DNA of 64,000 bases, taken from an uncultured Rhodopila sp. (GTDB lineage: Bacteria > Pseudomonadota > Alphaproteobacteria > Acetobacterales > Acetobacteraceae). Made by a program: the position numbers and the translations under genes. Below the pieces are notes generated by a model. It did not search any database, had not been told where the DNA came from, and worked only from the letters and a program-made list of their open reading frames with translations. The stretch spans positions 62,001-126,000 of the forward strand of contig NZ_CAJATU010000131.1 in the NCBI RefSeq assembly GCF_903944925.1, given 5' to 3'. Shown in pieces: positions 1 to 64,000 of this stretch (position 1 is the first letter of the stretch; every line of letters begins with the position of its first letter).

Positions 1-547
1 GCGGGGACAGAATGGTGCTGAGCAGGTAGCCGATGACCGCGGCGACCATAATCGCGACCTGCTGGCTGGCCGATTGCCAGGCGACGTAGAAGCCCTTGTT
101 GCCGGGTGTGGCCATCTCCGACAGGTAGACCGACACGCCGCCGAGTTCGACCCCCGCCGAGAACCCCTGCAGCAGGCGCCCGATCAGCACCAGGATCGGC
201 GCCGCCAGGCCGATGGTTTCATAGCCGGGGACGAAGGCGATCAGGATGGTGCCGCTGGCCATGATCGTCAGCGTCAGGATCAGGCCCTTGCGGCGGCCGA
301 TCTGGTCGATATAGGCGCCGAGGAGGATGGCGCCGAGGGGACGCATCAGGAAGCCGGCGCCGAAGGTCATAAACGTCAGCATCAGGCTGGCGAACTCGCT
401 GCCTGTCGGAAAGAACGCCTTGGAGATGTAGGTGGCGTAGAAGCCGAACAGGAAGAAGTCGAACATTTCCAGGAAGTTGCCGCTGACGACGCGGAGCACG
501 GTGACGATGCCGGAGCTTTTCGCCCGGGCGGGTAGGCTGGCGGACAT
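1..547 (-). CDS. MHS-family carboxylate:H+ symporter, N-terminal part (runs off the window)
   Basis: The reading frame starts at ATG 547 (complement) and stays open to base 1, so only about the first 182 residues are present. They begin [13 protein letters not shown] and contain [20 protein letters not shown], then [19 protein letters not shown] and QIGRRKG. The latter is the loop 2-3 motif of the major facilitator superfamily. A further stretch, [14 protein letters not shown], is also typical. This matches the metabolite:H+ symporter group, closest in memory to citrate/tricarballylate carriers of the CitA/TcuC type. The protein would be an inner-membrane carrier with 12 helices, of which about five are visible. 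Family is well supported; the substrate is inferred from similarity only. Confidence 0.85.
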
Positions 548-643
548 CGTGAGTTCTCCCTGACAGGCGGCCAAGCAGCAACCTTAGAACCGTTCCCGGT
601 CGTTGCAAACGCACGATCCGGAGGCTTTTGCCGGCTGGTTGCT

Positions 644-1891
644 TCAGCCCGGAATACGCACCGGCATCGAGCGGATCCCGCGGATGAAGTTGGAGTATAG
701 TCGAGTCGGTTCGCCGGCGACCTCGATGGCCGGGAAGCGGGTCAGGATCTCCTGCCATAGTATCTTCAGTTGCAGTTCCGCCAGGCGGTTACCGACGCAG
801 CGGTGGATGCCGAACCCGAAAGACAAATGCCGGCGAGGCCGGGGGCGGTCGATGATGAAGCTGTTCGGGTTTTCGATCGCGTCCTCGTCGCGGTTGCCGG
901 AGATATACCACAGCACGATTTTCTCCCCGGCCTTGATCTGCTTGCCGCCGAGTTCGGTGTCCCGCGTGGTGGTGCGGCGCATATGGATCACCGGGGTCTG
1001 CCAACGGATGATCTCCGACACCGCGCTGTCCACCAGTCCGGGGTTCGCCTGCAATTTGCGGTACTCGTTCGGGAACCGGTTCAGCGCCAGCAGCCCGCCG
1101 GTCATGGAGTTGCGCGTGGTGTCGTTGCCGCCGACGATCAGCAAGGCGAGGTTGCCCATGAACTCCTTCAGCGGCATGTCGCGCGTCGCGTCGCCATGCG
1201 CCAGCATCGACAGCAGGTCGAATTTCGGCGGCTGGTCGCGGCGTTCTTTGAACAGGGCGCTGAGGGTGGCGGCCATCTGCTTCAGTTCCTCGAACCGTTC
1301 TTCCTCGGAATGAACCGGTGAGGCCGGATCGCGCACATTGCAGATCGCGACGTCGGACCACCAGGTCAGCTTGGTGCGCTCCTCGAACGGAAAGTCGAAC
1401 AGCGTGGCCAGCATCATCGTGGTCAGCCTGATCGAGACATGCTCGACCCAGTCGAAGGTTTCGTTGCGGGGCAGCGCGTCCAGCACCAGCCGGGTGCGCT
1501 CGCGGATCAGCGATTCCATGTTCGCGAGGTTGGCGGGTGCGACGATCGGGCTGGCGACGTTGCGCTGCTCGTCGTGCTTCGGCGGGTCCATGCGGATGAA
1601 GCTGGGGCGTTGGAGATCCTTCGGCTGGTCCTCGATCTGGATGCCGCCGCGTTCGCTGGAGAAGATCTCATGATGCACCTCGCAGTGCATGATGTCCTGG
1701 TATTTCGACACCGCCCAGTACGGGCCGTACAGGCTGTCGGGCACGTAGTTTATCGGCGCTTCCCGGCGCAGCCGTTCGAAATACGGATACCAGGTGTCGT
1801 TCTGATACAGCGCCGGGTCGGAGACGTCGAAATTATCCAATGGCAGGCTGTAGGCGGGGCTGGACGGATCGACCTGCACGGGCGCGTTCAT
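644..1891 (-). CDS. Cytochrome P450, CYP153-like (alkane/fatty-acid terminal hydroxylase)
   Basis: A 415-residue P450 starting at ATG 1891, preceded by GGGAGG. The heme-thiolate signature FGFGIHRCVGNRLA places the axial ligand near Cys365. The I-helix oxygen-activation motif is GGNDTT (about 254-259) and the ExxR of helix K is EIIR (293-296). The segments DTWYPYFERLRREAP, FIRMDPPKHDEQR and SIRLTTMMLATLFDFPFEER are characteristic of the soluble CYP153 family, which hydroxylates the terminal carbon of alkanes and alkyl chains. CYP153 enzymes need a ferredoxin and ferredoxin reductase; neither is next to this gene here, so redox partners must be encoded elsewhere. Family call strong, exact substrate inferred. 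Confidence 0.9.
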   Translation of the reverse strand: MNAPVQVDPSSPAYSLPLDNFDVSDPALYQNDTWYPYFERLRREAPINYVPDSLYGPYWAVSKYQDIMHCEVHHEIFSSERGGIQIEDQPKDLQRPSFIRMDPPKHDEQRNVASPIVAPANLANMESLIRERTRLVLDALPRNETFDWVEHVSIRLTTMMLATLFDFPFEERTKLTWWSDVAICNVRDPASPVHSEEERFEELKQMAATLSALFKERRDQPPKFDLLSMLAHGDATRDMPLKEFMGNLALLIVGGNDTTRNSMTGGLLALNRFPNEYRKLQANPGLVDSAVSEIIRWQTPVIHMRRTTTRDTELGGKQIKAGEKIVLWYISGNRDEDAIENPNSFIIDRPRPRRHLSFGFGIHRCVGNRLAELQLKILWQEILTRFPAIEVAGEPTRLYSNFIRGIRSMPVRIPG

Positions 1892-2075
1892 CGCTGTTCC
1901 TCCCTTTTGTGGATGAGGGCAGCACGAGGTGCGGGGCGGGTCAACATTCGCCCGTCGTGGCGGGTATGAGGGGCAAGCAAGTTGTAACACGGATTTCCTC
2001 GGATTAAGCGCACGGATGACACCGACGCGCTCCCGGCCGCGGCGCCTCGCCCGAGCGGCGCCGCGGCCGAATCAC

Positions 2076-2276
2076 TCAACAGCAGCCGCGCAACCGCCCC
2101 TTACTGACCGCGTAACGAGCCTCCTGGCGTTCGCGGAAGAACGCCTCGTAGCTCATGATCTCCTTGCCCGGATGCATCGCCTCCCGATGCGCCACGTAAG
2201 TCTTGTAGTCCGGCACGCCGACCATCAGGCGAGCCGTTTCGGCGACCCGCTCGCAGACGAGTTTGAATCTAGTCAT
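2076..2276 (-). CDS. YbdD/YjiX-family small protein, partner of CstA
   Basis: A 66-residue protein beginning MTRFKLVCERVAETARLMVG and containing PDYKTYVAHREAMHPGKEIM. That sequence is the hallmark of the YbdD/YjiX (DUF466) family. In many bacteria this tiny protein is encoded directly after cstA/btsT pyruvate transporters and is thought to support their function. Here the ATG at 2276 lies inside the last codons of cstA (stop at 2269-2271), an 8-base overlap that implies translational coupling. It ends in KGRLRGCC. Function is inferred from gene association. Confidence 0.85.
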   Translation of the reverse strand: MTRFKLVCERVAETARLMVGVPDYKTYVAHREAMHPGKEIMSYEAFFRERQEARYAVSKGRLRGCC

Positions 2277-4329
2277 CGCCCGCCCCCCGGACCGCACCAT
2301 CAATCTCCACCGCCGACACGCGCGGTTCCTCCAGCGCGCGCAGGCAGGCGCTGCCGCCGAACCAGACCATCAGCAGGACGATGGTGGCGAACACGCCGGC
2401 CAGGCTGGCATCGACATAGTCGTTGAAGACGACGCGGCTCATTTCGGCCAGGCTCTTGGCGGGGGCAAGCACCTTGCCGGCGTCGATCGCCTCGCTGAAG
2501 CGCTGGGCGTGGGCGAGGAAGCCGATGGTGGGGTTCGGGCTGAGCACTTTCTGCGTGCCGGCGGTGACGGTGCAGACCACCAGCCACACGGTCGGGATCA
2601 GCGTAACCCAGGCGTAGCGGTGCCGTTTCATTTTGAACAAAACAGTCGTGCAGAAGATCAGCGCGATCGCCGCCAGCATCTGGTTGGCGGTGCCGAACAG
2701 CGGCCACAGCGTCCAGATCCCGCCCAGCGGGTCGATGACGCCCTGATACAGGAAATAACCCCACAGCAGGCAGGCCAGCGCGGAGCCAATCAGGTTGTTG
2801 GCCCAGGATTCCGTCGCCCGGAACGCCGGCACGACGTTGCCGGCGAGGTCCTGGATCATGAAGCGGCAAACCCGCGTGCCGGCATCGACGGTGGTCAGGA
2901 TGAACAGCGCCTCGAACAGGATAGCGAAGTGGTACCACAGCCCCATCAGCCATTTGCCACCGAAAAGCCCGGACAGGATGCTCGCCATGCCGACGGCCAG
3001 CGTCGGCGCGCCGCCGGTGCGCGACAGGATCGTCGTCTCGCCGACGTCATGCGCGATCTGGGTCAGCATGTCTGGAGTGACGGTGAAGCCCCAGTTGCTG
3101 ATCACCTCGGCGGCGTGGGCGGGGTCGGTGCCGATGATGCCGGCGGCGCTGTTCATCGCGAAGTAGACGCCGGGATGGATCGACGACGCCGCGATCAATG
3201 CGATGATCGCGACGAACGACTCCATCAGCATCGCGCCATAGCCGATGAAGCAAAGCTGGCTCTCGTTCTCGATCATCTTCGGCGTGGTGCCGGAGGCGAT
3301 CAGTGCATGCCAGCCGGAGACTGCGCCGCAGGCGATGGTGATGAACAGGAACGGGAAGACGCTGCCGGCCCAGACCGGTCCGCTGCCGTCGATGAAGCGC
3401 GTGACCGATGGCATTTGCAGATACGGCTGCACGACGACGATGCCGATGGCCAGCAAGGTGATGGTGCCGATCTTGAGGAAGGTGGACAGGTAGTCGCGCG
3501 GCGCCAGCAGCAGCCATATCGGCAACACGGAGGCGACGAAGCCGTAGCCGATGACGATCAGCGCCAGTGTCGGCGCGGTCAGGTTGAAGAACGAACCCCA
3601 GACCGGGTCCGCCGCGACGTACTGGCCGCCGATGAGGGAGGCCAATAGCAACACGACGCCGATAGCGGACATCTCGGCGATGCGGCCGGGGCGGATGAAG
3701 CGGCTGTAGACTCCCATCAAAAGGGCGATCGGGATGGTGCAGGCCACGGTGAACGTGCCCCACGGGCTGCCCTTCAGCGCCATCACCACGACCAGCGCCA
3801 GCACCGACAGCACGATGATGCAGATCAGCAGGATGCCGATCCCGGCGATCGCGCCGGGGATGGGGCCAAGCTCGCCGCGGATCATGTCGCCGAGGGAGCG
3901 GCCGTCGCGGCGGGTGGACAGGAACAGCACGGTGAGGTCCTGCACCGCGCCGGCGAACACCACGCCCGCCAGGATCCACAGCGTGCCGGGCAGGTAGCCC
4001 ATCTGCACCGCCAGCACCGGCCCGACCAGCGGCCCCGCCCCGGCGATCGCCGCAAAATGGTGGCCGAACAGCACGTATTTGTTGGTCGGCACGTAATCCA
4101 GGCCGTCATTGTGGCGGTAGGCCGGTGTCGGCCGCGCCGGGTCGATGCGGAACACCTTGTTGGCAATGAACAGCCCGTAGAACCGGTAGGCGATGACGTA
4201 GATGCAGACCGCTGCAACCACCAGCCAGGCGGCGTTGACCGGTTCGCCGCGGGCCAGGGCGACGATGCCAAAGGATACCGTGCCCAAAATGGTGACGGCA
4301 GGCCAGATAAGCCGGTTGGTTAAAGTCAT
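2269..4329 (-). CDS. cstA: CstA/BtsT-family transporter (peptide/pyruvate)
   Basis: A 686-residue polytopic membrane protein starting at ATG 4329 behind a strong GGAGGAA site. The family core is seen in NDGLDYVPTNKYVLFGHHF, GAGPLVGPVLAVQMGYLPG and LSTRRDGRSLGDMIRGELG. About 16-18 hydrophobic segments span the rest, and the length is close to E. coli CstA (701). CstA was first described as a carbon-starvation peptide transporter; later work on the family supports pyruvate uptake. The downstream overlapping YbdD-like gene is the usual partner. It is divergent from proA, with about 95 bases between the start codons. Confidence 0.93.
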   Translation of the reverse strand: MTLTNRLIWPAVTILGTVSFGIVALARGEPVNAAWLVVAAVCIYVIAYRFYGLFIANKVFRIDPARPTPAYRHNDGLDYVPTNKYVLFGHHFAAIAGAGPLVGPVLAVQMGYLPGTLWILAGVVFAGAVQDLTVLFLSTRRDGRSLGDMIRGELGPIPGAIAGIGILLICIIVLSVLALVVVMALKGSPWGTFTVACTIPIALLMGVYSRFIRPGRIAEMSAIGVVLLLASLIGGQYVAADPVWGSFFNLTAPTLALIVIGYGFVASVLPIWLLLAPRDYLSTFLKIGTITLLAIGIVVVQPYLQMPSVTRFIDGSGPVWAGSVFPFLFITIACGAVSGWHALIASGTTPKMIENESQLCFIGYGAMLMESFVAIIALIAASSIHPGVYFAMNSAAGIIGTDPAHAAEVISNWGFTVTPDMLTQIAHDVGETTILSRTGGAPTLAVGMASILSGLFGGKWLMGLWYHFAILFEALFILTTVDAGTRVCRFMIQDLAGNVVPAFRATESWANNLIGSALACLLWGYFLYQGVIDPLGGIWTLWPLFGTANQMLAAIALIFCTTVLFKMKRHRYAWVTLIPTVWLVVCTVTAGTQKVLSPNPTIGFLAHAQRFSEAIDAGKVLAPAKSLAEMSRVVFNDYVDASLAGVFATIVLLMVWFGGSACLRALEEPRVSAVEIDGAVRGAGDD

Positions 4330-4424
4330 AGTTTCCTCCGCGACGGTTCCGGAAGTTATCGCATTGATTGGCTCCGGCGAATAGCCTAAGCACATGTTCC
4401 TTTTGACTGACCCATAGTGCAGTG

Positions 4425-5672
4425 ATGGATGAAACCGAACATCTGAAAGCCGCCGCGGTTGCAGCACGTGCCGCGAGCCGAGTCCTGGCGCGCAGTTCCG
4501 CCGAGACCCGCAATACGGCGTTGCGTGCGATGGCCGACGCATTGCGGCTCGGCCTGCGCGACATCCTGGCCGCCAACGCCGCCGATGTCGCAGCGTATCA
4601 GGGGACCGCTTCATTCCTCGACCGCCTGACCCTGACGGAAGCGCGGGTCGAGGCGATGGCGCGCGGGCTGGAGGATATCGCCGCGCTGCCGGACCCGCTG
4701 GCGCGGACCTTGGCGGACTGGACGCGGCCGAACGGGCTGCGCATCCGGCGCATCGCCTCACCCATCGGCGTCATTGGCATGATCTATGAAAGCCGCCCGA
4801 ATGTTGGCGCGGACGCCGCCGGGCTGTGCCTGAAATCGGGCAATGCGGTGATCCTGCGCGGCGGCTCGGACAGCACAAACAGCGCCCGGGCGATCCATCT
4901 GGCGCTGCGCGCGGGCCTGCTGGCGGCCGGGCTGCCGGAAGCGTGCATCCAGGTCGCGCCGAACGCCGACAGGGCTTTCGTGGCGGCGATGCTGGCCGGG
5001 GCAGGGCTGCTGGACCTGATCATTCCCCGCGGCGGCAAGTCGCTGGTGGAGCGGGTGCAGCGCGAGGCCCGGGTGCCGGTGCTGGCGCATGCCGAGGGGC
5101 TGAACCACACCTACGTCCACGACGCCGCGGACCCGGCGATGGCGCGCGCGATCCTGGCGAACGCCAAGATGCGGCGCACCGGGATCTGCGGCGCGACGGA
5201 GACCCTGCTGATCGACCGAAGCATAGCCGCGTCGCTGCTGCCGCTGCTGGTGGCGGACCTGCGGGCGCTGGGGTGCTCTTTCCGGGCCGACGCGGCGGCG
5301 CGCGACATCGTGCCGGACCTGCCGGCGGCGAGCGCGGAAGATTTCGATACCGAGTGGCTGGACGCGGTGCTGTCCGTCGCCGTGGTGGACGGCGTGGACG
5401 CCGCCCTGGCGCATATCGCAGCGCATGGCAGCGAGCATACCGAGGCGATCGTCACCGAGGACGCCGCGGCCGCTGACCGCTTCCTGCGCGGCGTGGACAG
5501 TGCGGTGGCGCTGTGGAACGCCTCCACCCAGTTCTGCGACGGCGGCGAATTCGGTTTCGGCGCCGAGATCGGCATTGCCACCGGCCGCATCCATGCACGC
5601 GGCCCGGTCGGGCTGGAGCAACTGACGACCTACCGCTACGTCGTTGTCGGCTCGGGCCAGGTGCGTCCCTGA
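4425..5672 (+). CDS. proA: Gamma-glutamyl phosphate reductase
   Basis: About 415 residues; reduces L-glutamyl-5-phosphate to glutamate-5-semialdehyde with NADPH in proline synthesis, in the cytoplasm. Visible family segments include [20 protein letters not shown], the cofactor-site strand [21 protein letters not shown], and the active-site cysteine region [15 protein letters not shown] (Cys nucleophile in GIC). The C-terminal [27 protein letters not shown] run, quoted in parts, is conserved in ProA. GTG 4422 is directly before ATG 4425 and could equally be the start. It leads the proA-nadD-rsfS block common in alphaproteobacteria. No proB is in the window. Confidence 0.96.
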
Positions 5673-6286
5673 GCACGCGCGACCCGATCCCGCGGTTCGG
5701 GGACCGCCGGCGGATCCGGGTCGGGTTGCTGGGGGGATCGTTCAATCCGGCGCACGACGGGCACCGCCACGTCGCGCTGCTGGCCGCGCGCTGCCTGCGG
5801 CTGGATCAGGTCTGGCTGCTGGTGTCGCCCGGCAATCCGTTGAAGCCGCGCGACGGGATGGCGCCGTTCGCGGCGCGGCTGGCGGGGGCGCGGCGGATCG
5901 CCGACGGGCGGCGGGTGGTGGCGAGCGGGATCGAGTCGGTGCTGGGCACGCGGTTCACGCTGGATACGCTGCGATTGCTGCGGCGGCTGTTCCCGCGGGT
6001 GCAGTTCGTCTGGATCATGGGCGCGGACATCCTGGCGGAGATGCCGCGCTGGCGGCGGTGGACGGAAATCGCCCGGCTGATGCCGTTCGCGGTGCTGCCG
6101 CGGCCGGATTATAATCGCCGGGCGCTTGCGGGGAAGGCGGCGTATCGGCTACGGGCAGGGCGCCGGTTGGCGCGGGAGGCGAGCCTGCTGCCCGGTGCCG
6201 CTCCGGGCTGGGTGTTCCTGCCGGTGCGGCAGACTGCCGCCTCCGCCACCGCGATCCGCAATGCCGCCAAAGGAACTGTGTTATAA
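5669..6286 (+). CDS. nadD: Nicotinate-nucleotide adenylyltransferase
   Basis: Transfers AMP to nicotinate mononucleotide in NAD synthesis. The nucleotidyltransferase signature [11 protein letters not shown] and the C-terminal ATAIR equivalent of the SxTxxR motif are both present. No ATG, GTG or TTG lies between the end of proA and the conserved core, except a TTG inside the core strand itself. The best candidate is CTG at 5669, which overlaps the proA stop as CTGA, mimicking the usual ATGA coupling; this gives 205 residues beginning (M)[18 protein letters not shown]. The alternative is ATG 5513, which would add 52 residues overlapping proA with no NadD-like content. Product certain, start codon inferred. 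Confidence 0.9.
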
Positions 6287-6360
6287 CCAAGCCGCCGACA
6301 CTGTCATCGTCCCCCGCCAGGCACAAGCCGGCGCCGCGCAAGAAGGCTGTCAAGCCGGCC

Positions 6361-6804
6361 TTGGCCGATGCCGCGGTGGCGCATGGCACTCCGCGCAAGA
6401 AGACGATTGCCGCCGGGCCGAAGCGGGCCGCGGGGGCGCGCGTCAAGAAGGTCAAGACCGAGTCTTCGGAACTCGATCGTCTGCAGGCGGTGATCGTCGG
6501 GAGTCTGGAGGATGACAAGGCGGAGAACGTGGTCGCGATGGACCTGGCCGGGAAGGCGATGTTCTGCGACCGGATGGTGATCGCCTCGGGGCTGGCGGAC
6601 CGCCAGATCAGCGCGATGGCGGAGCATCTGAGCGAGAAGCTGAAGGACGCCGGGCTGAAGCGGGTGCAGATCGAGGGCAAGGGCGGCTCGGACTGGGTGC
6701 TGATCGATGCGGGTGACATCGTGGTGCATCTGTTCAAGCCGGAGGCCCGGACGATGTATGCGCTGGAGAAGATGTGGGGGGTGGATCTGGACGAGGCGGT
6801 TTGA
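6361..6804 (+). CDS. rsfS: Ribosomal silencing factor RsfS
   Basis: Binds uL14 and blocks 50S-30S joining when nutrients are short. The core is LDRLQAVIVGSLEDDKAENV, then DRMVIASGLADRQISAMAE, KGGSDWVLIDAGDIVVHLF and MYALEKMWGVDL, all conserved in the family. The Lys/Pro/Ala-rich N-terminus is probably disordered. The annotated TTG at 6361 has no good ribosome site. The frame stays open upstream to CTG 6301 and to ATA 6283. ATA 6283 lies 8 bases after an AGGA and overlaps the nadD stop, so it is a tempting but very rare initiator. Typical neighbour rlmH is missing; lower-GC scar DNA follows. Confidence 0.9.
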   Translation: MADAAVAHGTPRKKTIAAGPKRAAGARVKKVKTESSELDRLQAVIVGSLEDDKAENVVAMDLAGKAMFCDRMVIASGLADRQISAMAEHLSEKLKDAGLKRVQIEGKGGSDWVLIDAGDIVVHLFKPEARTMYALEKMWGVDLDEAV

Positions 6805-7007
6805 GGTTTCAAAGTCAGTCCTATGAAGCCGGACATCCAATTGCAGCAAATGAGCGTCCTCCTGCAAGGATCAGGGGATCGGAACCGAACCACGCAAGGA
6901 CAACAATTATTGCTATACCCGACTGTTGCAAACCAAGAAGGTATGGCGTATTCGCGGGGTGCATTTGACTATTGGTGCGCCCGTCAGTTCGACGAAAGCC
7001 TGTGCCA

Positions 7008-7583
7008 TGGAACTTCGGCAGTTCGGCTCGATTGAGATCGATGGAAAGGCGGCGGATGCAATGTTCTGCATGGATGCAGATCGTCTGCTGGAAGCTACGA
7101 TCCATTGGTGGGGAAAGGAGATTGCACCAAAGGCCGTTACGGTTAGCTTGAACCGAACCCTTGACCCCCTCGTGGTTCATCGATGCAACCCCGTCGGTAG
7201 CCTAATCCAACCAAAGCTCTCCGACGAAGAAATACAGTCTATCAAAGTCTATCGTGCCGTCCTTTATCAGAATGGTACGGGACTCAAAGGCGAATGGGCC
7301 GATACCTCAGGAAGAAAAGGTTGTATTGTATTTGCTCTCAAGCTGGGAAATACTCAGGGTTAAGCCTCAGCTCTGCGCGAACTGGAAGGAGTTCAAGGAA
7401 TGGGCAAACCGTAGCCGACTAGAACATGACGCTGAGCAATTCAGGGGTCATGGAAGCGATCGATTTAAGTTAAAGACCACTCTACACCGTGCGCAGAGGC
7501 ATCGTCTGGAGAGGTATTGTTCCGAAATGTTGGCGGCCGGAAAAACGCTAGACTCTATGCACAGCAAGGCCAATTCCTGGTGA
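7008..7583 (+). pseudogene. Broken FRG-domain protein gene
   Basis: Two overlapping frames carry parts of one protein. The first (to 7363) reads from MELRQFGSIEIDGKAADA to GLKGEWADTSGRKGCIVF and then stops. The second frame resumes the protein at about 7365 with CANWKEFKEWANRSR, then EQFRGHGSDRFKLKTTLHR and HRLERYCSEML, which is the Phe-Arg-Gly (FRG) domain. It stops at 7583, well short of a full FRG protein. So there is at least one frameshift near 7330-7365 and a 3' truncation. Base composition is clearly lower in GC than the neighbours, which suggests transfer. FRG proteins are often found in mobile or defence contexts; any such role here is lost or inferred only. Confidence 0.65.
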
Positions 7584-7638
7584 CTAATGTTGCCGACGTC
7601 GAAAGTCTCATTGCTGAGATTGATTCAAACCTTGGCCT

Positions 7639-7914
7639 TCACCGCTTCGCGCCGCCATGATCTCGATCCCGATCCTCCCGGATCAGATCAACGCTGTCGG
7701 TCTTCTGCAGCGGTGTCCGCGCCCGCAGCCGAGCGGCGGACTCGGCGAAGCTTTCCGTCTCCGGACCGAGAGCCTGCTCCAGGATGATCCGATGCTTGGC
7801 CTCCGCGGACCGTCCGGTCCTGGCGGCGCGCTGCTTGAGCGTCTGGATCAGCCGGTCATCCAAACCCCGAACGATCAGTTGGCCCACCGGCCCCTCCGGC
7901 AAGGATATCACCAT
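7639..7914 (-). CDS. FitA/VapB-like ribbon-helix-helix antitoxin, toxin missing
   Basis: A 91-residue protein beginning MVISLPEGPVGQLIVRGLDD. The stretch LIVRGLDDRLIQTLKQRAAR followed by TGRSAEAKHRIILEQAL is the MetJ/Arc-type DNA-binding fold of FitA-like antitoxins, which repress their own operon and neutralise a PIN-domain RNase. The cognate VapC/FitB normally starts just after or overlaps the antitoxin stop and opens with a (V/L)LDTNV motif. Here the overlapping ATG near 7660 leads only to about 16 codons and a stop, and no PIN-domain sequence follows before the FRG remnant. The antitoxin is therefore an orphan, probably left by a deletion. Confidence 0.75.
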   Translation of the reverse strand: MVISLPEGPVGQLIVRGLDDRLIQTLKQRAARTGRSAEAKHRIILEQALGPETESFAESAARLRARTPLQKTDSVDLIREDRDRDHGGAKR

Positions 7915-8027
7915 TTGATATCAAACGATCCGGCTTGCAATCCGCTCACAGGACTGAAGGAGTCTCCCGCTTTGACTTCCCCATCCACCCCGCCGAAAAC
8001 CCCGATACAACAAGACGGGAGACCGAA

Positions 8028-8924
8028 ATGTCCAACCAACCCGCCACCGGCCACCCGATCGCGAGGATCGGCTTCATCGGCCTGGGCGTAATGGGCGAAC
8101 CCATGTGCGGCCACCTCGCGCGCCGCTGCGGCCTGCCGGTGCTCGCCTATGATCTCCGCGCCGATCCGCTCGACCGTCTCGCCGCGCACGGTGTCAAACC
8201 CGCCTCCATCGCGCAGATCGCGGCTGACTGCGATCTCATCCTGCTGTCCCTGCCCGACGGCAAGGCGGTCGATGCCGTCGTCTCCCAACTCGAGCCGCAT
8301 CTGCGCCCCGGACAGTGCCTCGTCGACACCGGCACGTCCTCCGTGAACCTCACCCGCCGCATCGGCCACCGCCTGGCCGCCAACGGCATCCACTACGCCG
8401 ACGCACCCGTCGCCCGCACCCGCGAAGCCGCCGCAAGCGGCAAACTCAGCATCATGGTCGGCGCCACCGAGGCAACCTTCGCCCGCATCCGGCCAATTCT
8501 GGAGACCATGGGCACCGACGTCACCCATTGCGGCCCCGTCGGCTGCGGCCAGGTGGTGAAAATCCTCAACAACATGCTGGTGTTCCAGCACTGCGGCGCG
8601 CTGGCCGAGGCCATCGCCATCGGCCGCCGCAACGGCGTCCCCCCGGACATCCTGCTGCCGACACTGGCCATGGGTTCCGGCGACAGCTTCGTGCTGCGCA
8701 ACCACGGCATGAAGGCGATGCTGCCGGGCAGGTTCCCCGAACGCGCCTTCTCCACCCGCTACGCCATGAAGGATCTGTCCTACGCGCTGGAGATGGCCGA
8801 AGCCGCCGGCCTCGACCTGCCGGCGGCGAAGCTGACGATGCAGCGGTTGCAGCAGGCGGAGGCGGCGGGGTACGGCGACCAATACCATCCGGTGGTGCTG
8901 AAGGTGATAGATCCGTCCACATAA
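8028..8924 (+). CDS. NAD(P)-binding beta-hydroxyacid dehydrogenase (3-hydroxyisobutyrate dehydrogenase family)
   Basis: 298 residues from ATG 8028, with GGGAGA seven bases upstream. The N-terminal Rossmann motif is IGFIGLGVMGEPMCGHLAR. DAPVARTREAAASGKLSIMV is the substrate-binding loop. GPVGCGQVVKILNNML carries the catalytic lysine of the GxGxxxKxxxN motif. Such enzymes oxidise 3-hydroxyisobutyrate, tartronate semialdehyde/glycerate or related acids. The exact substrate cannot be read from the sequence. The loop has VARTREAAASG where many 3-HIBADH proteins have VSGGxxGAxxG, so it may belong to a divergent subgroup. Confidence 0.88.
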   Translation: MSNQPATGHPIARIGFIGLGVMGEPMCGHLARRCGLPVLAYDLRADPLDRLAAHGVKPASIAQIAADCDLILLSLPDGKAVDAVVSQLEPHLRPGQCLVDTGTSSVNLTRRIGHRLAANGIHYADAPVARTREAAASGKLSIMVGATEATFARIRPILETMGTDVTHCGPVGCGQVVKILNNMLVFQHCGALAEAIAIGRRNGVPPDILLPTLAMGSGDSFVLRNHGMKAMLPGRFPERAFSTRYAMKDLSYALEMAEAAGLDLPAAKLTMQRLQQAEAAGYGDQYHPVVLKVIDPST

Positions 8925-9086
8925 TGGTTCCCGCCCGCGGGACGTGCTCCTGGAAACGTGATGCGCCGGTTTCCGCAAGAATGACTATCAGTCCCCGGGT
9001 TCCGGCCGCGAGAGCGATCGGAATGAATACGCGGACTCCGTTTCCGGTCCTACGGATTCCGCTTCCACTCGAAGGAGGAATATTGA

Positions 9087-9440
9087 ATGAGAAACGTATT
9101 TCGTTGCGCGTTGCCGCTGGCGGCGCTGGCCTGTTTCGCGGGCGCTCCGGCAGCGAACGCCGATGTCGTCCGCGTCGCCACCGTGGTGGCGGAAAACCAG
9201 GCTGATTTCGACAATAATGCCGCTTTGGTCCCGACCTTCGTGGCGCTGCTGAAAAAGGCCCCCGTGGTCAAGGCGTCATACTCCGGCACCGACGCGGGCA
9301 AACTGACGATCGTCACCACCTCCGTATGGGGCGCGGAAAGCGACATCAAGTCGGTCACCGATACCGCCGAGTGGAAAGCCGCGGCCGGCAAGCTGAAATA
9401 CAAGACCTACACCGCCGAGGTTCTCCAGGTCGTTCCTTAA
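9087..9440 (+). CDS. Small secreted protein of unknown function
   Basis: 117 residues with a clear Sec signal peptide: MRNVFRCALPLAALACFAG, then a cleavage site near ANA-DVV. The mature part of about 90 residues is rich in alternating beta/alpha pattern (VVRVATVVAENQADF, KLTIVTTSVWGAESDI, LKYKTYTAEVLQVVP). That pattern resembles the dimeric alpha/beta-barrel fold of antibiotic-biosynthesis-monooxygenase-like proteins, but I see no catalytic motif. AAGGAGGA lies eight bases before the ATG, so the start is firm. It stands alone between a dehydrogenase and a convergent transglycosylase. Confidence 0.75.
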   Translation: MRNVFRCALPLAALACFAGAPAANADVVRVATVVAENQADFDNNAALVPTFVALLKKAPVVKASYSGTDAGKLTIVTTSVWGAESDIKSVTDTAEWKAAAGKLKYKTYTAEVLQVVP

Positions 9441-9471
9441 GCGGCTCGGTGGCGGGGGAGCCGGGGGGGGA

Positions 9472-10818
9472 TCAGAAACTGCCCCGGTCCGGCGGCACGG
9501 TTATGCACGCCATCCCCCGCCCGCTGAGGCGCGCGCAGGCATCCGCCGCGGCAGTCTGCGACAGCCCGAACAGGCGCGCGCGGAACGCCACCCGGGTGCC
9601 GAACGGCGTTGTCGCCGGCATCTCGATCTTCGCCGTCCGCAACAGATCGGGCGCCGCCGAGCGCGCACTCTCGGCGGCGCTTTCCGCGGTCGAGAGGTTG
9701 GCAAAGGCGCCGACCTGAATCGCCCAGCGGCCGGGAGGCGGCCCGGGGTCGTAGGAGGCGCGTTGCGCCCGCGTCTCCTGCAGCGGTCTCGCATAGCCGA
9801 TCGGCGGCGGCAGCGCTTGCGCTAAGACCGGCGCCGGCTGCGCGGCGACCACGGGCGGGCGCGGCGGCAGGCAAGGCCGCGACGGATCGAAGGCGCCATC
9901 CGGATCGCAGCCAGCCGAACTGAACGACGGCACCGTCGCCGTTGCTGCAACAGCCGGCTTGCACGGCCGCGACGGATCGAACGCCGCATCCGCATCGCAG
10001 CCCGCGGCACTGTAGACCGGCGCCGCTACGGCAACGACCGCCGCCTGCCGCACCGGCTGGCACGGCCGCGACGGATCGTATGCCGCATCCGCATCGCAGC
10101 CGGCGGAACTGTAGACCGGTGCCGCCACTGCAACGACCGTGGCCTGCCGCACCGGCTGGCACGGTCGCGACGGGTCGAACGCCGCATCCGTATCGCAGCC
10201 CGACCGGGTCGGCCGCGATGCAAACCGCGACCCTGCGTAAACCGCCAGCGGCCCGGACATCGGCGTGCCCGGCCCGAGTTGCGGCGCAATCGCCGCGACG
10301 TAGTTCACCGTCTCCTCCGGCAGCGGCGTGCCGTTGTTCAGGTAGCGATCCAGCCGGTTCGGTCCCGCATTGTACGCCGCCAGGAACCCCGGCGCGCCGA
10401 ACCGGTCGTACATCTCCCGCAGATAGGCGGTGCCGGCCAGAATGTTGTTATGCGGATCGAACGGATCGTCACCCAGGCTGTAGCGATATCGCAGCCCGTC
10501 ATAGGTGTCCGGCATCACCTGCATCAGCCCCATCGCGCCGGCCCAGGAGATTACGTCTTCCTGTCCGCCGGATTCCTGGCGCATGACGCGGCGTATCCAC
10601 AATTCCGGAACCCCGAAGCGGCCGGAGGCTTCGTGGATATACGGCCCCCAGGGATCGCTCGGCGGTCCCGGCGGCGGGTAATAGCGGGTCGGGTCGTACT
10701 GGCGATGCGCCGCGTGATGAGCCGGGCGGCTGCCGCAGGCGGCGAGGGCGGTCAAAAGTGCGACGCACGCGATGCGGCGCGGCCAGGGAGACTTGGTGAA
10801 AGCGGCGCAGCGACTCAT
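9472..10818 (-). CDS. Lipoprotein lytic transglycosylase with Cys-rich repeats and a SPOR domain
   Basis: About 448 residues. A lipoprotein signal ends in LLTALAACGS, so the protein is anchored in the periplasm. The Slt-type domain follows: VMRQESGGQEDVISWAGAMG carries the catalytic Glu, then GLMQVMPDTYDGLRYRY and AAYNAGPNRLDRYL. Residues about 205-316 are four copies of a roughly 30-residue repeat containing GCDADAAFDPSRPC. A Pro-rich linker leads to a C-terminal SPOR domain (WAIQVGAFANLSTAESAAES) that binds denuded glycan at division septa. A second ATG at 10860 would lengthen the N-terminus but weaken the signal peptide. The combination with the Cys-pair repeat is unusual. Confidence 0.88.
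   Translation of the reverse strand: MSRCAAFTKSPWPRRIACVALLTALAACGSRPAHHAAHRQYDPTRYYPPPGPPSDPWGPYIHEASGRFGVPELWIRRVMRQESGGQEDVISWAGAMGLMQVMPDTYDGLRYRYSLGDDPFDPHNNILAGTAYLREMYDRFGAPGFLAAYNAGPNRLDRYLNNGTPLPEETVNYVAAIAPQLGPGTPMSGPLAVYAGSRFASRPTRSGCDTDAAFDPSRPCQPVRQATVVAVAAPVYSSAGCDADAAYDPSRPCQPVRQAAVVAVAAPVYSAAGCDADAAFDPSRPCKPAVAATATVPSFSSAGCDPDGAFDPSRPCLPPRPPVVAAQPAPVLAQALPPPIGYARPLQETRAQRASYDPGPPPGRWAIQVGAFANLSTAESAAESARSAAPDLLRTAKIEMPATTPFGTRVAFRARLFGLSQTAAADACARLSGRGMACITVPPDRGSF
9871..10203 (-). repeat. Four tandem coding repeats in the lytic transglycosylase
   Basis: Four imperfect copies begin at about 9871, 9961, 10060 and 10159 (periods 90, 99, 99). Each encodes a Cys-Asp-x-Asp...Asp-Pro-Ser-Arg-Pro-Cys core followed by a Val/Ala-rich spacer such as VVAVAAPVYS. 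Two cysteines per copy suggest a disulphide-closed loop in the oxidising periplasm. The spacing differs by exactly three codons in one unit, so the frame is kept. Confidence 0.85.
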
Positions 10819-10908
10819 GAAAGGGGTTCCGGCCCGACACGTGTGAGCCGTTGTTACCACAGAGTCTGAGCGAAGCGGTGGAAATCTTTGGAGTTGCCGG
10901 GTTTGCCG

Positions 10909-12555
10909 TCAGGCTGTCCGGCTCTCGCGCTGTTTCGCTCCGGCCGGAATGTCGCGGAACAGCGCGCGGCCCAGGGCTGTCCGCAAGATCTTCGCCGCAT
11001 CCTGCCCGGGGGTGCGCCCGCGCCAGGCGATAAAGCCATCCGGCCGTATCAGCAGCGCGCCATCCCGGCCGAGTCCGGTCCGCGCCAGAAAGTCCGGCAC
11101 GTCGCCGGCGAAATCGGCCCCCGCACGATAGGCGGCCATTTCAATTCCGCACTGCGCGGCTACGGTCGCCGCCGCGTCCGCCCAGTCCGCGCCATCCGGG
11201 CCGGCGAGCAGGCAGAAGCCGGCGCCGGCGAGATCGAGGGTCGAGATCACCCGATCCCCGACAGTGACCACGGCATGTGGCAGGCGCGTGCCGGGCCGTC
11301 CGCTCGGCTGCCGCGGGTCCTCCGCCAGCCGATGATCCTCCGGCGCGTCGTCGAGAATGGCGAACGAGCGATAGCGGTAGCCCATGGCGGCTTCCAGGTA
11401 ACTCGCATCCATCCCGCCCGCCTGCGGGGCACCGCGTTGCCGCACGCGGTCGAGGTAGACGGTCGTCTGGCGATCGACGGTGCGCTCGGCGACGGGATGG
11501 CGCTCGATGGCGTAGGTGTCGAGCAAGCCCGGACCTGCCTGGTCCTTCAGCACAAAGGCCAGCTTCCAGGCGATGTCGGCGGCATCCTGGATCGCCGTCT
11601 GGCCGCCCAGTCCGCCGTTGGGCGGCATGGTATGGGCGGCGTCGCCAACCAAAAAGACCCGCCCCTCCGCCATGCGATCGGCCATCTGCGAGGAGCGCTG
11701 CCAGGGCATGACCTCGCGCACCTCGACCTCCAGTTCCGCGACGCCGAGCGCCGCCCGGACCAGCCCCGCCGTCCGTTCCGGCGGGAAATCGAAGGTGGTT
11801 TCAAGCGCCGGATCGTATTCGACCGCGACCTGGCCGACATTCGGATCATCCGTGCTGACGAAGATGCCGGAGAACGCCGGGCCCTGGATCTGGTAATGCA
11901 CGAAGCCGCGGCCCCGAAGCACCGCACCGAGGTCCGCCTCGAACAGGATCGACATGTTGTGCGACATAGTACCATGCCCGTGCACGCCGATACCGAGCCG
12001 GTGCCGCACCGGACTGCGATTGCCGTCGGCGGCGATCAGGTAATCGGCGACGATGGCCGCCTGCTTGCCGGTGTCGATATCGCGCAGCAGGGCGTGGACG
12101 CCCCGCTCATCGTCGGCGAAGTCCACCAGTTCCGTAGCGAAACAGATCTCCGCGCCATAGTCCCGGGCGTACCGCAGCAGGATCGGCTCGATCCGGTCCT
12201 GGCCCGCGGTGCAGATCGCGGCCGGGGACAGGGCGTGCGGGTCGATGTAGCCGGGCGTCACCATGCGGTGGAACTCCCGCCCGGTAACGCTTTCGGCCAC
12301 GACCAGGGTAAAATTCTCGGTGCCGGGCCGACCGGCCGCGGCGAGTTCGGCTTCCAGGCCGGGGATGGCGCGAAGCAGCTCCAGGCTGCGCAGATTGACG
12401 CCCCGCGCGCGCGGATGGCTCGACGTCGAGGCGCGGCGCTCGACCAGCAGGCAGGCAACCCCGCGCCACGCGAGCAGCAACGCCGCGCTGAGTCCGGCCA
12501 GGCCACCGCCGACGATCAGGACAGGAACGCGTTGGTTCTTGATCTGCAAGGTCAT
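10909..12555 (-). CDS. FAD-dependent aromatic hydroxylase (PheA/TfdB family)
   Basis: 548 residues. The N-terminal FAD motif is VLIVGGGLAGLSAALLLAWR, the second FAD/NADPH motif is the DG region AADGNRSPVRHRLGI, and the third is FLVGDAAHTMPPNGGLGG. The last ~150 residues (TLDLAGAGFCLLAGPDGADW, CGIEMAAYRAGADFAGDVPD, GLGRDGALLIRPDGFIAWR) form the thioredoxin-like C-terminal domain of phenol-hydroxylase-type flavoproteins. Such enzymes hydroxylate phenols or polyketide aromatics with NAD(P)H and O2. No dioxygenase or ring-cleavage gene lies next to it, so the substrate is open. The STAS gene on the other side is divergent. Confidence 0.87.
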   Translation of the reverse strand: MTLQIKNQRVPVLIVGGGLAGLSAALLLAWRGVACLLVERRASTSSHPRARGVNLRSLELLRAIPGLEAELAAAGRPGTENFTLVVAESVTGREFHRMVTPGYIDPHALSPAAICTAGQDRIEPILLRYARDYGAEICFATELVDFADDERGVHALLRDIDTGKQAAIVADYLIAADGNRSPVRHRLGIGVHGHGTMSHNMSILFEADLGAVLRGRGFVHYQIQGPAFSGIFVSTDDPNVGQVAVEYDPALETTFDFPPERTAGLVRAALGVAELEVEVREVMPWQRSSQMADRMAEGRVFLVGDAAHTMPPNGGLGGQTAIQDAADIAWKLAFVLKDQAGPGLLDTYAIERHPVAERTVDRQTTVYLDRVRQRGAPQAGGMDASYLEAAMGYRYRSFAILDDAPEDHRLAEDPRQPSGRPGTRLPHAVVTVGDRVISTLDLAGAGFCLLAGPDGADWADAAATVAAQCGIEMAAYRAGADFAGDVPDFLARTGLGRDGALLIRPDGFIAWRGRTPGQDAAKILRTALGRALFRDIPAGAKQRESRTA

Positions 12556-12846
12556 GACGATGGCTCCGTGGCGGAGGACGGCAGCGTATGTTCAATGCGA
12601 TCATACGTCCGATTGCAAGCCGCGGGTCAAAAACATTATCCGAAACGGATGCGTATCCGGTCAGGCAGCCCGTGAGCGTTCCCGCCGGCATGGTGCATGA
12701 AGGGCGCACCATCCACGCCTTGCGGAGCCGGTTCATCGCGTTCCGGAGGGTCGCTGTCACCGTGGCCTGGTATTACCACCCGAACGGCCGCCCGGGACTT
12801 TCGTTGCCGGCGTTTGTCCTGTAAATGCCTTGAGGGGACGTTCGCC

Positions 12847-13185
12847 ATGGAAATGCATTTTACTACGATACTGCAAGATACTGCCAGGGTCGTGCTCGCC
12901 GGCCGTCTCGACACCGCCGGTTCGGCGGCGATCGACCTGCCGTTCAGCGCGGCGGCCGGTTCACATCGGCATATCCTTGTCGATATGTCCGCGGTGACGT
13001 TCGTCGCCTCCATCGGCGTCCGCACCCTCGTGCTGGGTGCCAAGACCGTCCAGCGCCGCGGCGGCAAGTTGCTGCTGATCAACCCGCGGCCGGAGGTCGA
13101 GCAGGTGCTGCAAACCATCGGCGTCGCCGATATGCTGCCCATCGTGCACGGTGAGGCGGAGGCCATCGCCGCATTGGGCGGCTAG
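12847..13185 (+). CDS. STAS-domain anti-sigma factor antagonist (RsbV-like)
   Basis: 112 residues from ATG 12847. The pattern HILVDMSAVTFVASIGVRTL is the SpoIIAA/RsbV core; Ser55 in VASIG sits at the position phosphorylated by the partner kinase. The protein would bind the anti-sigma kinase when unphosphorylated. The RsbW-like ATPase gene starts 8 bases after its stop, so the two form a standard antagonist/kinase pair. No sigma factor gene lies beside them. A PP2C phosphatase that could reset this switch is encoded convergently at 14690-15952. Confidence 0.88.
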   Translation: MEMHFTTILQDTARVVLAGRLDTAGSAAIDLPFSAAAGSHRHILVDMSAVTFVASIGVRTLVLGAKTVQRRGGKLLLINPRPEVEQVLQTIGVADMLPIVHGEAEAIAALGG

Positions 13186-13192
13186 GACCGCC

Positions 13193-13630
13193 GTGGCGCG
13201 CCTGACCTTGAGGCATGACAGGGCGGAGATGGTTCGGCTCTCGGCATGGCTCGACGAGCAGGAGCACCGGATGGCGATTCCCGCCAAGGTTGCGTTCGCG
13301 GTGCGTCAATGCCTGGAGGAGGCGGTGGTCAACCTGATCGACCACACCCCACCGGCGGGCGGCGAGGCGATCGCCGTCGAACTCGGCTGGCAGGCTGATT
13401 CGCTGGTCGCCACGGTCGAAGACCCCGGGCCGCCATTCGATCCGCGCGCGGTGCCGCCGCCGATACAGCCAACCAGCCTGGAGAGCGCGGTTCCGGGCGG
13501 CTGGGGCGTCCACCTGATCCGCACCTTCGCCAGCGATGTCGGCTATGAAACCACTGCCGGGCGCAACCGCCTGACGCTGAGGTTCGTGCGTCCCGCCGCC
13601 GGGGCCGATACTACGCCGGGACAGGGCTGA
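13193..13630 (+). CDS. RsbW-like serine kinase / ATP-binding anti-sigma regulatory protein
   Basis: 145 residues from GTG 13193, preceded by AGGA. The GHKL ATPase boxes are visible: N-box in FAVRQCLEEAVVNLIDHT, G1 in ATVEDPGPPFDP, and G2 in GGWGVHLIRTFASDVGYE. These small kinases phosphorylate their STAS partner and sequester a sigma factor or another effector. It follows the STAS gene with a 7-base gap. The effector is unknown. Loss of a sigma factor neighbour and presence of the nearby GTPase/PP2C operon suggest a non-transcriptional or envelope output, but that is inference. Confidence 0.86.
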   Translation: MARLTLRHDRAEMVRLSAWLDEQEHRMAIPAKVAFAVRQCLEEAVVNLIDHTPPAGGEAIAVELGWQADSLVATVEDPGPPFDPRAVPPPIQPTSLESAVPGGWGVHLIRTFASDVGYETTAGRNRLTLRFVRPAAGADTTPGQG

Positions 13631-13640
13631 TTGGTTGGTC

Positions 13641-13829
13641 TCAGTTCATCCGCTCGCGGCGTACGGCATGCGCGAGGACGATCCGCTCCAGCTCCAGCGC
13701 TGCATCCGAGGCGACTTTGGATTCACTGCGTGAGAGGCCATGTCCAACCGGCTGGAAAGCCTCCGGTCCGCCGAAAACCCGCAACCAGAGGCGGGTCAGG
13801 GCGATCTGAAACGCGAACAGGCTGAACAT
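13641..13829 (-). CDS. Small hypothetical protein
   Basis: 62 residues: MFSLFAFQIALTRLWLRVFG, then GPEAFQPVGHGLSRSESKVA and a C-terminal ELERIVLAHAVRRERMN. A GCGGGAG lies 8 bases before ATG 13829, and the composition looks like protein and not like a shadow frame. The N-terminal 20 residues could be a membrane-associating helix. It lies convergent with the kinase gene, 10 bases from its end, and 90 bases after another hypothetical gene on the same strand. No family recognised; an upstream in-frame ATG at 13838 is possible. Confidence 0.45.
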   Translation of the reverse strand: MFSLFAFQIALTRLWLRVFGGPEAFQPVGHGLSRSESKVASDAALELERIVLAHAVRRERMN

Positions 13830-13919
13830 TTGATGCATCTCCCGCAAAAGCCGCGCAGTAAAACAACGCCGACCGATATCAGAACGAATTGCCGCCCGGA
13901 AACGCTATCGTTCCAGCCA

Positions 13920-14282
13920 TCAGTCAACCGGCCAGGCCGGCGCCGAAATGTCGGTGAGCACGGCACGCTGTTTCGGCAGCAGGCTGTCGAGCGCCTCCGC
14001 CATGGAAGCAAAACTTTGCTTTCGTCCGGGCAAAGGCTGAACCACGATCTCGATGAGATTGCGCCACAGGATCAAACGCGGCGCCGGACCCGCCCCGGTG
14101 TGGAGTTCGATCACCTCCTCGTATTCTTCGTCTTCGGCGCCGTGATCGAGGCGAATGGCGATCCCCGCCTCCTGGCCCGCAGCCCAGCTTTGGGCCAAAA
14201 CCAGATCGGCAATCTCGAAGGCTATGCCTTTCGGCAGACGGCGCCTGCCGGCCGTCCCGTCCCGTTCGGTCATATGGCGCAT
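13920..14282 (-). CDS. Hypothetical cytoplasmic protein
   Basis: About 120 residues from ATG 14282 (or ATG 14273), beginning MRHMTERDGTAGRRRLPKGI. It contains AFEIADLVLAQSWAAGQEAG, an acidic segment GAEDEEYEEVIELH and a hydrophobic strand PRLILWRNLIEIVVQPLPG. No signal peptide or membrane helix is seen and I recognise no family. It may be cotranscribed with the 62-residue gene downstream. The open frame continues upstream to 14423 but that part is lower quality. Confidence 0.6.
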   Translation of the reverse strand: MRHMTERDGTAGRRRLPKGIAFEIADLVLAQSWAAGQEAGIAIRLDHGAEDEEYEEVIELHTGAGPAPRLILWRNLIEIVVQPLPGRKQSFASMAEALDSLLPKQRAVLTDISAPAWPVD

Positions 14283-14689
14283 AATCCCCACCAGATTGCG
14301 ATAAGTAAAATGGCAAACATCAGCGTAGCACAGCAGCGGCCGATTTCTGTCGTTTTGGCCCTGTAGGCAGACCGTGTCGGGGTTGTATTGCGCATCGGGC
14401 ACCACACCATGAGAGCAATCCAAGTTCCCGGTCCAAAGAATGGCTGCGAGAGGCGGAACCTCCCACAGCCCAAAGTCTGGAAGGGAACGCCTCCTGTTTA
14501 GCTCACGGACTTGTTAACATCAATCGGAAATTCACGAGTTCGCGATCACGCTTTTGCCGCGATGTCAAAATGTTCCAAATGTACTCTATTTCGCGTCATG
14601 TCCGATTGCGACGCTTTGGCGGCAAAGTTGTCAGCCCGCGGCGCGAGCAACTCCTTTTGTGGCAGGCAGAAACTCAACTTTACGCGCAT
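14283..14689. other. Intergenic region, about 400 bases, no gene seen
   Basis: Between two minus-strand genes. The stretch 14500-14600 is markedly richer in A+T than its surroundings (for example ttgttaacatcaatcgg) and probably holds the promoter of the hypothetical gene starting at 14282. I find no convincing ORF, hairpin or RNA gene. Confidence 0.5.
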
Positions 14690-15952
14690 TCACGACTTTC
14701 CGTGCGGTGGTCGTTGCCCGGCCGGACAGCGGCCCTGCGCATGGCTGATTTTCAGCAGGACAGCCGCGATGTCGTCTGATTGCACGCCGCCGGCTTCGAA
14801 CGCCCGCACATCCGCCAGCAGACGCCGCAAATCGCCGCCCATCGCCTCCGCCACCCGGTCTTCACCGAACTGCGCCTCGGACGGGTCCATCGCCTCGGTG
14901 ATACCGTCTGTAACAATCAGCACCTCGTCCCCCGGACTCAGCGTCACCGAGGCGGATCGGTAGACAGCGTCTTCGCTCAGGCCGAGCGGCAGGCCGCCGG
15001 CGGCGCCAAGCCGTTCGACCGCGCCGTCGAAGCGGCGCAGGAACGGCGGCACGTGGCCCGCCCGCGTGTAGGTCAGCCGGTTCGCCGTCCCATCGAATGC
15101 GGCGATCAGCAGGGTGACGAACATGCAGCTAGCGTTGCTCGCCGACAGCGTGCGGTTCACCAGCCGCGCCGCGTTTTCCGGCGCGCGGAACAGCGACGAC
15201 GCATCCGGCCGGTTGATGATGCCCCGGAACAGCGCATGCGTCCTTGCCATCATCAGCGCCGCCCCGGCGCCCTTGTCGGAGACATCGCCCAGCAGCAGCA
15301 CCAGCAGATCGTCGTCGATGAGGAAATGGTCCACCAGGTCGCCGCCGACTTCCTTGGCCGGCTCCAGCACGACATCGACCGTTACGGCGCGCCCGCCGAC
15401 AACGCCCCGGAACGGCGGCGGCGCCAGGGCAAGCTGCAAGGTGCGCGCCTCGGCGAGTTCCAGATGTTTGCGCTCCAGTTCCCGCCGCGCCAGGTCGCGC
15501 GAGGCCTCCAGTTCCCGCTGGGTCTCGCGCAACGCCGCATTGACCGCCTCCAGCCGCCGGTTGAGCAGCACCTCTTTTTCCTGCAGCAAGGTCATATCGT
15601 AGGCTTTTTGCTGGATGCGGCGCGTCGCGTCGCGCTCGGCCGTAACGTCCAGCAGCAACAGCCAGACAGACCCTGCATCGCTATAAAAATGCAGATCCGC
15701 CGAGACACCGCCTGCCAGTTCCATGGTAGGAACGAAGTACCGCGGCTGCTCCAGCGGCAGCAGCCCTTCCAGGAAAAACGCCTGTTCCAGCACCGGCTCG
15801 CCCCGGCGCAACTCCGCCAGCCCGTAGCGATCGAGCCGGCCGCCGGCGCCGGTCAAAACCAGTCCGTTATCGATCTGCAACCACGCCACCGCCCGCTCGT
15901 CCACCATCAGGGCGCTCAGCCAGTGCGCCACGCTCGCGGGAAGAGCGGACAC
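14690..15952 (-). CDS. PAS-type sensor PP2C phosphatase (SpoIIE/RsbU-like)
   Basis: About 420 residues from GTG 15952, three bases past the GTPase stop. The N-terminal ~130 residues look PAS-like (DNGLVLTGAGGRLDRYGLAE, VWLLLLDVTAERDATRRIQQ). A coiled coil follows (LLQEKEVLLNRRLEAVNAAL, RRELERKHLELAEARTLQ). The SpoIIE catalytic domain has EVGGDLVDHFLIDDDLLVLL, LLGDVSDKGAGAALMMA and DEVLIVTDGITEAMDPSEAQ, with the metal-binding aspartates in GGD, GDVSDKG and TDG. It would dephosphorylate a STAS antagonist, and the STAS/RsbW pair 1 kb away is the obvious candidate partner. That link is inferred from proximity. Confidence 0.87.
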   Translation of the reverse strand: MSALPASVAHWLSALMVDERAVAWLQIDNGLVLTGAGGRLDRYGLAELRRGEPVLEQAFFLEGLLPLEQPRYFVPTMELAGGVSADLHFYSDAGSVWLLLLDVTAERDATRRIQQKAYDMTLLQEKEVLLNRRLEAVNAALRETQRELEASRDLARRELERKHLELAEARTLQLALAPPPFRGVVGGRAVTVDVVLEPAKEVGGDLVDHFLIDDDLLVLLLGDVSDKGAGAALMMARTHALFRGIINRPDASSLFRAPENAARLVNRTLSASNASCMFVTLLIAAFDGTANRLTYTRAGHVPPFLRRFDGAVERLGAAGGLPLGLSEDAVYRSASVTLSPGDEVLIVTDGITEAMDPSEAQFGEDRVAEAMGGDLRRLLADVRAFEAGGVQSDDIAAVLLKISHAQGRCPAGQRPPHGKS

Positions 15953-15954
15953 GG

Positions 15955-16458
15955 TCAGCGCAAGGTGCGGCTGGCCAGGTCGATGAAGGCATCCTCCACG
16001 CCCTCGCCGGTGCGTGCGCTGCTCGACCGCACCCACCAGCCGGCGTTACGCAAGCCGATCATATCGCCTTCAGTGATGGTCCATTGATCGGGCAGGTCGT
16101 TCTTGTTCAGCAGCAGCACGAAGGGCAGGGGGCCATAGTCGTTTTCGACGCGGCCGCGCAACGACAACGCCACGTCCAGCGTCGCCGGCCGCGTCCCGTC
16201 GGCCACCAGCACATAGCCCGCGGCGCCGCGCAGGTAGCTCAGGCGCAGCGCGTTGACGTCGTCCTCGCCGGCCAGGTCCCACAGGATCAGGTTCACCGTG
16301 CGGCCATCCAGGTCGACCGCCTTCTTGTCGATCTTGACGCCGACGGTGGTCAGATAGGCGTCGGAGAACACGCTGGAGACGTAGCGCCTGACCAGGCTGG
16401 TCTTGCCCACCGAAAAGGCGCCGAGCATGCAGATCTTCTTTTGCAACGTCGCAGTCAT
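15955..16458 (-). CDS. Rab/Ras-like small GTPase
   Basis: 167 residues. G1 is GAFSVGKTSLVRRYV, the switch-I threonine lies in YLTTVGVKI, G3 is LILWDLAGED, and G4 is LLLNKNDLPDQW. G5 is near RSSSARTGEG. It has no C-terminal prenylation cysteine and no extra domains. DLAG in place of the eukaryotic DTAG is common in bacterial Rab-like proteins. It overlaps the end of the OmpA-like gene by four bases (ATGA) and is followed two bases later by the phosphatase gene, so the three are cotranslated. Probable role: a switch at the membrane protein encoded upstream. Confidence 0.9.
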   Translation of the reverse strand: MTATLQKKICMLGAFSVGKTSLVRRYVSSVFSDAYLTTVGVKIDKKAVDLDGRTVNLILWDLAGEDDVNALRLSYLRGAAGYVLVADGTRPATLDVALSLRGRVENDYGPLPFVLLLNKNDLPDQWTITEGDMIGLRNAGWWVRSSSARTGEGVEDAFIDLASRTLR

Positions 16459-18800
16459 AGCTGTTCCTCGAGCTCGACGGTGAAGGAGACCCGGCGATTG
16501 GCCGAGCGCGCGGCTTCGGTGGGCTGGGCCAGAATCGGTTCCAGGTCGCCGGCGCCGCGCACCTGCAGCAGATCGGGATCGACGCCGCGCTTGCGCAGCA
16601 GGGCGCGCACCGCCTCGGCCCGCGCCAGGCTGAGCGAGAGGTTGAACGTGCCCTTGCCGAGCGCGTCGGAGTGTCCGGTGAGCATCACCCGCGCCACCAC
16701 ATGCAGGCTCGGCGCCAGGGTTTCCAGCGCCTTCAGGTCGTCCGCCAACTGATCCAGCAGCGCATCCTGCCCGGACGCCGGCAGCGGTTCGTTGTTGTCG
16801 AAGCGGATGGTGCGCGCCTGAATGTCGTCGCGCAGCTTGCCGATGGCGCCGTCGCTGACGGTCTTCACCGCGTCCAGGTCGAACACCGGCGCGCCGGACG
16901 GCAGAATGCGGGCTGCCATATGGGCGCGTTCGAGCCAGAGCGACGGTGCGGAGCCTTGCGCGACGATGCGGTCGCCTTCCACTACGAAGCGCACCGTCGG
17001 AGGTGGGGTCAAAGTCGCCTGCAGCCGCCGCAGGACGATCTGCGGGTCGAGCGCCTGGTACGGCGCCCAGCGGGCAATGACATGCGCCGGATCGATCCCC
17101 GCCTCGGTCAACGCCACCTCCGGGTCAAGCGCGAGCGGATCGCGCAAGCCGGCGATCATGAATTTGCCGAACCGTTGCCCGGTTTCGGTAACGACGATCC
17201 CCGGTTGCGCCCTCAGTCGCGCCACGTAATCATCCCATCGCCGATCGGCTTGGGCGTCGAGGTTGCGGATGGAGGCGAGGTCGAGGATGGGGGCGCCCGC
17301 CGGCAGCGTCCGGGCAATGGCGCGGGCGCGCTCCAGCCAGGCGGCGGGTGCGGCGCCTTCGGCCATGATGCGGTCGCCATCGATGCTGAGCCGCACGTCC
17401 GGCGGCGGATCAAGCGTCGCCGCCAGCCGTTTCAGGACGATCTGCGGATCGAGCGCCTGGTACGGCGCCCAGCGGGCAATGACGTTGGCCGGATCGATTT
17501 CCATCGCGCCGAGCGCCTGCTGCGGGTCCGCGGCGAGCGGGTCGCGCAGGCCGGTGAGGGTGAACTTGCCGTCGCGGCGCCCCGTCTCGGTGACGACGAT
17601 GCCCGGCAGCGCGCGAAGCTGTGCCAGATAGTGGTCCCAGCGGCGATCCTCTTGCCAGCTTCGGGTGACCCGGGCGCTGACGAACAACAGCACCGCCACT
17701 GCTATCGGCAGGGCCAGCCAGGGGAAGCCGAAGCGGGTTTTTTGCGGCCTCGCCTGGCGCAGCGCCACGCATTCGGTCAGTTCGGCTTCGACATCGGCGA
17801 GGCTGGTGCCGTCGCCATCGAAGTCCTGCAGCGCCTGATGCCGCTCCTGGTGGATGCGCGACAGGGCGGCGTTGAGACTGTCGTGCAGTTCTTCCGGCGG
17901 CTTGCCGCGGATCACCGCGACCAGCGTGGCGATCGGTCCCGGCTCCGACCAGACCGTGAGTTCGCCCAGCCGCATCGTATCGATGCCCTGGTTTTCCGCG
18001 CCGCTGAAGGAATCGCGGACGAAATCCTGGATTGCCGTCAGCATGGAGGAGACGAGCTGCGGGTCCTGGCTGGCGGCGTTCTCGGCGGCGGCGTGGCAGA
18101 TCAGCAGGCCCGTGTGGCGGTGAATCAAGAAGACGTGTTCTACCTGGTAGACCAGCGTGTGCTTGAGCACGACTTCGGCGAAGGACAGGCCCGTCCGCCA
18201 GGCTTCCCAGCGCCAGGCCAGGCCGCGCAGGGTCAGGCTGTGCTTCAGGGTTTCGTTCAACGACTGGAATGTCCGGTCGATCGTCTCGCCGATGGATTTG
18301 CGGATGGCCGGGACGATCAGCGGGTAGAGGATATTGACCAGGGTGTGCGGGTCGTTGCGGATGGAGGTCTGCGTCGCCTTCTCCAGCGACGGCGCCAGGA
18401 CCTGGCCAAGCCGGGCATCCCCGGTGGCCTGCGCAAAGGCTGTCGGCAGGATGCGCCCGACGGCCGCGGCCAACTGCTCGGGGTCGTCCAGAATATTGCT
18501 GAGCCGGGCGAGCAGTTCGATCTCATGCCCCATCAGCAGTGTGCGTAATTGTTCTAGTCTAATATCTGTAGCGGGTGCGGCATCGGGTGTCCCGGCGAGC
18601 TCCGGCCGGACGTTGCGGGCGATGTCGAGCAGCAAGGCGGCGAGGGCCTTGCGGTCGAACCCGTTCTCGCCCGAGGGCGGCCTGAGCAGCCACTCGAGCG
18701 GTTCGGGCGAGGATGTGCTCACCGTCTCGGTTGTGTCAGGCGGCCGGCCATCCCCGGGCCGGGGCGGTCGCGCCGTTGCCGTTGGTTTTGACGGCGACAT
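16455..18800 (-). CDS. Large inner-membrane protein: roadblock/longin-like region, duplicated BON-like domain, OmpA domain
   Basis: 781 residues. Residues 1-350 are cytoplasmic and helical. Within them VEHVFLIHRHTGLLICH, MLTAIQDFVRDSF and GELTVWSEPGPIATLVAVIR resemble sensory longin/roadblock regions that partner small GTPases. One membrane segment follows (about 358-377, PWLALPIAVAVLLFVSARV). Two ~134-residue repeats start at 386 and 520 (RRWDHYLAQLRALPGIVVTE and its copy). The C-terminal ~110 residues are an OmpA/MotB peptidoglycan-binding domain (TGHSDALGKGTFNLSLSLAR, RRVSFTVEL). It would link the cytoplasmic GTPase to the cell wall. The start at ATG 18800 overlaps the coiled-coil gene; GTG 18722 is an alternative. 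Confidence 0.82.
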   Translation of the reverse strand: MSPSKPTATARPPRPGDGRPPDTTETVSTSSPEPLEWLLRPPSGENGFDRKALAALLLDIARNVRPELAGTPDAAPATDIRLEQLRTLLMGHEIELLARLSNILDDPEQLAAAVGRILPTAFAQATGDARLGQVLAPSLEKATQTSIRNDPHTLVNILYPLIVPAIRKSIGETIDRTFQSLNETLKHSLTLRGLAWRWEAWRTGLSFAEVVLKHTLVYQVEHVFLIHRHTGLLICHAAAENAASQDPQLVSSMLTAIQDFVRDSFSGAENQGIDTMRLGELTVWSEPGPIATLVAVIRGKPPEELHDSLNAALSRIHQERHQALQDFDGDGTSLADVEAELTECVALRQARPQKTRFGFPWLALPIAVAVLLFVSARVTRSWQEDRRWDHYLAQLRALPGIVVTETGRRDGKFTLTGLRDPLAADPQQALGAMEIDPANVIARWAPYQALDPQIVLKRLAATLDPPPDVRLSIDGDRIMAEGAAPAAWLERARAIARTLPAGAPILDLASIRNLDAQADRRWDDYVARLRAQPGIVVTETGQRFGKFMIAGLRDPLALDPEVALTEAGIDPAHVIARWAPYQALDPQIVLRRLQATLTPPPTVRFVVEGDRIVAQGSAPSLWLERAHMAARILPSGAPVFDLDAVKTVSDGAIGKLRDDIQARTIRFDNNEPLPASGQDALLDQLADDLKALETLAPSLHVVARVMLTGHSDALGKGTFNLSLSLARAEAVRALLRKRGVDPDLLQVRGAGDLEPILAQPTEAARSANRRVSFTVELEEQL
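16845..17645 (-). repeat. Internal tandem duplication in the OmpA-domain gene
   Basis: Two direct repeats of about 400 bases lie at roughly 17244-17645 and 16845-17243. They remain very alike even at DNA level: the stretch encoding IARWAPYQALDPQIVL is almost unchanged in both. This points to a recent or conserved tandem duplication of a BON-like periplasmic domain. Confidence 0.85.
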
Positions 18801-19377
18801 CCTGGTTCAGGCATCTGGCGACCTCCACGAACAGGCCGGCGAGGAGGTTGCGGTCGGTTTTGACGTTGCTGAGTTCGGCGAACATTTTCTCGAACGTCTG
18901 GTGGGTGTCGTCATGCTTGCGCTTGATTTCATCGCGCAGGGACTGGACTTCGCGGGTGACGCGATCGCCGATCTCGCGCTCGAAATTGGCGAGCTGGTCG
19001 GAGATGGCGCGGAGGCGCTTTTCCAGGTTTTCGTTCTGGTCTCTCAGTGTGCGCTCGATTCCCTTGTCGGCATCGACGCGTTGGTCTTTTTCTTCACGCA
19101 ATTGAGCGGAGAGTGACTCGACCTGCTTCTTGGCGTTCGACTCAAACGCGCTGAGATTGCGCGCGGTGTCCGCCTCGACATCCTTGAAGCGCTGGGAGAA
19201 CCGTTCCTCCAGCTTGGAGAAGCGGCGGTCGTAGTCCTGCATCTGGTTGCCGAACAGCAGGTCGCGGATTTTATCGACGCCGACGGCGGTTTCCGGTCCC
19301 TGGGCGGCGGCGGCGGCGAGCATGGCGTCCGCAGCGCCTGATGTTTCGGCGTTTGGCTTGGTTGGTGTGACGGCCAC
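18736..19377 (-). CDS. Coiled-coil protein, first gene of the GTPase/OmpA operon
   Basis: 213 residues. After a short Ala-rich leader comes KIRDLLFGNQMQDYDRRFSK, then about 110 residues of heptad-rich coiled coil (LEERFSQRFKDVEADTARNL, QVESLSAQLREEKDQRVDAD, LEKRLRAISDQLANFEREIG). The tail (MFAELSNVKTDRNLLAGLFV) is better conserved in look, and the end is Gly/Asn/Pro-rich. No signal peptide, so it is cytoplasmic. It overlaps the OmpA-like gene by 65 bases. Likely a scaffold for the downstream GTPase and membrane protein; this is inferred from operon position. Confidence 0.8.
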   Translation of the reverse strand: MAVTPTKPNAETSGAADAMLAAAAAQGPETAVGVDKIRDLLFGNQMQDYDRRFSKLEERFSQRFKDVEADTARNLSAFESNAKKQVESLSAQLREEKDQRVDADKGIERTLRDQNENLEKRLRAISDQLANFEREIGDRVTREVQSLRDEIKRKHDDTHQTFEKMFAELSNVKTDRNLLAGLFVEVARCLNQDVAVKTNGNGATAPARGWPAA

Positions 19378-20007
19378 CGGCGCATCTCCTTCGATCAGAT
19401 GATGTTTCGCTACCAGACAGTCTTCCTGGTCCCGGTTGCGACAGAGCCGAAATGTCCGTGCCGGAAGCGTGGCAGGGGAGCTTTCCCGGGTTCGCGATGA
19501 TCAGCTTTGACGAAACGGGAAGAATTCTTACCTGTGGTGCCGGCTTGAGCCGTCGGGAACGGTCGCAATCATGCCTCAGTGCTGAAAGATTTATGCACGG
19601 GTTCTTGCGGGTGCGCAAGCCTGATCATGGCGATGTCTGCCGGATTTCGTTGCTATTATGGTTTTTTATTGGGCATTTAGTTTGCATTTTGTGTTATATT
19701 GCGGTTTATGTTATGGATTTGCATCTCTTTGAGAGAGTGCGGAACTCAGCTTCGTCCGCGCCGCCGCGCGATGCGGCGTAGGCGCTGATTTGGGGTTGGC
19801 AGGCGCGGACGTCGCCCCGTATGTGTCCTGGTCGGCCAAGCCCGGCCATGACGCCGGGCCGGCGACGGCGGAACGGGAGCCGCGGCGGCGGCATGGAGGC
19901 CTGGCTGCGGCACGGCGGCGGCCACCTTGGCCAGGCAGGCCTCGGTTCCGGCGTTTAACGTTGCCTCTGGCCGATACGGCGGTGCGACGTTAAAAGGGGC
20001 CGCCTTT
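19378..20007. other. Long intergenic region with an AT-rich core; promoter for the coiled-coil operon likely
   Basis: About 630 bases between the divergent coiled-coil gene and the tRNA. Bases about 19640-19740 are very AT-rich for this genome (runs such as ggttttttattgggc). A frame from ATG 19593 could encode 62 residues with one strong membrane helix (LLLWFFIGHLVCILCYIAVY), but it has only a weak ribosome site and I do not call it. A GC-rich part with weak similarity to the genome-wide palindrome lies near 19828-19860. Confidence 0.5.
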
Positions 20008-20090
20008 GCCCGCCTGGCGGAATGGTAGACGCAGCGGACTTAAAATCCGCAGTTCGAAAGGACGTGCCGGTTCAAGTCCGGCGGTGGGCA
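20008..20090 (+). tRNA. tRNA-Leu (anticodon UAA)
   Basis: The acceptor strand gcccgcc at 20008 pairs with ggtgggc at 20083-20089 (one G-U pair). The D-arm contains ggcggaatggtagac, the anticodon arm is cggac-ttaaaat-ccg with anticodon taa, a long class-II variable arm follows, and the T-arm is ccggttcaagtccgg. The discriminator base is A, as needed for LeuRS. The CCA end is not encoded (the next bases are tag). Confidence 0.95.
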
Positions 20091-20097
20091 TAGGGTG

Positions 20098-20220
20098 CTA
20101 CTGACGGGCCGGGACGACGATCGTGGTATTGCTGGCCGGTGCCCGCGGACTGCTGCTGCTGAACGACAGGCATCCGCTCAGGGCCAGCAACAACAGTGCG
20201 GCTAGCGACGTGAAACGCAT
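20098..20220 (-). CDS. Micro-lipoprotein, 40 residues
   Basis: MRFTSLAALLLLALSGCLSF is a complete type-II signal peptide with lipobox LSGC, so the mature lipoprotein is only about 24 residues (CLSFSSSSPRAPASNTTIVV plus PARQ). GAAGGAT lies about 7 bases before the ATG. A clear relative is encoded at 31676-31807 (LSGCLSFSSS, Pro run, TT-V-P), which argues strongly that both are real genes. It ends just beyond the tRNA on the opposite strand. Function unknown. Confidence 0.72.
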   Translation of the reverse strand: MRFTSLAALLLLALSGCLSFSSSSPRAPASNTTIVVPARQ

Positions 20221-20449
20221 GGTCAGTATCCTTCGGTCGGTGGGGTCAAGGCGGCATCGCGGCCGCGCTGGCAGCGGCCAGCCTAAACGGTTTCGTGATG
20301 CAAATGTTGCCATCACAGAAATGTGCTGCTGTCTGCTTTGGGACCGCGCGCCTGCGCTCACGCTATCGCGCGTGCCTGCAACCGGTCCCGGCCGGAGGAC
20401 ATTTGCCTTCGGCAACACACGCGTCACCCCATTCAAGGAGCCGGCGTCC

Positions 20450-22207
20450 ATGAACCCCGCCATCCGCACCGCCACGGCGGCCACCGCTCTGACCACACTC
20501 CTGCTGGCCGCCGCGCCGGCACACGCGCAGACCGCGTGCAAAGGCGACGCCGGCGGCATCACGGTTTCGCCCGGCTTCTGCGCCACGGTGTTCGCCGACA
20601 AGCTCGGCCATGTCCGCCACCTGGCGGTTGCCCCGGACGGCACCGTCTACGCCAACACCTGGAGCGGCCGGTACTACCATAACGACACACCCCCGCCGGG
20701 CGGCATGCTGGTCGCGCTGAAGGACTCCAAGGGTGAGGGCCGGGCGGACCGGATCGTGCGCTTCGGACCGTCGCATGACCAGGAGGACGGCGGCGGCACC
20801 GGCATCGCGGTCTACAACAACCATGTCTACGCCGAGACCAACGACCGCATCGTCCGCTACGCGTTGCCGGCGGATGGGCTCGCGCCGGCTGAACAGCCGG
20901 AAACCGTGGTCTCCGGCCTGCCGCTCGGCGGCGACCATCCGATGCATCCGTTCGGCATCGGCCCGGACGGCAGCCTGTATGTCGATCTCGGCTCCGCCAC
21001 CAATGCCTGCCAGAGCCAGAACCGCATCCCCGGCATCCCCGGCAACAAACCCTGCACGGAGCTGGAAACCCGCGGCGGCATATGGCGCTACGACGCCAAC
21101 GCGCTGAACCAGCATTTTTCGCCGGCGGATCGCTTCGCCACCGGGCTGCGCAACGGCGAGGGTTTTTCGTTCGATTCAGCCGGGCGGCTGTTCGGCACCC
21201 AGCACGGCCGCGACCAGTTGTACGAGAACTGGCCGAAGCTGTACCAGCCGCTTCAGGGGCAGAACAACCCGGCCGAGGAACTGGTCGAACTGCGGCGCGG
21301 CGCCGATTTCGGCTGGCCGGAGTGCTATTTCGACTACGACCAAAAGAAGCTGGTGCTGGCTCCGGAATACGGCGGCGACGGCGGCCGGACGCAGGGCGTC
21401 TGCGCGGAGAAGCAGGCCCCTGTCGCCGCGTTCCCGGCGCATTGGGCGCCGAACGACGTGCTGATCTATGATGGCAGCCAGTTCCCGGCCTCTTACAAGG
21501 GCGGAGCGTTCCTGGCTTTCCATGGCTCGTGGAACCGCGCGCCCGGACCGCAGGGCGGTTACAACGTGGTGTTCCAGCCTTTGGCGGACGGCAAGGCCTC
21601 CGGGCCGTTCGTGATTTTCGCTGATGGGTTCGCCGGGGCGGACAAGCAGCCCGGCCGCGCCGCGCACCGCCCGACCGGCCTTGCCGCCGGACCCGATGGC
21701 GCGCTGTACATCGCCGACGACGCGGGCGGGCGGATCTGGCGGGTGACCTTCCAGGGCGACCGCAAGGACGCCGGCCTCGCCCCCGGCGCCCGGGTGGCGG
21801 CCGGCCAGCCGGCCGCCTCGGGCAATGCGATGCCGCCGGAGGGACTGCATCCCGACGCCGGGGGGGCGGCTTTGCCGGTACCGCCGGGCGGCTCGCCGGA
21901 TCAGGTGGCGCTGGGCGATCGCATCTTCCACGGCCAGGTGGCGGGCGGAACCTGCACCGGGTGCCACGGGACCGACGGGAAGGGGTCGGATGTCGGGGCG
22001 AACCTGACCACCGGCCATTACCTCTGGAGCGATGGCAGCCCGCAGGGGATCGCGCAGACGATCCAGCGCGGGGTGCCGCAGCCGAAGGACCATACCGGGG
22101 CGATGCCGCCGATGGGCGGGGCGCAACTGTCGCAGGCCGATGTCGCCGCGGTGGCGGATTATGTGTGGGCGCTGGGGCACCGGGGCACGCAGACCAGCAC
22201 GCGGTAG
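20450..22207 (+). CDS. Secreted PQQ-type sugar/sorbosone dehydrogenase fused to cytochrome c
   Basis: 585 residues from ATG 20450 with AGGAG nine bases upstream. A Sec signal peptide ends in AAAPAHAQ. Residues ~40-450 form a six-bladed propeller of the sorbosone/glucose dehydrogenase (SdhB/GDH-B) type: HLAVAPDGTVYANTWSGRYY, HPFGIGPDGSLYVDLGSATN, GFSFDSAGRLFGTQHGRDQL, FLAFHGSWNRAPGPQGGYN. The C-terminal ~100 residues are a class-I cytochrome c with CTGCHG and the likely axial Met in GAMPPMGG. Electrons from periplasmic substrate oxidation would pass directly to the fused heme. It lies 233 bases upstream of the radical SAM/nitrogenase-like operon on the same strand; a functional link is not shown. 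Confidence 0.88.
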   Translation: MNPAIRTATAATALTTLLLAAAPAHAQTACKGDAGGITVSPGFCATVFADKLGHVRHLAVAPDGTVYANTWSGRYYHNDTPPPGGMLVALKDSKGEGRADRIVRFGPSHDQEDGGGTGIAVYNNHVYAETNDRIVRYALPADGLAPAEQPETVVSGLPLGGDHPMHPFGIGPDGSLYVDLGSATNACQSQNRIPGIPGNKPCTELETRGGIWRYDANALNQHFSPADRFATGLRNGEGFSFDSAGRLFGTQHGRDQLYENWPKLYQPLQGQNNPAEELVELRRGADFGWPECYFDYDQKKLVLAPEYGGDGGRTQGVCAEKQAPVAAFPAHWAPNDVLIYDGSQFPASYKGGAFLAFHGSWNRAPGPQGGYNVVFQPLADGKASGPFVIFADGFAGADKQPGRAAHRPTGLAAGPDGALYIADDAGGRIWRVTFQGDRKDAGLAPGARVAAGQPAASGNAMPPEGLHPDAGGAALPVPPGGSPDQVALGDRIFHGQVAGGTCTGCHGTDGKGSDVGANLTTGHYLWSDGSPQGIAQTIQRGVPQPKDHTGAMPPMGGAQLSQADVAAVADYVWALGHRGTQTSTR

Positions 22208-22336
22208 GCGGCACGGCCCGGTCGTGACACAGGTGGAAGGCCGCCGCGATAACCATGACGTCCAGCCACCAAATCCGTCCATCCAATCAAACCCCGCGTC
22301 ATAGACGGTAATCGTCAAGTTCCACCGAATGTCGTG

Positions 22337-22363
22337 TTGACCCACCAATCGTCGGCGTATAAT
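22337..22363 (+). promoter_or_regulatory. Sigma-70-type promoter of the radical SAM/nitrogenase-like operon
   Basis: TTGACC at 22337-22342 and TATAAT at 22358-22363, with a 15-base spacer (16 if GTTGAC is used). Such close matches to both hexamers are rare in DNA this rich in GC. No sigma-54 -24/-12 element, which nif promoters usually have, is visible upstream of the operon. Confidence 0.6.
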
Positions 22364-22372
22364 GCTCTCCCT

Positions 22373-22419
22373 GGCCGCACCAACGCGGCCCGGGTCGCCC
22401 ACGCCAGATCGTGACCCGG
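22373..22419 (+). promoter_or_regulatory. Structured 5' leader with two hairpins
   Basis: Downstream of the promoter and before the ribosome site (AAGGAG at 22129+300, that is 22429-22434) lie two inverted repeats. GGCCGC (22373-22378) pairs with GCGGCC (22385-22390), and CCGGGTC (22390-22396) pairs with GACCCGG (22413-22419). They share base 22390 and so could be mutually exclusive or stacked. It does not match a SAM-II, SAH or other riboswitch consensus that I know. Confidence 0.4.
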
Positions 22420-22440
22420 CCACGCTCCAAGGAGACTCGC

Positions 22441-23673
22441 ATGCCCGCGGTACGTTCTGTTGCCGAGATCAAGACCCAACTCTGGCAGGAACTGGCGCTG
22501 AAAGCCGAGCTGATCAATGAAGGCGTTGCGATCACGCAGGATGCGCTCGACCTGATCAAGCCCGGCGTCATCGCGCAGGAACAGGTGCACAGCCTGTTCG
22601 AAATGGATTTCGATACCCATGATTTCGAGCTGCCCTCCGGCTACGACCTGCCGAATGGGCTGTCCGTCGGGTTCCGCTGGAACAAGCGGTCCAACAACGT
22701 TATTACCGCCGACGGCAACCGCACTCTCCTGCTGCGCGACGGGCATGAGCATGGCGAGGTGAAATTCCACCCGCGACCGGGGTGGTATAGCCGCAAAACC
22801 TCCGACGGCCAGGACATGTCCACCGTCGGCGTGCTGTATCGCAACCGCGCGCTGTTCGTCGCCTACAGCAACGAGTGCTCCTACAAGGACAAGGGCGAGG
22901 ACTGCCTGTTCTGCAACATCAACTCGACCAAGGACACCTACGGCGAGAAGCGCGGCATCTTCTGGAAGACCGCCGGGCAAATCGGCGAAGTCGCCGCCGC
23001 CGCGTATAAGGAAGGCCTGATCGACCACCTGACGATCAGCGGCGGCGTCATCCCGGAACGGCGCGAACTCGACTACTATCTGGATGTTGCCGAGGCGATC
23101 CAGGACCACACCGGGCTGGAGGATTTCAACGGCACCGCGGTTGTCGCCGCCCCGCTCGACCTGCGCCACCTCGACCGCTTCAAGGAGGCCGGCTACCGCA
23201 CCACGGCGATGAATATCGAGCTGTGGGACAAGAACATGTACGACACGATCTGCCCCGGCAAGTCGCGCGGCGGCGGCGGCTGGGACCATTGGGTGAAGGC
23301 ACTGAACTATGCCGTCGGCGTGTTCGGCCGCGGCAATGTGCGCTCCAACATGGTCGCCGGGATCGAGCCGAAGAAGAAGACGGTCGAAGGCATCCACATC
23401 ATGACCGAGGCCGGCATCGTCGCCACCGCGACGATCTGGTGCCCCAACCCGGGATCGGAGCTGGAAGGCCATCGCGCGCCGGAATCCGGCTGGTATCTGG
23501 ATCTCGCGCACACCATTGCGGGCGCGTGGCGGAAAGCCGGCTTCACCTGGCAGCAGGTGTGCGACTGCAACGCCTCGAACGACACGCTTCAGCACGACAT
23601 CTGGCGCATCCAGGACGAGACCCTGCCGGTGTTCGCCACCGCCCGGACGCTGGTGTCCGAACCGGCGGAATGA
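22441..23673 (+). CDS. Non-canonical radical SAM protein of a nitrogenase-like operon
   Basis: 410 residues, ATG 22441, AAGGAG seven bases upstream. After a ~140-residue N-terminal region comes the cluster motif YSNECSYKDKGEDCLFCN: Cys146, Cys155, Cys158, a CX8CX2C spacing instead of CX3CX2C. The SAM-binding barrel follows (LTISGGVIPERRELDYYLDV with the GGE-like GGV, TTAMNIELWDKNMYDTICPG, IEPKKKTVEGIHIM). It is not NifB: the NifB C-x3-C-x2-C site and NafY-like tail are absent. It is directly followed by H-, D- and K-like genes, so it probably builds or modifies a cofactor or substrate for them. The order radical SAM-H-D-K recalls the methylthio-alkane reductase (mar) operon, but identity is not established. 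Confidence 0.85.
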   Translation: MPAVRSVAEIKTQLWQELALKAELINEGVAITQDALDLIKPGVIAQEQVHSLFEMDFDTHDFELPSGYDLPNGLSVGFRWNKRSNNVITADGNRTLLLRDGHEHGEVKFHPRPGWYSRKTSDGQDMSTVGVLYRNRALFVAYSNECSYKDKGEDCLFCNINSTKDTYGEKRGIFWKTAGQIGEVAAAAYKEGLIDHLTISGGVIPERRELDYYLDVAEAIQDHTGLEDFNGTAVVAAPLDLRHLDRFKEAGYRTTAMNIELWDKNMYDTICPGKSRGGGGWDHWVKALNYAVGVFGRGNVRSNMVAGIEPKKKTVEGIHIMTEAGIVATATIWCPNPGSELEGHRAPESGWYLDLAHTIAGAWRKAGFTWQQVCDCNASNDTLQHDIWRIQDETLPVFATARTLVSEPAE

Positions 23674-23735
23674 GTCAGCAGGCCCGGGGGTTCGCTCTCC
23701 GGGCCGCCGTTCTTGAAGTAAGCACCGGGGGTCCA

Positions 23736-24611
23736 GTGACCGAACGCAGCGTCAAACACATCGCCATCTACGGCAAGGGCGGCATCGGCAAGTCCACCAC
23801 CACGTCCAACATCTCCGCCGCGCTCGCCGAAGCCGGCCGCCGCGTCATCCAGGTCGGCTGCGACCCCAAGGCCGACTCGACCACCATCCTGCGCGGCGGC
23901 GAGGATCTGCCCACGGTGCTGGACACCTTGCGCGAGCAGGGCAAGGTCAGGCTGGAGGACATTTCCGCACTCGGCTTCGGCGGCGTGCTGTGCATCGAAT
24001 CCGGCGGTCCGGTGCCGGGCGTCGGCTGCGCCGGCCGCGGCATCAGCACGGCGGTCGATCTGCTGCACGAGCTGGAGGTGTTCGAGCAGTTCCAGCCCGA
24101 CGTGGTGCTGTACGACGTGCTCGGCGACGTGGTCTGCGGCGGCTTCGCCGTGCCGATACGCGACGGGATCGCGGACCGGGCGTTCGTGGTGACGTCGTCG
24201 GATTTCATGGCGATCTTCGCCGCCAACAACCTGTTCAAGGCGGTCAGCAAATACGCGCCCTCCGGCGGTGCCCGGCTGGGTGGCATCATCGCCAACAACC
24301 TTCAGGCGCCGTACGCCCGCTCCCTGGTGGACGATTTCGCGGGACGCACCGGCACCCGGGTCGTCGGCTACGTGCCGCGCTCGATGGCGGTGGCGCAGGG
24401 CGAGTTGTACGGCCGCACGGTGATCGAATCCTCGCCGCATTCCGAGCAGGCCGAGATCTACCGCCGGCTGGCGCGGGCCGTGGTGGATGACGAGACCACC
24501 ACCCTGCCGCGTCCGCTGAACGGTCCGGCGCTGAAGTCCTGGGCGAAGGAATGGGGCGACCGGATCTTCGTCGAGGACTCGCAACTGGTCGAAGCCGGCG
24601 GCGGAGTCTGA
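23736..24611 (+). CDS. Nitrogenase-reductase-like (NifH/BchL-type) iron protein
   Basis: 291 residues from GTG 23736. Walker A is YGKGGIGKSTT, switch I CDPKADSTT, and the two cluster ligands are Cys97 (PGVGCAGRG) and Cys133 (DVVCGGF), as in NifH. Arg100, the ADP-ribosylation site in NifH, is kept. Thus a homodimer with one bridging [4Fe-4S] and MgATP-driven electron delivery is expected. An in-frame ATG at 23670 overlaps the radical SAM stop as ATGA and would add 22 residues unlike any NifH N-terminus. I prefer the GTG on homology, but coupling favours the ATG. The partner is surely the D/K pair downstream. Confidence 0.93.
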   Translation: MTERSVKHIAIYGKGGIGKSTTTSNISAALAEAGRRVIQVGCDPKADSTTILRGGEDLPTVLDTLREQGKVRLEDISALGFGGVLCIESGGPVPGVGCAGRGISTAVDLLHELEVFEQFQPDVVLYDVLGDVVCGGFAVPIRDGIADRAFVVTSSDFMAIFAANNLFKAVSKYAPSGGARLGGIIANNLQAPYARSLVDDFAGRTGTRVVGYVPRSMAVAQGELYGRTVIESSPHSEQAEIYRRLARAVVDDETTTLPRPLNGPALKSWAKEWGDRIFVEDSQLVEAGGGV

Positions 24612-24612
24612 G

Positions 24613-26034
24613 ATGGCGCGCCGACCGGGCGCGGTGACGCGGGAGCGGCGGCTGCAGGCGGTCAGCGCCTGGCTGGACAAGCCCGATGCGCTGGCGGCGG
24701 AGTTCGCCGCGGGGGAGACCACGCAGCGCATCCGCACGTTCTCCCAGGCGGCGCCGGACGACCTGGTGGCGGCTTTGGACCTGCTCGGGCGATTGAAGGG
24801 TGTGGGGATCGTCGTGCACGGCCCGCGCGGCTGCGCCGCCGCGCTGGTTGGGGCCGCGCCGCTGGCGCATTGGGCGGTCACCGGGCTGGACCAGCGCGAC
24901 ACGATCATGGGGTCCGAGGGGGTGGTGGAGCGCGCCGTGCTGGCCCTGGTGCGGCGGCATGAGCCGTGGGCGGTGTTCGTGGTGACGACTCCCGTGGTGG
25001 CGATCAATGCCGACGACGCGCGCGATACGGTGCTGTCATTGACGGATGAGCTGGGGATTCCGGTGCAACTGGTGCGCACCGACGGGTTCAAGTCGCGCGT
25101 CGCGGCGACGGGTTTCGATGCGGCCTGCCAGGCGCTGCTGAACCTGGTGCCGGCGGTGGCGGAGGCGAGGCAAGACGATCTGGTCAATGTCGTGGCGCGC
25201 GACGCCGCGGCGGCGAGGGCGTCGGCGGCTTTGCTGGAAGAGCTCGGGCTGAAGGTGAATGTGCTGCCGGCGGGGGCCGATGCCGAGGGCTTTGCGCGAG
25301 CGGCGCGGGCACGTCTATCCATCTGCGTTGATCCGGATGCGACGATGGTGTTCGCCGCCGCGCTGGAAGCAGCGCACGGCGTGCCGGTGCTGCGCGCCGG
25401 CGTGCCCATTGGATTGGCCGCGACCCGGCGCTGGCTGGACGCCGTCGCAGCGGCGGCCGGGCAGGCGTCGGCCGGAATCCTGGTGGCACCGCCGTATCAA
25501 CCCGCCATGACGAGGGGGTGGAAGAGGGCGGCCGCCTCCGACAAGGATGGTGCTGCGGAACGGGCCCTGCATGGAGTTCGCGTGCATCTGGCCCTCCCGG
25601 CCGATGCCGTCTTTGCCGCGGCCGAACTGGTCACCGAACTGGGGGGCGTCGTCGCCGGGGTAACCGTCGGGCATATCGATAGCAGCCATGCCGAAGCGCT
25701 TGACGCATTCACCCGTACACACCCCGGCGTCACCCTGCACGTCGCCGCCGGACAGCCGTTCGAACTCGTCAACCTGCTGGCGAAGCAGTGCCTCGACCTG
25801 TTCATGGGCACGCCGGAACTGGCCGCCCTGGCCGCCGCGGCAGGAGTCCCGGCGGTGGGGCTGACCCCGGCCGCCCTCATCGGCTGGCGCGGTGCCGCGC
25901 GGCTGGCGGAGCGGGCACGGGCTGCTCTGACCAATCCGGCCTTCTTCCGCCGTCTGTCGGCCGCGCCGTCTCCGTACGCCGCCGGCTGGCTGCGCCGCAG
26001 CGCCGACTGGCACGTCAAGCAGGAGGTCCGCTGA
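24613..26034 (+). CDS. Nitrogenase component-1-like protein, D-type position, reduced cysteine set
   Basis: 473 residues, starting one base after the H-gene stop. The oxidoreductase/nitrogenase component-1 fold is seen in VHGPRGCAAALVG (Cys74), LDQRDTIMGSEGVVERAVLA, and AVFVVTTPVVAINADDA. The last aligns with the NifD ECPxGLIGDD segment but has Thr in place of Cys. Only one P-cluster-type cysteine therefore remains. Cys238 in LSICVDPDAT may align with the NifD Cys275 region, while the C-terminal segment that carries His442 in NifD reads GLTPAALIGWRGAARLAERA, without His. So no complete FeMo-co site is predicted. Compared with NifD it is shorter, and Ala-rich. Confidence 0.85.
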   Translation: MARRPGAVTRERRLQAVSAWLDKPDALAAEFAAGETTQRIRTFSQAAPDDLVAALDLLGRLKGVGIVVHGPRGCAAALVGAAPLAHWAVTGLDQRDTIMGSEGVVERAVLALVRRHEPWAVFVVTTPVVAINADDARDTVLSLTDELGIPVQLVRTDGFKSRVAATGFDAACQALLNLVPAVAEARQDDLVNVVARDAAAARASAALLEELGLKVNVLPAGADAEGFARAARARLSICVDPDATMVFAAALEAAHGVPVLRAGVPIGLAATRRWLDAVAAAAGQASAGILVAPPYQPAMTRGWKRAAASDKDGAAERALHGVRVHLALPADAVFAAAELVTELGGVVAGVTVGHIDSSHAEALDAFTRTHPGVTLHVAAGQPFELVNLLAKQCLDLFMGTPELAALAAAAGVPAVGLTPAALIGWRGAARLAERARAALTNPAFFRRLSAAPSPYAAGWLRRSADWHVKQEVR

Positions 26035-27332
26035 TGGCCCGTCCGCTGGAAAGCCCCGGCGCGGGATGCGCGCTGCATGGGGCGTTGCACTGCGCCACCG
26101 CCGTCCCTGGCGTCGTGCCGATCCTGCATGCGACGGCGGGGTGTGCGGTGCAGGCGCATCTGAACGGAGCGGCCGCCGGTTTGGGCGGCCCGGACCGGTT
26201 CGGCGGATTGGCGGCTCCGGCGTGCAACGTGTTCGAGAAGCAGGTCGTGTTCGGCGCCACCGCCCGGCTGCGCGAGCAGATCAAGAACACCGTCAAGATC
26301 ATGGATGGCGGCCTGCACGTCGTGCTGACCAGTTGTGCCACCGAGATGATTGGCGACGACGTGCCGGCCATGGCGAAGGAGGCGCGCGACCAGGGATTTG
26401 CCGTGCTGTCAATCGCGTCCGCCGGGTTCCGCGGCAGTGCGCATGACGGCTACGGGCTGTTCCTGAAGGGCGTGCTGGCGCAGTTCGCCGAACCGGCGGG
26501 CGAACGCGACCCTCTGCTGGTCAATCTGCTGGGGATCGTGCCGCGCCAGGACGCGTTCTGGGAGGGCGACCTGGCCGAGTGGTCGCGCCTGCTGGCCGGT
26601 ATCGGCCTGCGCGCCAATCCGGTGTTCGGGCCGGAGGGCGGCATTGACGGGCTGCGCGACCTGACGCGCGCCGGCAGCAGCCTGGTGGTGTCGCCCCGGG
26701 GTGTCGAGGTCGCCCGGGCGCTGGAACAGGATTTCGGTGTGCCCTGGCTGGACACCGGCGGGTTGCCGGTGGGGGCCGTGGCCAGCGGCAGCCTGTTGCG
26801 CGATCTGGCGGCGCGGCTGGATCTGCCGGTCGAACCGGTCGAAGCCTTCATCGCGGCGGAGACGCGGCGCGAGGATCACTACCTCGGTCGGCTCGCGGAC
26901 GTCTATTTCCGGCACGGTCTGCAACGGAGTTTCGCGCTGGTCGCCGGCAGCCTGCACGCGGCCGGGCTGGCGGACTTCCTGACCGGGACGCTGGGCTGGC
27001 TGCCGCGCCTGGTGGTTGTCGCCGACGGTCCGCCGGAAGCGTCCCGCGCGGCGTTGCAGCAGCATATCGCGGCGCTGACCGAAGGCTACGGCACGCGCGT
27101 GCTGTTCAGCGAAGATGCCGGCGAGATCGAGGCGGCGATCGTGGCGGGCGGCGCGGAGATCGTGCTCGGGCGGGCGCTGGATCGCGGCGCCGCCGATGCG
27201 TTGGGCGTCGAACTGGTGCAGGTCGCCTTTCCCGTGGCCGATCGGCTGGTGCTGGACAAAGGGTTGTCGGGGGTAAGGGGGGCGGTGACGCTGATCGAGG
27301 AGATCGCCCGGGCGGTGCTGGCGGCGGGTTGA
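26034..27332 (+). CDS. Nitrogenase component-1-like protein, K-type position, full three-cysteine set
   Basis: 432 residues; ATG 26034 overlaps the previous stop as TGATG and follows AGGAGG. Three ligand-type cysteines are present: Cys12 (GAGCALHGA), Cys37 (LHATAGCAVQ) and Cys101 (LTSCATEMIGDD). The segment CNVFEKQVVFGATARL is the equivalent of the VFGG motif. Extra cysteines are Cys20 and Cys64. Together with Cys74 of the upstream subunit this makes four ligands, the number in BchNB and BchYZ. A single [4Fe-4S] between the subunits is thus more likely than an 8Fe P-cluster. It ends the operon. Substrate unknown. Confidence 0.86.
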   Translation: MARPLESPGAGCALHGALHCATAVPGVVPILHATAGCAVQAHLNGAAAGLGGPDRFGGLAAPACNVFEKQVVFGATARLREQIKNTVKIMDGGLHVVLTSCATEMIGDDVPAMAKEARDQGFAVLSIASAGFRGSAHDGYGLFLKGVLAQFAEPAGERDPLLVNLLGIVPRQDAFWEGDLAEWSRLLAGIGLRANPVFGPEGGIDGLRDLTRAGSSLVVSPRGVEVARALEQDFGVPWLDTGGLPVGAVASGSLLRDLAARLDLPVEPVEAFIAAETRREDHYLGRLADVYFRHGLQRSFALVAGSLHAAGLADFLTGTLGWLPRLVVVADGPPEASRAALQQHIAALTEGYGTRVLFSEDAGEIEAAIVAGGAEIVLGRALDRGAADALGVELVQVAFPVADRLVLDKGLSGVRGAVTLIEEIARAVLAAG

Positions 27333-27566
27333 CCGGATGTTACGCCATTTGCGATGGTTCGGCGGGATCCTCATCGCGGTCACCGGCCGATAGCCGTAAA
27401 ATTAGCACATGACCTGGCAGGAACCGGATGGTTTTGGCGGCACGCCTGCTTTGGGCAGGCTCGGTTATTTGAGCAAGAAACGGATTTTGAAAGTGCGCGA
27501 TCGGATCTCGCGCATAAAGCCGAAGCTGAACCACAGATCACGCCTCGGGTTTAGCCGCTAAACCGA

Positions 27567-28193
27567 TTACTGCGCAGCAACGCCCAGCAGCCCCGCGCGC
27601 AGCACCTCCGACGGCGGGCGGGCGCCGATGAAGCCCTCGATGATCATGTTCCCGAGGCGGTTGCCGTTGAAGGCGATGACCTCCCGTCCGTTGAAGACGA
27701 CCCGGAAGCTGTTGGCCGTGACGATATAAAGGGTGACATCGCCCTCCTGCACCGGTGCGGCGGAGGCGACAAGCCGCTCGAAATCGCCTTGCAGCGCGGC
27801 ATCGCAACCGCCGCCGCCGCAATTGACCTTTTCGCCCTCGCGGTAGCGGTCCTGCACCTGGCTCTTCGATCCGCTATGGATGTGATGCAGCGCAATCACC
27901 TTCGGCCCGGGAGAGGCCAGGATGGCCCGCGCGTCGGAGGTCTTTTTCGGCAGATAGAGTGCGCCCACGTAGATCCGGATTTTCAGGAATGTCAGCGTGC
28001 GCACGCCGAGGCCGTTCAGCACGAGAGTTTGGCCATCGATGCGCAGCGTGTCCGGCACATCCACGCCACCGAGCGTCGCCGCGGACGCCGGTGGCAGCAG
28101 CCAAAGCGATACCAGCAGAACCACGGCAGCCCGGAAATACCCTCGCCTGTCCTGCGAAGTCAGCGGACTGATGTCATGCTTCGGCATGGTCAT
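27567..28193 (-). CDS. Secreted chalcone-isomerase-fold protein
   Basis: 208 residues with a signal peptide (AAVVLLVSLWLLPPASAA). The mature part has LVLNGLGVRTLTFLKIRIYV, GALYLPKKTSDARAIL and VTLYIVTANSFRVVFNGREV, matching the bacterial chalcone_isomerase-like family. These periplasmic proteins share the fold of chalcone isomerase and fatty-acid-binding relatives but lack a proven enzymatic role. A Cys/Gly-rich insert NCGGGGCDAA is unusual. It is convergent with the nitrogenase-like operon, with about 234 bases between the two stop codons that hold no gene. Confidence 0.78.
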   Translation of the reverse strand: MTMPKHDISPLTSQDRRGYFRAAVVLLVSLWLLPPASAATLGGVDVPDTLRIDGQTLVLNGLGVRTLTFLKIRIYVGALYLPKKTSDARAILASPGPKVIALHHIHSGSKSQVQDRYREGEKVNCGGGGCDAALQGDFERLVASAAPVQEGDVTLYIVTANSFRVVFNGREVIAFNGNRLGNMIIEGFIGARPPSEVLRAGLLGVAAQ

Positions 28194-28241
28194 GGCTTCC
28201 TCCCGTCCTGCGTGACCCCGGGGGTGGCGTGGCCCCTGGTG

Positions 28242-29132
28242 TCAGCCGTCTGCACGCCGCCGCAACGCCGCCGCCCGACGCACAACCGACCGCGCCCGTT
28301 CCACCACCGGCACGTCGATCATCGCGCCCTCAAACTGAACAGCCCCGAGCCCGGCCGCGAGTGCCTGATCGTACGCCGCGATCATCCGCTCCGCCCGTTC
28401 CACCTCCCCGGCGCCGGGCGCGAACGCCTCGTTCAGCACCGCAACCTGCAACGGATGCACCGCGCTGGCGCAAACGAAGCCGAACCGGCGGGAGCGCCTG
28501 ACCATCGCCCGAAACGCCGCCTGGTCGCGGAAATCCGCGATCGAGCCGATGAAGCCCATCGGCAGGATCCCCGCCGCCCGCGCCGCGAAAACCGTCTGCT
28601 GCTTGGGGTAGAAGAGCGCCTCCGGCTCCGGCTGCATGCCGGTATCGGCGGCGAAATCCTCCGACCCGAGGCTTAGCCCCACCACCCGGGGATGCGATTT
28701 CGCGATCTGCTCGATACGCAGGAAACCGGCCGCAGTCTCCACCAGGACGATGAATTTCAGTGCCCCCGCCGGCAGCCCGCGCTCGGTCTCCAGTTCAGTA
28801 ACGATGTCGGCGCAGGCCCGCACATGCTCCGCGCTGTCCACCTTGGTCAGCATCAGCGCCGCCACACCCGGAACGACCGCCGCTTCCAGATCCCGCACCA
28901 GCAGCCGCCACGGCCGGTTCACCCGCACCACCACATCGGCACCGTTGCGCGCCACCACCGGGATCGCGCCTGCGATCAGTGTCCGCGCATGCGCCTTCTG
29001 CGACGGCGCGACCGAGTCCTCCAGATCCAGGATGATCGCGTCGGCGCCGCGATCCGCCGCCGTGGCGACGAACTTTTCCACTGGCACCGGAACGAACAGC
29101 AGCGACCGCCATACCGGCAGATCATCGCGCAT
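28242..29132 (-). CDS. CitE/HpcH-type CoA-ester lyase
   Basis: 296 residues of the citrate-lyase-beta/malyl-CoA lyase TIM-barrel family. RSLLFVPVPVEKFVATAADR, ADAIILDLEDSVAPSQKAHA (metal Asp/Glu region), VVRVNRPW, KFIVLVETAAGFLRIEQIAK (catalytic Glu) and GLSLGSEDFAADTGM are all conserved. Such enzymes cleave malyl-, methylmalyl- or citramalyl-CoA. Its start is 2 bases after the stop of the CoA-transferase, so the two form an operon: activate a hydroxy-dicarboxylate, then cleave it to acetyl-CoA or pyruvate and a second acid. Substrate is inferred. Confidence 0.88.
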   Translation of the reverse strand: MRDDLPVWRSLLFVPVPVEKFVATAADRGADAIILDLEDSVAPSQKAHARTLIAGAIPVVARNGADVVVRVNRPWRLLVRDLEAAVVPGVAALMLTKVDSAEHVRACADIVTELETERGLPAGALKFIVLVETAAGFLRIEQIAKSHPRVVGLSLGSEDFAADTGMQPEPEALFYPKQQTVFAARAAGILPMGFIGSIADFRDQAAFRAMVRRSRRFGFVCASAVHPLQVAVLNEAFAPGAGEVERAERMIAAYDQALAAGLGAVQFEGAMIDVPVVERARSVVRRAAALRRRADG

Positions 29133-29134
29133 GC

Positions 29135-30355
29135 TCAGCCCCCGCCGATGGCGCCGGCCGCCTCCAGCGCGGCCAGCCGGGCGGCGTCATAGCCGATGGA
29201 CTCCAGCACAGCCCGCGTATGCTGCCCCAGCGACGGCGCGGCGGAGCGCAGGCGGCCCGGCGTCGCCGACAGCCGGGGAATGACGTTATGCATCAGCACG
29301 GACCCCGCCTCGTCATCCGGAGCCTCCACCACCACGCCGCGCGCCTGCACATGCGGATCGTCCAGCAACTGGTCGATTTCGAATATCGGCGCCGCCGTCA
29401 CCTCCGCCGCTTCGAACACCGCCATCGCCTCTTCCAGGGTGCGCTCCGCGATCCAGCCGGCGACGATGCCGTCGCAGGCATCCATGTTGCGCACCCGGTC
29501 GGTGTTGGTGCGGAAGCGCGGGTCCGCAATGACATCCGCCCGGCCGATGGCGCGGAACAGCCGCTCGGCCATTGCCTGGATCGAGGCGGAGATCGCCACG
29601 AACCGCCCGTCGTTCGTCGGGTACACGTTGCGCGGCGAGGTGGTGGCCGATCGGCTGCCGGTGCGGTGGGGTTTGCGGCCGGACAGGCGCCAGGCGGCGG
29701 CGTCCGGACCCTGCACCGAGATGATCGGGTCGAGCAGCGGCAGGTCGATCACCTGGCCCGGCCCGCCGCGCTCGGCCACCCGCAGCGCCACCATCACCGC
29801 GTAGGCGCCATACAGGCCGGCCACCATGTCGGCCATCGCCAGCGGCGGCAGCACCGGAGGACGATCATCGAAGCCGTTCTTGGCGGCAAAGCCGGACATT
29901 GCCTCGACCAGGGTGCCGAAGCCGGGGCGGTCGCGGTAAGGGCCGTCCTGGCCGAAGCCGGTGATGCGCAGGATGACCAGGCCGGGGTTGCGGGCCAGCA
30001 GCACCTCCGGACCCAGCCCCATCTGCTCCAGCGTGCCGGGGCGGTAGTTCTCGACCAGCACCTGGCTGGTGGCCAGCAGATCCAGCAACGCCTCCCGCCC
30101 GGCGGCGGAACGGAGGTTCAGGGCGACGCTTTTCTTGTTGCGCGCATACACCTTCCAGTGCAGCGACAAGCCGTTGACTTTCCAGGCCCGCAGCGGATCG
30201 CCGAGCTTCGGGTCCTCGACCTTGATCACCTCCGCCCCATGATCAGCCAGTTGCAGGCTGACCATGTTGCCGGCGACGAGGCGCGACAGATCGACGACGC
30301 GGATGCCATCCAGCGGCGCGGGGGCGGTGGGATCGAACGCAATGCGGGGAATCAT
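29135..30355 (-). CDS. CaiB/BaiF family CoA-transferase (class III)
   Basis: 406 residues. The N-terminus GIRVVDLSRLVAGNMVSLQL and GAEVIKVEDPKLGDPLRAWK, then LLDLLATSQVLVENYRPGTL and the active-site stretch FGQDGPYRDRPGFGTLVEAM, define the formyl-CoA transferase family. The catalytic Asp lies downstream in the ADMVAGLYGA segment. It would move CoA between carboxylic acids. Operon with the lyase suggests a malate, citramalate or itaconate-type substrate as in Smt/Ict systems; this is inference. The start ATG 30355 lies 63 bases from the CHRD gene end. Confidence 0.9.
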   Translation of the reverse strand: MIPRIAFDPTAPAPLDGIRVVDLSRLVAGNMVSLQLADHGAEVIKVEDPKLGDPLRAWKVNGLSLHWKVYARNKKSVALNLRSAAGREALLDLLATSQVLVENYRPGTLEQMGLGPEVLLARNPGLVILRITGFGQDGPYRDRPGFGTLVEAMSGFAAKNGFDDRPPVLPPLAMADMVAGLYGAYAVMVALRVAERGGPGQVIDLPLLDPIISVQGPDAAAWRLSGRKPHRTGSRSATTSPRNVYPTNDGRFVAISASIQAMAERLFRAIGRADVIADPRFRTNTDRVRNMDACDGIVAGWIAERTLEEAMAVFEAAEVTAAPIFEIDQLLDDPHVQARGVVVEAPDDEAGSVLMHNVIPRLSATPGRLRSAAPSLGQHTRAVLESIGYDAARLAALEAAGAIGGG

Positions 30356-30418
30356 GGTCCTGCTCTTCGGGGCAGTCCATTGTCCCGTGAGATTGCGTCC
30401 CGGTGCAAGTCCGGCGGG

Positions 30419-30844
30419 TTACTTCACCGCTTCCAACTGGCCGCGGATGGCGCCGCCCGGGTTGTTCTTCGAATGGACGTTCACGTAGTACAGCCCGTCA
30501 GCGAGCTGCTTCTCCTGCTCCGCGGTCAGTTTGGCGCTGCCATGGATGGGACTTTTCGGCGCGTTGCCCAGCGGCACGATGACACCGGCATTCTTTCCGG
30601 CCTCGGCCGGACCGTGGATATGCGCCGCGGTCACCTCGCTGGAAAACCCGCTGAACGTGACGTCGTAGGTCAGTTCATGCGTGGCCGTGTCGAGCGTGGC
30701 CGTCGCTTCGCCGGAGCCGGTGGATTTCGACGGCGGCACCTCCGAGGCGGCGCTGAGCGTGGCGTGGAATTTCTCCGTCGCGGCAAACGCGGTGCCGGCG
30801 AATGCGACCGCGAAGCCGGCGGCGATCAAGGACTGACGCAGCAT
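30419..30844 (-). CDS. Secreted CHRD-domain protein
   Basis: 141 residues with Sec signal MLRQSLIAAGFAVAFAGTAF ending AFA-ATE. The CHRD (chordin) pattern follows: ATLSAASEVPPSKSTGSGEA, ELTYDVTFSGFSSEVTAAHI, HGPAEAGKNAGVIVPL and the C-terminal YYVNVHSKNNPGGAIRGQL. Bacterial CHRD proteins are periplasmic or extracellular beta-sandwiches of unknown function. GGGAGGG precedes the ATG by 5 bases. It is monocistronic and divergent from the DUF2459 gene. Confidence 0.88.
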   Translation of the reverse strand: MLRQSLIAAGFAVAFAGTAFAATEKFHATLSAASEVPPSKSTGSGEATATLDTATHELTYDVTFSGFSSEVTAAHIHGPAEAGKNAGVIVPLGNAPKSPIHGSAKLTAEQEKQLADGLYYVNVHSKNNPGGAIRGQLEAVK

Positions 30845-31048
30845 GGAACCCTCCCGTTTTGACCTGGCTGGCAGATATCGCGATCCGGCGGCGTCTGCCC
30901 AATCACGACAGTGCAACATCGGCTCACCGCGCCCCGGGACAAACCAACTGTGAGTGTGAGCGCCGTCCCGTTGTGCATTAAGAACGCTGGCGAACGCCGC
31001 ACGGAGATTGCCTATGGCGAATGGCACGGCAGCGGACCACAAACCGGC

Positions 31049-31693
31049 GTGACACGGGTGATCGTGGCGCTGGCTGCCGCATGCCTGCTGGCGGCGTGCA
31101 CCGCGTTGGCGCCCCGCCCGGACCCGGCCGCCGACGCCGTGGTCTACGTTATCGGCCGTGATTGGCATACCGATATCGGTCTGCCCGTCGACGAGATTGC
31201 CGGGCCTCTGGCGGAGGTGGAGCGGCCGTTTCCCGGTGTGCGCGTGCTCACCTTCGGCTTTGGCGACCGCCGGTTCCTGCTGACTCGCGACCGGTCGCCG
31301 CTGTCGATGCTGGCCGCATTGCTGCCCGGCCGGGGCGCGCTGCTGATCACCGCCCTGGGCACGGACCCGGCACCGGCGTTCGGTGCCGCGCATGTGGTGC
31401 GCCTGCATATCAGCGCGGACGAATTGTCGCGGCTGCGCGCTCGGCTATGGCGGGAGTTCGAGCACACGACAGGGAACCAGCCGGTTCTGCTGGCGGAGGG
31501 ACCCTATCCGGGCAGCCTGTTCTACGCCGCTTCGGCAACCTATTCGGGGCTGTATACCTGCAATACCTGGACTGCGGATGTGGCGCGCGCCGGCGGCCTG
31601 GCGATGCCGGCCGCCGGCGTGCTGTTCGCCGGTCAGGTCATGGGTCCGGCGCGCTGGCTGGCCTCGCGCCAGGCGTTACTGCACCGACCCTGA
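31049..31693 (+). CDS. DUF2459 (TIGR02117-type) lipoprotein
   Basis: About 214 residues from GTG 31049. The signal VTRVIVALAAACLLAACTAL carries a lipobox LAAC. The mature part begins VVYVIGRDWHTDIGLPVDEI, the conserved start of this family, and continues with LTFGFGDRRFLLTR and YPGSLFYAASATYSGLYTCN followed by TWTADVARAGG. The family has a papain-like look (His in DWHT, Cys in CNTW) and is often found near polyhydroxybutyrate or envelope genes. Its activity is unknown. The frame continues upstream to 30911 but without secretion-like sequence. Confidence 0.72.
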   Translation: MTRVIVALAAACLLAACTALAPRPDPAADAVVYVIGRDWHTDIGLPVDEIAGPLAEVERPFPGVRVLTFGFGDRRFLLTRDRSPLSMLAALLPGRGALLITALGTDPAPAFGAAHVVRLHISADELSRLRARLWREFEHTTGNQPVLLAEGPYPGSLFYAASATYSGLYTCNTWTADVARAGGLAMPAAGVLFAGQVMGPARWLASRQALLHRP

Positions 31694-31807
31694 CGGCATC
31701 ACCACGGTGGTGTGGGACGGGGGCGGCGGGTCGCTGCTGCTGAACGACAGGCAGCCGCTTAAACCGAGCGGCAACAGCAGAAGCAGAACGGCAAAGGCAA
31801 CGCGCAT
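31676..31807 (-). CDS. Micro-lipoprotein, 43 residues, related to the one at 20098-20220
   Basis: MRVAFAVLLLLLPLGLSGCL is a lipoprotein signal with lipobox LSGC. The mature tail is CLSFSSSDPPPPSHTTVVMP followed by SGSVQ. The upstream bases on this strand contain GGAGGA about 9 bases before the ATG. The LSGCLSFSSS core, Pro-rich middle and TT-V-P end match the 40-residue lipoprotein next to the tRNA; a 20-base stretch encoding the core is almost identical in both. It overlaps the end of the convergent DUF2459 gene by 18 bases. Function unknown. Confidence 0.72.
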   Translation of the reverse strand: MRVAFAVLLLLLPLGLSGCLSFSSSDPPPPSHTTVVMPSGSVQ

Positions 31808-31918
31808 GGGAAAAGTCCTCCGGCTTGCGACTTACAGAACGCCGCCGAAGCGGACGGGTTGCGTCGCCGATGGCCCGGGTTCGGCTGGCCCGGACCGTGC
31901 CGGACCAGCCTTTGCCGC

Positions 31919-32908
31919 CTACAACTCGCCAACCGTCTCCATCTGCGGATTCGCCGGGAAGTAGACGAACCCGTCATTATGCGTGGCCACGTGCCCGATT
32001 CCGGGCCACGCAAAGTGGTAGGCGAGCAACGGTATCCGGTTCGACGCCAGCATGGTCAGCATGCGTACGCGGCTTTCGGCCGACTGCGCCGCATCGGTGT
32101 CATAGGCGAACTGGGTGCGCGGATGCTCCAGCAGCAGCACCGGGTGGTGCGCGAGGTCGCCGATATAGCAAAGCTGCTTGCCGCCCACGTCGATCATGAA
32201 GATGGTGTGGCTGACGGTGTGGCCGGGGGCGGACAGGGCGGTGACGCCGGGCAGGATCTGCTCGTTGTCCTTATAGAAGTGGATCGAATCCTTCACCGGC
32301 AGCAGGTTGTTGCGCGCCTGGGCGAGGAAATGCGGCCGGGCAGGGTAGTTGGCCGGGATCGTCCCGTCATCGGTCCAGTAGTTGAAGTCGGCCTCGCCGA
32401 TGAAGTATTGCGCGTTCGGGAAGTTGCGCTTGCCGTCGGCGCCGATGAGGCCGCCGCAATGGTCGATATGGGCGTGGCTCATGACCACCGCATCGACGCT
32501 TTTGGGATCGATGTTGGCGGCCTGCAATGTCTTCAGCATCTTGCCGGTGCTGTCGCCGAACAGCGCGTCGGTGCCCATTCCGGTATCGAACAGCACGACG
32601 CGGTCGCCGAAATTCACCACCAGAATATTCTGTTCCAGTACCGCATTATTGGTCGGCAGGAAGTTGTCGCGCAATTCCGTGTCGATTTCCTCCTTGGTGA
32701 TCTTGACGAAGGAGTTGGCCGGGTTGCCGAGCGGAAGCTGGCCGTCGGAGACGACCGTGCATTCGGCCGAACCCAGCTTGAAGCGGTAGAAATACGGCGC
32801 CTGCGGCTGGCCGAGCGGCATTTTCGCCTGCGACCGGCGGGGCAGCGCCAGCGCGGCGGCGCCGGCGGCGGTGGACGTCAGGAATCTCCGACGGTTCGTT
32901 AGTATCAT
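31919..32908 (-). CDS. Tat-exported metallo-beta-lactamase-fold hydrolase
   Basis: 329 residues from ATG 32908 with AGGAGGG upstream. The N-terminus NRRRFLTSTAAGAAALALPR is a twin-arginine signal. The MBL metal motif is SHAHIDHCGG, with further ligands in LSAPGHTVSHTIFM, YIGDLAHHPVLL and the C-terminal AYHFAWPGIGHV. The domain resembles quorum-quenching lactonase or alkylsulfatase-like periplasmic members, such as those often annotated as MBL-fold metallohydrolase in alphaproteobacteria. A periplasmic hydrolase of unknown substrate is the safest call. Confidence 0.88.
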   Translation of the reverse strand: MILTNRRRFLTSTAAGAAALALPRRSQAKMPLGQPQAPYFYRFKLGSAECTVVSDGQLPLGNPANSFVKITKEEIDTELRDNFLPTNNAVLEQNILVVNFGDRVVLFDTGMGTDALFGDSTGKMLKTLQAANIDPKSVDAVVMSHAHIDHCGGLIGADGKRNFPNAQYFIGEADFNYWTDDGTIPANYPARPHFLAQARNNLLPVKDSIHFYKDNEQILPGVTALSAPGHTVSHTIFMIDVGGKQLCYIGDLAHHPVLLLEHPRTQFAYDTDAAQSAESRVRMLTMLASNRIPLLAYHFAWPGIGHVATHNDGFVYFPANPQMETVGEL

Positions 32909-33139
32909 CAGGGTGTCCCTCCTTGATATCGTTGTTCGTAGGCGGCTTGCTCCTGTCGCGAGCAAAAAACGCGTATGCAGCTTGCATGTTTTTTTGGGCC
33001 TTGCAAACACATGGACCCCGGCTGTCCGGTCCGGCGCCGCCCGGTTCGCGCCGGCGTCCTTAACGATCCGGGTCCGGTTCGGACCTGACTTACCGGCAAC
33101 CGAATGCGTCGCTGCGCGGGTTCCGTGGCGATCGCGCCG

Positions 33140-33800
33140 TCAGGGCCGCCCGGAGCACCCGGTGACCGGAGCGAGCCTGCCGGGCGGTTTCGCGCGCCCG
33201 CCCGCCAGGGTCCAGGCCGAAACCAGCACCCAGAGCGGCAGCAGCCAGACGACTCGTCCCTCGTAACGGCCGAACACGCCCGCCAGACCTCCCGTGGTTG
33301 CCGCATTCACCAACAGCCCGAGCGCGATTGTCCCGAGCAACATGAGCGGCGTGGTCAGACGTTGCCGAACACAGGCCGCGGCCAGCGGCACGCACAGGAC
33401 GACGCTGAGGAAAACGACGCCGGCGTGCAGCCTGTTCATGGGAGCCAGCGCATCGGCTTCGAGTTTCCCCTGTCCTTGCAGCGATTGCGCAAATTCCGGC
33501 GCAGCGTAATGATAGAGCGAAGCCAGGCTGCGCCTGCTTTTGTCTTGAAACTCCGCGCCTGACTCTAGCGTGACGAGCTGACGCGCCGTAGCAACGATCA
33601 GGTCCCGGCCAACCCGCGCCGGATAAGAACCGTGCCGCGGATAATTTCCGCTTGCTCGTCGCGGATGGCGCGGACGTCCGGGCTCTGCCCCATCGGAGCC
33701 AGAAATCCCCATAGATAAAAAACCGGGACCGTTTTGATACTTTGAAAGATCGTAATCCCGCGCCAAGCACGCGGGTCGCCCAAACCTTGAGGATCGTGCT
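33140..33800 (-). pseudogene. Remnant of a polytopic membrane protein gene (C-terminal part only)
   Basis: The 3' part in one frame reads SLASLYHYAAPEFAQSLQGQ, then NRLHAGVVFLSVVLCVPLAA, TTPLMLLGTIALGLLVNAAT and GRYEGRVVWLLPLWVLVSAW, clearly several membrane helices. Upstream, sense passes to another frame (VPVFYLWGFLAPMGQSPDVR, AIRDEQAEIIRGTVL), with a shift near 33620-33640. No start region or N-terminal two-thirds can be found before fabF1XL ends at 33862. The family recalls multi-TM envelope proteins of Rhodospirillales with a conserved RYxxRVVWLLPL end. It sits where lpxXL-linked genes follow fabF in other genomes. Confidence 0.65.
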
Positions 33801-33861
33801 TCGCTCAGAACGGCAATCCACGAGACCGTCGGTAAACAGGCGGTGCCGACAGGCCGATCGG

Positions 33862-35136
33862 CTATCCCGCCCCGATCACCAGACAAACATTCTGCCCGCC
33901 AAACCCGAACGAATTCGAAATCGCGTGCTTCACCGCCACCGCCCGCGCAACATTCGGCACGCAATCCGCCGGCAGCGCCGGATCCGGGATATCGTAATTG
34001 ATCGTTGGTGGCAACAGACCGTGCCGCACTGTCAACACGGTGAAAATCGCCTCCACCGCCCCCGCCGCGGTCAGAGAGTGGCCGATCATGGATTTGTTGG
34101 ATGACATGGGGATGGAAGATGCGCGCTCGCCGAATACCGCGGAGACGCCAACCCACTCCATCTTGTCGTTTTCCGGGGTGCCGGTGCCGTGCGCGTTGAT
34201 ATACCCGACATCCTCCCCCGACAGCCCCGCATCCGCCAGCGCATGCCGCATACACGCAATGATCGGCTTGCCGTCAGGCGAGGACCGCGTGCGGTGAAAC
34301 CCGTCCGCCACCTCGCCGCAGCCTTCCACCACCGCCAGAACCGTGGCACCCCGCGCCCGCGCGCTGGACAGGCTTTCCAGCACCAAGGCCCCGGCGCCCT
34401 CGGCCATCACGAAACCCTCGCGGTCCTTGCTGAACGGGCGCGACGCCGAGGACGGCGGATCGTTCCGGGTGGACAGCGCCGACAGCAGCGAAAACCGGAT
34501 CAGGCTCTCGGGATTGATCGAGGCATCCGTCCCCACTACCAAAGCCGCATCGGTCTCACCGCGGCGGATCGCCTCCACGCCGAGCTGGATCGCCGTCCCG
34601 CCCGAGGCGCACGCGGTGGACGTCGCTATCGGCGACCCCTTGGTGCCAAACCGTTCCGCCAAATTCTCCGCCACCGAGCCGAACAGGAACCGTTCATAAT
34701 ACCGTTCGAACCCGCCGCGGCCGGCGGCGCGCAGCAGGTCGGTGTAATCGACCGTCTCATCCGCCCCCGACGCCGCTGCCAGCGCGAAGCGCTGCGCCCA
34801 TTCCATCTCCACCGGCGGCAGCGCCAGGAACAGCGTGCCCGGGAAGTCGCCCGGGCGGCCGATGCCGGATTCCGTCAACGCTTCGTCGATCACCAGCTCC
34901 GCCAGGCGCTGCGACAGCGCCGGAGCCGACATTTCCTGTACCGGCACGAAATCCACCGTCCCGGCAATCGTGGTGCGCAGCCCGTCGATCGGAAACCGGG
35001 TGATGCGGCGGATGCCGGACACGCCGCCCGTAAGAGCCTTCCAGTTATCCGCCTGCCCCTGGCCGAGCGACGTCAAAACGCCCATGCCGGTGACCACGAC
35101 GATCGGACGGCCGAGATGATCCGTATCCTGTGTCAT
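33862..35136 (-). CDS. fabF1XL: Beta-ketoacyl-ACP synthase of the very-long-chain (XL) system, catalytic subunit
   Basis: 424 residues from ATG 35136. The condensing-enzyme triad is intact: Cys in ATSTACASGGTAIQLG, His in INAHGTGTPENDKMEW and His in SSNKSMIGHSLTAAGAVEAI. IVVVTGMGVLTSLGQG is the N-terminal KS motif. In Rhizobiales, fabF1XL with its degenerate partner extends acyl-AcpXL to C26-C30 for the 27-hydroxyoctacosanoate of lipid A. Gene order here is the same (acpXL, fabZXL, fabF2XL, fabF1XL). It starts 11 bases after the fabF2XL stop. Confidence 0.9.
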   Translation of the reverse strand: MTQDTDHLGRPIVVVTGMGVLTSLGQGQADNWKALTGGVSGIRRITRFPIDGLRTTIAGTVDFVPVQEMSAPALSQRLAELVIDEALTESGIGRPGDFPGTLFLALPPVEMEWAQRFALAAASGADETVDYTDLLRAAGRGGFERYYERFLFGSVAENLAERFGTKGSPIATSTACASGGTAIQLGVEAIRRGETDAALVVGTDASINPESLIRFSLLSALSTRNDPPSSASRPFSKDREGFVMAEGAGALVLESLSSARARGATVLAVVEGCGEVADGFHRTRSSPDGKPIIACMRHALADAGLSGEDVGYINAHGTGTPENDKMEWVGVSAVFGERASSIPMSSNKSMIGHSLTAAGAVEAIFTVLTVRHGLLPPTINYDIPDPALPADCVPNVARAVAVKHAISNSFGFGGQNVCLVIGAG

Positions 35137-35147
35137 CGCCGTCTCCC

Positions 35148-36338
35148 TTAAGCCGCGGTGACGAGGGCGAGAGCCTCGCCGCGCCAATGTCCCCAGGATG
35201 TCACCAGCGCCTGCCGCAGCGGCGCCGTCATCGTCTGCTCCGCGGCTTCCAGCGGCCCGAACAGCGCGCCGCGCTGCACCGACAGCGCGGCCAGACCCAG
35301 GCTGGCAGGAAAGGACGGCTCCAGCGACGCGCCGACAGCCGTTGCCGACGCCCGCACCGGCAGCCCGAGCGACGCCAGGAACGCCTGCTCCTCCCGGGTG
35401 ATCGCGGCCACGCCCGACGCGCCGGAGATCACCGCCGCGCCCTCCGGATCGTAATGCGGAGCCAATGCTTCGAACTGCGCCCGGGCGTTCGCCGTCGCCT
35501 GTCCCGGGTCACGGTGGCAGCGGTCGGTGCGGATCGCCGCGATATGCGCAAACGGTGTGGCGCCCCGCGCCTGCGCGTGCGTCCGGCTCTCGATCACCAG
35601 GAAGGCGCCGACGGACCCGAGCAGCATGCCGCCGCCGCTGTCCTGCCGCGCCCAGACACCCTCGAACGGCGCCCGGCGTTGCAGGCCGCCCATCTCGTAA
35701 TGCAGCAGAACGTCCGGGCGCTGCGCGTTGTACGACCCGCCGACAAGGGTGATGTCGGCCTGCCCGGCGGCGATCCGGGCGCAGGCGATGCGCACCGCGT
35801 CGGCCCCGGCGGCTTCCTCGCCCATGAAGGTGCGCGACGAACCGGTCACGCCGTGCACAATGGAAATATTGCCCGCCAGCAGGTTGGACAACTGCGCCAG
35901 GAACAGAGTCGGCCGCAGGTCGCCCAGCAAATGCTCGTTCAGGAAGGCGTCCGGGTTGGCCGCCTTCGGGTAGCCGGTCAGGATCGCCGCATCCACCGCG
36001 TAGTCGCGTTCCCCGCCGCCCGCCGCGACAATCAAATCGGCGGTGGACAGCAGCGCGGTGTTGCCCTTCACGCCCGCAGACTCCAGCGCCAGGCCGGCGG
36101 CAAACACGCCGATGCGTTGCCACGGCTCCATCTGCCGCTGGTCGCCGCGCTTGGGGATTTGCGAGTCGAAATTGTGCTCCGCCAGCGGATGCACGGCGAA
36201 CGGCGGAAAGCTCGTGGTATCCAGCACGGGCGCGAATCCGGCGGGATTGTTCAGCGCCTGCCAGTGCGCCTCCACCCCGGACCCGAGGCAGGACACCAGG
36301 CCGATGCCGGTGATCAGGGCGTCGCGCTCATGCGGCAT
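35148..36338 (-). CDS. fabF2XL: Degenerate beta-ketoacyl synthase, XL system partner subunit
   Basis: 396 residues with the KS fold (ALITGIGLVSCLGSGVEAHW, DITLVGGSYNAQRPD, GGGMLLGSVGAFLVIESRTH) but without the triad. The nucleophile region reads HGVTGSSRTFMGEEAAG, with Ser where Cys is expected, and the two His motifs are replaced by ISGASGVAAITREE and ATAVGASLEPSFPASLG. It thus resembles a chain-length-factor-like partner of the catalytic FabF1XL. The start overlaps the dehydratase stop by 11 bases. Role inferred from known XL clusters. Confidence 0.87.
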   Translation of the reverse strand: MPHERDALITGIGLVSCLGSGVEAHWQALNNPAGFAPVLDTTSFPPFAVHPLAEHNFDSQIPKRGDQRQMEPWQRIGVFAAGLALESAGVKGNTALLSTADLIVAAGGGERDYAVDAAILTGYPKAANPDAFLNEHLLGDLRPTLFLAQLSNLLAGNISIVHGVTGSSRTFMGEEAAGADAVRIACARIAAGQADITLVGGSYNAQRPDVLLHYEMGGLQRRAPFEGVWARQDSGGGMLLGSVGAFLVIESRTHAQARGATPFAHIAAIRTDRCHRDPGQATANARAQFEALAPHYDPEGAAVISGASGVAAITREEQAFLASLGLPVRASATAVGASLEPSFPASLGLAALSVQRGALFGPLEAAEQTMTAPLRQALVTSWGHWRGEALALVTAA

Positions 36339-36801
36339 GGATGTGTTCCTCAGGCAGCCCGACCCGCCGGGCGGTTTCCAGCATCGCCGCCTTCAGCGTC
36401 TCATTCGGAAACGGCACGACACCGTAGCGGATTTCGGCGTCAGTGACCTTTTTCCCGCCCGCGGTGATGGACGCCTTGACCACCGCGTAGCCGGAGCCTT
36501 CATGCACCAGATGCGCCTCGGCCTGCATTGCCTGGCCGGGGGAGACGAAGGACCGCATCTTGGCCTTCTCGACCTGCATCAGGAACGGCATTTTGGTGCA
36601 GCCGAGTATCGCCAGCACCAGCCAGCCGCCGGTCTGCGCCATCGTCTCGATCATCAGCACGCCGGGCAGGATCGGGTAGCCGGGGAAATGGCCCTCGAAC
36701 ACCGGGGACTGCTCCGGCACCTGGCAGGCGGTGACGATCCGCCGCCCGGGGATGTCCAGCGCGGTGATCCGATCGACCATCTGGAAATATTCCAGTCGCA
36801 T
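36328..36801 (-). CDS. fabZXL: 3-hydroxyacyl-ACP dehydratase, XL system
   Basis: 157 residues of the FabZ hot-dog family. The catalytic His and Glu lie in SPVFEGHFPGYPILPGVLMI, and ETMAQTGGWLVLAILGCTKM continues the active helix. It dehydrates 3-hydroxyacyl chains on AcpXL during very-long-chain elongation. It begins 33 bases after the acpXL stop and overlaps fabF2XL at its end. Start ATG 36801 (MRLEYFQMVDRITALDIPG) is typical for the XL paralogue, which has a longer N-terminus before the first strand than plain FabZ. Confidence 0.9.
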   Translation of the reverse strand: MRLEYFQMVDRITALDIPGRRIVTACQVPEQSPVFEGHFPGYPILPGVLMIETMAQTGGWLVLAILGCTKMPFLMQVEKAKMRSFVSPGQAMQAEAHLVHEGSGYAVVKASITAGGKKVTDAEIRYGVVPFPNETLKAAMLETARRVGLPEEHIHAA

Positions 36802-36834
36802 CAGCTCACCGTTTCAGTGTGTCATGCGAAATGC

Positions 36835-37116
36835 TCAGGCGGCCTTGGCCGCGACCAGCGCATCGATGTTTTTGCAGAGGTTCTTCAGGACGAAATACTC
36901 GTCCGTGGTCTTCTTCCCCTCGTTCACCTCCTGCGTCCACTGCTCCAGCGGCATCTTGATGCCGAACGCCTTGTCGATGGCGAAGGCCACGTCGAGGAAA
37001 TCCAGGCTGTCGATGCCGAGGTCGTTGATCGCATGGCTGTCGGGCGTGATCTTGTCCGGTTCGATATCGCAGGTGTCGGCAATAATCCCCGCCACGGTTT
37101 CGTACGTCGATGCCAT
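36835..37116 (-). CDS. acpXL: Acyl carrier protein AcpXL
   Basis: 93 residues. The phosphopantetheine site is [18 protein letters not shown] with Ser in [24 protein letters not shown] and [20 protein letters not shown] are specific to AcpXL and absent from fatty-acid-synthesis AcpP. AcpXL carries the very-long-chain hydroxy acid that LpxXL moves to lipid A. First gene of the cluster; promoter must lie between 37117 and the palindromes at 37176. lpxXL itself is not in the window. Confidence 0.95.
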
Positions 37117-37175
37117 GCTGCAAGCCCCTGAGAAAGTCGGGGGGCACTATCACGGTGACGGAGTCTGAAGCAAGG

Positions 37176-37218
37176 CCAGGGCTCCGCCCTGGACCCGCCA
37201 AGGGCCGACGGCCCTTGG
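37176..37218. terminator. Tandem palindromes between acpXL and the amidohydrolase gene
   Basis: CCAGGGC-tcc-GCCCTGG (37176-37192) is followed by a perfect 9-base palindrome, CCAAGGGCC-gac-GGCCCTTGG (37198-37218). For the minus-strand amidohydrolase and AcpXL genes they sit upstream of acpXL and just downstream of the amidohydrolase-gene stop is at 37255, so they lie beyond that gene's 3' end. They can act as a terminator without U-tract or as a dispersed repeat of the type common in related genomes. Confidence 0.6.
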
Positions 37219-37254
37219 AACCCGAGACTAAGGCGGCGGATCCCCGCCTTGCCT

Positions 37255-38457
37255 TCACCCCTTCGCCAGGATCGCCTCCGCGGCATCCGCGAACACCTGG
37301 CAGCCCAGCACGATGTCCTCGTCGCACGTATTCTCCGTGTAGTGGTGGCTGATGCCGCCGATGCTGGGCACGAACAGCATCGCCGAGGGCAGGATCTGCG
37401 AAATAATCTGCGCATCATGCCCGGCGCCGGACGGCATCGCCTGGTGCAGCCCGGGCGCGTGGCGCTGCGCCGCGGAGGCCAGCGCCAACTGGAACCCGGG
37501 GTCCATCGCGGCGGGGTCCGTGGCGCTGCGATACGTCACCGTCACCTCGCACGGCCCGCGCGCGGCCTCGGCGATCAGTTCGTTCAACGTGCCCTCCAGC
37601 GCCTCGAGGATGTCCGGGTCGGTGTCGCGGAACTGGAAGATCAGTTCCGCCCCACCCGGGACGATGTTCCCCGCCCCGGGGTCGAGATGGATGTCGCCCA
37701 CCGTCCACACCGTCCGCGGCCCCGCCGCAGCGGGAAACCGCGCCTCGATGCCAGCCGCCAGCTTCACCAGCGCGACGCCGGCGTCCCTGCGCACCGCCAT
37801 GCGGGTGGTGCCGGCGTGGTTCTGCTGGCCCTTGAACTCGATCTTGAAGCGCCGGCTGCCGACGATCGCCGTCACGATCCCCAGCCGCAGGTGATGGTCC
37901 TCCAAATCGGCGCCCTGCTCGATATGCGCCTCCAGGTAGCCGCGGTAGCGCCCGCGGTCGATCTTCTGCCGCGGGCGGCCGGAGAACCCGGCCTGGCGCA
38001 GCGCATCGCGCAAGGAGACCCCGGTCTCCCGGTTGGCGCACACGTCGATCTCCTGCTCCGTCAGCATGCCGCAGGCCGAGCGGCTGCCGATGAACGATCC
38101 GAAATGGCCTTCCTCGTCGCACCAGGCGGCGACGTCGATGCCGCGGCCGAGCGAGCGGGCCAGTTCCAGCCCGTAGATCACGCCCATCACGCCATCCAGC
38201 CAGCCGGCGCGGTTCTGTGTCTCCAGGTGGCTGCCGATGAGCAGCTTGCGGGCAGGGCGGGGGTCGCGGCCGTAGACATTGCCGATGCCGTCGATGGCTG
38301 ACTCAAGCCCCGCATCGGCCAGCCGCGCGGCGAGCCAGTGGCGCGCCTCGACGTCCTGCGGCGAGAAGGTCGGGCGATGCACGCCGGTCAGGTATTTGCC
38401 GATGTCGCGCACCGCGTAGAGGTCGCGCAGCAGTCGGTCGCCGTCGATCGCAGCCAT
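37255..38457 (-). CDS. M20-family amidohydrolase (allantoate/N-carbamoyl-amino-acid hydrolase type)
   Basis: 400 residues. LLIGSHLETQNRAGWLDGVM is the first metal motif (canonical GSHxDT has Glu for Asp here), AAWCDEEGHFGSFIGSRSAC holds the bridging and catalytic Glu, YLEAHIEQGADLEDH the third ligand, and HHYTENTCDEDIV the last His. The dimerisation domain contains FKGQQNHAGTTRMAVRRDAG. Enzymes of this group release ammonia from allantoate, ureidoglycolate or N-carbamoyl amino acids. The Glu/Gln substitutions at the first motif set it slightly apart. No purine or pyrimidine catabolic gene is adjacent. Confidence 0.87.
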   Translation of the reverse strand: MAAIDGDRLLRDLYAVRDIGKYLTGVHRPTFSPQDVEARHWLAARLADAGLESAIDGIGNVYGRDPRPARKLLIGSHLETQNRAGWLDGVMGVIYGLELARSLGRGIDVAAWCDEEGHFGSFIGSRSACGMLTEQEIDVCANRETGVSLRDALRQAGFSGRPRQKIDRGRYRGYLEAHIEQGADLEDHHLRLGIVTAIVGSRRFKIEFKGQQNHAGTTRMAVRRDAGVALVKLAAGIEARFPAAAGPRTVWTVGDIHLDPGAGNIVPGGAELIFQFRDTDPDILEALEGTLNELIAEAARGPCEVTVTYRSATDPAAMDPGFQLALASAAQRHAPGLHQAMPSGAGHDAQIISQILPSAMLFVPSIGGISHHYTENTCDEDIVLGCQVFADAAEAILAKG

Positions 38458-38597
38458 GCCGGTGCTCCAGGTTCACCGGTGCAGTGCACCATGCTTCGGC
38501 GGCTTCCGTCCAGATCATCCCGAACCGTGAAAAGACCGACTGGTTGTCGGCCTTTTTCCGGGTCCTTCGCCGGCATGACGACGCGGGACGCCCCGCG

Positions 38598-40829
38598 TCA
38601 GCCCACCGACGCCAGCACGGCGTTGAACGTTCCGCTCGGGCGCATCACGGCCGTCACCTTGGCCTCGTCCGGCTTGTAGTAGCCACCGATGTCGGCGGCA
38701 TGCCCCTGCACGGCGGCGAGTTCAGCAACGATCTTCTGCTCGTTGTCCGCCAGCGCCTTGGCCAGCGGCGCGAAGTGCTCGGCGAGCGCATGGTCCTCGG
38801 TCTGCGCCGCCAGCTCCTGCGCCCAGTACAGGGCGAGGTAGAACTGGCTGCCCCGGTTATCCAGCTCGCCGGTCTTGGGCGAGGGCGACTTGCGGTTGTC
38901 GAGCAGCTTGCCGGTGGCGGCGTCCAGCGTCTTGGCGAGGATTGTCGTCCTGGCATTGCCGGTCTTGATGCCGAGGTCCTCCAGGCTCGCCGCCAGCGCG
39001 AGGAATTCGCCCAGCGAATCCCACCGAAGGTGGTTTTCCTGCACCAGTTGCTGCACATGCTTGGGCGCCGAACCGCCGGCGCCGGTTTCGTACATCCCGC
39101 CGCCGGCCATCAGCGGCACGATCGACAGCAGTTTCGCGCTGGTGCCCAGCTCCATGATCGGGAACAGGTCGGTCAGGTAGTCGCGCAGGATGTTGCCGGT
39201 GACCGCGATGGTGTCGTAGCCGCGCGCCAGGCGCTCCAGCGTGTAGCGCATCGCGCGCACCTGCGACATGATCTGGATGGTCAGGCCCTTGGTGTCGTGC
39301 TCCTTCAGGTAGGCGGTCACCTTCTTGATCACCTCGGCCTCGTGCGGGCGATACGGGTCCAGCCAGAACACCGCCTCCATGCCCGAATTGCGGCAGCGCG
39401 TGACCGCAAGCTTCACCCAGTCGCGTATCGGCGCGTCCTTGACCTGGCACATGCGCCAGATGTCGCCTTTCTCAACGGTCTGCGACATCAGCACCTCGCC
39501 GGTGGCCAGGTCGGTGATGTTGGCCACGCCGTCCTCGGGGATCTCGAAGGTCTTGTCGTGCGAGCCGTATTCCTCGGCCTGCTGCGCCATCAGGCCGACA
39601 TTCGGCACGGTGCCCATGGTGCGGGGATCGAACGCGCCATGCCATTTGCAGAAGTTGATCAGCTCCTGGTAGATCCGCGCGAAGGTGCTCTCCGGCATCA
39701 CCGCCTTGACCTCCTTCAGCCGCCCGTCGGCGCCGTACATCTTGCCGCCGGCCCGGATCATCGCCGGCATCGACGCATCGACGATGATGTCGCTGGGCGA
39801 GTGGAAGTTGGTGATGCCCTTGGCCGAATCGACCATCGCCAGTTCCGGCCGGTGCTCCAGGCAGGCGTGCAGGTCGCGCATCACCTCGTCGCGCTGCGAT
39901 TCGGGCAGGGTGGAGAGCTTGTCGTACAGATCGACCATGCCGTTGTTGACGTTCACCCCCAGGCTGTCGAACAGCGCGGCGTGCTTCTCGAACGCGTCGC
40001 GGTAGAAGATCTTCACGCAGTGGCCGAACACGATCGGATGCGACACCTTCATCATGGTCGCCTTGACGTGCAGCGAGAACATCACGCCGGATTTGTGCGC
40101 ATCCTCGATCTCCTGCTCGTAGAAGTCGCACAGCGCCTTGCGGCTCATGAACATCGAGTCGATGATCTCGCCGTCCAGCAGCGCAACCTTGGGTTTCAGC
40201 ACCACCGTCTTACCGGAGGTGGTAAGCAGCTCCATCTTCACGTCGCGAGCGCGGTCCAAGGTCATGGACTTCTCGCCGTGGTAGAAGTCGCCGGTGCGCA
40301 TATGCGACACGTGGGTGCGCGACGCCTGCGCCCACTCGGCCATGGAGTGCGGATTCTTCCTCGCGTACTCCTTCACCGCACGCGGCGCGCGGCGGTCGGA
40401 GTTGCCTTCGCGCAGCACCGGGTTCACGGCCGAACCGATGCACCTTGCGTACCGCGCCCGGATGGCCTTGTCCTCGTCGGTCTTCGGGTCGCCGGGGTAG
40501 TCGGGGACCTTGTAGCCCTTGGCCTGCAATTCCTTGATCGCGGCGAGAAGCTGCGGCACCGACGCGCTGATATTCGGCAGCTTGATGATATTGGCGTCGG
40601 GCTCGAGCGTCTTGCGGCCCAGTTCGGCGAGCGTGTCGGGCACGCGCTGGTCCGCCGTCAGGTGCTCGGGGAAACTGCTCAGTATCCTGGCCGCGACGGA
40701 TATGTCGCTTTCCTCGACCCGCACCCCCGCCGGCGTGGTGAAGGTTCGGATGATCGGCAGCAGAGCGTACGTCGCCAACAGCGGCGCTTCGTCGGTGAGC
40801 GTATAGATGATGGTCGGTTCGGTCGTCAT
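38598..40829 (-). CDS. icd: Monomeric NADP-dependent isocitrate dehydrogenase
   Basis: 743 residues, the size of the monomeric IDH-II class (about 740). From ATG 40829 behind [66 protein letters not shown] (the isocitrate-binding Ser/Asn/Arg run), [20 protein letters not shown] and [20 protein letters not shown] are all family hallmarks. It converts isocitrate to 2-oxoglutarate with NADP+. The product of this step feeds the 2OG used by oxygenases such as those at 43.2-44.6 kb, though no direct link is implied. Confidence 0.96.
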
Positions 40830-41077
40830 ATGGTTTCTCCACGCTGGCCGCAGCAGGCAACGCCGTTCTGATAGAGTCAACGTCTGCTTTTTGCGCCCGG
40901 TAGATACGCCGCGGGACGCGAGACTGCGCATTGTCCCGCGGCAGCTTATCATAAGGCGGACGTTATCCTACAAGCCGTCGGCAGCGTTATGAAGACGGCT
41001 CCCCGCTGCACTGAACTGCCGTTCCGGGTCGCCGATCGGCGCCGTGCCGGGCCCCCGGGCTACCGAAGGAGATACCA

Positions 41078-41950
41078 ATGCCCGAACCGACTGAGACCGC
41101 CGGCCTGCGCGACTACCCGCTCGCCCGCCGCGGCGTGCTGATGACCGGCCTGATCAGCGGCTTCACCCTGGCGACGCAACGGGTGGAGGCGCAGGCGATC
41201 CACACCGGCACCGAGGGCCTCGATGCCGGCGAGGCGCAGATTCCCACCACCGACGGCAAGCTGCCGGCCTATTTCGCCAAGCCGGCGCACAAGGGCACGT
41301 TTCCCGTCGTGCTGGTGAACGAGGAAATCTTCGGCGTCCATGAATATATCAAGGACGTCTGCCGCCGGCTGGCCAAGCTGGGCTATTTCGCGGTGGCGAC
41401 CGAATATTACGCCCGCATCGGCGACCTGTCGAAGATGACCGACGTGCAGCAGATCATCTCCGAGGTGATCTCGAAGACGCCGGACGACCGGTACATGGCG
41501 GATCTGGACGCCACCGCGGCCTGGGCGCTGGACAATGGCGGCAGCGCCACGCGTGTCGGCGTCATGGGGTTCTGCCGCGGCGGCCGGCAGACCTGGCTGT
41601 ATGCCGCGCACAGCCCGCATCTGAAGGCGGCGGTGGCGTTCTACGGCCCTTTGGGCGGAACGCCGTCGCCGATCCAGCCGGTGCCGGCGCTGGATGTTGC
41701 GGACAAGCTCAGGTGCCCGTTGCTCGGGTTGTATGGCGGTCAAGACGCCGGCATCCCGGTCGAACTGGTGCGGCAGGCGGAGGCGAAGGCCAAGGCGGCG
41801 CACGAGCTTATCGAGATCGTCATCTATCCGGATGCGCCGCACGGGTTCCACGCCGATTACCGGCCGAGCTATCGGCAGGCGGACGCGGAAGACGGGTGGA
41901 ACCGTATGCTGGGGTGGTTCCGGCGTTTCGGGGTGACCCCGGCCGGGTGA
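41078..41950 (+). CDS. Dienelactone hydrolase family protein
   Basis: 290 residues from ATG 41078 with GAAGGAGA at ideal spacing. An N-terminal RRGVLMTGLISGFTLATQRV looks like a weak Tat-type leader or membrane-tethered start. The alpha/beta hydrolase has NEEIFGVHEYIKDVCRRLAK (Glu that orients the nucleophile), nucleophile Cys in VGVMGFCRGGRQTW, acid Asp in GLYGGQDAGIP and catalytic His in DAPHGFHADYRPSY. It hydrolyses lactones or esters; no chlorocatechol genes are near. It is divergent from icd, with 248 bases in between. Confidence 0.88.
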   Translation: MPEPTETAGLRDYPLARRGVLMTGLISGFTLATQRVEAQAIHTGTEGLDAGEAQIPTTDGKLPAYFAKPAHKGTFPVVLVNEEIFGVHEYIKDVCRRLAKLGYFAVATEYYARIGDLSKMTDVQQIISEVISKTPDDRYMADLDATAAWALDNGGSATRVGVMGFCRGGRQTWLYAAHSPHLKAAVAFYGPLGGTPSPIQPVPALDVADKLRCPLLGLYGGQDAGIPVELVRQAEAKAKAAHELIEIVIYPDAPHGFHADYRPSYRQADAEDGWNRMLGWFRRFGVTPAG

Positions 41951-42140
41951 GGGGGCCCTCGTCCCGACCGCTCACCCGTCCGTGAACACGGACCCGGTAG
42001 GCGATGGGTGCCCGCCGGGTTAAGCAACCGCCCCATCGGGGGACGGGATGGCGCTTGGTATCAGGAAACTCATTGCATTGCCGGTGCGGCGGCACGGCTG
42101 TTCCGGGACGCCGGACGAGGCCCCGGGGGTTCGGTAAGCC

Positions 42141-43190
42141 ATGCTGTCCCGCCGCCTGACGCTCGCCGGACCCGCGCTGTTCGGCTGGCCCCGATTAGCA
42201 AACGCACAAGTTGACGCCGGGACCGAACTGGTTCTGCTCGCGGCCGACAGCCAGGCGGACTCGGTCCGTGCAGCCAACGATATCGTTGCCCGGTTGGGCG
42301 GTGCCGATGTCCGGCTGCGCGCCGAACCCACCTCCGGGGTCCTCTTTACCGCCGCGCACCTGGCCGATCGGCCGGCGGCGGTGGCGGGGATTTTGCCGTC
42401 CGCGGCGCTGGCGTTCATGAGCCGATCCGGCTTGCCCGCGAGCGTGGTGTATGCCCTGCGATTCATTGCGCGCCTGGGGGTCAGCGAGGTTCACGTCCTG
42501 GCGTCGCAGCGCATCGCCAGCCTGAACGACCTGGCCGGGCAGAAGGTCGGTCTGGGACCGCAGGGCAGCACGACGCAGGCGACGGGTGCGGTGCTGCTCG
42601 ACCGGATGGCGCTGCGGGTTGACCCGGTTTACCTTGATCACGACCAGGCCCTGGCGGCGGTTCTCCGCGGTGAGCTCGCGGCGATGCTGCTGGTCGCCCC
42701 GGCACCGGCGAAGCTGTTCCAGGGCGTGAATCTATCGGACCACGTGCACTTCCTGCCCGCCGGCGAACCCGGCGGCCAGCCGATGGGCCTGCTGCCGGCG
42801 CAGATCCTGGCGGAGGATTATCCGCAGTTGGGCGGTGGCCGCGCGGTTGGCACGCTCGGGGTGCCGATGGTGCTGGCGTGTTTCAACTGGTCCAGCACGA
42901 CGCCGATGTTCGCGGGACTGACGCGGCTGTGCGATTTGCTGGTGGAGCACGGCAGCGGGCTGCGCGGCTTCGACCTGGCGGCCGAGGTATCCGGCTGGGA
43001 ACGGTTCCCGCCGGTTGCGGACTGGCTGGCGCGGGGCCGTGCGGGGACGATCCAGGACGTGGCGTTGGCGCGGCGCCGGACCCCAGCGGCAGGTGCGGGC
43101 GGCGGCGGTGCGGCGGGGAATACGGGGACGTCCGAGGACCAGAAGGAGCGGCTGTTCCAGCAGTTCCTCAAGTGGCGGCGGGGGCAGTAG
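42141..43190 (+). CDS. TAXI/NMT1-type periplasmic solute-binding protein
   Basis: 349 residues. A short signal MLSRRLTLAGPALFGWPRLA ends near NAQ. ELVLLAADSQADSVRAANDI, VYALRFIARLGVSEVHVLAS and IASLNDLAGQKVGLGPQGST match TAXI-like binding proteins of TRAP transporters, with LARRRTPAAGAGGGGAAGN as a flexible C-terminal linker and a basic end. No TRAP membrane subunit (DctM-like) lies next to it, so it is an orphan or works with a distant permease. Substrate unknown. Confidence 0.72.
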   Translation: MLSRRLTLAGPALFGWPRLANAQVDAGTELVLLAADSQADSVRAANDIVARLGGADVRLRAEPTSGVLFTAAHLADRPAAVAGILPSAALAFMSRSGLPASVVYALRFIARLGVSEVHVLASQRIASLNDLAGQKVGLGPQGSTTQATGAVLLDRMALRVDPVYLDHDQALAAVLRGELAAMLLVAPAPAKLFQGVNLSDHVHFLPAGEPGGQPMGLLPAQILAEDYPQLGGGRAVGTLGVPMVLACFNWSSTTPMFAGLTRLCDLLVEHGSGLRGFDLAAEVSGWERFPPVADWLARGRAGTIQDVALARRRTPAAGAGGGGAAGNTGTSEDQKERLFQQFLKWRRGQ

Positions 43191-43216
43191 AGAGAGCCGG
43201 CCGGCCAGGTTTTTGT

Positions 43217-43245
43217 GTCATGGCCGGACCAGGTCCGGCCATGAC
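43217..43245. terminator. Perfect 13-base-pair hairpin between convergent genes
   Basis: GTCATGGCCGGAC (43217-43229), loop cag, GTCCGGCCATGAC (43233-43245). It lies 27 bases after the binding-protein stop and 11 bases past the oxygenase stop on the other strand; the minus-strand side runs into an A/C stretch (ttttt on the plus strand at 43210). A bidirectional terminator is likely. It is also one copy of the palindrome found at 49.69 and 59.22 kb. Confidence 0.7.
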
Positions 43246-43255
43246 GCGGGGGCGC

Positions 43256-43933
43256 TCACCCCACGCTTATCGGCTTCTCCGGGAACGCAAGCTGGTCGCG
43301 CCGGCGCCAGCTCGGCCGGACGTAGTTGATCTCCATCAGGCGCCGCACACCGACGATCTTGCGCTTTTCGAAACCATGCCAGGTCGCCGGGCCGGCAATG
43401 AAGATCGTTGCCGAGTTGAAATCCCCGGATGACCGGGCGATCCATTTCTGATCAGCATCGTAGATGTCGGTGCCCCATTCCGCGGATTCCGGACCGTGGA
43501 ACAGGTAGATCACCATCGAGAACAGCTTTTCCGGGATATCCCGGTGCGGCTCCAGCCAGGCGCCGTTGATGTCCTGGATGTATTCGACGCGCAGATAGCC
43601 GCCTTCGACCTGGATGTCGCAGGTCGCCTCCAACTGGCGTGCCACCGCGGGACGCTGCAACGCATCGGCCAGCGCCTGGCAGCACTGGAAGCCTTCCCGC
43701 AACTTCGGCGTAATGAACGTGCGCTCGTCGTTGTAGGTGCCGCGCGTGCCGTCGGTATCGCCGAGAAACGCCGGGCAAATCGGCAAAGTCAAAATGCCGG
43801 TGCACAGCTCGATCGGGAACACCTCTTTCAGCTTCCAGGTCCGGTATGGCTTTTCCGAGCGTTCGCAGGTGCGCAGCGCATGCAGGAACTGCCGCTCGAT
43901 CACGTCGGCCGAAACGTCAGGTGGGAACTTCAT
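43256..43933 (-). CDS. 2-oxoglutarate/Fe(II)-dependent oxygenase (second of pair)
   Basis: 225 residues. Jelly-roll motifs are visible: the HxD in AWLEPHRDIPEKLFSMVIYL, distal His in GPATWHGFEKRKIVG and the 2OG-binding Arg in VRRLMEINYVRPSWR. Upstream segments such as LKEVFPIELCTGILTLPICP are not familiar. Such enzymes hydroxylate or desaturate with O2 and 2OG. The ATG at 43933 overlaps the previous gene's TAA (TAATG), so the pair is translationally coupled. Last gene of the operon led by the Rid/chorismatase-like protein. Substrate unknown. Confidence 0.82.
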   Translation of the reverse strand: MKFPPDVSADVIERQFLHALRTCERSEKPYRTWKLKEVFPIELCTGILTLPICPAFLGDTDGTRGTYNDERTFITPKLREGFQCCQALADALQRPAVARQLEATCDIQVEGGYLRVEYIQDINGAWLEPHRDIPEKLFSMVIYLFHGPESAEWGTDIYDADQKWIARSSGDFNSATIFIAGPATWHGFEKRKIVGVRRLMEINYVRPSWRRRDQLAFPEKPISVG

Positions 43934-44622
43934 TATTTTGCTCCGGGCATCCGCCGCGGCGCCATATCGATGATCTTGCGCAGCAGCGGCACCGACTTGG
44001 CGAAGGCGCTGACGCTGTGCCGCGCATATTCCTTGCGCACATAGGCTTCGGAATCGACATAGCAGAGCTGCAGGCTCATGCGCTGGCCCTTTTGCGGCAG
44101 GAAGCCGTGCCAGGAGTGGTCGCACACGCGGAACATCAGCATCCGGCCGAACACCGGTGAATATTCGAACGCGTAGTCCTCGCGATCCTCGCTGCGGAGC
44201 ACCCGCAGCTTGCCCTTTTCATATGGCCACTCGCGGGAGAATCCCAGCAATACCGTAATGATCTTGTGCTTGCTGTCGGGATGGGCGTAGCCCTCGTTAT
44301 AATTGCCCGAGGTGTTGCCCATCATGACGATGCAGGGCGGCCGGTTGCTCAGGTCGATGTCGAACTTCTCTTCCACCAGATGGCGGAAGCGCGCGCTGAG
44401 CAGGTCCTGGACCACCGCTTCGAAGCGCGGGCCGCGCACCAAATCGGGCAGGCCGTAGCTGCCGCGATCGGGAATCACCGGCGCATCGGCCAGGACTTCG
44501 TCCTTCAGGCGGGGCGGCAGGGCCTCTTCAATATAGGTGTAGTCGTAGGGATCATGCCGCAGTTCCGCGGCCGCCACGGCGGCCTCATTGATCATGGAAA
44601 GCGGGGCGTCGGATTCACTCAT
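43933..44622 (-). CDS. 2-oxoglutarate/Fe(II)-dependent oxygenase (first of pair)
   Basis: 229 residues from ATG 44622, GGAAGGA upstream. The iron site is GYAHPDSKHKIITVLLGFSR (HxD) and CDHSWHGFLPQKGQRMSLQL (distal His, then Arg/Ser for 2OG). The order HPD...H...R fits the 2OG-Fe(II) fold, and the N-terminal YDYTYIEEALPPRLKDEVLA resembles prolyl-hydroxylase-like starts. It differs clearly from its partner. It follows the Rid-like gene by 41 bases. No substrate can be deduced. Confidence 0.82.
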   Translation of the reverse strand: MSESDAPLSMINEAAVAAAELRHDPYDYTYIEEALPPRLKDEVLADAPVIPDRGSYGLPDLVRGPRFEAVVQDLLSARFRHLVEEKFDIDLSNRPPCIVMMGNTSGNYNEGYAHPDSKHKIITVLLGFSREWPYEKGKLRVLRSEDREDYAFEYSPVFGRMLMFRVCDHSWHGFLPQKGQRMSLQLCYVDSEAYVRKEYARHSVSAFAKSVPLLRKIIDMAPRRMPGAK

Positions 44623-44663
44623 GTCAGGGTTCCTTCCGGTCACGAGGTGCCGTTAGCAAAATG

Positions 44664-45827
44664 TTAAAATTGCGGCAGCGCCGGCGCGTCGTGCGGCGCG
44701 ATGGCGATGCCTTCGATTTCGATCAGCCATTCCGGCCGGCACACCGCGCCGCGCAGGATCAGGCGGGGGATTTGCGGAAACCGTTCGGCCAGATAGTTTT
44801 CCGCGATGCCGTGGTCGCTGGGGTCGCGCAGGTAGACCAGGAAATGCGTCATATCCTCGATCCCCGCGCCGCCGGAGCGCAGCAGCGCGTCGATGTTTTC
44901 GATCGTCCGTTCAAGCTGGCGGTGCACGTCGCCGCGGTGCACGACCTCCCCCGAGGTATCGATGCTCGCCGTTCCTGAAATGAAATGATGTGCCCGGTCG
45001 GCGTAGGCGATTCGCGTGCCCCGCTCGAACGTGACGTCGTAGTCCTTGGTGGCGCAGAGCCGGTCGAAGTCGTTGAGGTAGGAGACCTGGTCCGGCCGCA
45101 GCCCGAGGATCGAATAGGCGTCCATCAGCACTGTATCATAACGGTGAGAGCAGGCGCCCTCGATACCCGTGCTGGCGATGTAATGCGTGTCGCGGTTGAG
45201 GCCCTGTTGCTCGAACAGTGCGGTGCGGGCGGCGACCATGTCCTGGTAGAAAAAATCCACGTCCTTGACGTAAATCCAGGTGCGTACGCAGTTATCGGCC
45301 AAGGTCGCGCCGTTGTCGGCCAGCGTGCCGATCAGGCGGTCGAAGACCTCGCGGGTCTGTTCGGTGGTGGAGCCGGGCTGCTCGATGTTGGTCGCGCAGA
45401 GCCGCGTGCTCCAGAGATGGCCCAGCCCGTTCGACTCGACCAGCATGCTGTCGGGCGCAACGACGCGCTTGGTGAAGGGTGCGGGGCTCTCGATATGGTA
45501 GGCCAGCAGCGCCACTTTGCTGTCCGGCAGCGGCGGCTGTTGCACCATGGACACCGCCACGGGGCTGTCCAGAGGCTCCTGGAACAGGCTGCTCTGGCGC
45601 AGCACAGCGGCCTGATTGGCAATGTCGCTGAGGTAAATGCGGCGGAAGATCGCGCTTTCCGGCGGCAGGCTCAGGGACTGCAGCGCCTCGGCATAGCGCT
45701 GCCCGACGGTGTCGATCTGCCGCGTCAGGCTGAGATGTCCGGGCGCCTCGATAGTTATGTAATGTTCGGTGCAGCCGGAAAGGCCACGGTAGCTGCGCAA
45801 GGCGAGTCCGTTGTCGGAACGTGCCAT
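44664..45827 (-). CDS. Two-domain Rid/YjgF-fold protein, chorismatase (FkbO/Hyg5/XanB2)-like
   Basis: 387 residues from ATG 45827, GAGGAA upstream. The C-terminal half carries DTHYIASTGIEGACSHRYDT, DAYSILGLRPDQVSYLNDFD, VTFERGTRIAYADRAHHFIS then GTASIDTSGEVVHRGDV, and VCRPEWLIEIEGIAI. That layout is that of chorismatases, which turn chorismate into 3- or 4-hydroxybenzoate or dihydroxycyclohexadiene carboxylate and share the Rid fold. The N-terminal half is poorly conserved. It leads an operon with two oxygenases. Chorismatase activity is a hypothesis; a Rid-type imine hydrolase is the alternative. Confidence 0.72.
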   Translation of the reverse strand: MARSDNGLALRSYRGLSGCTEHYITIEAPGHLSLTRQIDTVGQRYAEALQSLSLPPESAIFRRIYLSDIANQAAVLRQSSLFQEPLDSPVAVSMVQQPPLPDSKVALLAYHIESPAPFTKRVVAPDSMLVESNGLGHLWSTRLCATNIEQPGSTTEQTREVFDRLIGTLADNGATLADNCVRTWIYVKDVDFFYQDMVAARTALFEQQGLNRDTHYIASTGIEGACSHRYDTVLMDAYSILGLRPDQVSYLNDFDRLCATKDYDVTFERGTRIAYADRAHHFISGTASIDTSGEVVHRGDVHRQLERTIENIDALLRSGGAGIEDMTHFLVYLRDPSDHGIAENYLAERFPQIPRLILRGAVCRPEWLIEIEGIAIAPHDAPALPQF

Positions 45828-46169
45828 AAATGGTTCCTCAATTGCGAACGATAACAACAAAAAGGCCGATTCTCGCGGCGGTGGATCGTTCCTGAGTGAA
45901 CGGCTTCTAGGTTGCGGGACTCGCGGACGTCTTTGATCTGGATCAAGTAGGGCGGTGGGCGGCAGGGGCATGACCTGTTGCGGTGGCGTCTTTCGGCGCC
46001 CCGGTTTCCGAGTCGGTCTTTGTTTTGTACATCTTTTTTCTCGATGCAGAGTTCGCAGAGCGAAGCGCAGGATGCGCTAAGTAAGGTGTTTAAAAAGTTG
46101 GTAATTATACAGAATAGACGGGCTCCGTGGCCGCTGCGCCCCACCCGGAGCACGCGGCATCGAGTCGCG
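45828..46169. other. Divergent intergenic region with an FNR-type site
   Basis: 342 bases between the Rid-like operon (minus) and the NHL-repeat gene (plus). It contains the perfect FNR/FixK box described separately and an AT-rich stretch at 46080-46125 (aaaaagttggtaattatac) that may be the plus-strand promoter. No gene is called. Confidence 0.6.
45933..45946. promoter_or_regulatory. FNR/FixK-type box
   Basis: TTGAT-ctgg-ATCAA, an exact match to the symmetric FNR/FixK/Anr consensus. It lies 105 bases upstream of the Rid-like ATG and 224 bases upstream of the NHL gene, so it more likely controls the Rid/oxygenase operon. Confidence 0.65.
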
Positions 46170-47243
46170 ATGGCGATGCGCCCGCCCGCGCCGCCGATTC
46201 GCAAAATCGCGCAACGCTTCCTTACCGTTCTCGCCGTTTCGCTACTCTCCGCCACCGCCGCCGCGGCGGACCCGCCGCGCATGCAGGTCGATTCGTCCTG
46301 GCCGAAGCCGCTGCCGCACGGCTGGGTGCTGGGCGAGGTCTCCGGCGTCGCCGTCGATGCCGCCGACGACGTCTGGATCATTCAGCGGCCCGGCAAAGGG
46401 CCGACCGCCGCGCCCCCGGTAATCGAATTCGACCCGGCTGGCAGCGTGCTGCGCACCTGGGGCGGTCCCGGCAAGGGCTACGACTGGTTCCAGTCCGAGC
46501 ACGGCATCACCATCGACGCGAAAGGCTTCGTCTGGCTCGGCGGCAACGGCGCCAATGACGGCCAGGTGCTGAAATTCACCCAACAAGGCGCGTTCCTGTT
46601 GCAGATCGGCCACCCCGCGACGGGCGCCGCCAGCAATGACGTCACCCGGCTCGGCCGCCCCGCCGGCGTGGCGGTCGATGACGCGGCGCACGAGGTCTAC
46701 ATCGCCGACGGCTATGGCAACCGGCGCATCATCGTGTTCGACTCGGAGACCGGCGCCTACAAGCGGCATTGGGGCGCCTATGGTGAGCGTCCATCCGACG
46801 CCGCGCAGCATTATGATCCGCATGCGCCGCTGCCGAGGCAGTTCGGCCGCCCGGTGCATTGCGTTCGGCTCGCCAAGGACGGGCTGGTCTATGTCTGCGA
46901 TCGTCAGAACGACCGCATCCAGGTGTTCCGCAAGGATGGAAGGTTCGTCACCGAATACCGCATCGCGCCGGAAACCACCGGCCTCGGCAGCGTATGGGAC
47001 CTCGGGCTATGGCCCGATCCGGGCCAGACGCTGCTGTTCAACGGCGACGGACGGAATGAGGTGGTCCGCATCCTGCGCCGCACCGACGGTGTAATTCTGG
47101 GTGCGTTCGGCCGGGCAGGGCGGGGACCCGGGGAGTTCCACTGGGTGCACAGCCTGGCGATCGACAGTCATGGCGACGTCTTTACGACCGAGGTCGATGG
47201 CGGCAACCGGGTGCAGCGGTTCGTACCGGAGGCGGGTCGGTGA
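46170..47243 (+). CDS. Secreted NHL-repeat beta-propeller protein
   Basis: About 357 residues from ATG 46170. A signal sequence KIAQRFLTVLAVSLLSATAA ends AAA-DPP. NHL blades recur: LGEVSGVAVDAADDVWIIQR, DWFQSEHGITIDAKGFVWLG, VTRLGRPAGVAVDDAAHEVY, FGRPVHCVRLAKDGLVYVCD and WVHSLAIDSHGDVFTTEVDG. Such proteins resemble the peptidyl-alpha-hydroxyglycine lyase propeller but are common in alphaproteobacteria as uncharacterised periplasmic proteins. No strong ribosome site precedes the ATG; ATG 46176 is also possible. Confidence 0.8.
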   Translation: MAMRPPAPPIRKIAQRFLTVLAVSLLSATAAAADPPRMQVDSSWPKPLPHGWVLGEVSGVAVDAADDVWIIQRPGKGPTAAPPVIEFDPAGSVLRTWGGPGKGYDWFQSEHGITIDAKGFVWLGGNGANDGQVLKFTQQGAFLLQIGHPATGAASNDVTRLGRPAGVAVDDAAHEVYIADGYGNRRIIVFDSETGAYKRHWGAYGERPSDAAQHYDPHAPLPRQFGRPVHCVRLAKDGLVYVCDRQNDRIQVFRKDGRFVTEYRIAPETTGLGSVWDLGLWPDPGQTLLFNGDGRNEVVRILRRTDGVILGAFGRAGRGPGEFHWVHSLAIDSHGDVFTTEVDGGNRVQRFVPEAGR

Positions 47244-47276
47244 GGCCTGACCCCACGCGACTCCCGGAGGATAACC

Positions 47277-47768
47277 CTACCGCGTCATGCCTTTGTCGCC
47301 GATACCAAACCCGCCGGCCGCATTCGCCAGGCGCTGCAGGTCGGTGCGCGACACCATCACGTCGGCGTCCGCGCCGCAATTGCCGGACACTTTCGCAGTC
47401 TGCGCCCCGGCCCAATGGACAATGTACTGCAAGGACGGCTCGGTGCGCCGACCTTCGACCACGAGGCTGCCGCCGTCTTCGGCCATCGCATTCGGGTCGA
47501 GCAAGCAGGTCCCGGCGGCCGAACCGGTCGGAGTCATGACGGTCGCGGGGATGGTCATCTCCCACATGTCGGTATCCTGGGATCCCGGCTTGAACACCAC
47601 GATGTCACCGACCTTGGGGCGGAATTCATCCAACTGGAGTACCAGGAAGGTGCTGACGCAGCCTGTCACCATGATTGCCATCGCCGCCAGAACCGGTAGC
47701 CATGCCGCAAACGGCACCCTTTGGTGGGATGGAGTCCGGCCTGGTTCGTGCTGATCCGATTGTCTCAT
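47277..47768 (-). CDS. Membrane-anchored protein of unknown function
   Basis: 163 residues. A positively charged N-terminus leads to one membrane segment WLPVLAAMAIMVTGCVSTFL. TGC inside that segment might be a poor lipobox, but a simple anchor is as likely. The periplasmic part reads FRPKVGDIVVFKPGSQDTDM, GTCLLDPNAMAEDGGSLVVE and SLQYIVHWAGAQTAKVSGNC, with three cysteines that could form a disulphide. I recognise no family. It is convergent with the NHL gene and divergent from guaB. Confidence 0.65.
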   Translation of the reverse strand: MRQSDQHEPGRTPSHQRVPFAAWLPVLAAMAIMVTGCVSTFLVLQLDEFRPKVGDIVVFKPGSQDTDMWEMTIPATVMTPTGSAAGTCLLDPNAMAEDGGSLVVEGRRTEPSLQYIVHWAGAQTAKVSGNCGADADVMVSRTDLQRLANAAGGFGIGDKGMTR

Positions 47769-48088
47769 GTGTATGTGCCTTCAGTCGCGAGCGCGTTGGA
47801 GAGCGCATGAGGGAAGGATATTGTGCAGCGCAGCATAAAAGCAAGGACAGAGTTGGACAGCCGAACCGACCCGGCCGGAATGGCGCACGGGGAACACACG
47901 GGCGCGAGGAAAGTAACTCCGGTTTGCGCCGGATCATTGACCCCGCTGCCGTGACAAACGCCGCGCGGCGAGGCCGTATCCCGCCGCGCCGGGACGCAAC
48001 GACGCCTGCGTCATGAAGCCTTTGCTTGCAGACTCCCGACCTTCCGCCTATGTGGGGGCGCCAAGGTAGCGGAAAGGCTCACCCGCCC
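47769..48088. other. guaB upstream region, no gene seen
   Basis: 320 bases between the divergent unknown gene and guaB. A few AT-richer bases (47840-47860) may hold a promoter, and TTGCAG at about 48024 with TATGTG downstream is a weak plus-strand candidate. No attenuator or known purine riboswitch is visible. Confidence 0.4.
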
Positions 48089-49609
48089 ATGGACCTCGAA
48101 AATCCCCCTGGCTCACTTCCTTCTTCCCCGGCCCTGCGTATCGGCGCCTCACGCGTGGAGGAGGCGTTGGCCTTCGATGACGTGCTGGTGGTTCCGGCCT
48201 ACTCGCAGGTGCTGCCATCCTCGACCAGCACCGTCACCCGGCTGACGCGGACGATTTCGCTGAATATCCCGCTGATTTCCGCCGCGATGGACACCGTCAC
48301 CGAAGCGGAAATGGCGATCGCCATGTCGCAGCTCGGCGGCATGGGCGTGATCCACAAGAACATGACGCCCGAGGAACAGGCGTCCCTGGTCCGCCGGGTG
48401 AAGAAATACGAATCCGGCATGGTGGTGAACCCGCTGACGATTCACCCGGACCAGACCCTGGCCGACGTCAAGGCGCTGATGTCGTCGCACCATATCAGCG
48501 GCATTCCGGTGGTCGAACGTGAGACCAATCGCCTGGTGGGCATCGTCACCAATCGCGACGTCCGCTTCGCCACCGAGCCCAGCCTCAAGGTTTACGAGCT
48601 GATGACCCGGGAAAACCTGGTCACCGTGACATCCGATGTCGGCCCGGAACGCGCCCGCCATTTGCTGCACAAGCACCGCATCGAGAAGCTGATCGTCGTC
48701 GATGAGGCCTACCGCTGCATCGGGCTGATCACCGTCAAGGACATGGACAAGGCCGAATCGCACCCGCTGTCCAACAAGGACGAACTCGGCCGCCTGCGCG
48801 TCGCCGCCGCCACCGGTGTCGGCCCTGAGGGCGAAGCCCGCGCCCATGCGCTGATCGCCGCGGAATGCGACGTCATCGTCGTCGATACCGCGCATGGCCA
48901 CTCCGAGGGCGTGCTGCGCGCGATCGAGGCGATCAAGAAAGCCTCCAACACCGCCCAGGTGATTGGCGGCAACGTCGCCACCCCCGAAGGCGCCCTGTCG
49001 CTGATCGCCGCCGGCGTAGACGCCGTCAAGATCGGCATTGGCCCCGGCAGCATCTGCACCACGCGGATCGTCGCCGGTGTCGGCGTGCCGCAATTCACTG
49101 CGGTGATGGAAACCGCCGCCGCCTGCCGGGAGAAGGGCGTTCCCGCCATCGCCGACGGCGGCATGCGCACCAGCGGCGACGTCGTCAAAGCCATCGCCGC
49201 CGGTGCAGACTGTTGTATGATCGGTAGCCTCCTGGCCGGAACCGAGGAGGCGCCCGGGGAGGTGTTCCTGTATCAGGGACGGTCGTACAAGTCCTATCGG
49301 GGGATGGGCAGCCTCGGCGCGATGGCGCGGGGGTCCGCGGACCGGTATTTCCAGCAGGACATCAAGGACCAGCTCAAACTGGTGCCGGAAGGCGTCGAGG
49401 GGCGCGTCGGGTATAAGGGCGCCGTGGGTAATGTAATTCACCAGCTTGTCGGCGGCCTGAAGGCGGGCATGGGGTATACCGGCAGCGCCGATATCGCGTC
49501 ATTGCAGACCAACGCGCGGTTCCGGCGCGTGACCGGGGCCGGGCTGCGGGAGAGCCATGTGCACGACGTGGCGATCGACCGCGAGGCGCCGAACTACCGG
49601 CAGGATTGA
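48089..49609 (+). CDS. guaB: IMP dehydrogenase
   Basis: 506 residues from ATG 48089. The catalytic barrel has [40 protein letters not shown], the loop [20 protein letters not shown] with the active Cys, and [20 protein letters not shown]. Residues about 110-225 are two CBS domains ([40 protein letters not shown]). It oxidises IMP to XMP with NAD+, the committed step of GMP synthesis. The usual partner guaA is not nearby within the window. Confidence 0.97.
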
Positions 49610-49689
49610 TGCTGCGTTAGGGGATTGGCGCTACGGCGGTCGTGTTTTTCCCGCCTAGATGAGGGACAAGACACCCGGCTCCTCCCCCG

Positions 49690-49770
49690 TGTCATGGCCG
49701 GACTTGGTCCGGCCACCGACGACTTGCGGTCTATTGTGGCGGCAAAGTCGTGGATTGCCGGGCCGAGCGA
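49690..49770. repeat. Dispersed palindromic element, copy A
   Basis: Begins GTGTCATGGCCGGACttg GTCCGGCC, split here as GGCCGGAC-ttg-GTCCGGCC, and continues with a segment (cgacttgcggtctattgtgg, then cggcaaagtcgtggattgcc) that recurs at 59224-59316. It lies between guaB and the DUF2244 gene, 80 bases after the guaB stop. Confidence 0.75.
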
Positions 49771-49832
49771 GGGCTTCGCGCATAGGCCGCGGGGGAGTCG
49801 CCCTCGACACCGCTTGGTATTAGGGTCCCACG

Positions 49833-50345
49833 ATGTCCACACGGCTCCTGCATCCGTCCGATCCGGTGTTTGAAGCGCTGATCGTACCCTACCGCAGCAT
49901 GACGCCGCGCAGCGCGGCGATCCTCGCCGGATTTCTGGTGGCGCTGAGCCTGACCATCGCGCTGAGGTTCGTGCTGCTCGGCGCCTGGCCGGTGCTGGCT
50001 TTCAGTGTTTTGGAGGTCCCGCTGCTGGGCTTGCTGCTGGCGATCAACATCCGCCGCGCGCGAACCAGCGAACTGATCCTGCTCGATCGCCTGACCCTGA
50101 CGGTGACGCGAACCGATCCGGCCGGACGGCGGCAAAGCCTCTCGCTTCCCGCTGCCTGGCTACAGGTGAACCTGGAGGCGGGGGCAGGCGGATCGCGGCT
50201 GATGTTGAGCAGCCGCGGCCGCGGCAGCGAAGTTGGCGCATTTCTGCACGAACCGGACAGGGCTTTACTGTTCGAAGCGCTGCGCAGCGCCATGCACGAC
50301 TCGCGGAATGCCAATTTTGATAATCCGCAACTGCGGAGTGACTGA
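49833..50345 (+). CDS. DUF2244 integral membrane protein
   Basis: 170 residues. Two membrane helices in the N-terminal half (AILAGFLVALSLTIALRFVL, LGAWPVLAFSVLEVPLLGLL) are followed by INIRRARTSELILLDRLTLT and VTRTDPAGRRQSLSLPAAWL, with RLMLSSRGRGSEVGAFLHEP near the end. This is the pattern of the alphaproteobacterial DUF2244 family, often linked to cytochrome oxidase or nth genes. Its role is unknown. ATG 49833 lies close after the dispersed repeat, so expression may start inside that repeat region. Confidence 0.82.
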   Translation: MSTRLLHPSDPVFEALIVPYRSMTPRSAAILAGFLVALSLTIALRFVLLGAWPVLAFSVLEVPLLGLLLAINIRRARTSELILLDRLTLTVTRTDPAGRRQSLSLPAAWLQVNLEAGAGGSRLMLSSRGRGSEVGAFLHEPDRALLFEALRSAMHDSRNANFDNPQLRSD

Positions 50346-50370
50346 TCCGGACTCCGGCAGTATTATCGCT

Positions 50371-50829
50371 TTAGGGCTCAGCGGGTCCCATCGACTTGAT
50401 CAGGTCGAACACGCGCTTGCGGATCGACGGGTCCGTAATGCGGTAATACGCGCGCACCAGTTCCAGCGTTTCGCGCCGGCTGAGCGTGTCGTCGGCGAAC
50501 GGATCCTGCGACTCGGCCGAGCCGGTTGTCCGGCGGCCGGTTGAGCCGCCGAAATTGGCCGCAAGACTATCGGGCATGTCGTCGAAGAAAAAGCTTATCG
50601 GCACGTCCAGCACCCGGGACAGGTCGAACAGCCGGGATGCCCCGACCCGGTTCACCCCGCGTTCGTACTTCTGAACCTGTTGAAATGTCAGGCCAAGCGA
50701 TTCGCCCAGGCGTTCCTGCGACATTCCCAACAAGGTGCGCCGGAGACGAATGCGCGAACCGACATGCACGTCGATGGGGCTGGGACGACTTTCCCTGTCT
50801 CCGGCGATGGCTTGTTCGACCCCTGCCAT
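50371..50829 (-). CDS. XRE-family transcriptional regulator
   Basis: 152 residues. The helix-turn-helix is IRLRRTLLGMSQERLGESLG, then LTFQQVQKYERGVNRVGASR and LFDLSRVLDVPISFFFDDMP. The C-terminus ETLELVRAYYRITDPSIRKR is typical of the alphaproteobacterial XRE protein that sits beside lnt and often metK. It may bind near its own promoter in the 170-base gap to lnt. Target genes cannot be deduced. Confidence 0.9.
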   Translation of the reverse strand: MAGVEQAIAGDRESRPSPIDVHVGSRIRLRRTLLGMSQERLGESLGLTFQQVQKYERGVNRVGASRLFDLSRVLDVPISFFFDDMPDSLAANFGGSTGRRTTGSAESQDPFADDTLSRRETLELVRAYYRITDPSIRKRVFDLIKSMGPAEP

Positions 50830-50998
50830 ACTACGAGTCCTTTACCTCTAAGCACATCCGCATACAGTTCGAACGCTTGCTCCGCCAATGGCAGTCTGGG
50901 ACGGGAGAACCGAGCATCAAACTATAGGTAACGGCCCTCCACTGCAACCCAAAATTGTCGGTTACCGAAAAAATCGACGTGATAGAGAGGCAAAAAAC

Positions 50999-52537
50999 TC
51001 AGACCGTATAAAAGTTTGGACGTTCTCCGCCCTGCACACGTTTACGCGCCGCAAGACTAACAATAATGAGCAGCATAGCCGCTCCGCCCGGCAACCACAA
51101 ACCCGCCTGTGTATAAAATGGTATCGCAATCGCCGGAGGCAGCCGCACCGCCAGGAATCCGGTCTGCTGCATGCCAAGCCGCGCGACTTCATGGCCGCGC
51201 GAATCGAAGCCGGCGGAGATCCCGGTATTCGCCGCGCGCAGCAGTGGCAATCCCTCCTCGACCGCCCGCATCCGGGCCGCCGCGAGATGCTGGCGCGGGC
51301 CGCTGGAGTTGCCGAACCAGGCATCGTTGGTGACATTGACGATCCAGGCCGGCCGATGGGCTTCGTCGATGACCTCGCTCGGGAAGATCGCCTCGTAGCA
51401 GATCAGCACGCCGACGGGGGGTATGCCGGGGACATGCAGCGTCTGCGGCCCCGGACCGCTGGCGAAGCCGCCGCCCGGCACCAGTTGCAGCGCGCCGGGC
51501 ACCCAGCCTGGCGCATACTCGCCGAACGGCACGAGATGCCATTTGTCGTAGATCGCCTCGATCGTCCCGCCGGGCCCGATGGCGAACAGGCTGTTGCGCG
51601 GCCGATCGGCGGCATCGAAGCGGACCGAGCCGATAAGTGCCCGGGCACCGTGCGCGGCATCGGCAATCGCCGCGCGCGCGGGTCCATCGTTCTCCAGCAA
51701 GGCCGGGCTGGCGGTTTCCGGCCAGACCACCACCGCCGGATGGCCGCCCGCCTGCGCGACAGCTTGCCGGGTCAGATCGAGATAACGCCGGAAAATCCCG
51801 ACCATCAGCCCGCGGTCCCATTTCTGGCCCTGCGCGACGTTGCCCTGTATCAGCAGCACGGTCAGGTCCGGCGCGGGGGGCAAGGGCTGGTCCAGGCGGA
51901 CGATGCCGAAAGCGCACCAAAGTGCCAGCAGGACCAGGCCGCCGGCGCGCCAGGCCCAGCCGAGCAGCGGCGTCGCCGCAAGCACCAGGGTCGCCAGCGT
52001 CAGACCATGCACGCCGACAAGCGAGGCCGGCTGGATCATGATGTCGCCGGCAGGTCCCGGGAACTCCCAGACGCTGCCGAGCGGATTCCAGGGAAAACCG
52101 GTGGCGACGAACTGCCGCGCGAGGTCGGACAGCACCCAGCCGCCGGCCAGCGCCAAAGCGGCCGGCCAGCCGGGACGCGCCCGCCACGCCACCGCGGCGG
52201 GAACGGCGGCAAAGATCGCCAGCACCGCAGCCAAAGCGGGCACCGCCAACGGCACCAGCCACCAGAAGCGCGCGGCCTCGATCAGGATCGCCTCGGTGAT
52301 CCAGTACAGGCCGACGGTATAGAGGCCGAAGCCGAACCACCAGCCGCGCCGCGCCGCGATCCACGGGGTGCGCGCGCCGCGAATCAGGCACAGCAGCACC
52401 GGAATGCCCACCAGCAGCCCGGGCAACACGTAAAGCGGAGGCAGTGCGAGGGCCGAAACCACGCCGGCGCAAACCGCCGCACTATCCGCCCGCCACCCGC
52501 GCAGGGCGGCTAGGCGATCCGTCAGCGATTGCAGCAT
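50999..52537 (-). CDS. lnt: Apolipoprotein N-acyltransferase
   Basis: 512 residues, with about seven membrane helices in the first ~215 residues and again one at the C-terminus, around a nitrilase-type domain. The catalytic triad appears as Glu in VVWPETASPALLEN, Lys in YDKWHLVPFGEYAPGW and Cys in VGVLICYEAIFPSEVI. It adds the third acyl chain to lipoproteins in the inner membrane, and this window encodes several lipoproteins. It follows the OlsB-like gene by 11 bases. Confidence 0.95.
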   Translation of the reverse strand: MLQSLTDRLAALRGWRADSAAVCAGVVSALALPPLYVLPGLLVGIPVLLCLIRGARTPWIAARRGWWFGFGLYTVGLYWITEAILIEAARFWWLVPLAVPALAAVLAIFAAVPAAVAWRARPGWPAALALAGGWVLSDLARQFVATGFPWNPLGSVWEFPGPAGDIMIQPASLVGVHGLTLATLVLAATPLLGWAWRAGGLVLLALWCAFGIVRLDQPLPPAPDLTVLLIQGNVAQGQKWDRGLMVGIFRRYLDLTRQAVAQAGGHPAVVVWPETASPALLENDGPARAAIADAAHGARALIGSVRFDAADRPRNSLFAIGPGGTIEAIYDKWHLVPFGEYAPGWVPGALQLVPGGGFASGPGPQTLHVPGIPPVGVLICYEAIFPSEVIDEAHRPAWIVNVTNDAWFGNSSGPRQHLAAARMRAVEEGLPLLRAANTGISAGFDSRGHEVARLGMQQTGFLAVRLPPAIAIPFYTQAGLWLPGGAAMLLIIVSLAARKRVQGGERPNFYTV

Positions 52538-52548
52538 GACGCCTGCAG

Positions 52549-53373
52549 TCAGCGCGTCTCGCGCTCGTAATGCTTGTAGTACTTATCCGTCACGAGATCG
52601 GTTTGCACCACCACGGCGACATCGGTGGTGTTGAAATCCGCATCGATCACCGCGCCGTCGCCGACGAAACCGCCGAGGCGGAGATACCCCTTGATCAGCG
52701 GCGGCAACTTGTTCAGCGCGACGCGCGCGTCGACGGCATCGCGGTCGAGCCGCCGCATCTCGATATAGCGGTGCGGCAACGCCCGCGGCCGGACGGCGGC
52801 CGGCGCGAGATGATTGTAGTACAGATATGTCAGTTCCATCTCCAGCGCGTCCGGATCGATGCCCGGCAGGCTGGCGCAGCCGAACATCAGGTCGATCTTG
52901 TTCTGGAACACGTAGGCCGCGATGCCGCGCCACAGCAGTTGCATCACCGCGCGACTGCGATAGCCTTCATCGACGCAGGAGCGGCCGAGCTCCATGATGC
53001 GGCCCGGATTGTCCTCGATCCGCGAGATGTCGTATTCGCCCGCCGAATAGAAACCGCCGATGCGTGCCGCCCCGTCGCGCTGGATCAGCCGGTAGGTGCC
53101 GACGACGCTTTCCGGACCTTCGCCCAGCGTGTGATCGACCACCAGCAAATGATCCGCAACGGTGTCATAGGCGTCTCGGTCCCGCCGGGTGCGTGTCGTC
53201 GCCGCGTCGGGGCGGGCGCCCATCTCCTCGTAGAACACCCGATAGCGCAGCGCCTGCACCGCGTCGATCTCCTGCGGGCAGGCGGCGAGCCGCACGCCGA
53301 GGTTGCCGGTCCGCAATTCCGGAAAAAGCGGGATGATATCCTCGGGGAGGATGCAGTCTTCAATTTGTGTCAT
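52549..53373 (-). CDS. olsB: OlsB-like N-acyltransferase (ornithine lipid synthesis)
   Basis: 274 residues from ATG 53373. NLGVRLAACPQEIDAVQALR, YRVFYEEMGA, DRDAYDTVADHLLVVD and VVGTYRLIQRDGAARIGGFY, with MELGRSCVDEGYRSRAVMQL and LWRGIAAYVFQNKIDLMFGC, define the acyl-ACP-dependent OlsB/hemolysin-like GNAT family. OlsB makes lyso-ornithine lipid by 3-hydroxyacylation of ornithine. The matching OlsA is not in the window. The gene overlaps the fur-like stop by 14 bases. Annotations of such proteins as hemolysin are misleading. Confidence 0.85.
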   Translation of the reverse strand: MTQIEDCILPEDIIPLFPELRTGNLGVRLAACPQEIDAVQALRYRVFYEEMGARPDAATTRTRRDRDAYDTVADHLLVVDHTLGEGPESVVGTYRLIQRDGAARIGGFYSAGEYDISRIEDNPGRIMELGRSCVDEGYRSRAVMQLLWRGIAAYVFQNKIDLMFGCASLPGIDPDALEMELTYLYYNHLAPAAVRPRALPHRYIEMRRLDRDAVDARVALNKLPPLIKGYLRLGGFVGDGAVIDADFNTTDVAVVVQTDLVTDKYYKHYERETR

Positions 53374-53884
53374 CGGCCGGGTCCTTGATCGGAACGCGCA
53401 GCCGCGGGTCGCGGCCGCCGGTAGGCGTGTGAGAGGCGTTCTCGTTCTGCGCGATGCGATGGTCCGGCGCGGGCGATGCTTCGCGCCGCCGGCCGAACAG
53501 TTCAAGACGAAGGGAGACGACATCGAAGCCGAGGCGCGCGGCGATGGCGTGCATCAGCCGCTCATGCTCGGGGTCCTGGAATTCGACGACCTTGCCGGTC
53601 TCGATGTCGATCAGGTGGTAGTGCGGGCCGTCTTCCGTCGGCTCATAGCGGGCGCGGCCACCGCCGAAATCGCGGCGTTCCAGGATGCCGTTCTCCTCGA
53701 ACAGCCGCACCGTGCGGTAGACAGTCGCGATCGAGATATGCTGGTCGAGCGCCGACGCGCGGCGGTACAGCTCCTCGACGTCGGGATGATCCGCGGCATC
53801 GGACAGCACTCGCGCAACCACCCTGCGTTGGCCGGTCATTTTCAGACCCCGATCGATGCAGAGGCGCTCGATGCGCGATTCCAT
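53360..53884 (-). CDS. Fur-family metal-responsive repressor
   Basis: 174 residues from ATG 53884. The winged-helix part is GLKMTGQRRVVARVLSDAAD, HPDVEELYRRASALDQHISI and ATVYRTVRLFEENGILERRD. The metal region is YEPTEDGPHYHLIDIETGKV VEFQDPEHE, quoted in parts: it keeps the His residues but lacks the CxxC that Zn-binding Fur often has. Long C-terminal tail rich in Arg/Pro. Fur, Mur or another metal specificity cannot be told. It is cotranscribed with olsB and lnt, an odd partner set for a metal regulator. Confidence 0.87.
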   Translation of the reverse strand: MESRIERLCIDRGLKMTGQRRVVARVLSDAADHPDVEELYRRASALDQHISIATVYRTVRLFEENGILERRDFGGGRARYEPTEDGPHYHLIDIETGKVVEFQDPEHERLMHAIAARLGFDVVSLRLELFGRRREASPAPDHRIAQNENASHTPTGGRDPRLRVPIKDPADDTN

Positions 53885-53999
53885 AAGGCTCCTTGCGGTC
53901 AGCGCTCCGGCGCGTCCCCCGCCGGAGGCGCCTGAGGAATTCGCATACAATGCCGGGGCAGGGGCAGGGAAGCCTAGTTTGGGCGTTTGGCCCCGCGAC

Positions 54000-54027
54000 G
54001 GGGACGAAACGGCTGCGTTTCGTCCCC
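54000..54027. terminator. Intrinsic terminator-like hairpin after mucR
   Basis: GGGGACGAAAC (54000-54010), loop ggctgc, GTTTCGTCCCC (54017-54027): a perfect 11-base-pair stem, 31 bases downstream of the mucR stop on the minus strand. No long U-tract follows on that strand. Confidence 0.65.
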
Positions 54028-54057
54028 TGACACGGAACCTTCACAGAGTTGCGGCGG

Positions 54058-54468
54058 TCACTCAGCGGCGCGGCGGGTGCCGAGGCCGATCTCCTTGGCG
54101 AGGGCGGAGCGCTTGTCGGCGTAGTTCGGGGCGACCATGGGGTAGCTTGCGTCCAGCCCCCATTTCTCGCGGTACTGCTCCGGTGTCAGGTTGAAGGAAG
54201 TCGCGAGATGGCGCTTCAGCATTTTCAGCCGCTTCCCATCTTCCAGGCAGATAATATAGTCCGGAAACACGGACTTCCGGATCGGCACCGCCGGTTCCTG
54301 CTTTTCAACCGGTTCGGCGGCGGGCTCGTCGATCTGAGCCAGAGTCTTGTAGACGTCCCGGATCAGCACGGGCAGCGCGCCGGCATCCAGCGGGTTGTTC
54401 GCAACATGCGCCGATACGATCCGGGCGGTGAGCCCGAGCAAATTGGAGTCAATCGGCCTTTCAGCCAT
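54058..54468 (-). CDS. mucR: MucR/Ros-family transcriptional regulator
   Basis: 136 residues. The core KSVFPDYIICLEDGKRLKML, KRHLATSFNLTPEQYREKWG and LDASYPMVAPNYADKRSALA is diagnostic for MucR/Ros. The zinc-finger-like site has CLEDG, i.e. only one of the two usual Cys, as in many Rhodospirillales MucR proteins. They regulate exopolysaccharide, motility and cell cycle genes as global H-NS-like factors. Single gene with its own terminator. Confidence 0.93.
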   Translation of the reverse strand: MAERPIDSNLLGLTARIVSAHVANNPLDAGALPVLIRDVYKTLAQIDEPAAEPVEKQEPAVPIRKSVFPDYIICLEDGKRLKMLKRHLATSFNLTPEQYREKWGLDASYPMVAPNYADKRSALAKEIGLGTRRAAE

Positions 54469-54572
54469 AGTGGAACCTTTCTAGTCGCTTTTTGCTGGAT
54501 ATATATAAGTAGCCAATCTGCCGTTTCGCAACAGCGACTGGACAAATTGAATAAAATGGAATCGTGACGCCT

Positions 54573-54809
54573 ATGCAAGATGTAACCTGCGAAATCGACA
54601 TCACCGCGGAGATATGTCCCATGACTTTTGTCAGAACGCGCCTCGCGCTGGATCGCCTGGCGCCCGGTGAGACGCTGCGAGTCCGGCTGAAAGGCGACGA
54701 ACCGCTGCGGAATGTTCCGCGCACCGCAACCGAGCAAGGGCATCAGGTACTGGCACAGGAAACCGATGCCGACGGGATCAGCACAGTGTTGATTCGCCGC
54801 GGAGATTAA
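54573..54809 (+). CDS. TusA-family sulfur-carrier-like protein
   Basis: About 78 residues. CEIDITAEICPMTFVRTRLA carries the CPx motif (CPM rather than CPxP) and the helix typical of TusA, followed by ALDRLAPGETLRVRLKGDEP and a C-terminal GHQVLAQETDADGISTVLIR. TusA relatives carry persulfide sulfur for tRNA thiolation, molybdopterin or sulfur oxidation. GTG 54564 is a possible earlier start. It is divergent from mucR and convergent with rimI. Confidence 0.85.
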   Translation: MQDVTCEIDITAEICPMTFVRTRLALDRLAPGETLRVRLKGDEPLRNVPRTATEQGHQVLAQETDADGISTVLIRRGD

Positions 54810-54826
54810 GCCGCGCCGCCGCACCG

Positions 54827-55312
54827 TCATTCGGCATCGCGCAACCCCAGCCGTAACACCAGCGCATCCGACAAATCGGCGTAATAGGCGCGGCGCCGGC
54901 CGACGGGCTGGAAGCCGGCCCGGTCATAGGCGGCGCGGGCGGCGGCGTTGCCGACGGACACCTCCAGAAACAGCGCCGAGGCCCCCATCGCGCCGCAAAT
55001 AGCCGCCGCCTGTTGCAGCAAAGCCGCAGCAATCCCGGTCCCGCGCACCTCCGGGGCGACCGCGAGCGTCAAGACTTCAGCTTCGTCGGCGGCGAGGCGT
55101 GCCAGGATCATGCCACCCGATGGATGCAGCAGGCCGAAGGTGCCGGGCAGTGCGAGTTGCTGGCTGAACACATCCGCGCGCCAGGCGTCCGGGGCGGGGA
55201 AGGCGGCTGCGTGGATCGCCGCCATGACCGCGCCGTCGACCGCGGTGGCGCGGCGCAACATGGTTGCATGGGAGACCATTCTTTTTCGCGGGGCATTTCG
55301 CTGCATCGTCAT
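54827..55312 (-). CDS. rimI: Ribosomal-protein-alanine N-acetyltransferase-like GNAT protein
   Basis: 161 residues. The GNAT acetyl-CoA site reads EVLTLAVAPEVRGTGIAAAL, and LFLEVSVGNAAARAAYDRAG followed by FQPVGRRRAYYADLSDALV is the RimI signature. It acetylates the N-terminus of S18, and in many genomes sits after tsaB as here (tsaB stop 14 bases upstream). Three in-frame ATGs (55312, 55279, 55261) compete; none has a strong ribosome site. Confidence 0.87.
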   Translation of the reverse strand: MTMQRNAPRKRMVSHATMLRRATAVDGAVMAAIHAAAFPAPDAWRADVFSQQLALPGTFGLLHPSGGMILARLAADEAEVLTLAVAPEVRGTGIAAALLQQAAAICGAMGASALFLEVSVGNAAARAAYDRAGFQPVGRRRAYYADLSDALVLRLGLRDAE

Positions 55313-55326
55313 TGGGCTGTCGCAAT

Positions 55327-55983
55327 CTACGCGCGGTTTGCAATCACGCGCCGGGCCGGAAGCTTCGCCTCGGGCGCATCGACGTAGAGCGGTTCCGCCG
55401 GCAGGGGCCTGATGGTCTCACGAAAGCGGCGCTCCGCCACCACGGCGATATGGCGGCCGGCGGGCAGGCGCGCATCGGTCAGCATGACGTTGACCCCGCG
55501 CGCCGCCAGCCGGGCGGCAACTTCGGGTGCCGCTCCGCCGGCGACCGCTATCGGCTCCCCCGGGTCCGGTAGCTCGCCGATGGGCAGCGACAGCACCGAG
55601 TCTCCGGTTTCCAGGAAGATCCGGCCGCGCCGGCTGGGGATCGCGCACCAGACCCGCCGACCGCCGACATGCGGCAGCGCATCGGCCAAGGCCTCCCCCA
55701 CCGTCACCCCGACAACGGGCCGGTGCGCCGCGACCGCAATACCTTGAGCCAATGCGATGCCGCCGCGGATGCCGGTGAAGCTGCCCGGGCCGACGGTGAC
55801 GGCGATCAGGTCCATATCGGCCGCCCTCAATCCGGATTCGCGCAGGCAGTCCCGTGCCATCACGGCGAGAACCGAGGCGTGGCCGCGCTCCAGATCCTGC
55901 TGCCGGCCGAACACCACCTCACCATCGGCAACGATCGTTGCCGAACAGCGCGAGACGGCCGAATCCAGGGCGAGAATACGCAT
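55327..55983 (-). CDS. tsaB: tRNA threonylcarbamoyladenosine biosynthesis protein TsaB
   Basis: 218 residues. MRILALDSAVSRCSATIVAD is the ASKHA start, and LIAVTVGPGSFTGIRGGIAL AQGIAVA, quoted in parts, is the TsaB hallmark. With TsaD and TsaE it makes the t6A modification of ANN-decoding tRNAs. Its position before rimI is conserved across bacteria. Length is normal. Confidence 0.93.
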   Translation of the reverse strand: MRILALDSAVSRCSATIVADGEVVFGRQQDLERGHASVLAVMARDCLRESGLRAADMDLIAVTVGPGSFTGIRGGIALAQGIAVAAHRPVVGVTVGEALADALPHVGGRRVWCAIPSRRGRIFLETGDSVLSLPIGELPDPGEPIAVAGGAAPEVAARLAARGVNVMLTDARLPAGRHIAVVAERRFRETIRPLPAEPLYVDAPEAKLPARRVIANRA

Positions 55984-56029
55984 GGCGGGACGACGCTACG
56001 CTTCCGGCCGCGCCGGGCCAAGCGCGCGA

Positions 56030-56617
56030 TCAGGCCAGGATGACGGCTTCCTCGAACGTCAGCCGCGGCGAGCGGGGGTAGACGCCGGACGGATCGCCAT
56101 GGCCAAGATTGACCAGGAAGTTCGAGCGCCAGCCATTGCCGCCGAAAAACGCCGCATCGACCTTGGCGTTGTCGAAGCCGGACATCGGACCGGTGTCCAG
56201 GCCCAGCGCGCGCGCGGCGATGATCAGGTAGGCGCCCTGCAGCGTGCCGTTGCGGAACGCCGTGGTCGCCGCCAGCGAATCGTTGCTGGTGAACCAGGAG
56301 GCCGCGTCCTTGTTGTGCGGAAACAGCCGCGGCAGGTGCTCGTGGAATTTCGGATCGTAGGCAACAATAGCGGTCACCGGCGCGGCCAGGGTCTTTTCCA
56401 GATTGCCGGCCGACAGAGCAGGGCGGAGCTTTTCCTTGCCTTCCCTGGTGCGGATGAAGACGAACCGCGCCGGAGAACTGTTGGCCGATGTCGGTCCGAA
56501 TTTCAGCAGGTCATACAGCTTGTGCAGGGTCTCGTCGGGAACCGGGGTATCCTGCCACGCGTTGTGGGTGCGAGCTTCCAGGAACAGCAGGTCGAGTCCC
56601 GCGGGTTCGATGGGCAT
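56030..56617 (-). CDS. Nitroreductase-family protein (RutE/HadB-like malonic semialdehyde reductase)
   Basis: 195 residues from ATG 56617 with AGGAG upstream. [60 protein letters not shown] and [13 protein letters not shown], ending [20 protein letters not shown], are typical of RutE. RutE-type enzymes reduce malonic semialdehyde to 3-hydroxypropionate with FMN and NADPH. No rut operon is near, so another small substrate is possible. Confidence 0.88.
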
Positions 56618-56713
56618 GGGCAACTCCTGAAGCAGATTTTGCGATGCTACGTGATGGATGCGGGGAGATGAGTCAACGGATGGGCGCGGCGACTAGCGGT
56701 GCTTAGGGGTTGG

Positions 56714-56757
56714 CCAAGTCGTGGATGGCCGGACTAAATCCAGCCGTGACACGGGAG
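56714..56757. repeat. Dispersed palindromic element, partial copy C
   Basis: Contains aagtcgtggatggccggact followed by aaatccagccgtgacac, which matches the right half of copy B at 59224-59316. It lies between the nitroreductase and binding-protein genes. Confidence 0.6.
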
Positions 56758-56856
56758 CAATGTCCGTGCCGGCAGTCCTAAAGTTCGCGTTCCCGTTCAT
56801 CCGCGACTGACACGGGGCGGCGGCCATGCCGTCGGTTCCAATGCGTCCGCCGCCGA

Positions 56857-57786
56857 CTAATCCGGCTGCCCCAGTGCGCGGTACATCTCCGCCAGCGCCG
56901 GACTCATCGGCACATTCAGCGTCTCGCCGTTCGGCAGGCGATCGACCAGCCATCTTCCGTAGAGCCGGCTGAGGCTCCCGTCGCTCGCCATACGGATGAA
57001 ACTGTCGCGGACCAGGGCGGCGAAAGCGGGATCATCGCGGCGCAAGCCGATGGCGTACGGCTCAAACGACAAATAGTCGCCGGTAATGCCGAAGCGCTTG
57101 CCGTCCGGCCGGGTGGCAATAAAGCCCGACAACAGGATGTCGTCGGAAGCGAACGCATCCGCCTTGCCGGCCGCCAGCCGATCGAACGCCTCGTCCAGTC
57201 CAGGGACCGCGTCGAGCGTAATCGGCGGCGACACGGTTGCCGCCAGCCGGCGCATCGCGGCCTCATTGGTCGTGCCGCTGCCGGCGACCACCGTGCGCCC
57301 GGCCAGCCCGCGGTAGGACGTCACCGCAGGGCGTCCGTTCACCAGCGGCACCAGCAGTTTCGTGCCGGCCAGGAAAAACACCGGCGAAAACGCAATGCTC
57401 TTCGCCCGTTCGGCGTTGGCCGTCGTTGACCCGCATTCCAGGTCGATCGCGCCGCTTATCAGCTTCGGTAGCCGCTCCTCGGCGGTTACCGGCACATAGA
57501 CGATGCGCACGCCGGTTTGCCACGCCGGCGCGTCGGCCTCCTGCAGGTCGCGGTGCAGCGTCCGCGCCACGTCCTCGGCGATGCCATGGCACAGGTCCAG
57601 GGAAAACCCGATGGGCTGGCCGCCCGGGTTCAGGAACGAAAACGGCGGCGCGCTGACGCGGTAGCCGATAAGGATGGTGCCGCGGTCGTTGATGGTCTTC
57701 AGCGTGCCGGACAGCACGTCATCCTGCGCCCGCGCTCCGGCACACAGCAGGATCGCCGGGACAACCAGCGCCCAAAGACGCCTCAT
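56857..57786 (-). CDS. Periplasmic amino-acid binding protein (GltI-like)
   Basis: 309 residues. A signal MRRLWALVVPAILLCAGARA is followed by the family-3 binding protein fold: LKTINDRGTILIGYRVSAPP, QPIGFSLDLCHGIAEDVART, ISGAIDLECGSTTANAERAK and GLDEAFDRLAAGKADAFASD. GltI-type proteins feed glutamate/aspartate ABC transporters; here no permease or ATPase is adjacent. Its ATG overlaps the end of the symporter gene (ATGA, 57783-57786), so it is translated with a secondary symporter, which is not the usual arrangement. Confidence 0.85.
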   Translation of the reverse strand: MRRLWALVVPAILLCAGARAQDDVLSGTLKTINDRGTILIGYRVSAPPFSFLNPGGQPIGFSLDLCHGIAEDVARTLHRDLQEADAPAWQTGVRIVYVPVTAEERLPKLISGAIDLECGSTTANAERAKSIAFSPVFFLAGTKLLVPLVNGRPAVTSYRGLAGRTVVAGSGTTNEAAMRRLAATVSPPITLDAVPGLDEAFDRLAAGKADAFASDDILLSGFIATRPDGKRFGITGDYLSFEPYAIGLRRDDPAFAALVRDSFIRMASDGSLSRLYGRWLVDRLPNGETLNVPMSPALAEMYRALGQPD

Positions 57787-59054
57787 GCCGGTTCCACCTC
57801 CATCTCCTCGATCATCTCCCGGGTATCCTCGTCGGCGACAAGCTGGCCTTCCCACTTCGCCACCACCGCCGTGGCCAGCGAATTGCCGATGACGTTGGTG
57901 GCCGAGCGGCCCATGTCGAGGAAGGTGTCGATGCCGAGCAGCAACAGCAGCCCTTCCTCGGGCAGGTTGAACTGAGACAGCGTCGCGGCGATCACCACCA
58001 ATGAGGCACGCGGCACGCCGGCCACGCCTTTGCTGGTCAGCATCAGGGTCAGCAGCATGGCGATCTGCGTGCCCGTGCTGAGGTGGATGTCATAGGCCTG
58101 GGCGATGAACACCGAGGCGAAGGTGCAATACATCATCGTGCCGTCGAGATTGAACGAATACCCCAGCGGCAGCACGAAGCTGGAGATGTTGCGCGCCACC
58201 GGGAATTTCGCCAGCTGCTCCAGCATCTTCGGGTAGGCGGCTTCCGAACTGGCGGTGGAGAAGGCCAGCAGGAACGGCTCCCGCACCAGTAAAACGAGCC
58301 GCTTGACGCTCGGTCCCAGGATGACGAACCCGGCGAGCACCAGCAGCAGCCAGAGGCAGACCAGGCCGAAATAGAACTGGCCCATGAACTTGGCGTAGTT
58401 CACCAGGATGCCGAGGCCGTTGGTGGCGATGGTCGCGGCCATGGCGCAGAACACCGCCAGCGGGGCCAGTTTCATTACATAGCCGGTGACCCGCAGGATG
58501 ATGTGCGACAGGCCCTCGGTGGCTTCCAGTACCAGCTTCGCGCGCTCCCCCATTGCGGCGCAGGCGACGCCGAAGAAGATCGAGAACACCACGATCTGCA
58601 GGATTTCGTTATCGACCATCGGGCGCAGGGCGGAGTCGGGGAAGACATGCTTGACGAACCCGTCCAGCGACATGGCGTGCGCGTCGATGCCGGAGCTGAC
58701 GCCGCTGACCACCTTGTGAACGCCGACGCCCGGCTCGAACAGGTTGACCAGGACCAGGCCGAGGGTCAGCGACACCAGCGAGGCGGTGACGAACCACAGC
58801 ATCGCCTTGCCGCCGACGCGGCCGACGGCGCCGGCATCCGACATGTGGCCGATGCCGACGACCAGGGTGGAGAACACCAGCGGCGCGATGATCATCTTGA
58901 TCAGCCGCAGGAAGACCATGCTGCCGATGGAGACGTATCCGGCGAACAGCTTCTGTTCCGCCGGTGCCGGGAACTGATCGTGCACCAGGCCGCCGGCGGC
59001 GATTCCCAGCACCATTGCAATAAGGATCCAGGTCGTCATCCGGCTCGACTTCAT
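57783..59054 (-). CDS. dctA: Dicarboxylate/amino-acid:cation symporter (DAACS, DctA/GltP)
   Basis: 423 residues from ATG 59054. The DAACS signatures are VFSTLVVGIGHMSDAGAVGR, the re-entrant loop STASSEAAYPKMLEQLAKFP with its Ser-rich hairpin, the NMDGT-like LGYSFNLDGTMMYCTFASVF and SKGVAGVPRASLVVIAATLS. About eight membrane helices. It imports C4-dicarboxylates or glutamate/aspartate with H+ or Na+. GltI-like binding protein follows with a 4-base overlap. Confidence 0.9.
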   Translation of the reverse strand: MKSSRMTTWILIAMVLGIAAGGLVHDQFPAPAEQKLFAGYVSIGSMVFLRLIKMIIAPLVFSTLVVGIGHMSDAGAVGRVGGKAMLWFVTASLVSLTLGLVLVNLFEPGVGVHKVVSGVSSGIDAHAMSLDGFVKHVFPDSALRPMVDNEILQIVVFSIFFGVACAAMGERAKLVLEATEGLSHIILRVTGYVMKLAPLAVFCAMAATIATNGLGILVNYAKFMGQFYFGLVCLWLLLVLAGFVILGPSVKRLVLLVREPFLLAFSTASSEAAYPKMLEQLAKFPVARNISSFVLPLGYSFNLDGTMMYCTFASVFIAQAYDIHLSTGTQIAMLLTLMLTSKGVAGVPRASLVVIAATLSQFNLPEEGLLLLLGIDTFLDMGRSATNVIGNSLATAVVAKWEGQLVADEDTREMIEEMEVEPA

Positions 59055-59223
59055 CGTGACATCCCCCGATACGCGATGTGCAATCATGCAATGTCATCCC
59101 GCCGCAACACAATGGGGCGGACGGGCGGCGCAGGGCATCCGCGGACATGCACTCCTCGCGGCGCAGGGATTGTATATCAACCGGCACCGGGTTTGACCCA
59201 TAGGCAAGGTCGCCACCGCCGCC

Positions 59224-59316
59224 GTGTCATGGCCGGATTTAGTCCGGCCACCCGCGACTTGCGGTCGTTCGTGGCGGCAAAGTCGTGGATGGCCGAACCC
59301 AGCCCGGCCATGACAC
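59224..59316. repeat. Dispersed palindromic element, copy B
   Basis: Opens with GTGTCATGGCCGGA and closes with GCCCGGCCATGACAC; the middle (gcgacttgcggtcgttcgtg, gcggcaaagtcgtggatggc) matches copy A at 49.7 kb. The outer ends are complementary over about 15 bases, so the whole element can fold back. It sits between the DctA-like gene (start side) and the hybrid kinase 3' end. Confidence 0.78.
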
Positions 59317-59388
59317 AAACGGGCAGGCACGCCGCCGGCCATTTACTTCGTCCGGCACCGCGCACCATGACGATGCCGCCAGCCCGTA

Positions 59389-61164
59389 TCAGCCGCCGAT
59401 AATCGCCCGCACCTTGGCCGCCAGCACGTCGAGTGCAAACGGCTTGGCCAGCATCTGCATATCCGGCCCGAGCGGCCCCTGCTTCCTGATCGCGTCGCCG
59501 GCATAGCCGCTGATCAGCAATATCGGCAGCCGGGGCACCAGCTCCCGCGCCGCATCCGCAAGCTGCCGCCCGTTCAACCCGCCCGGCAGGCCCACATCCG
59601 TCACCAGCAGCTTCACGTCGATCGGCTCCGGCGCGTCCAGCAATCTCCGCAACACGTGCAAACCGTGCGGACCGTCCTCGGCCTCGATCACCCGATAGCC
59701 CATTTCGCGCAGCGCCTCGGCGGTGAACTGCCGGATGATCTCCTCATCCTCGACCAGCAGCACCGTTGCCGGGTTTGCGCCGGCTTGCGCCGCCGGCCGG
59801 ATAACCCGCTGCACCGGGGCTGCCTTTCCGCCGTCGGCTTCGGCCGCGCTCCGCGGTAGATACAGATGCACCGAGGTGCCCGACCCGACGGTGCTTTCCA
59901 GCCGCACCAGGCCATGCGACTGCCGCACGAAGCCGTACAGCTGGCTCAGGCCGAGGCCGGTTCCCTGGCCGTCCGGCTTGGTCGTGAAAAACGGCTCGAA
60001 CGCGCGCGCCAGCACCTCCGGCGGCATGCCGGACCCGGTGTCGGCCACGGTGATGCGGACGAAATCGCCGGCCGCCACGCCATCCCAGGGGCGCACCTCC
60101 GCCTCGTCCAGGGTCACATGGTCCGTGCTGATGACGATCGTCCCGCCATTCGGCATCAGTGCGTCGCGGGCGTTGATCGCCAGGTTCAGCAGCGCGTTCT
60201 CCAACTGGTTCGGATCGCAGCGCACCGGCCAGCAACCGGGCTTCAGGTCAAGGCCGACAGTGATGTTCGGCCCGACGGTCCGCTGGATCAGCGCCTGCAT
60301 GCCGCCGACAAGCTCACCCGGGGCCAGGACTTTCGGAGTAAGCGTCTGCCGCCGCCCGAAACCGAGCAGCCGCTGGGTCAGCGAGGCGGCACGATCCGCC
60401 GCCGTCAGCGCCGCTTCCAGCAGCTCCGGCGCGCGCTCGGGGCGGCCGGTGGAGATCCGCCGCTGCGCCAGCGCGATCCCGCTGCTGATCGCCTGCAACA
60501 TGTTGTTGAAGTCATGCGCGATGCCGCCGGTCAGTTGCCCGATGGCTTCCATTTTCTGCGCCTGGCGCAGGGCGTCCTCGGCGCGCTCGCGCTCGGCGAT
60601 CTCATTCGACAGCCGCGTGTTCGCGTCCGCGAGTTCCCGCAGGTGGATCTTCTGCGCCGTCAGGTCCGTCAGAATGCCGCACAGCAGGGTCGTATCGGAA
60701 TCATCCAGCAGGCTGAGCGTCACATGCGCCGCAACCGCCTGCCCATCGGCGGCGCGCAAGGTCAGTTCGCGCCGGACTCCGGTCTGCCTCGCCTCGGTCA
60801 AAAGGTCCTGGAACGCGCCGCCATCGTCCGGGGACAGGAACGGCAGCAGGGTCCGGCCAATCAGCCGCTCATGCGGAACGGCCAGCATTTCGGCGAGGCG
60901 GCGGTTGCAATAGACGACATGGCCTTCGCCATCGAGCGTGACCGCGCCCTCCTGAATCTGCTCGATCAGCAAGCGATACGGCCGATCGGCGCTTTCCAGG
61001 GTGTAGACCATTTGCTCGCCGCGGTGGTCTTCGACCACGACGGCATCGATCTCGCCCCGCCTGATGGCGCCGAGCGTGTCCTCGCATTCCTCCAGCCGCG
61101 CCTCAAGCTCCCGGATTCGCTCCAGCAGATGGGCCTGCCCGGCCGGGGCCTGTTCGGGCTGCAT
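59389..61164 (-). CDS. Hybrid sensor histidine kinase of the kai operon
   Basis: 591 residues. Order: N-terminal coiled coil (about 10-45), PAS (about 60-180; YRLLIEQIQEGAVTLDGEGH, GRTLLPFLSPDDGG), HisKA with GQLTGGIAHDFNNMLQAISS, HATPase with NQLENALLNLAINARDALMP and ITVADTGSGMPPEVLARAFE, then a receiver ending (TVLLVEDEEIIRQFTAEALR, phospho-Asp in KLLVTDVGLPGGLNG). The receiver is on the same chain and no output domain is present, so the phosphoryl group must pass to another protein. It begins directly after the second kaiB stop; it is the natural output partner of KaiC/KaiB here. Confidence 0.92.
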   Translation of the reverse strand: MQPEQAPAGQAHLLERIRELEARLEECEDTLGAIRRGEIDAVVVEDHRGEQMVYTLESADRPYRLLIEQIQEGAVTLDGEGHVVYCNRRLAEMLAVPHERLIGRTLLPFLSPDDGGAFQDLLTEARQTGVRRELTLRAADGQAVAAHVTLSLLDDSDTTLLCGILTDLTAQKIHLRELADANTRLSNEIAERERAEDALRQAQKMEAIGQLTGGIAHDFNNMLQAISSGIALAQRRISTGRPERAPELLEAALTAADRAASLTQRLLGFGRRQTLTPKVLAPGELVGGMQALIQRTVGPNITVGLDLKPGCWPVRCDPNQLENALLNLAINARDALMPNGGTIVISTDHVTLDEAEVRPWDGVAAGDFVRITVADTGSGMPPEVLARAFEPFFTTKPDGQGTGLGLSQLYGFVRQSHGLVRLESTVGSGTSVHLYLPRSAAEADGGKAAPVQRVIRPAAQAGANPATVLLVEDEEIIRQFTAEALREMGYRVIEAEDGPHGLHVLRRLLDAPEPIDVKLLVTDVGLPGGLNGRQLADAARELVPRLPILLISGYAGDAIRKQGPLGPDMQMLAKPFALDVLAAKVRAIIGG

Positions 61165-61485
61165 TCAGGCCTCGCCGAGGGACGGCAGCACCGCCAGGTC
61201 GAGCGCGCGCAGCAGTCGATCCTCCTCGGACAGGTCGCCGACGATACGGCGAACCGGCAGCGGCAGCAGCTTCACCAATGTCGGCGCGGCGATGACGTCG
61301 TATTCCCTGGCGAATTGCGGCTGCTGGTAGATATCGATGATTTCGAGATCGGACTGCCCGGCGAGACGCTGCGAGCAGACCCGCTTGAGGTTCTCGATCG
61401 CGCGCCGCGACCGGAGCGTGCTGCCGGCGACGATCAGCCGCAAACGATGGGTGATTTCCGGCGGGGGTTCGGTCGCTTGCATCAT
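61165..61485 (-). CDS. kaiB: KaiB-family protein (second copy)
   Basis: 106 residues. [60 protein letters not shown] match KaiB, a thioredoxin-like fold-switching protein. Starts with ATGA overlap (61482-61485) at the end of the first kaiB and abuts the kinase gene. The two copies differ enough to suggest separate roles rather than a recent duplication. Confidence 0.92.
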
Positions 61486-61823
61486 GGGACATCCGCCTTT
61501 TGCCGTATATCCAGGCCAACCAGTACGCGTTCCGTATTCGACAGGTCGCCGATGATCCGCTTCAGCGGTGTCGGCAGGCGGCGCACCAAGGTGGGTACCG
61601 CCAGGATCTGATCGCCCGCCGCCAGCCGCGGGTTTTGCAGCAGGTCGATCACCTCGATCTCATAGCGTCCGGCCAGATGGGTTTCGCAGACGCGCCGCAG
61701 GTTGTTCATGGCGGCGATCGACCGTCCGGTGTGGCCGGCGACATACAGTCGCAGGTAATAATAACCGGTATCGCTATCGGCGCCGGCGGGGGCATCGTCG
61801 AAATCGGCGGTGTCCGGCATCAT
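61482..61823 (-). CDS. kaiB: KaiB-family protein (first copy)
   Basis: 113 residues with an acidic N-terminal extension ([20 protein letters not shown]) before the KaiB core [40 protein letters not shown] and [20 protein letters not shown]. The core threonine-proline of the fold-switch region (VPTLVR) is kept. Overlaps the kaiC stop by four bases. It would bind the KaiC CI ring. Confidence 0.93.
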
Positions 61824-63538
61824 TCGGCGCCTCCCCGCCGCTCGGCAATGGCGACGCGATCCCGGGACAGTACGACATCGTGCGCCTCGTCTTCCAGCAG
61901 CAGAGCATGCGCTTCATCCTGCTCGGCGTCGAGGGTGGCCCGCAATTCGTTGATCTGACGTTCCAGCGCCCGCCGCCGCCGCTCCGATTCACGCCGCCGC
62001 TGCCCGATATCGCGCCGCCGCCGCTCGGCCGCGGCAAGCTCGCGCGCCTCCTGCGACAGGCGCGCGGTGCCGGTCAGCACCCCGTCCGGGCCGACATAGG
62101 GATCGATCAGTTCGATCCCGCTATCCGTCATCCGGTACTCGCGCACCTGGTTGGAGTGGCTCGAACCGCGCGACTTGATCAAATACAGCACGCGGTTGCG
62201 TTCACCGTTCGCTTCGAGGTCCATCAGCCTGATCCAGCTATCCATCAGCGAGGACAATGCCTGGTCGGTGCCGTCGTTGAGCGACGAGGAGATCCGCAGG
62301 CTGGTGAACATCCCGGTGACGCCGGCGCTTTTCAGGAAATCCACCATGCGCAGCAAGGTCGCGTGCACCTCCGCGATCGGGCCGCGGAACGCCGAGATCG
62401 GGTCGATGACCACCACCGACGGCCTGAACTCCAGCACGTCGCGATGCATTCGCGCCAGGTGCATCTCCAGCCCGTACAGGCTGGGCCGCGCGGCCTCGAA
62501 GCGCAGCAGCCCGGCATCGACCCGGCGCCGCAGGTCGAGGCCGACGGAGCGGACGTTGCGGCAGATTTCCTCGGCGCTTTCCTCGAACGCGAAAAACATG
62601 CAGCGCTCGCCGCGGCGGCAGGCGGCATCGATGAAATGGCTGGCGATGGTGGTCTTGCCGGTGCCGGCGACGCCGGACAGCAGAATGCTGGAGCCGCGGT
62701 AGAAGCCGCCGTTGCGCAGCATCGCATCCAGCCCGGCGATGCCGGTGGACACCACCTCGTTCGACACCGGGCGGTCGATGCCGGACGAGGTGACCGGCAG
62801 CATGCTGATGCCCGACGCGTCGATCAGGAACGGATATTCGTTGGTGCCGTGCGCCGAACCGCGGTACTTCACCACCCGCAGCCGTCGCGTGGTGATCTGG
62901 TCGATGACGCGGTTGTCGAGCAGGATGACGCAGTCGGAGATGTATTCCTCCAGCCCGTGCCGGGTAAGCTGGCCGTCGCCGCGCTCCCCGGTGATGACCG
63001 CCGTCAGGCCGCGATCCTTGATCCAGGCGAACAGCCGGCGCAGTTCGGCGCGCAGGATGGCGGTATCGGAAAAGCCGGAAAACAGCGATTCGATGGTGTC
63101 GAGCACGATCCGCTTGGCCCCGACGGAGTCCACCGCGTAGCCGAGCCGGACGAACAGGCCTTCGAGGTCGTATTGCCCGGTTTCCTCGATCTCGCTGCGC
63201 TCGACGCGGACATGGTCCACCGCGAGCTTGCCGGCCTGCACCAGCCCGTCGAGGTCGCAGCCGAGCGAGGCAACATTGGCCGCGAGATCTTCCGCGCGCT
63301 CTTCGAAGCTCATGAAGACGCCGGGTTCGCCGAACAGGGTGGCACCATTGACCAGGAACGTGACGGCGAACAGCGTCTTGCCGCATCCGGCGGCGCCGCA
63401 AATCAGGCTGGGACGGCCGGTGGGTAGTCCGCCCAGCAGGATCTCGTCGAAACCGGAGATCCCGGTGGCGGATTTCGGAAGCACGGTGGTGGCAGGCTGG
63501 GTCGTGGCAGACCCGGTATTGGCAGGCTGGGGCGGCAT
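61820..63538 (-). CDS. kaiC: KaiC-like double RecA ATPase/autokinase
   Basis: 572 residues. CI: Walker A GAAGCGKT (48-55) and catalytic Glu pair in [10 protein letters not shown] (79-80). CII: Walker [10 protein letters not shown] (288-296) and Glu pair in [10 protein letters not shown] (319-320). KaiC phosphorylates Ser431/Thr432 in cyanobacteria; the matching segment here reads [12 protein letters not shown], so Ser429-Ser430 replace Ser-Thr. The last ~70 residues are an Arg/Glu-rich coiled coil ([20 protein letters not shown]) in place of the A-loop. First gene of kaiC-kaiB-kaiB-kinase. No KaiA is seen. Confidence 0.95.
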
Positions 63539-64000
63539 GGTCCGGTTTTGTCCTCTCCGGCGTTACGCCCGTTGGGCAGCTTGCGGGGTGACTGGCGGGA
63601 CCGCCAGCCGAACCGCGCTGCAGCCGGGTGTTGTTTCACTGCAATGATTATTTCGTTCCCCCGGCCGGTGTCCATCGAAATCGCCGGATGCACCCGGTAA
63701 TGCCGGGTATCGCGCCGCAATCCGTGCCGCCGCCGCGGACCCGCCGGGTAAACCGGCCGGGACGGCAGGATGAAGACCGTCGTGCAAAGACATTGCCACC
63801 CTCCGGGGGAACCGGACGACTATGACCGCCGAGTCGCATCGGCCATTGATCCAGCGCAAAAATTTGCCGCGCGGAAAACCGGCGGCTGCGTCATGACCCC
63901 GCCAAAGCGCTATAGCTTGATATAGATCATTCCCGGCGAAGGCCCGCTGACGGCACACTGTTCGCTGTTCGGATACCGCCGCTTTAATGACACACACTAT
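63539..64000. other. Region upstream of kaiC, no gene seen
   Basis: 462 bases to the window end. GGAGAGG lies just before the kaiC ATG. An FNR-type site is at 63917-63930. I see no convincing ORF; open frames here have poor composition. The promoter of the kai operon must be inside. Confidence 0.55.
63917..63930. promoter_or_regulatory. FNR/FixK-type box, one mismatch
   Basis: TTGAT-atag-ATCAT, one base off the symmetric consensus. It is about 380 bases upstream of kaiC, and may instead serve a gene to the right of the window. Confidence 0.5.

Follow-up and report, generated by a model that had tools for sequence, protein, structure and literature searches.

A probable isrBHDK-type operon for oxygen-independent sulfonate reduction in an uncultured Rhodopila sp.

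A four-gene operon of an uncultured Rhodopila sp. is very probably of the isrBHDK type and would encode an assimilatory, O2-independent sulfonate reductase, as judged from the match between its sequence and the published description of Isr. The operon lies in a window of 64,000 nucleotides, by which the whole stretch of DNA that was analyzed is meant, and its parts are listed in Table 1. The original prediction described four tightly packed genes for a radical SAM protein, a NifH-like ATPase and D-like and K-like component-1 proteins, and this arrangement is borne out. It also proposed an undescribed, new ATP-driven reductase. Here, dependence on ATP agrees with the protein family, but the operon can no longer be regarded as undescribed or new, because its gene order B-H-D-K, Cys74 as the lone D cysteine, the cysteine trio of K and the non-NifB type of its radical SAM protein are those published for IsrBHDK. 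According to the accessible part of the 2024 report (PMC11423573), isrBHDK of Rhodobacter capsulatus specifies a nitrogenase-like isethionate reductase, identified by the use of mutants and gene transfer. Growth on isethionate without oxygen is described as depending on all four genes; islAB can take the place of DK, transfer of isr with ssuCAB confers growth, and DK forms a complex with redox-active Fe-S (PMC11423573, accessible part).

Table 1. Parts of the isrBHDK-type operon, in positions of the window.
Feature	Position	Strand	Evidence
Radical SAM gene, isrB-type (P0001, 410 aa)	22441..23673	+	Pfam Radical_SAM 35.7 bits; NCBIfam NF045502 variant_rSAM 428.7 bits (cut-off 125)
Codons of Cys146, Cys155 and Cys158, radical SAM cluster stretch	22876..22914	+	12/12 aligned rows, window included
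B-H spacer, 62 bases	23674..23735	+	Predicted fold against shuffles, z -0.27
NifH-like ATPase gene, isrH-type (P0002, GTG start)	23736..24611	+	Fer4_NifH 323 bits
Component-1 gene, isrD-type (P0003)	24613..26034	+	Oxidored_nitro 168 bits
D Cys74 codon (NifD Cys88 counterpart)	24832..24834	+	Invariant, 11/11 D of the group
D Pro127 codon (NifD Cys154 site)	24991..24993	+	Pro in 11/11 D of the group
Component-1 gene, isrK-type (P0004, 44.5 kDa calculated)	26034..27332	+	Oxidored_nitro 222 bits
K cysteine stretch (Cys12 26067-26069, Cys37 26142-26144, Cys101 26334-26336)	26067..26336	+	12/12 K of the group, 2/2 Mar-type K

In the window, B lies directly upstream of H and is followed by D and K, as in the published IsrBHDK order. 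Among eight loci of the same group, drawn from 75 loci retained (best 80 of 273) in one genome scan, B is upstream in five, it lies downstream of K in Thiodictyon, and in two the contig stops short of B. The radical SAM protein is of the variant_rSAM type and not NifB/MarB-like; its cluster motif is CX8CX2C, and BLAST shows no similarity between it and a MarB (best match E 1.2, 25 aa). IsrB is likewise presented as unrelated to NifB in the accessible part of PMC11423573. The predicted structure of B is of middling confidence (mean pLDDT 75.5, with the cluster loop 145-171 below 50), and its nearest folds, lipoyl synthase, MgmA, ThiH, HydE and HydG, are matched at TM 0.3-0.4, which is too weak for naming a reaction. 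A comparison of PDB sequences with a radical SAM alignment profile yielded two matches near E 0.6 that were taken as chance. The H protein carries the two [4Fe-4S] cysteines, Cys98 and Cys134, and the ATP motif GKGGIGKS; the counterparts in IsrH are given at 99 and 135, and the cysteines of IsrK at 12, 37 and 99, so that K agrees at 12, 37 and about 100 (PMC11423573, accessible part).

Among solved enzymes, methylthio-alkane reductase (Mar) is the closest to H, D and K. The mar genes were reportedly first described by North et al. in 2020. The best PDB matches are MarH 9fmg_D for H (381.6 bits), MarD 9fmg_A for D (118.6 bits) and MarK 9d9u_C for K (262.9 bits), and the predicted fold of D is also nearest to MarD (TM 0.78, from a model whose alignment included three Mar-type rows). 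Gene order and K cysteines are shared with MarBHDK as well (PMC12552129, accessible part; PDB 9FMG, 9D9U), and C-S chemistry would be common to both systems if the Isr reading holds. A divergent Mar, cleaving thioether C-S bonds at an [Fe8S9C] cluster, would fit this proximity, but it is extremely improbable in view of what the operon lacks. According to the accessible part of PMC12552129, Mar combines a NifB-like MarB with a CX3CX2C motif, a full set of D-side P-cluster ligands, and Cys270 with Arg428-His429 for the [Fe8S9C] cluster; in the operon, two of the three D-side P-cluster cysteines, the Arg-His pair and a NifB-type MarB are missing, and the cofactor cysteine appears to be missing too. 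Thus, the earlier remark that the order is mar-like, yet the cysteine set of D and the radical SAM protein differ, holds.

These residues were read from final alignments of D (n=11) and K (n=12), which take in three later-found carriers that are not in the earlier alignments. Four of the six P-cluster cysteines are present, one of three in D and all three in K, and Cys74 is the sole invariant cysteine among the eight D proteins of the group for which all cysteines were listed. The site of Pro127 is occupied by Cys in 3/3 Mar-type D, and the site of Mar Arg428-His429, which is Arg-His in the same three proteins, reads Gly399-Thr400 in the D of the window, with Gly in 11/11 of the group. IsrD is described in the accessible part of PMC11423573 as retaining Cys74, as having Pro or Ser in place of NifD Cys154 and Arg in place of NifD Cys62, and as lacking a conserved cofactor cysteine or other cofactor ligand. 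Arg39 and Arg41 occur in all 11 D proteins of the group, and the aligner places the Mar cysteine at or beside residue 36; the published arginine would thereby be matched loosely. A further cysteine, Cys238, is found two columns off a Mar ligand in the D of Rhodopila and of an Acetobacteraceae MAG. It was set aside as a cofactor ligand because Thr or Ala takes its place in the other seven of the 11, and it is missing from Rhodopseudomonas and Thiodictyon. Rhodopseudomonas rhenobacensis has a true Mar 4 kb away from its operon; against R. rubrum MarD this Mar scores 908.7 bits, and the D of the operon 106.6. Finally, H, D and K each group apart from Mar in trees. The K tree unites nine rows of the group (SH-aLRT 99) and the D tree 8/8 rows (SH-aLRT 91, below the starred level), and in the H tree the window, two other Rhodopila and three Rhodopseudomonas group together (95/93), with a Mar-type H group at 93/81, below the starred level. 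Together with the outcomes for MarB, Arg428-His429 and the P-cluster, this led to the rejection of Mar membership.

The family models of other nitrogenase-like enzymes were not reached either, which led to the rejection of Nif (nifH near, at 377.2 of 394.4 bits; nifD 20.5 of 653.6; nifK 55.1 of 427.3), of Bch (BchL 234.9 of 345.2; BchX 188.7 of 331.2; BchB 91.5 of 490.4; BchN 41.6 of 420.0) and of Cfb (CfbC 324.9 of 402; CfbD 19.7 for D and 23.1 for K, of 268.4), the last of which has no K partner in CfbCD, unlike the operon. Placement within the Mar, Bch or Cfb clades, named in the original prediction as contrary evidence, was not observed. A reductase of a tetrapyrrole or another unsaturated ring, as DPOR, COR or CfbCD, with perhaps similar clusters, could draw on the loss of cofactor ligands told for BchN/BchY and on the stated resemblance of IsrB to BciD, a bacteriochlorophyll enzyme given as its nearest reviewed protein (PMC11423573, accessible part). 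It has hardly any probability, since no equivalog model of Bch or Cfb reaches its cut-off, bchL- and bchX-type genes are already present in the genome of the window, and sulfonate genes adjoin the operon in relatives.

The ssu genes serve alkanesulfonate uptake and O2-dependent desulfonation. All six carriers of the Rhodopseudomonas family have ssuA-ssuD-ssuC-ssuB-flavin reductase type genes that diverge from the operon; the ssu and flavin reductase labels there rest on BLAST to R. rhenobacensis genes. NCBIfam cut-offs were exceeded by the SsuD of two species of this family (677 and 680 bits, cut-off 510) and by the neighboring SsuC (350.7, cut-off 347) and SsuA family protein (233.8, cut-off 163.5), and the neighboring SsuB and flavin reductase remained under theirs. 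In the Acetobacteraceae MAG, 2/2 contigs carry an ssuA type gene after K, with 202.8 bits for the contig that was scanned. In relatives, genes for sulfonate transport and for a monooxygenase near the operon are a further likeness to IsrBHDK, for which an NtaA-type monooxygenase is listed beside ssuCAB in R. capsulatus, at the place where Rhodopseudomonas has SsuD (PMC11423573, accessible part). The suggested survey of homologous neighborhoods thus points to sulfonates outside Rhodopila, as in R. capsulatus, and away from a new reductase. Unlike the published locus, the three Rhodopila loci yielded no ssu type genes, two of them being visible over 11 and 21 kb only. Elsewhere in the genome of the window, two SsuA-family proteins exceed the cut-off, one of them beside ssuB/ssuC-type genes, as does one SsuD (603.8 bits). 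The missing transporter at the Rhodopila locus might indicate a decayed or unused operon copy, but this is very improbable, as all four frames are open in three Rhodopila genomes, identity between them is 98-99% for H and 95-97% for B, and the ligands are kept.

The substrate in the organism of the window would be isethionate or another alkanesulfonate. An Isr sister that acts on longer alkanesulfonates, methanesulfonate or sulfoacetate and uses isethionate little or not at all is conceivable but rather doubtful: the divergent genes of the six Rhodopseudomonas-family carriers, the family assignment of SsuD as an alkanesulfonate enzyme, its standing in place of the NtaA-type protein of R. capsulatus (PMC11423573, accessible part), and the rapid change of D, which with 82-87% identity between Rhodopila (versus 93-99%) changes faster than the other three proteins, are in line with it, and the retention of the published Isr cysteine features argues against it. 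Tentatively, and with a similar degree of doubt, the Rhodopila-Rhodopseudomonas branch could be a general alkanesulfonate reductase that reaches beyond isethionate, an O2-independent twin of SsuD that alternates with it by oxygen and shares SsuABC.

The group found here is narrow, taking in Rhodopila, the carriers of the Rhodopseudomonas family, Thiodictyon and the Acetobacteraceae MAG. A class-wide search (E 1e-25) matched one of 385 genomes, namely that of the window, and a K search of 394 Rhodobacteraceae genomes (393 genera, E 1e-15) gave 0/394 matches. In the order, a D search (E 1e-8) returned 16/299 genomes, of which the window's own is the only close one; the other 15, at 23-28% identity, we take to be NifE-like. 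Among 72,556 plasmid records, the best K matches reached 31-33% identity and the best radical SAM match 26.6%. The Isr of R. capsulatus does not occur among the 75 retained loci of the genome scan (best 80 of 273), and probes for this species matched 0/80 (PufQ marker) and 1/385 genomes (16S), the latter belonging to the family of the 394 genomes above. The narrow range and the lack of Rhodobacteraceae matches speak against Isr membership, as Isr is said to span many phyla, although some R. capsulatus strains are described as lacking it (PMC11423573, accessible part).

For the isrBHDK-type enzyme, we infer the following course throughout. The H dimer, with one [4Fe-4S] held by Cys98 and Cys134, would hydrolyze MgATP and pass electrons to D2K2, which probably contains one [4Fe-4S] per DK pair instead of a P-cluster and FeMo-co, ligated by K Cys12, Cys37 and Cys101 and D Cys74. 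In the emptied cofactor cavity, electrons would break the C-S bond in isethionate or in an alkanesulfonate like it, and the sulfite released would supply the cell with sulfur. The radical SAM protein may act in maturation or activation of the enzyme, or on the substrate. DPOR (BchL-BchN-BchB) is probably alike in having one [4Fe-4S] per pair, 3+1 ligands and no cofactor, but there three ligands come from the D-like protein and one Asp from the K-like protein (PMC11423573, accessible part), against probably three from K and one from D in the operon.

If the branch were indeed a general alkanesulfonate reductase, nitrogenase-like chemistry would desulfonate C-SO3 bonds at large, with a 3+1 [4Fe-4S] cluster held from the side opposite to DPOR. 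The isethionate-reductase type is hereby placed, with high probability, in Rhodopila and Rhodopseudomonas, and the arrangement of the genes links it to the ssu system. SsuD, the FMNH2-dependent alkanesulfonate monooxygenase that is the divergent neighbor in Rhodopseudomonas, would share substrate class and sulfite product with the reductase, but is an unrelated, oxygen-requiring protein; an anaerobic SsuD twin with a wider substrate range may be the new point. With both systems in one locus, substrate range and the possible pairing of an aerobic with an anaerobic enzyme can be tested directly. In addition, the ssuD that stands back to back with the operon in Rhodopseudomonas offers a lead to aerobic isethionate cleavage, the enzyme for which was left open for R. 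capsulatus in 2024 (PMC11423573, accessible part).

As for a conserved RNA element between B and H, the spacer of the window folds no better than its shuffles (Table 1). The B-H regions of two congeners (148 bases each) form strong but differing predicted hairpins, with z of -7.3 and -9.8.

The four-gene nitrogenase-superfamily operon of the original prediction was recovered with its tight junctions: a radical SAM protein gene (B), a NifH-like ATPase gene (H) 62 bases further on, and two component-1-like genes, D after 1 base and K overlapping D by 1 base. Judged by published features, it very probably encodes an already known kind of enzyme, the isrBHDK type, likened to the isethionate reductase (Isr) of Rhodobacter capsulatus. 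In the Isr report (PMC11423573), a radical SAM gene lies directly upstream of H, D and K; IsrD has one conserved cysteine (Cys74), Pro or Ser where NifD has Cys154, and Arg at the NifD Cys62 site; IsrK has Cys12, Cys37 and Cys99; cofactor ligands are described as absent, and IsrB as unrelated to NifB. The window operon shares the gene order, D Cys74, Pro at the Cys154 site and three K cysteines, the third at 101 instead of 99; the radical SAM protein lacks NifB kinship in Isr and MarB similarity in the window. Among carriers of this operon type (Rhodopila, an Acetobacteraceae MAG, the Rhodopseudomonas family and Thiodictyon), Cys74 and Pro127 (the Cys154 site) occur in 11 of 11 D proteins, Cys74 being the sole invariant cysteine among the eight with all cysteines listed. 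Cys12, Cys37 and Cys101 align in 12 of 12 K proteins and also occur in Mar K. Arg39 and Arg41 (11/11) fit the Cys62-site Arg only loosely, as the aligner pairs the Mar Cys with residue 36 or one next to it.

The nearest solved structures are subunits of methylthio-alkane reductase, Mar (bit scores of 381.6 for H, 118.6 for D and 262.9 for K), and the predicted D model is closest in fold to MarD (TM 0.78), three Mar-type rows having been part of the model alignment. The 2025 structure paper names Cys270 and His429 as Mar cofactor ligands, Arg428-His429 as a likely hallmark, and MarB as carrying all NifB motifs (PMC12552129). Window D reads Gly399-Thr400 at this site, with Gly at the Arg428 position in 11/11 group members versus Arg-His in 3/3 Mar-type D, and comparison of the radical SAM protein with a MarB found no similarity (E 1.2); Mar membership is thereby ruled out. 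The expected mar-like but non-Mar character thus stands, while "undescribed" does not, the features fitting published isrBHDK. Nif, Bch and Cfb identities were rejected, no equivalog model reaching its cut-off on the operon proteins, although nifH on H came close (377.2 versus 394.4 bits). The claimed absence of nif and bch genes fails at genome scale, since three contigs other than that of the window (C131) in this 7.0 Mb, 99% complete genome carry NifH-like genes. Rhodopseudomonas rhenobacensis has a true Mar operon 4 kb from its isr-type operon; against R. rubrum MarD, the respective D proteins score 908.7 and 106.6 bits. Three Rhodopseudomonas contigs (G1093 C7, G1094 C112, G1095 C12) hold an isr-type operon and two to three extra K-like genes (34-39% identical) over ~18-70 kb, one per contig being Mar by BLAST against the R. 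rhenobacensis Mar operon; such clusters are perhaps sulfur-scavenging islands.

In the proposed phylogenies, the group falls outside Mar for H, D and K. The careful H tree (43 rows) unites the window, two Rhodopila and three Rhodopseudomonas (95/93) apart from Mar-type H (93/81, not starred), with Thiodictyon on a long branch of unsettled placement. In quick 87-row trees, nine group K sequences separate (SH-aLRT 99) from a set of 39 that includes Mar-type K (100), and 8/8 group D rows join (91). All three trees have adjoining long branches, and sequence composition is uneven in those of K and D, so the deep branching order is not relied on; the separation from Mar is trusted.

By family, H would use ATP and pass electrons to D2K2, in which one conserved D cysteine and three from K suggest a single [4Fe-4S] cluster, as proposed for Isr by its authors (PMC11423573); DPOR splits its ligands between subunits the opposite way. 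If, as seems likely, no cofactor ligand is conserved, the substrate would occupy the nitrogenase FeMo-co position. Isethionate would be cleaved with release of sulfite, backed by complementation in R. capsulatus: there, isrB, H and DK mutants lose anaerobic isethionate growth, islAB rescues the DK mutant, and isrBHDK plus ssuCAB transfer the trait (PMC11423573). The cluster loop in the predicted radical SAM model is too weak to indicate a function.

The isr-type operon of this group is rare. A K alignment including Mar-type K, run once against 84,980 species genomes, matched 300 stretches, 273 of them related; the best 80 of these 273 gave 75 loci. Eight are group members, from two Rhodopila, three Rhodopseudomonas (K identity 49-52%), one Thiodictyon (41%) and a single Acetobacteraceae MAG with two contigs (75-76%). 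Six of the eight have an IsrB-type gene; both MAG contigs stop short of its position. Nine of 333 Rhodopseudomonas-family genomes had a K match at E 1e-40 (six at 49-53% identity), a class-wide sample of 385 genomes across families (E 1e-25) matched in the window's own genome alone, 394 Rhodobacteraceae genomes gave none (E 1e-15), and a search of relatives found the operon in 3 of 59. Among the Rhodopila genomes, identity is 82-87% for D versus 98-99% for H, 95-97% for B and 93-94% for K; D also has a loop of variable length near residues 284-318, with low model confidence at 288-314.

Alkanesulfonate (ssu) genes neighbour the operon in several relatives. In 6/6 Rhodopseudomonas-family carriers, ssuA-ssuD-ssuC-ssuB-flavin reductase type genes (labelled by BLAST to R. 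rhenobacensis) diverge from the operon, each with an extra SsuA-type gene. The R. rhenobacensis neighbours exceed NCBIfam cut-offs for SsuD (677.3; 510), SsuC (350.7; 347) and the SsuA family (233.8; 163.5); SsuB (337; 395) and the flavin reductase fall below. An ssuA-type gene follows K on both MAG contigs, and Thiodictyon has an SsuB-like ATPase gene immediately 5' of H and an SsuA-like protein below cut-off. The R. capsulatus locus includes ssuCAB and a monooxygenase gene (PMC11423573). No ssu-type genes were found at the three Rhodopila loci inspected, two of which span 11 and 21 kb; the window's genome encodes one SsuD and two SsuA-family proteins above cut-off, one of the latter flanked by ssuB- and ssuC-type genes (66-70% identity). 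The ssuD-paired Rhodopseudomonas branch may reduce alkanesulfonates generally, the point of greatest interest here.

Coordinates of the operon and of further features in the window and at related loci (L, locus; G, genome; C, contig)
Feature	Location	Strand	Observation
B-H-D-K operon	window 22441-27332	+	
D gene	window 24613-26034		
Ketosynthase and acyl carrier protein genes	window 33862-37116	-	Pfam-supported; between them, from reading alone, two frames resembling a second ketosynthase and a dehydratase
KaiB- and KaiC-type genes	window 61482-63538	-	88 and 364 bits
B-H spacers of two congeners	L037:10943-11156; L081:7509-7675		strong, mutually unlike hairpins, one with a ~29-pair stem; none seen in window spacer
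Tandem IsrB-type genes, Thiodictyon	L094:14289-16950		downstream of H-D-K, replacing the single upstream copy
Second IsrB-type gene, G007 C105	L074:9265-10527	-	46-47% identical; 428.6 bits to NF045502; without HDK; adjoins a gene of O-acetylhomoserine sulfhydrylase type (582 bits against a cut-off of 495)
Remnant of second IsrB-type gene, window's genome	C42 near 349744 (L075)		just frame-broken scraps seen
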